Shown: positions 1-12,991 of the stretch, one piece after another | Layout of the letters: every line of letters begins with the position of its first letter | How positions within the stretch are numbered: position 1 is the first letter of the stretch | Assembly (NCBI GenBank): GCA_027575805.1 | Contig: JANBPU010000397.1 | Coordinates: 1-12,991 of the forward strand | Reading direction: 5' to 3' | DNA: 12,991 bases | Source of the DNA: Mycoemilia scoparia | Taxonomy: Eukaryota > Kickxellomycota > Kickxellomycetes > Kickxellales > Kickxellaceae | The notes under the pieces: model-generated | Seen by the model: the letters and a program-made list of their open reading frames with translations, nothing else | Told to the model about the DNA's origin: nothing | Databases searched by the model: none | Position numbers and translations under genes: made by a program

Positions 1-104
1 TTGATTCAGAATCACTCTGATCAACTGAAAGTTGTTCAGGGCGATCCTGAATCGTTCAGGACGAAATAATCCCATCTAGGATCATTCAGGGCAGACCATG
101 TGGG
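1..104. repeat. Palindrome-rich repeat at the left edge, type unknown
   Basis: This stretch has no gene. It is dense in short inverted motifs: TTCAGG at 35-40, 55-60 and 85-90, CCTGAA at 46-51, and a near-perfect palindrome at 45-61 (7-bp arms, 3-bp loop). A further hairpin, TGGGC/GCCCA, lies at 101-114 on the junction with the LINE. The reverse transcriptase reading frame of E1 stops resembling its relative near position 105-130, so this is probably the edge of another repeat that truncated E1. The solo LTR at 1015-1317 has a similar palindrome-rich part (about 1195-1275) with TTCGGAA/TTCCGAA motifs, so the two may be related, but the match is loose. Confidence 0.4.
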
Positions 105-2914
105 CTACGGCCCAACAGGTGAAATATCAGATGCCGTGATATCTTCCTCAGGGTGGGACCCTACTAGGAGGAGCTCAGTCTTATCAATATTAAACAGGGC
201 ATTTGACCCTGCACAATATTTATCGAAGGCAGATCTTAAGAGCGGGAAGTATCTCATCGAGGAGAGGCAGACAGCTGTGTCGTCCATGTAGCAGCGATAA
301 TGGATTGTATGCCCGTCGAGGGATAGGAGGGCATCTTTGGGTAGTGTCGATTTAATCGTACTGCCCAGGGTTTCCATGACGAGTACAAAGAGGATGCACG
401 AGAGAGCATCACCCTGTCGCACACCATTGGCGATACTAAAGGGCTTCGAAGGGACCCCATTGACAACAACATCAGAACTAGTGGAATCATAGAGCTTTTT
501 GATTGTGCTTATGAGGCGGTCCGGGACAAAGAAGTTACGGAGGAGTGGGAAGAGGAGATCGTGTGAGACTCTGTCATAGGCCTTAGCCTGGTCCAAGAAG
601 ACTAAGGCAGCAGGGGTGACAGACAAAGTAGAGGCATGGTGGGCTGCAGAGACATCGAGGACTGCATCACTTATCGAGCAACCGGGGATGATGGTGGCTT
701 GTTCTTTCGAGACGAGAGGGGCCAATGCACTGCCCATACGGTGAGCAAAGATTGATGTAATGATTTTGTAGCTCGCGTTCAGGAGTGAGATGGGCTGGTA
801 GTTCTTGAGGAGGGTTAAGTCCCCTTTCTTCGGGAGGATGACGATACAGCTGGCAGTGAATTCAGTGGTGCACCACTCAGGGTGTTCTAGTAGTGCATTG
901 GCTAGGAGGACAAGCCAATCACGAGCTGACTGGTAATGTTTATACAGCTCAGCGGGGACCCCATCTGGACCTGGGGCTTTCTTTTTCCTGGCCTTTTTGC
1001 ATGCGAGGTTCACCTGTCAATCTGTAGGATTGGCTGTAATAAACAACCAAGTAAAACCTTTTGTAAAATATGAGACTTGTACAATAAATATATACCTATA
1101 ACTAAATCCTTTCTACCTAAAGTTTATTTCAAACAATTAGTAAAAGAATAGTAATGTATATAAAAAGATGAAAAAAACTATTTGTTGTTCCTAACGTTCC
1201 GAACAAGTATCCTCAGGGCCCATTGTTCGGGACATTCGGAACCCTTGGAATATTCCGAAGATTCGGAATAATCCAAATCAAATAATGATTAGGCTATGAT
1301 TATCTCATGGCCTATCATCACCTCTATCATCATGATAGGTGAGCCCAGGTTATAGGCATCGACATGTTCTTGTGCATCTGGGACAGTCCTGATCGATTCA
1401 GCGTGGGTGTCCAGAAGAGTTTTGATGTTTGTGGGCAGTGGGTATGATGGTTCATACATTCGAGAGTAAAAATTGGCTGCAGTTGTCTGGAGCTGAGTTG
1501 GTTCGGAAACCGTTGGAGTCGAAGGATCTGAGCTTGGCCTGAGGGCCTGGATTATTGCTGATTTGCGGGGTTTGGTGGCTGCATGGACCTTCACCGTAGT
1601 CCATTCATTGATACGGTCCCTGTGTTTCAGCCACTTGGCTGCGGCAGCCCTCTGTGCATATTTCCCTGCTGCTGTTGCTAGATTGAGGGTCTGCTGCTCT
1701 AGGTTGTAGAGTATCGAAGTGGTCCTGGGGGAGCGGCAGCTAGCAGAGAGCTTTCTGAAAGTCTTTAGGACCTTGGTCAGGGACTTGAGGGAGGTCTGGT
1801 CCCTCTTCATGGTGTCTTCTTTAAAGTATTTAACCAGCTTATCGAGCATGATGTCAAATATCGGGAAAGGGTTGATTCATTTGCTGGCAAGCATGAGATG
1901 TTCTTTGAGAAGGGAATCGACCTTACGGCGGTGGCGTCTGAGGGAAATGTCCTTAGGGGGGATGTGGTATCCCACCCTGACAAATCCCTGGGCCTGTGGA
2001 ATTTGTGATTGTTTAACAGAGACTATGACAGCATGGTGATCTGAGCTCTGGAGACAGTGAATCTGGGATGAGGATGAGAAAGGGGTGAAGCAGGAGGGTA
2101 GAAGGACATAATCAATCCGGGATGTCCATTCTCTAGCATTGTTCTGAGCACTCCTGAAGGTCATTAAGTTAAGCCGCTTAAAGGTATTAGGATCCGAGTC
2201 TGGTGGGATTGGATGAAGAAAATCCACAATGTCAACAAGGTCATTGTCAGTCAGGAGTCTCTCGAAGGCTTCCTGGGAAGCAACCAGGTCAGAGCGTTGT
2301 GGGGTAGAAGTATTCTGGTCATATGGGAAGCGAGCGATGTTGAGGTCCCCTGCTACTATAGTTGTCCAGCCCTTAACTTGGAGGGCCTGGATTCTATGGG
2401 CAAGAGAATGGATCTCCTCAGCACTTGGGTGGGGGGTTGCATGAGCATTAATGATTGCCAGGGCAAAACGGTCGAGTAGGTTAATTGAATATCTCTGGTC
2501 AGAGATAGCTCCTAGTAGGGAGCAGGGGCCAAGGTCTTTTGAGACTAAGGTGGCAAGGTCGTGTTTCATCGTGGGTATGTTGATTGGTTGGTGGAGGACT
2601 TGGTAATTCGAGAGGTGGTACTTGAACAGATCAGCTGGGCTCTCGCCAGAGTTGCACTCTTGGAAAGTGATAATTTCTGGTGGAGAGGGCCAGGAAGAGA
2701 CGAAGGATCTGATCTCATGGAGAATCTTAGTTCTTGTGGTGCCTGGGGAGCCAGCTCCCCAAAGGTTTAGTGTTAGGATCGTAAAGTCATTAGGTAGTGA
2801 AGGCCCCAAGGGGATAGGAATATATTGTAGTATAGAAGAGACATCAAGATAGGTGTTGTCCTGATTCCTCACGCCTGCATGGTATTTGGGAATTATGCCA
2901 TAGTTATTAATCAT
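105..2914 (-). pseudogene. LINE E1 ORF2: APE endonuclease and reverse transcriptase, disrupted
   Basis: This encodes the protein that nicks target DNA and copies the LINE RNA into it. The start is the ATG at 2914-2912, which overlaps the ORF1 stop as ATGA. Endonuclease residues are recognisable: Asn50 in TLNLWG, Gln85-Glu86 in TFQEC, His158 in INAHA, Asp190 and Asn192 in AGDLN, Asp268 in SRIDYV and the SDHH block at 291-294. After a linker rich in basic residues comes the RT, with GPDGVPAEL (about 970-944), FLDQAKAYD, GVRQGDALS and the catalytic YMDD at 290-279. Damage: an in-frame TGA at 1879-1877 (codon 346), a solo LTR inserted after roughly codon 532, and a TAG at 107-105, near which homology to E2 ends. 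Removing the LTR and one target repeat restores the frame exactly. The RT thumb, the C-terminal domain and the zinc knuckle are absent. Confidence 0.92.
1015..1317. mobile_element. Solo LTR, 303 bp, TG...CA ends, 5-bp TSD TCACC
   Basis: The insertion begins TGTCAATCTG and ends CTATCA, so it has the TG...CA termini of an LTR. It is flanked by a 5-bp direct repeat, TCACC, at 1010-1014 and 1318-1322. Taking it out rejoins the E1 ORF2 frame (…IEV|NLACKKA…) where E2 has the matching IEI-ACH segment, which confirms the borders. There is no coding sequence, so it is a solo LTR left by recombination between the two LTRs of a retrotransposon. The first 130 bp or so are AT-rich and recur at about 12744-12866. 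The right part (about 1195-1275) is rich in TTCGGAA/TTCCGAA motifs. The internal part of the parent element is not in the window, so its superfamily and orientation are unknown. Confidence 0.85.
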
Positions 2915-4774
2915 TGAGCATCGGCAGAGCCAGAACGCATACGTAGAGATCTTGAGCCCACAGTAGTAGAGCCCTTAATGGGACTGTCCTTTAGATCAGT
3001 AGAGAGGCCAGCCATTTCTTTCGACAGTGGGACTGGCTCAGGCAATGGTGGGACTGTAATAGGTAGGTCTCTTTCAACCTCCTCAGCCCAGTCCAGTTTG
3101 GTTGTGTATGGAAGAGCTGGTTTTGTACTGGATCTCACATATGGAAGAGAACTGTTACCAGAGCGTTTAGTAGTCATTGTGCCAGATGTCCTAGCAAGGT
3201 GGGCAGTAGGGGCCATTTGCTTAGGTGGATCATTTGGTAGGGCCTGAGTTGCAGTATTGGCTGCATCATCCATGGCCATGGTATCGCCTGTGGGTTCCAT
3301 TGTAGCAGTAGGAGCAGTGAGCTCAGGACTGGTAGGAGCCTCCATGGCCATGGGTGAAGCTACAACAGCATCTGGGGCTGGAGCTTGAGAGGGGGCAACT
3401 ACTGGTGTAGTTGCAGTGTCTGCTGCAGTAGGGCCTGGCCTGCTATCTTCCACAGATGAGGGAGAAGAAGTTTGAGGGAGGGAGGGTGCTGGACCAGCAG
3501 GGCCTTGCCTGCTATCTGCTGGAACAGCAGCAGCCTCTGTTATGGTGTTGCTGTGGCAGCAGCAAATGTCTGGGTCAGCAGACCCACAGTCAGCACAAAA
3601 GATAGCCTTGGAAGCTGGCATGATCTTTATAGGTCTGGGGTGGCCATTAAATTTGACCACTGTAGGGAGTGCTCCCCCATCAGGGGGGGACTCAAGGGTA
3701 AAAGCCCAGTCACCATACCAGTTACCTTGGTAGTATTGAGGCTTTAGGTTAGATGCTGTCCCATAAGGCCTCAGCGCAGCCTGAATTATGGGTCCAGTTA
3801 CCTTGGTAGGAGCATTAAGGAGGACCATTGGGATCACCATTGATCCATTGATCAGCCAGGGATAGGATTTGCCCTGCCAGACAAATGGGTGATCAAGCAT
3901 GGCAAATAGTGCCTCCCTGGTGCTGGCTAGCAGGCTATAGCCTGATTCTGAGGGGCAATGGGTGTAATTAAATCCCTGATTGCCAGCGGCTGCCTGAAGA
4001 AAAGACTTTTCATTTTTAGCCTTTTTGTTTCCATATATTTTTTTATAGGAATTTTCGACCATAGCGATGTGCACGCAGAGGAGACGGGCCCTCCCTGAGA
4101 ACTTCGGTATCTCAGCATGCAGCTCAGGCAAGGTAAGTTGCGGTGCTCTTCGAAGCACCGCTGCCTGCTGCTGCTGGAAGCGCTGGTAGTGGCTTTTCGG
4201 CCCCTCAGGGCCACTTTTTGAATTTATGGCAATTTTTTTGCCCAATTCTGGCCCATTTTCGCGATTTTCGTGAATTGCTGGGTGGCGGCAGTGATTTCCC
4301 CTGCGGCAACCACTGGCAACACCAGCAGTGGTTGCCAGGGCATTCCCAGTGACTTGGGAGGGGGGGCTGGGGCTTCATCTTCTCTTCCCAGCCTTCGCGA
4401 CCTTCCAGTTGCCCTCATCGGAGGGCGCAGCGACATCAGCAGCAGCGTTGGGGGCTGCAACAGCAGCAGCAGTGCTGGGGGGGGTGTTCCCCAGCAGGTT
4501 CCCCAGAGTGTTCTCCACTCTGGCCCAAATGTGTTGAATTCAGGGTTGAATTCACCACAATCGGGGGAGTGGTGTGACCACTCTGGGCCTGTGGGGGCCC
4601 CTCTGCCCTTTCCTGGGCTTGCTCGCCCTGAATGACAAGGGTGGTGAGCTCAGGCCTGCCTGAATCGGCAGGCAGAGTGTTGGTGGTGGTGGTGGTGGTG
4701 GTCGTCGTGGTGGTGGCGGGGGGCAGAGCGTCTTCCCGCAAGACGCTGAAGAAATTTTCTTCAGCTGGAAGCAT
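2911..4774 (-). pseudogene. LINE E1 ORF1 protein, one frameshift and one in-frame stop
   Basis: This is the presumed nucleic-acid-binding ORF1 protein of E1, about 620 residues once the two lesions are ignored. The start chosen is the ATG at 4774-4772, 74 bases inside the element. The N-terminal part is low complexity with a threonine run (from the 4681-4718 microsatellite). At an eight-base C tract (plus-strand G run 4477-4484) the frame shifts by one base. The new frame reads through an in-frame TGA at 4377-4375 into a long open part from about 4245 to the TGA stop at 2913-2911. That part has a conserved block ending in WYGDW (3720-3706) and a cysteine cluster C-x2-C-x7-C-x-CH (3597-3556), then a Pro/Ala/Thr-rich tail. 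E2 ORF1 has the same block and spacing. This is not the usual CCHC knuckle. The homopolymer shift could also be a sequencing error. Confidence 0.75.
4681..4718. repeat. TGG microsatellite encoding a Thr run in E1 ORF1
   Basis: TGG repeats with a few TCG and GCG interruptions. On the coding (minus) strand they read ACC/ACG, giving a run of about eleven threonines near the N-terminus of E1 ORF1. Probably replication slippage inside a low-complexity coding region. Confidence 0.8.
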
Positions 4775-4848
4775 CTTTTTTGATACTTTTATAGGCCAAA
4801 AATAAGGTGGCCCGATATAGGTATAAAAAAGAAGAGTGGAGAAGAGAT
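4775..4848 (-). other. LINE E1 5' UTR and 5' terminus
   Basis: About 74 bases separate the ORF1 ATG from the start of the tRNA-Ala stub. In the LINE sense the terminus reads (C)ATCTCTTCTCC, directly after the antisense tRNA start GTTCCCC. E2 begins ATCTCTCTTCC at the equivalent place, although the rest of the two 5' UTRs is different. A TATAAAAG at 4793-4786 lies only 12 bases upstream of the ATG, too far inside to make a full-length transcript. No promoter is called. There is one more G (five rather than four) next to the stub than at the other two sites. Confidence 0.55.
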
Positions 4849-4849
4849 G

Positions 4850-4863
4850 GGGGAACTAGCTCA
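4850..4863 (+). repeat. tRNA-Ala 5' stub 1 (target-site duplication)
   Basis: GGGGAACTAGCTCA is identical to the first 14 bases of the tRNA-Ala gene at 12190. It covers the acceptor 5' strand, the two linker bases and the D-stem 5' strand. On its left is the 5' end of LINE E1, on its right the 3' end of LINE E3. The following AGTGG also resembles the tRNA (GTGG), so the shared part could be slightly longer. I read it as the duplicated target left by insertion of E3 (right) and as the site E1 abuts (left). It is not a functional tRNA. Confidence 0.85.
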
Positions 4864-5037
4864 AGTGGACAGTGGTTTATTACTAATAGAAACTTAAAAA
4901 TAGAGTTAAAAGAATATATAATTATAAAACTATTATAAAAGAAACTACTAGTAAAGGGATCACTCCAGTATTCTGAAGAGTGCGCATGTGCTCCTAAGAG
5001 CTCATGCAAATTCCAACCTAGGCAGAATTATCCAGAA
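4864..5037 (-). mobile_element. LINE E3: 3' tail only, severely 5'-truncated
   Basis: These 174 bp lie between two 14-bp tRNA stubs. In the minus-strand sense the right-to-left sequence is AT-rich and ends AATAAACCACTGTCC before the antisense tRNA start. It resembles the E2 3' end, which ends AATAAAACATTGTC at the same junction, with matching AT-rich sequence upstream (TTAAGTTT near E3's end; TTAAAGTTT in E2). So this looks like the last part of a related LINE whose reverse transcription stopped early, as is common for LINEs. A hairpin (4984-4993 with 4998-5007, nine of ten pairs, four-base loop) lies near its truncated 5' end. There is no coding sequence I can assign. It could alternatively be a short non-autonomous element sharing the LINE tail. 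Confidence 0.65.
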
Positions 5038-5051
5038 GGGGAACTAGCTCA
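5038..5051 (+). repeat. tRNA-Ala 5' stub 2: left target-site duplication of E2
   Basis: GGGGAACTAGCTCA again, identical to 12190-12203 and to 4850-4863. With 12190-12203 it forms the direct repeats flanking E2, so it is the left target-site duplication. The next bases, TGGTGACA, resemble the tRNA continuation GTGGTAGA, so the exact junction is uncertain by a few bases. The flank on its left (TCCAGAA) differs from the flank of the intact tRNA. Confidence 0.9.
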
Positions 5052-5491
5052 TGGTGACAATGTTTTATTGAGCACATAAACTTTAAAATAAAGTAACTAG
5101 AAACATCAAAGAAATGTAAAGAAAGTTAAAGTTAGAGAAAAGCATAGAGGTTACCCATGGCACAAGGCAGCAGCCTGGCTGAACTGCCTGCCCAGGGGGC
5201 CAGATCCCTAGGGATCAGTGTGCCGAATGAAGTACAAGGATGCCCGGAAAGAACCCAAGGCACACAGGAGAAGAGAGAGGGCCACAGAGATGAATGGATG
5301 AGGCCGAAGCAAAGCCCTTGATATATTGTTGGCTGCTTGGCAACTCAGAGCCCCCAGCCAAGGGCGCTGCCCAATTCAGCCTGCTAGACCAAGGGGGTCC
5401 CAGGAAGCCGGCGAGAGGACAACAGATGCAGAACCGACATGCTGGAGCAGGGCGAGGAGGGCATCAACAATGATGCCAGCGGCCAGCACCA
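5052..5491 (-). other. LINE E2 3' UTR
   Basis: Noncoding sequence follows the ORF2 stop. The part nearest ORF2 is GC-rich; the last 110 bases or so are AT-rich and end, in the LINE sense, with CAATAAAACATTGTCACCA against the antisense tRNA start. The terminal CCA can pair with TGG of the tRNA D loop, which could position the RNA on the nicked target. There is no poly(A) or simple repeat at the 3' end, unlike typical L1 elements. I see no further gene in it. Confidence 0.75.
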
Positions 5492-8400
5492 TTATGGTGG
5501 CATGTGCGATCTCTCCGAGTTGTCAAGGATGGTCGGTGGGACGGTGATTGGAATCGGCGCAGATGAGAAAGCAAAGAAGGGAGAGAGCACTCCCAGGAAG
5601 CGATCTCTGGTCTGGGCAGAGGGGACGACGGTAGGCAAGTAATACTTGAAGCTGCGGGTCCAAGTGGAGAGGAGGCAGTTGGAAGGCCAGTAGCCTTCCC
5701 CATAGGCGTCCTCATTGCGGTTCAGCCATAAGCAGTGGATCAGAATGGCCGCGCCATGGCGCCAGGCCTTGGAAAAATTGGCGGCAAGATTGGAGTCGGA
5801 CTGTGGTAGGCTAACCCAAGCGGAGAAGGGCATAAACAGCCAAGCTGGGGCGGGGAGAAGCGGGGCCGCTGCGTAGTCAGCAGGGACAGGGCACACAAAG
5901 GCCAATTCAAGGTTGGACGCGCGGAATTCGGACCAGCAATCATGGTAGATGGTGGCGGCCAAAGCAGACCAGGCTGGCAGAAAGGCATCACGTAGAGCGG
6001 AAGAGAGTTTGCAGCGGCCCAGAATATGAGCGGCAGACTCAAGCGAATTACAGCAGCAGAGGCAGAGGCCATGGTTTCTGGGGGGAATTCCCCCATGGAG
6101 CAATCAGAAAGTGCAGGCGCGCGCCTGTGGGGTCGTCGGCAGAGTGTGGGTCTTAGCCCAGATATCGGTGGTCGAGCGGGGGAGCGCTAACAGAGTGCCA
6201 GGCTTTATGGCGGGAATAGGAGTAGCAGTCTTGAGGGTCCCTGCTGGGGAGCCTGCGGCGAAACTAGTGGTTTTGCGGGACGAGCCCCAGGCACTGAAGT
6301 CCAGAGCGGCGGCATTAGCGAAAGGGTGATTGCCATGGGCTTTGAGGCCAATGGTGGCGGTATAGCTTGGAATAATAGGCGGGAGAAGAGAAGTAAGAGG
6401 AATGGGCGGATGAGGCTCTGGAATAGGGCCGGACATAGGCAGACCTTGGCAGAAGCGGGAGAGGCGGTCAATGACTGACAGCTTGTCAACCTCCGGAAAA
6501 TCAGGCAGCTCGGTTATGGTACGGATCACATGCAGTGCACACTTGACTGTGAGCGGGAGATCGTCTGGGACGGCGTCAAAGGCGATCTTGAATATCCTCC
6601 ACACAATGCGGCCCTCAGGCTCCCAGAGGTCAGTGCCAATGAGAGGGAAGTCCAGTGGAGGAGCGGATTCATGGTAAGGTGGAGTGCGAGCAAAGCTGGA
6701 AGTGCGGCAGTGGAGGGAAAAGGTTCTGCCCCCATGGCGTAGGGCGGCATAGACACTGTAATGGACAGCGGGCCAGGCCTCCGCTGGGACCAGGCACCTG
6801 CGCGAGGACTGGATGAAAGGATCAAGCAGCCATCTGCGAAGCTGGGCGGGATGAGCAGTGGAAAAGAGGATGGGAACTTTGTAGTTCTGGTGGCGGATCT
6901 GAAGTGAAGAGTGCCAGCAGGCCAATAGCAGCACGTGCCAGATAGGCGGGGCGCTGGAGCCAGGGGCATTCTTGATGAGGGCGGCAGACCAGGACGAGAA
7001 GCAGTGGGCGAACTGGGTCTGGATGGCAGTAGCGATGGCCTCAACTGAAGGCATGCGCAGGCCCCCTTTTTTGAGGGGGAGCGCTGCCTGAGCAGGCTTA
7101 AGGAACTTGACGCGAACCTTTTACACAATGGAGCGTAAGCGGGCATCCAGCCTAGAGAGGATGGAGGCCTGGAACGGGACAAAGCGGGCCAGGAAGGTAA
7201 TCTTTGGGACTGAATATGTGGCAACCGCGGCAGCGCGGCCAGGGAGAGTGGCAGCAACATTGGCCACAAGCCTGGCATGAGCGGTGATGTCATCAGCGGT
7301 CTTCTGGGCAATGGCCTTGTAGTCAACATGATTGCCCATGTAAGCACCGAGGTAGTGGATGGGCTGGCCGTCAGGGACTGGCTGGACTGGAAGGTCAACT
7401 AGCGGTTGAGGGCCAGAGCCGATGAGAAGGAGCTCGGTCTTACTGACATTGAACAGCGCGTTGGTGCCTCTGCAGTAGAGGTCCAGAGCCGAGTCGAGCT
7501 CGCGGTAGTGGGCGGTGCTGTTGAGGAAAACAACAGTATCATCCATATAGTACTGATGGGAGAACCGACCAGTAGGGAGAAGGGGGAAAGCCACTTCAGG
7601 GACCTTTGAGCATATGGCGCAACCAAGGAGCTCCATGACTAAGACAAAGAGGAGGCATGAAAGGGCGTCCCCTTGTCTGACCCCATTAGCAATGGGGAAG
7701 GGTGCGGAGGGCTGGCCATTAACAATCACAGTGGACTGGGCGGTGAGGTACAAGCGGTGAATGGTCTTGATCAGGGCGTCAGGAACGCCAAAGTTCTTCA
7801 GTACTTTGAACAGGGTGACGTGGCTGACGCGGTCGTAAGCTTTGGCCTGGTCTAGGAAGAGAACAGCAGCGGATTTTTTGTTGACATCCAGGTACTGCTT
7901 AGCGGCCATCACATTCCAGATGGCGTCGCGGATAGAGCGGCCTGGGATGATAGCTGATTGCTCCTGAGAGACCAGGGGGGCCAAAGTAAAGGCGAGGCGG
8001 CGGGCGAATATAGAAGTAATGATCTTCAAGTCGGAATTCAAGAGCGAAATCGGTCTGTAATTGCCCAGGGCCTTAGGGTCGCCCTTCTTATATAGGATGC
8101 AGATTGCACCCTTAGTGAAAGACGCGGGGCAAAGTCCAGGGTCGGCAAGTAGGAGGTTACCTAGGCGGGGAAGGATCTGCCTAGCGGCCGGGAAGTGCTT
8201 GTAGAGCTCCGCCGGTACGCCATCAGGGCCAGGGGCCTTGCGCTTGCCTGCTCAGTGGCAGGCTATCTCAATCTCCTCTATGGTGAGAGGGGCAGAGAGG
8301 GCCTGGAGAGAGGAGGTGGAAGGGCGAGAAGGGCGGCTGTCCAGGAAGCACCTATGGAGAGCCAGCAGTTCCTCTAGTGCGTCTGGGTCGGGTGAGGTCG

Positions 8401-9952
8401 GTTCATACATTGAACAGTAGAAGTCGCCCATGGCGGCAGTGATCTCAGCGTCGCTGGTAACTTCATAGCTCAGGTCAGTGGGGTCAGGGGTAAGGGCCAC
8501 AATAGGCTTGTTATTCCTGGGTTTGGTCTGGGCACGGACCAGCAGTGTGGACCATGGAGAGATGCGGTCTCCGAGCTTGACCCACTTCTTGGCAGCGGCG
8601 ATCTGAATCTTGGTGGCGGCGAAGTTGGCGGTGGCAAGGGCCTGTTCTTCCAGGTCCTGCAGTTGCATCAAGGCAGCGCGCTGGTCAGGCGCAGATGGTG
8701 CAGAGCGGGAAAGCTTTATGTGGCGCTTGCGGAGGGTGGCCAGTTCTTTGAGGCGGAAATGGTCCTCCTTGCGCTCGGCAGATTTGAAATAGCGGATCAG
8801 GTCGGCCTTTACTGCCGCAAAGGCAGTGAAGGGATCTTTAGTCGCGGCGTCAGTGGGCATGGGAGGATCTTTGAATCCAGCCAGGATACCCCTGATGTCA
8901 TGGGCGTATTTCTTATTGGCAAGCTTGGTAGGCGGGATTCTATATCCAGCTCTCGTGAAGCGGCGGTCGGAGGCAGTGGGCCATGCTAGGGTGACAAAAA
9001 GGGCCTTATGGTCCGAGTGATCCCCCTGGTCCATGGCTGAGTAACTGGTGTTGCGGTGGCTGGCCACATTGGTGGGGCAGAAGACTAGGTCTATACGGGA
9101 GCGGTATCCCAGGGGATCAGCTCTATCAAGCGCAGCCAGAGATGTGGATTTGAAGGTGAGAAGCAGATATCTCACCCGGGACTGAGCGGCAGTCATAAGC
9201 AGAGAAGGAGAATGGGGATTGAGGTGGTCACCCAGGTCTGTGAGGGCCAGGGTGTCCATAAGTTCGTTAAGGGCTGCTGGGGCCGTGCTTCGGTCAACAT
9301 TGGTGCGGTCACAGGGAAGAGGCGCAGTGTTAAAGTCCCCCGCCAAGATTAGGGACCAGCCTTTGGATTGAATGGCGAGGAGAGGGTCATGAAGGCGATG
9401 GAAGAAGGTAGGAGATGCGAAAGGCGGACCGTGGATGTTGATTATGGCAATGCCTAGATCAGGCAGCAGGACAGTGGTGACTCTAGGCCAGCTGAAGTCA
9501 GCAAAGAGAGTGGAAGCGGTAAATGAGGACCTTACCAAGGTAACAGAGTCATGGCACGGCGCTGGAGATCCAGAGGGAAGACCAGCAGAGCCATGGGCCC
9601 TGAACTGTGGTAAGCGGCGTGAGAAGTAGTCGTTAGGAGCGTCAGGGAAGTTACATTCTTGTAGGAAGATAACATCAGCGCTGAAGGACTCGGAACTGGT
9701 AAGTGTGGAAATGTAGTGATTCTTGGTAGCAGCCACTTGAGAGCCCTTGCCGCCTATGCCCCTGACATTCCAGGAGAAAAGGCGAATTTTGGGCGGTGAC
9801 TTATGGAGCGGTGAGGGCAGGGGTATGTCGTTAGAAGCGATTGTTGGGACCCACTCAGCGGTGTGGGGGTGCGTAGAGTTGAGATCTTGACTAAGATTGC
9901 TATGGGCAGAGACATAAGCAGAATCTTGCAAGGTATTTATTTGAGTACGCAT
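5492..9952 (-). pseudogene. LINE E2 ORF2: APE endonuclease, RT and zinc knuckle, three in-frame stops
   Basis: About 1,486 codons in one frame. The start is the first ATG (9952-9950); the frame is open back to 10003, so a non-ATG start such as the TTG at 10000 is possible. From that ATG the endonuclease residues are near Asn62 (FSWNVRG), Gln98-Glu99 (FLQEC), His174 (INIHG), Asp206 and Asn208 (AGDFN), Asp288 (SRIDLV) and SDH at 313-315. The RT has GPDGVPAEL, FLDQAKAYD (7858-7832), GVRQGDALS (7684-7658) and YMDD (7549-7538). A knuckle C-x2-C-x8-H-x4-C lies at 6064-6011, followed by about 170 residues of C-terminal domain with WLNRNEDAYG. In-frame stops are TGA 8254-8252 (codon 567), TAA 7123-7121 (codon 944) and TGA 6106-6104 (codon 1283). 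Sequence continues in frame after each, and homology to E1 spans the first. All are explained by single C-to-T changes. Confidence 0.93.
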
Positions 9953-10033
9953 ATTGAATTGATATGTAAAAATTAAGAAAATAGCTAAGACAATGAGCAA
10001 CGGCTAGTAGCAGCGGAGGTGTAGTGCGGGGCA

Positions 10034-12073
10034 TTAAGCCTGCGGGCTAGTACCAGCTTCCAGGGCGGCAGGTGTTCCACTTGCCGGCTGGTTGGCGCTT
10101 GATGTAGCGCGGCTGTGACTGTGACTACAGCTACGACTGTTGCGTCTGGCTGGTGCTCTTGCAGCGGGTGCGCTGGTGGCGGGAGCCTGTGGGGCAGGTG
10201 TGGCCCTGCCCTGTGTGAAGGGGTCTACCTCTGGGAGGGGGGCCCTATCAATAACCACCACTGGCGTTCTGAGCAGTGCAGGGAGAAGCGGAGCTGATGC
10301 GGCAGGAGCGGGCAGATCATCTTGGTCAGATTCATCGGATTCAAGAAGAGACTGGGACCTGCTGAGCTTAGAGGCACCCAGAATGGGGCGGAAGGCGATG
10401 GCCTGTGCAGTGTTACCTGGCCTGAACAATTGCGATTGTCTCTTGCGGATGGGCGAGTCAGATGGCGAGGGCGAGGATGACAGGACCGCGCGCTTCTTTG
10501 TGGTTGCCCTGATGGGTGTGACCAGTGGGGCAGGCGTGGGAGTGATGCTAGGTGTAGTGGAAACAGCAGGAGCGGCCACCGGTGGTGCAGCAGGGCGAGA
10601 GCCTTCTGAGAGTGTCTCCTCCATGATCGCGTCAATAGCTGCCTGAGAAGGAGCATGAGTGGGAGTGAGGGAGGGCGCTGGCGCCTGTGGCAGTAGCGGA
10701 AAGGGCGCTGGGGTCATCACTTGTATTTGCGGGCGGTTTGGTTCGATTGCGGCTCGAGGTGCGGGTGCTAGTTCTCCTGCGGGAGCTGCTGGTCTGGCGT
10801 CGAGCTGGGGGCCGTTATGGGCAGCGAAGCCGCTGCACTTGCAAACCCGAGTGTCGGCTGAGGTACATGCGCAGCAGAAGAAGATTGAGGAGAAGTGGTT
10901 AACCTCATAGTCAGCTGTCTCATCAATCGAACCGCGGTTGGAAACGTCAGATAGGACTGGGCGCATCAAAGTGGGAAGTCTCGAGCCAGACCTGAGGAGC
11001 AGCATGGCTTCCCAGTCTCCGAACCACTGGTCTTCGATGTGGTAGTACTGGCGTAAGTCCTTAACCAAGCCGAGTTCCAAGAGGCCCTTTTCTATCTCAG
11101 GGGCTGTGATCTTGGGGTCAATGCTTGCGATGTGGACGTGCACGACCGAGTCCATATCGGGGGTCCAGGAGTAAGGCGCTCCCTGGTAGAGAAGGGGGTT
11201 AGCCTGGAAGAGGAGCAGGTCCTCGGAGTTGTTTGGATGGAGGCCCACGCGGTTAGGGCAGAAGGTAATGCAGTACGGAGCCTGCGCCTGTGCGTTGGGC
11301 ACCTGGGCGCTCGGGGGTGGGAAGGAAGCGTAGAGCTCGTCCAGATAGTCAGAGATTACTCGTCCTCGGCCGGGGAATGCCAGCAGGTCGATCCACAGCG
11401 TGGCGAGTCAAAGAGCGGGCATCCTGCGGCGCGCTCCCTCTATGCGTGCGTCCAGTGGTAGTGATTTATTATGTCTATCGGTTCTGGTCATGGCTGTGTC
11501 CTTGTATGAGAATTTCCCTGGGGGCGAGCTGGGTTGTTTGGCGGGTTTCGAGGCCGCTGGTGGCAGAGGAGTTGAAGAAAAAGAAGAATTTTTCAAGGGG
11601 GGGAAGGAGAACTTCCCTCTTGACTTCTTTTTATTCATCTTGGCCCCGCCTGTAAAAAGGCTGGCCTTCAAGTCCTTGGCTACAGCATGGGCGGTGGTGC
11701 GGCAGGCAGCGTGCTGACGCCCTTCTCTGTGCTTCTGAGAGAGCGACTTGACCTGAACCCAGGGCCCCTCTGAAGTTTTATCAGAGCCAGCTTGCGGGTC
11801 AGGGGAAGAAGAGGTGGTCTTGGTGGGCAGCACAGCAGCAGTAAGCGGGACAGTATTGGATACTGAGCGGGTGCTGGAGTTGACTGCTGCGGCGGGCATA
11901 TCATCAGTGGGGCGCTCGAAGCCGTTGCTAACAAAGCTAAATTCAATTTGCTTTGTAGGTTCGGTGGTAGCGGCAGCGGGAGCAGGAGCGCTGACAGGAG
12001 GGGCTCTCTCAGGACCCTGGTCAGTGCCTCCCATGACGACTTCGTCTTCGCGCGGTGGGGCGGTGGAGGCCAT
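10034..12073 (-). pseudogene. LINE E2 ORF1 protein, one in-frame TGA
   Basis: A 680-codon frame from the ATG at 12073-12071 to the TAA at 10036-10034, broken once by TGA at 11410-11408 (codon 222). It is the presumed RNA-binding and chaperone protein of E2. The N-terminal third is Ala/Pro/Ser/Thr-rich and ends in a basic stretch (KMNKKKSRGKF). The middle has a conserved block ending in WFGDW (11026-11012) and a cysteine cluster C-x2-C-x7-C-x-C at 10876-10835. The C-terminal part is low complexity, rich in Pro and Ala, with a short Arg/Ser/His segment near the end. E1 ORF1 shares the GDW block and exact cysteine spacing but little else. I do not recognise a named RRM or CCHC family here. The stop may come from CGA, which would restore arginine; that is inference. 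Confidence 0.85.
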
Positions 12074-12189
12074 TTGAATTGGCAAACTCAAATTCGGCGA
12101 ATTGGGCAGAATCGGCTAACTTATTTTTGTTCAGAAAAATGGTCTAATATAGACCTGCGAACTGAAAAAAAATTTTTCGGAAGAGAGAT
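12074..12189 (-). other. LINE E2 5' UTR and 5' terminus beside the tRNA
   Basis: 116 bases between the ORF1 ATG and base 1 of the tRNA-Ala gene. In the LINE sense it begins ATCTCTCTTCCG followed by a short T-run, and contains a TATATT-type AT-rich stretch (near 12144-12156). The LINE therefore starts back to back with the tRNA gene, so the DNA just upstream of the tRNA, where TFIIIB would bind, is now LINE sequence. A shared or divergent promoter is possible but not shown by the sequence. Confidence 0.6.
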
Positions 12190-12271
12190 GGGGAACTAGC
12201 TCAGTGGTAGAGCGTGTGCTTTGCAATATTAAAAATGCACAAGGTCCTGGGATCGATCCCCAGATTCTCCA
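12190..12271 (+). tRNA. tRNA-Ala (anticodon TGC) with a 10-nt intron
   Basis: The cloverleaf was folded by eye. Acceptor GGGGAAC pairs with ATTCTCC (12264-12270), discriminator A 12271. D arm GCTC/GAGC with loop AGTGGTA. Anticodon stem TGTGC (12215-12219) pairs with GCACA (12237-12241). Anticodon TGC is at 12222-12224, and A12225 is followed by a 10-nt AT-rich intron (12226-12235) in the canonical position 37/38. T arm CTGGG/CCCAG with loop ATCGATC. Six acceptor pairs form (one is G-T); the seventh is a C-A mismatch (12196 with 12264). No CCA is encoded. The first 14 bases serve as the LINE target. All arms are otherwise intact, so it may well be functional. A 5' SINE-head origin is less likely because the full tRNA with intron is present. 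Confidence 0.88.
12197..12260 (+). promoter_or_regulatory. Internal Pol III promoter: A box and B box
   Basis: The A box TAGCTCAGTGG (12197-12207) fits the TRGYNNANNNG consensus, and the B box GGATCGATCCC (12250-12260) fits GGTTCGANNCC with one change. The inferred LINE integration junction (after 12203, or a few bases later) falls inside the A box. The duplicated 14 bp therefore rebuild a complete A box only on the right side of E2. Confidence 0.8.
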
Positions 12272-12674
12272 ACTTCATAAAAAATTGATGGATGCTTAAA
12301 GGTGCCACCTTTAAAGTCTTGGCTACTAAATCATGATTCATTAATATTTTTTAGCTATTGTATCATTGAGCAATCTTTTTGTGGAGCAGAAAAGTTTACT
12401 CATAAAATCATCATAAGTCAGAGTCTAATAAAATATAGACAAATTTATATATTATACCCATAACTGAAAAGACTTGAATATTATATTAAAGGAACTAGTA
12501 AACAATATTATTAATACCTCTTGGGAATCTTTTACATAAGTTTAGTTATTATTTTTCTATTCTCTTCCTTTAGTAATATAGCCAAGGTTTTCCCCTTGTG
12601 GTTTTGTCCAGGCTAGTTTTTATTTTCTATCTTGAGTTTTATTTCTTTATTTTATTTGACAACAAAGTTACCTC
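12272..12674. other. AT-rich intergenic DNA downstream of the tRNA
   Basis: No gene seen. A hairpin lies at 12296-12314 (TTAAAGGT with ACCTTTAA, loop GCC). The first T-run long enough to end Pol III transcription is at 12347-12352, about 76 bases after the tRNA, which is far for this role. The stretch at about 12440-12497 (ATACCCATAACT … ACTAGTAAAC) weakly resembles the AT-rich part of the LTR at 1015-1317 and may be a decayed copy. Confidence 0.5.
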
Positions 12675-12713
12675 TGTCAATCCATAGGATTCACTACAGC
12701 AATAAGATCTGTC
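12675..12713. repeat. LTR 5'-end fragment, diverged
   Basis: TGTCAATCCATAGGATT… resembles the first 35 or so bases of the solo LTR at 1015 (TGTCAATCTGTAGGATT…). It is followed by a small hairpin, ATGGAC/GTCCAT (12718-12733), and then a better-preserved copy starting about 70 bases later. This could be a partial duplication within the LTR family or a second insertion. Confidence 0.45.
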
Positions 12714-12743
12714 TAAGATGGACTCTGGTCCATTATTGACAGT

Positions 12744-12866
12744 ATCAATCTGTAGGATTGGCTGCAATAAACTGCCAAGTTAAACCTTTAAAACTAATGA
12801 ATATCAGAATAAATATATGCCTATAACTAAATCCTTTCAACCTAAAGTTTATTAAAAACTATTACA
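12744..12866. repeat. Second copy of the LTR left part, truncated
   Basis: About 120 bp match the left part of the solo LTR, 1017-1145 (for example TCAATCTGTAGGATTGGCTG, ATGCCTATAACTAAATCC and CCTAAAGTTTATT). The match runs in the same orientation and stops near 12862-12866, where a different sequence starts (TACACTACCGC). The right palindrome-rich part of the LTR is missing. Confidence 0.8.
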
Positions 12867-12991
12867 CTACCGCAAAAAACTAAGTCTGAGACATAGAATA
12901 CTCTGTCTTAGACATAGTATTGACATCTCTTATATATCTTCAAATTAAAAATTGTCAAAAAATACAGATCACATTAGTAAAAGTTATTGTA
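12865..12991. repeat. Possible DNA-transposon end, with a 21-bp tandem repeat
   Basis: At the exact point where LTR homology ends, the sequence reads TA followed by CACTACCGCAAAAAAC. A TA dinucleotide followed by CACTACCG-type sequence is reminiscent of Tc1/mariner-like terminal inverted repeats in fungi; this is from memory of the family and weak. It is followed by two 21-bp tandem copies (12884-12904 and 12905-12925) sharing AGACATAG. The other end would lie outside the window. Confidence 0.3.

Follow-up and report, generated by a model that had tools for sequence, protein, structure and literature searches.

L1-like LINEs at the 5' ends of tRNA genes in Mycoemilia scoparia

A retroelement that abuts an intact tRNA-Ala gene on one side and a copy of the first bases of that gene on the other raises the question of its target: tRNA-Ala alone, or the 5' ends of tRNA genes in general. 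The window, i.e. the whole stretch of DNA analyzed here, comprises 12,991 nucleotides of Mycoemilia scoparia (Kickxellomycotina; GCA_027575805.1, contig JANBPU010000397.1, positions 1-12,991 of the forward strand). Its three elements, E1, E2 and E3, very probably represent an L1-like LINE lineage of this fungus that targets tRNA gene 5' ends.

Three insertions at a single tRNA-Ala gene

The features of the window are the following.

1-4849, minus strand: E1, a second LINE, of which only the 5' end, next to the 4850 stub, was located
4850-4863, plus strand: tRNA-Ala stub separating the E1 5' end from the E3 3' end
4864-5037, minus strand: E3, 174 bp long and truncated at its 5' end, from a related family (97-98% like C356)
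5038-5051, plus strand: tRNA-Ala stub (bases 1-14) at the E2 3' end, the other copy of the duplication
5052-12189, minus strand: E2, an L1-like APE-type LINE, both termini common to its relative at tRNA-Gly (C461)
5492-7120, minus strand: E2 sequence beyond the reverse transcriptase (RT), open in two stretches, neither with a Pfam match
7121-8251, minus strand: E2 RT (RVT_1, E 6.4e-34)
8252-10003, minus strand: E2 apurinic-type endonuclease (Exo_endo_phos PF03372, E 3.1e-10)
10034-12115, minus strand: E2 ORF1 region, with two open stretches that share a frame and have no Pfam match
12190-12271, plus strand: complete tRNA-Ala(TGC) gene with a 10-nt intron (ARAGORN allowing introns, output 12189-12273)

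The initial annotation described a perfect 14-bp repeat around E2 corresponding to bases 1-14 of tRNA-Ala, which the sequence, a repeat search and a genome pattern search all confirmed. The repeat, GGGGAACTAGCTCA, is found at 5038-5051 and, on the E2 5' side, at 12190-12203, where it forms bases 1-14 of the tRNA-Ala(TGC) gene; a further copy lies at 4850-4863, and E3 likewise has GGGGAACTAGCTCA on either side. Five exact matches occur in the 21.16 Mb of the genome, against none for the reversed control. The remaining two are an intact second tRNA-Ala copy, 93% identical to the window gene (C105), and a stub (C404). An intron-blind ARAGORN run had given the tRNA at 12190 a Cys identity, which was replaced by Ala(TGC) once introns were allowed.

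E2 was also said to lie antisense and to leave the tRNA whole, in agreement with the minus-strand position of its endonuclease and RT and with the full tRNA-Ala(TGC) called by ARAGORN. On the plus strand the E2 5' junction reads ...CGGAAGAGAGAT, then tRNA, and its 3' end carries no poly(A). The endonuclease is followed by the RT in the same minus-strand frame, split by stops, an arrangement that fits an APE-type LINE of the L1 group, and the best solved relative of the RT is LINE-1 ORF2p (E 5.7e-32). E2 is broken, with in-frame stops interrupting both ORF1 and the endonuclease-RT frame; C461 has a single 676-aa open frame where E2 has its ORF1 region. A PDB search with the endonuclease ORF returned no match at E 1, and Pfam searches found no family in the ORF1 stretches of E2 and C461 and no RNase H in the E2 stretches. 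The two stretches past the RT had no Pfam match at E 0.1, a threshold at which a diverged restriction-like endonuclease could escape detection.

In E1 the endonuclease lies within 1877-2974 and the RT within 105-1016, the RT frame being broken at about 1017-1288 by a repeat that occurs elsewhere. Its type of 5' end also adjoins tRNA-Thr(AGT) in C145 (91% over 77 nt). One tRNA-Ala gene carries the stack of three insertions, E1, the truncated E3 and E2. Stacked arrays are also present in C330 and C260.

In a tree built with ten Mycoemilia RTs (those of C174, C404, C30 and C213 left aside), none of whose rows is a named L1 or Tx1 reference, nine of the ten fall in one clade (support 100/100). This clade sits in a branch (97/94) with 14 other rows, including vertebrate and plant proteins. 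Among the roughly 8,000 candidates per protein query that shared most words with it, no close relative was found outside Mycoemilia, the best reaching 24-31% identity, the window's own protein aside.

Related elements at other tRNA genes

A LINE specific for tRNA-Ala, whose endonuclease reads the sequence of that gene, would suit the window taken by itself, where E2 and E3 (both complete insertions) and the E1 5' end are all at tRNA-Ala. The rest of the genome makes this initial proposal highly improbable. Two insertions have both ends in view, E2 and C461, and the latter, which is 88-90% like E2 over 4.7 kb (88.6% over 3,819 bp and 90.2% over 884 bp), is bordered by the stub GCATTGATGGTC on the 3' side and by an intact tRNA-Gly on the 5' side. 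Stubs of, or junctions with, Gly, Lys, Thr(AGT), Thr(TGT), Ala(AGC), Val, Cys and Tyr-like tRNA genes were found for copies of the same or related families. At all of these the elements lie antisense and at the mature 5' end; LINE coding sequence is linked to the Gly, Lys, Thr(AGT), Ala(AGC) and Val genes, and the Thr(TGT), Cys and Tyr-like genes are linked to elements via common termini. E1-type 5' ends occur at the Ala stub and Thr(AGT), a variant of this type (C11) at Cys and the Tyr-like gene, and group A 5' ends at Ala, Thr(TGT), Thr(AGT), Cys, Lys and Tyr-like tRNAs; truncated RT fragments stop a few bases from tRNA-Ala(AGC) and tRNA-Val(AAC). The target is therefore the tRNA gene 5' end rather than tRNA-Ala.

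The 3' ends agree with this view. Searches with them yielded eight distinct loci, including both window queries, and an exact tRNA start is flush with the element 3' end in six (Ala twice, Gly, Lys, Thr-TGT, Tyr-like). One other has a Lys start with one mismatch (C404) and one only a degenerate flank (C190). When the opening 12 nt of each of 25 tRNA starts were scanned against 143,897 fetched bases, 16 matches were obtained (6 intact tRNAs and 10 stubs), versus a mean of 0.3 for shuffled tags and 0 for reversed tags. The 3' ends meeting the ten stubs were seen at at least two loci for eight and once for two. None of the 11 3' ends examined begins with an A/T run at the stub, i.e. there is no poly(A) tail. 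Elements lie 0 bp from the mature tRNA 5' end, within a few nucleotides: E1 and C260b have one additional G, C105 two and C429 an extra CCGAG, and the junctions of C422 and C396 are short by 3-6 nt.

Could such junctions arise without transposition? Recombination or segmental duplication around tRNA genes might have spread element-flanked tRNA ends, and the stacked arrays of C330 and C260 would be compatible with it. Against this, one element end joins unrelated tRNA species at a single coordinate, duplications of 12-14 bp are found (E2, E3 and C461) together with 5'-truncated copies (E3, C106, C174 and C404), and at an empty paralogue of an occupied tRNA-Lys site (91% over 230 bp) the homology breaks off precisely where the element is inserted, so that recombination is very unlikely to be the source. 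The same empty site argues against stubs that predate insertion, a possibility raised from the start. A tRNA-derived SINE was ruled out: the adjoining tRNA differs from copy to copy and occurs element-free (C56, C257).

Transposition by this lineage may not account for every junction. It is rather probable that a mixed population occupies tRNA starts, in which other tRNA-targeting or non-autonomous elements accompany the LINEs, a reading that concerns extra groups only and is compatible with the main claim. Upstream groups at Glu (C8, C464), Arg (C388, C136) and Gln (C64) are unlinked to LINE coding sequence. The C190 element matches the E2 3' end in its first 301 bases and group A in its last 49, and its approximately 730 middle bases have no counterpart among the 12 contig pieces searched. 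The group D-like stretch between C260a and its Thr stub counts on the opposite side.

Against tRNA gene 5' ends as the target, five of the 14 LINE copies or fragments (C213, C30, two in C291, and C297) have no tRNA junction in the available DNA. Off-target insertion, another target or later rearrangement are possible for them, since C291 is the basal RT row of the tree and C297 is 93% like E1. C260a is without the usual E1 5' end, and about 900 bp separate it from a Thr stub, of which about 540 bp also occur in the C461 5' region (70%). For 5' ends at tRNAs, the loose genome-wide pattern AGANATN{7,9}TRGYNNARNNGG gave no excess (29 versus 26 in the control); it misses the E2 junction because of the spacing in the D loop of the window tRNA-Ala.

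Junctions of this kind also bear on the assembly. Among 55 nuclear tRNA matches, the 5' end lies within 150 bp of a contig end in 17 and the 3' end in 3, with 0.18 expected for each (17 versus 3, p 0.003). The lineage explains part of the fragmentation, contigs stopping just upstream of tRNA genes; tRNA 3' sides are also above chance, so tRNA repeats alone break some contigs.

Insertion and choice of the site

Duplication of tRNA bases 1-14 implies one cut within the A box and the other at the -1/+1 border, as the initial annotation had it. Ends, duplications, orientation, the several tRNA species, stacking, 5' truncation and the empty paralogue can be read from the sequence, and the order in which the strands are cut, priming and recruitment are inferred. 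The element endonuclease would nick the tRNA-like (non-template) strand past tRNA nucleotide 12-14, a position within the A box, and the 3'-OH so freed (...TAGCTCA) would serve as primer for reverse transcription, starting at the 3' end of the element RNA. The second strand would be cut between -1 and +1 of the mature tRNA, and completion would leave the initial 12-14 bases of the tRNA in two copies (15 bases for the Tyr-like gene, counting the preceding base). This would account for the antisense position of the element, for the direct contact of its 5' end with a complete, regenerated tRNA gene and for the stub at its 3' end. Being regenerated, the gene could be targeted again, giving stacked arrays in which the youngest copy would be the one nearest the tRNA.

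How the site is recognized can be answered only tentatively. Pol III factors alone might recruit the element, as proposed for TRE5-A, the bound complex setting the position and the endonuclease reading little sequence. TRE5-A is described as requiring the B box, and its ORF1 protein as contacting TFIIIB (PMC5391098), and in Mycoemilia tRNA species with differing acceptor stems share the insertion coordinate. Yet the cut here lies inside the gene with a few bases of variation, whereas TRE5-A insertions are reported anywhere from 23 to 181 bp upstream, with 80% of them in the range 47+/-3 (PMC5391098), and the targets are enriched in the D-arm core GCTCA, which is found in 8 of 10 used tRNA starts versus 2 of 15 others (p 0.002, post hoc, with author-listed targets). 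Recruitment alone seems on the whole unlikely. A combined reading is somewhat more plausible, although we favor it only tentatively: the A-box/D-arm sequence and bound Pol III factors would together choose the site, and RNA read past AATAAA into the antisense stub would pair with the primer strand. The tally of AATAAA at element ends was made without a control. Restoration of the full A box by the element 3' end was rejected as a general rule, since TRGYNNARNNGG is matched by only 5 of 11 joins.

A TATA box facing the tRNA is present in many element 5' ends, at -21 to -29 and mostly at -27/-28 in E1/C11 and group A, whereas in C461, group C and group E it lies at -32 to -40; it is absent from the E2 5' end. 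The motif is present in 16 of 20 element ends versus 5 of 37 native flanks (post hoc, author-listed groups). By group, the counts are 5 of 8 versus 5 of 37 (p 0.008, post hoc), E2 and C461 being taken as one positive group though E2 is without the motif. It is conceivable, if rather doubtful, that tRNA genes serve as renewable landing pads: the element TATA box would replace the displaced Pol III promoter region, and the antisense stub past AATAAA would join the RNA 3' end and pair with the nicked A box of tRNA genes having the D-arm core. If so, every insertion would provide the address label for the next.

Comparison with known tRNA-associated retroelements

The known LINE targets listed initially were incomplete, as LINEs of tRNA-Pro, tRNA-Arg and tRNA-Glu (PMC4640811) and NLTR-A (PMC5006619) have been published. 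The published record includes NeSL-related LINEs lodged in individual tRNA species and Dictyostelium LINEs next to tRNA genes. In the open-access literature searched, neither an L1-like lineage that cuts many tRNA genes within the A box nor a report linking a Kickxellomycotina retrotransposon to tRNA was found. The one paper listed for the Mycoemilia scoparia genome concerns a splicing factor; the word tRNA is absent from the available portions of two papers on transposable elements of this group (PMC12611240, PMC10386755).

Dictyostelium purpureum NLTR-A is described as inserting 2-6 bp upstream of the mature tRNA and as having an RNase H domain after the RT (PMC5006619). Like the Mycoemilia elements it is a non-LTR element immediately 5' of tRNA genes, but the latter lie at 0 bp, within a few nucleotides, duplicate sequence inside the tRNA and show no Pfam RNase H in the E2 stretches. 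The Dictyostelium elements TRE5-A and TRE3, found about 47 bp upstream and 40-150 bp downstream of tRNA genes, respectively, end in oligo(A) tails (PMC5391098, PMC5911963). They too are APE-type, L1-like LINEs using tRNA genes generally, whereas the Mycoemilia elements are inside the gene and without poly(A). NeSL-1_TV in tRNA-Pro, LIN15_SM in tRNA-Arg and LIN25_SM in tRNA-Glu share with them a location within tRNA genes; these NeSL-related families are reported to have a restriction-like endonuclease, with one tRNA species named per element (PMC4640811). In contrast, the Mycoemilia elements have an APE endonuclease and use many tRNA species. Dewa belongs to the Tx1 clade. It is likewise a target-specific, tRNA-gene-linked LINE, with one target, the tRNA-Leu spacer (PMC3706591). 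The yeast element Ty3, which inserts at the Pol III transcription start, some 12-15 bp before the mature tRNA (PMC5006619, PMC5911963), resembles them in its close placement at Pol III genes of every kind but is an LTR element.

To these systems Mycoemilia adds an APE-type L1-like lineage that is nearly base-precise yet uses many tRNA species. It offers a natural system for studying whether L1-like endonuclease site specificity comes from recruitment, A-box reading or RNA-DNA pairing, a question relevant to safe-site gene insertion. The lineage stands between the distance-measuring elements of Dictyostelium and the LINEs of single tRNA species.

Three LINE insertions at one tRNA-Ala gene

Mycoemilia is a Kickxellomycotina fungus, and the assembly holding the window comprises 21.16 Mb in 466 contigs (the window contig is C330; other C-numbers designate other contigs). 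The initial annotation described E2 as a LINE inserted antisense into the 5′ end of an intact tRNA-Ala gene and flanked by a 14-bp repeat. The sequence and a repeat search confirmed the repeat on both sides of E2, at 5038 and 12190, and the integrity of the gene and the antisense orientation were borne out by ARAGORN with introns allowed and by the minus-strand location of E2. The features are the following:

4850, 5038 and 12190: copies of the 14-mer GGGGAACTAGCTCA (sequence and repeat search)
Left of 4850: E1, a second LINE
Between the 14-mers at 4850 and 5038: E3, a related-family copy truncated to 174 bp and 97-98% identical to C356
5052-12189, minus strand: E2, with an APE-type endonuclease and a reverse transcriptase (RT)
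From 12190, starting with the 14-mer: intact tRNA-Ala(TGC), containing a 10-nt intron (ARAGORN, introns allowed)

An intron-blind run printed a Cys identity for this tRNA, which was replaced by tRNA-Ala(TGC) once introns were allowed. All three elements are antisense to the gene, and three stacked insertions thus sit on one tRNA-Ala gene. A pattern search of the 21.16 Mb returned five matches to the 14-mer versus none for the reversed control. The best solved relatives of the E2 RT are LINE-1 ORF2p. This copy of E2 is not intact since in-frame stops break its frames. The database protein H4219_005790 of Mycoemilia scoparia, similar to the endonuclease of the lineage, matches E1 in sequence. 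The RT frame of E1 is interrupted at about 1017-1288 by a repeat (TCAATCTGTAGGATTGGCTG...) that recurs to the right of the tRNA-Ala (12745-12864, 83-91%) and in C213 and C461.

Relatives at other tRNA genes

The E2 endonuclease and RT queries gave 11 and 15 genome matches, respectively. The closest copy to E2 is C461 (88.6% across 3,819 bp, 90.2% across 884 bp), whose 3′ end follows GCATTGATGGTC and whose 5′ end abuts an intact tRNA-Gly starting with GCATTGATGGTC; the final 20 bases before the tRNA are identical in both elements. Queries with both 3′ ends present in the window led to eight distinct loci, the query loci included, of which six (C330 twice, C461, C39, C356 and C394) lie on an exact tRNA start, one (C404) has one mismatch and one (C190) a degenerate flank. 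Collecting these 3′ ends thus upheld the targeting of tRNA starts but not its restriction to tRNA-Ala, as Gly, Lys and Thr(TGT) starts are used too. In C39 an E2-like 3′ end lies on GCCCGGCTAGCTCA, the start of tRNA-Lys, and in C404 on the same sequence with its mismatch, a truncated RT fragment lying on the opposite side. The C356 stub (a stub being the first 12-14 tRNA bases at an element 3′ end) is the start of tRNA-Thr(TGT), whose 14-mer has three genome matches: the stub itself and intact genes in C49, directly downstream of an element 5′ end of group A (a set of similar sequences upstream of different tRNAs), and in C56, with a different flank. In C394 the stub corresponds to the first bases of a tRNA present in C207 and C429, where element 5′ ends lie upstream of both copies; ARAGORN printed it as Asn(GTT), and from the usual intron position we read it as a putative Tyr(GTA). 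The C190 locus (C190:124242-125323, L052) is a 1.1-kb element beside a decayed tRNA, with an E2-like 3′ end (301 bases, 74%), a group A 5′ end and about 730 intervening bases that match nothing in the pieces searched; it is perhaps a non-autonomous rider.

The E2 endonuclease and RT queries led to 14 LINE copies or fragments once C138, placed in another lineage by the RT tree, is left out, and nine of them have a tRNA junction: E2, E1, C461, C39, C404, C106, C174 and both copies in C260. Truncated RT fragments stop at most a few bases from tRNA-Ala(AGC) in C106 and from tRNA-Val(AAC) in C174, and in C260 an E1-like 5′ end adjoins a tRNA-Thr(AGT) stub. One C260 copy, C260a, reaches its Thr stub only about 900 bp past the usual E1 end, and without it the count is 8 of 14; the extra stretch may be a real 5′ region because about 540 bp of it recur in the C461 5′ region (70%). 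This related stretch (C461:15195-15734 and C260:7704-8209), located before the terminal bases and absent from E2, also resembles C461:7197-7474. No tRNA junction was found in the other five copies (C213, C30, two in C291, C297). Element 5′ junctions differ by up to about 6 bases, and when a permissive pattern was used to detect 5′ ends next to tRNAs there was no excess (29 matches versus 26 in the control).

Stubs, an empty site and contig ends

Tags made from the first 12 nt at 25 tRNA starts, some of them derived from the scanned contigs themselves, occurred 16 times in 143,897 fetched bases (6 intact genes and 10 stubs), versus a mean of 0.3 for shuffled and 0 for reversed tags. Most scanned bases were chosen for their LINE or 14-mer content, so the figure is no estimate for the genome as a whole. 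Outside the E2-like copy of C39, a 1.66-kb insertion (C39:3706-5365) with its own 12-nt stub lies at the tRNA-Lys. Beyond this outer stub, 230 bp of flank share 91% identity with the flank of the intact tRNA-Lys in C257, and the match ends at tRNA-Lys base 12, where other sequence starts. On this comparison, the C257 gene is a paralogous empty site for the C39 insertion. The inserted sequence (3′ end family F5) was seen once and without tie to LINE coding sequence; across 1,660 bases it has no match elsewhere among the pieces searched. Related stretches (GCGGAC...GAAAA..TTT..) stand upstream of tRNA-Lys and tRNA-Ile genes (loci L070, L084, L076, L077, L088, L089, and C39 just above 5377), their homology being measured among Lys copies and judged by eye for Ile; by eye they resemble a multicopy gene's 3′ end, stopping just before the tRNA.

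In an Rfam search for tRNAs, 63 of 989 candidates obtained a score. Of these, 55 entered the contig-end count, which omits eight on C453 and a partial match at the C264 start. The tRNA 5′ end lies 150 bp or less from a contig end in 17 of the 55 and the 3′ end in 3 (0.18 expected for each; p 0.003 for the asymmetry). Contigs seem to break inside repeats at tRNAs because several of these ends bear sequences common to different tRNAs. C453 (L106, L107; both stretches outside the stub scan) is a 66-kb contig with a dense tRNA cluster, probably the mitochondrial genome. Repeat groups stand at the mature 5′ end of tRNA-Glu, Arg, Gln and Thr near contig ends (L086, L063, L060, L061, L069, L066, L053); groups C, D and E, upstream of these tRNAs, showed no tie to LINE coding sequence.

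Proposed mechanism and known systems

The duplication and the element orientation would make the tRNA-like strand the primer, with a cut in the A box following nt 12-14, and would place the cut in the opposite strand at -1/+1. LINEs use a target-primed mechanism, and it is from this general knowledge, not from data here, that priming is placed at the A-box cut. Element 3′ ends are without poly(A). In 10 of 11 such ends, from four of five end families, an AATAAA is located 10-13 nt upstream of the terminus (no control), so that ordinary RNA cleavage could take place where the element ends or within the antisense stub. Pairing would be possible between an RNA that ends in UGAGCUA... and a primer whose last bases are TAGCTCA. 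The D-arm core GCTCA ends 8 of 10 tRNA starts that we counted as targets, groups C-E left out, versus 2 of 15 others (p 0.002, post hoc). At the other end, TATAA/TATATA pointing to the tRNA occurs at -42 to -20 in 16 of 20 element 5′ ends (missing in E2, C210, C64 and C80) versus 5 of 37 native flanks; the shuffle expectation is 6.8, and by group 5 of 8 are positive. This post hoc comparison suggests that many elements may give the tRNA a new upstream promoter.

In the open-access literature, among the matches listed, no L1-like LINE inside fungal tRNA genes was found. NeSL-related families include published LINEs within tRNA genes, with one tRNA species each (PMC4640811), Dada DNA transposons insert into tRNA genes too (PMC3706591, PMC8869645), and the fungal L1-superfamily LINE Zorro3 of Candida targets poly(A) (PMC7175516). 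TRE elements stay at a distance from tRNA genes (PMC5391098; PMC5911963), and the nearest in position is NLTR-A of D. purpureum, 2-6 bp upstream (PMC5006619).
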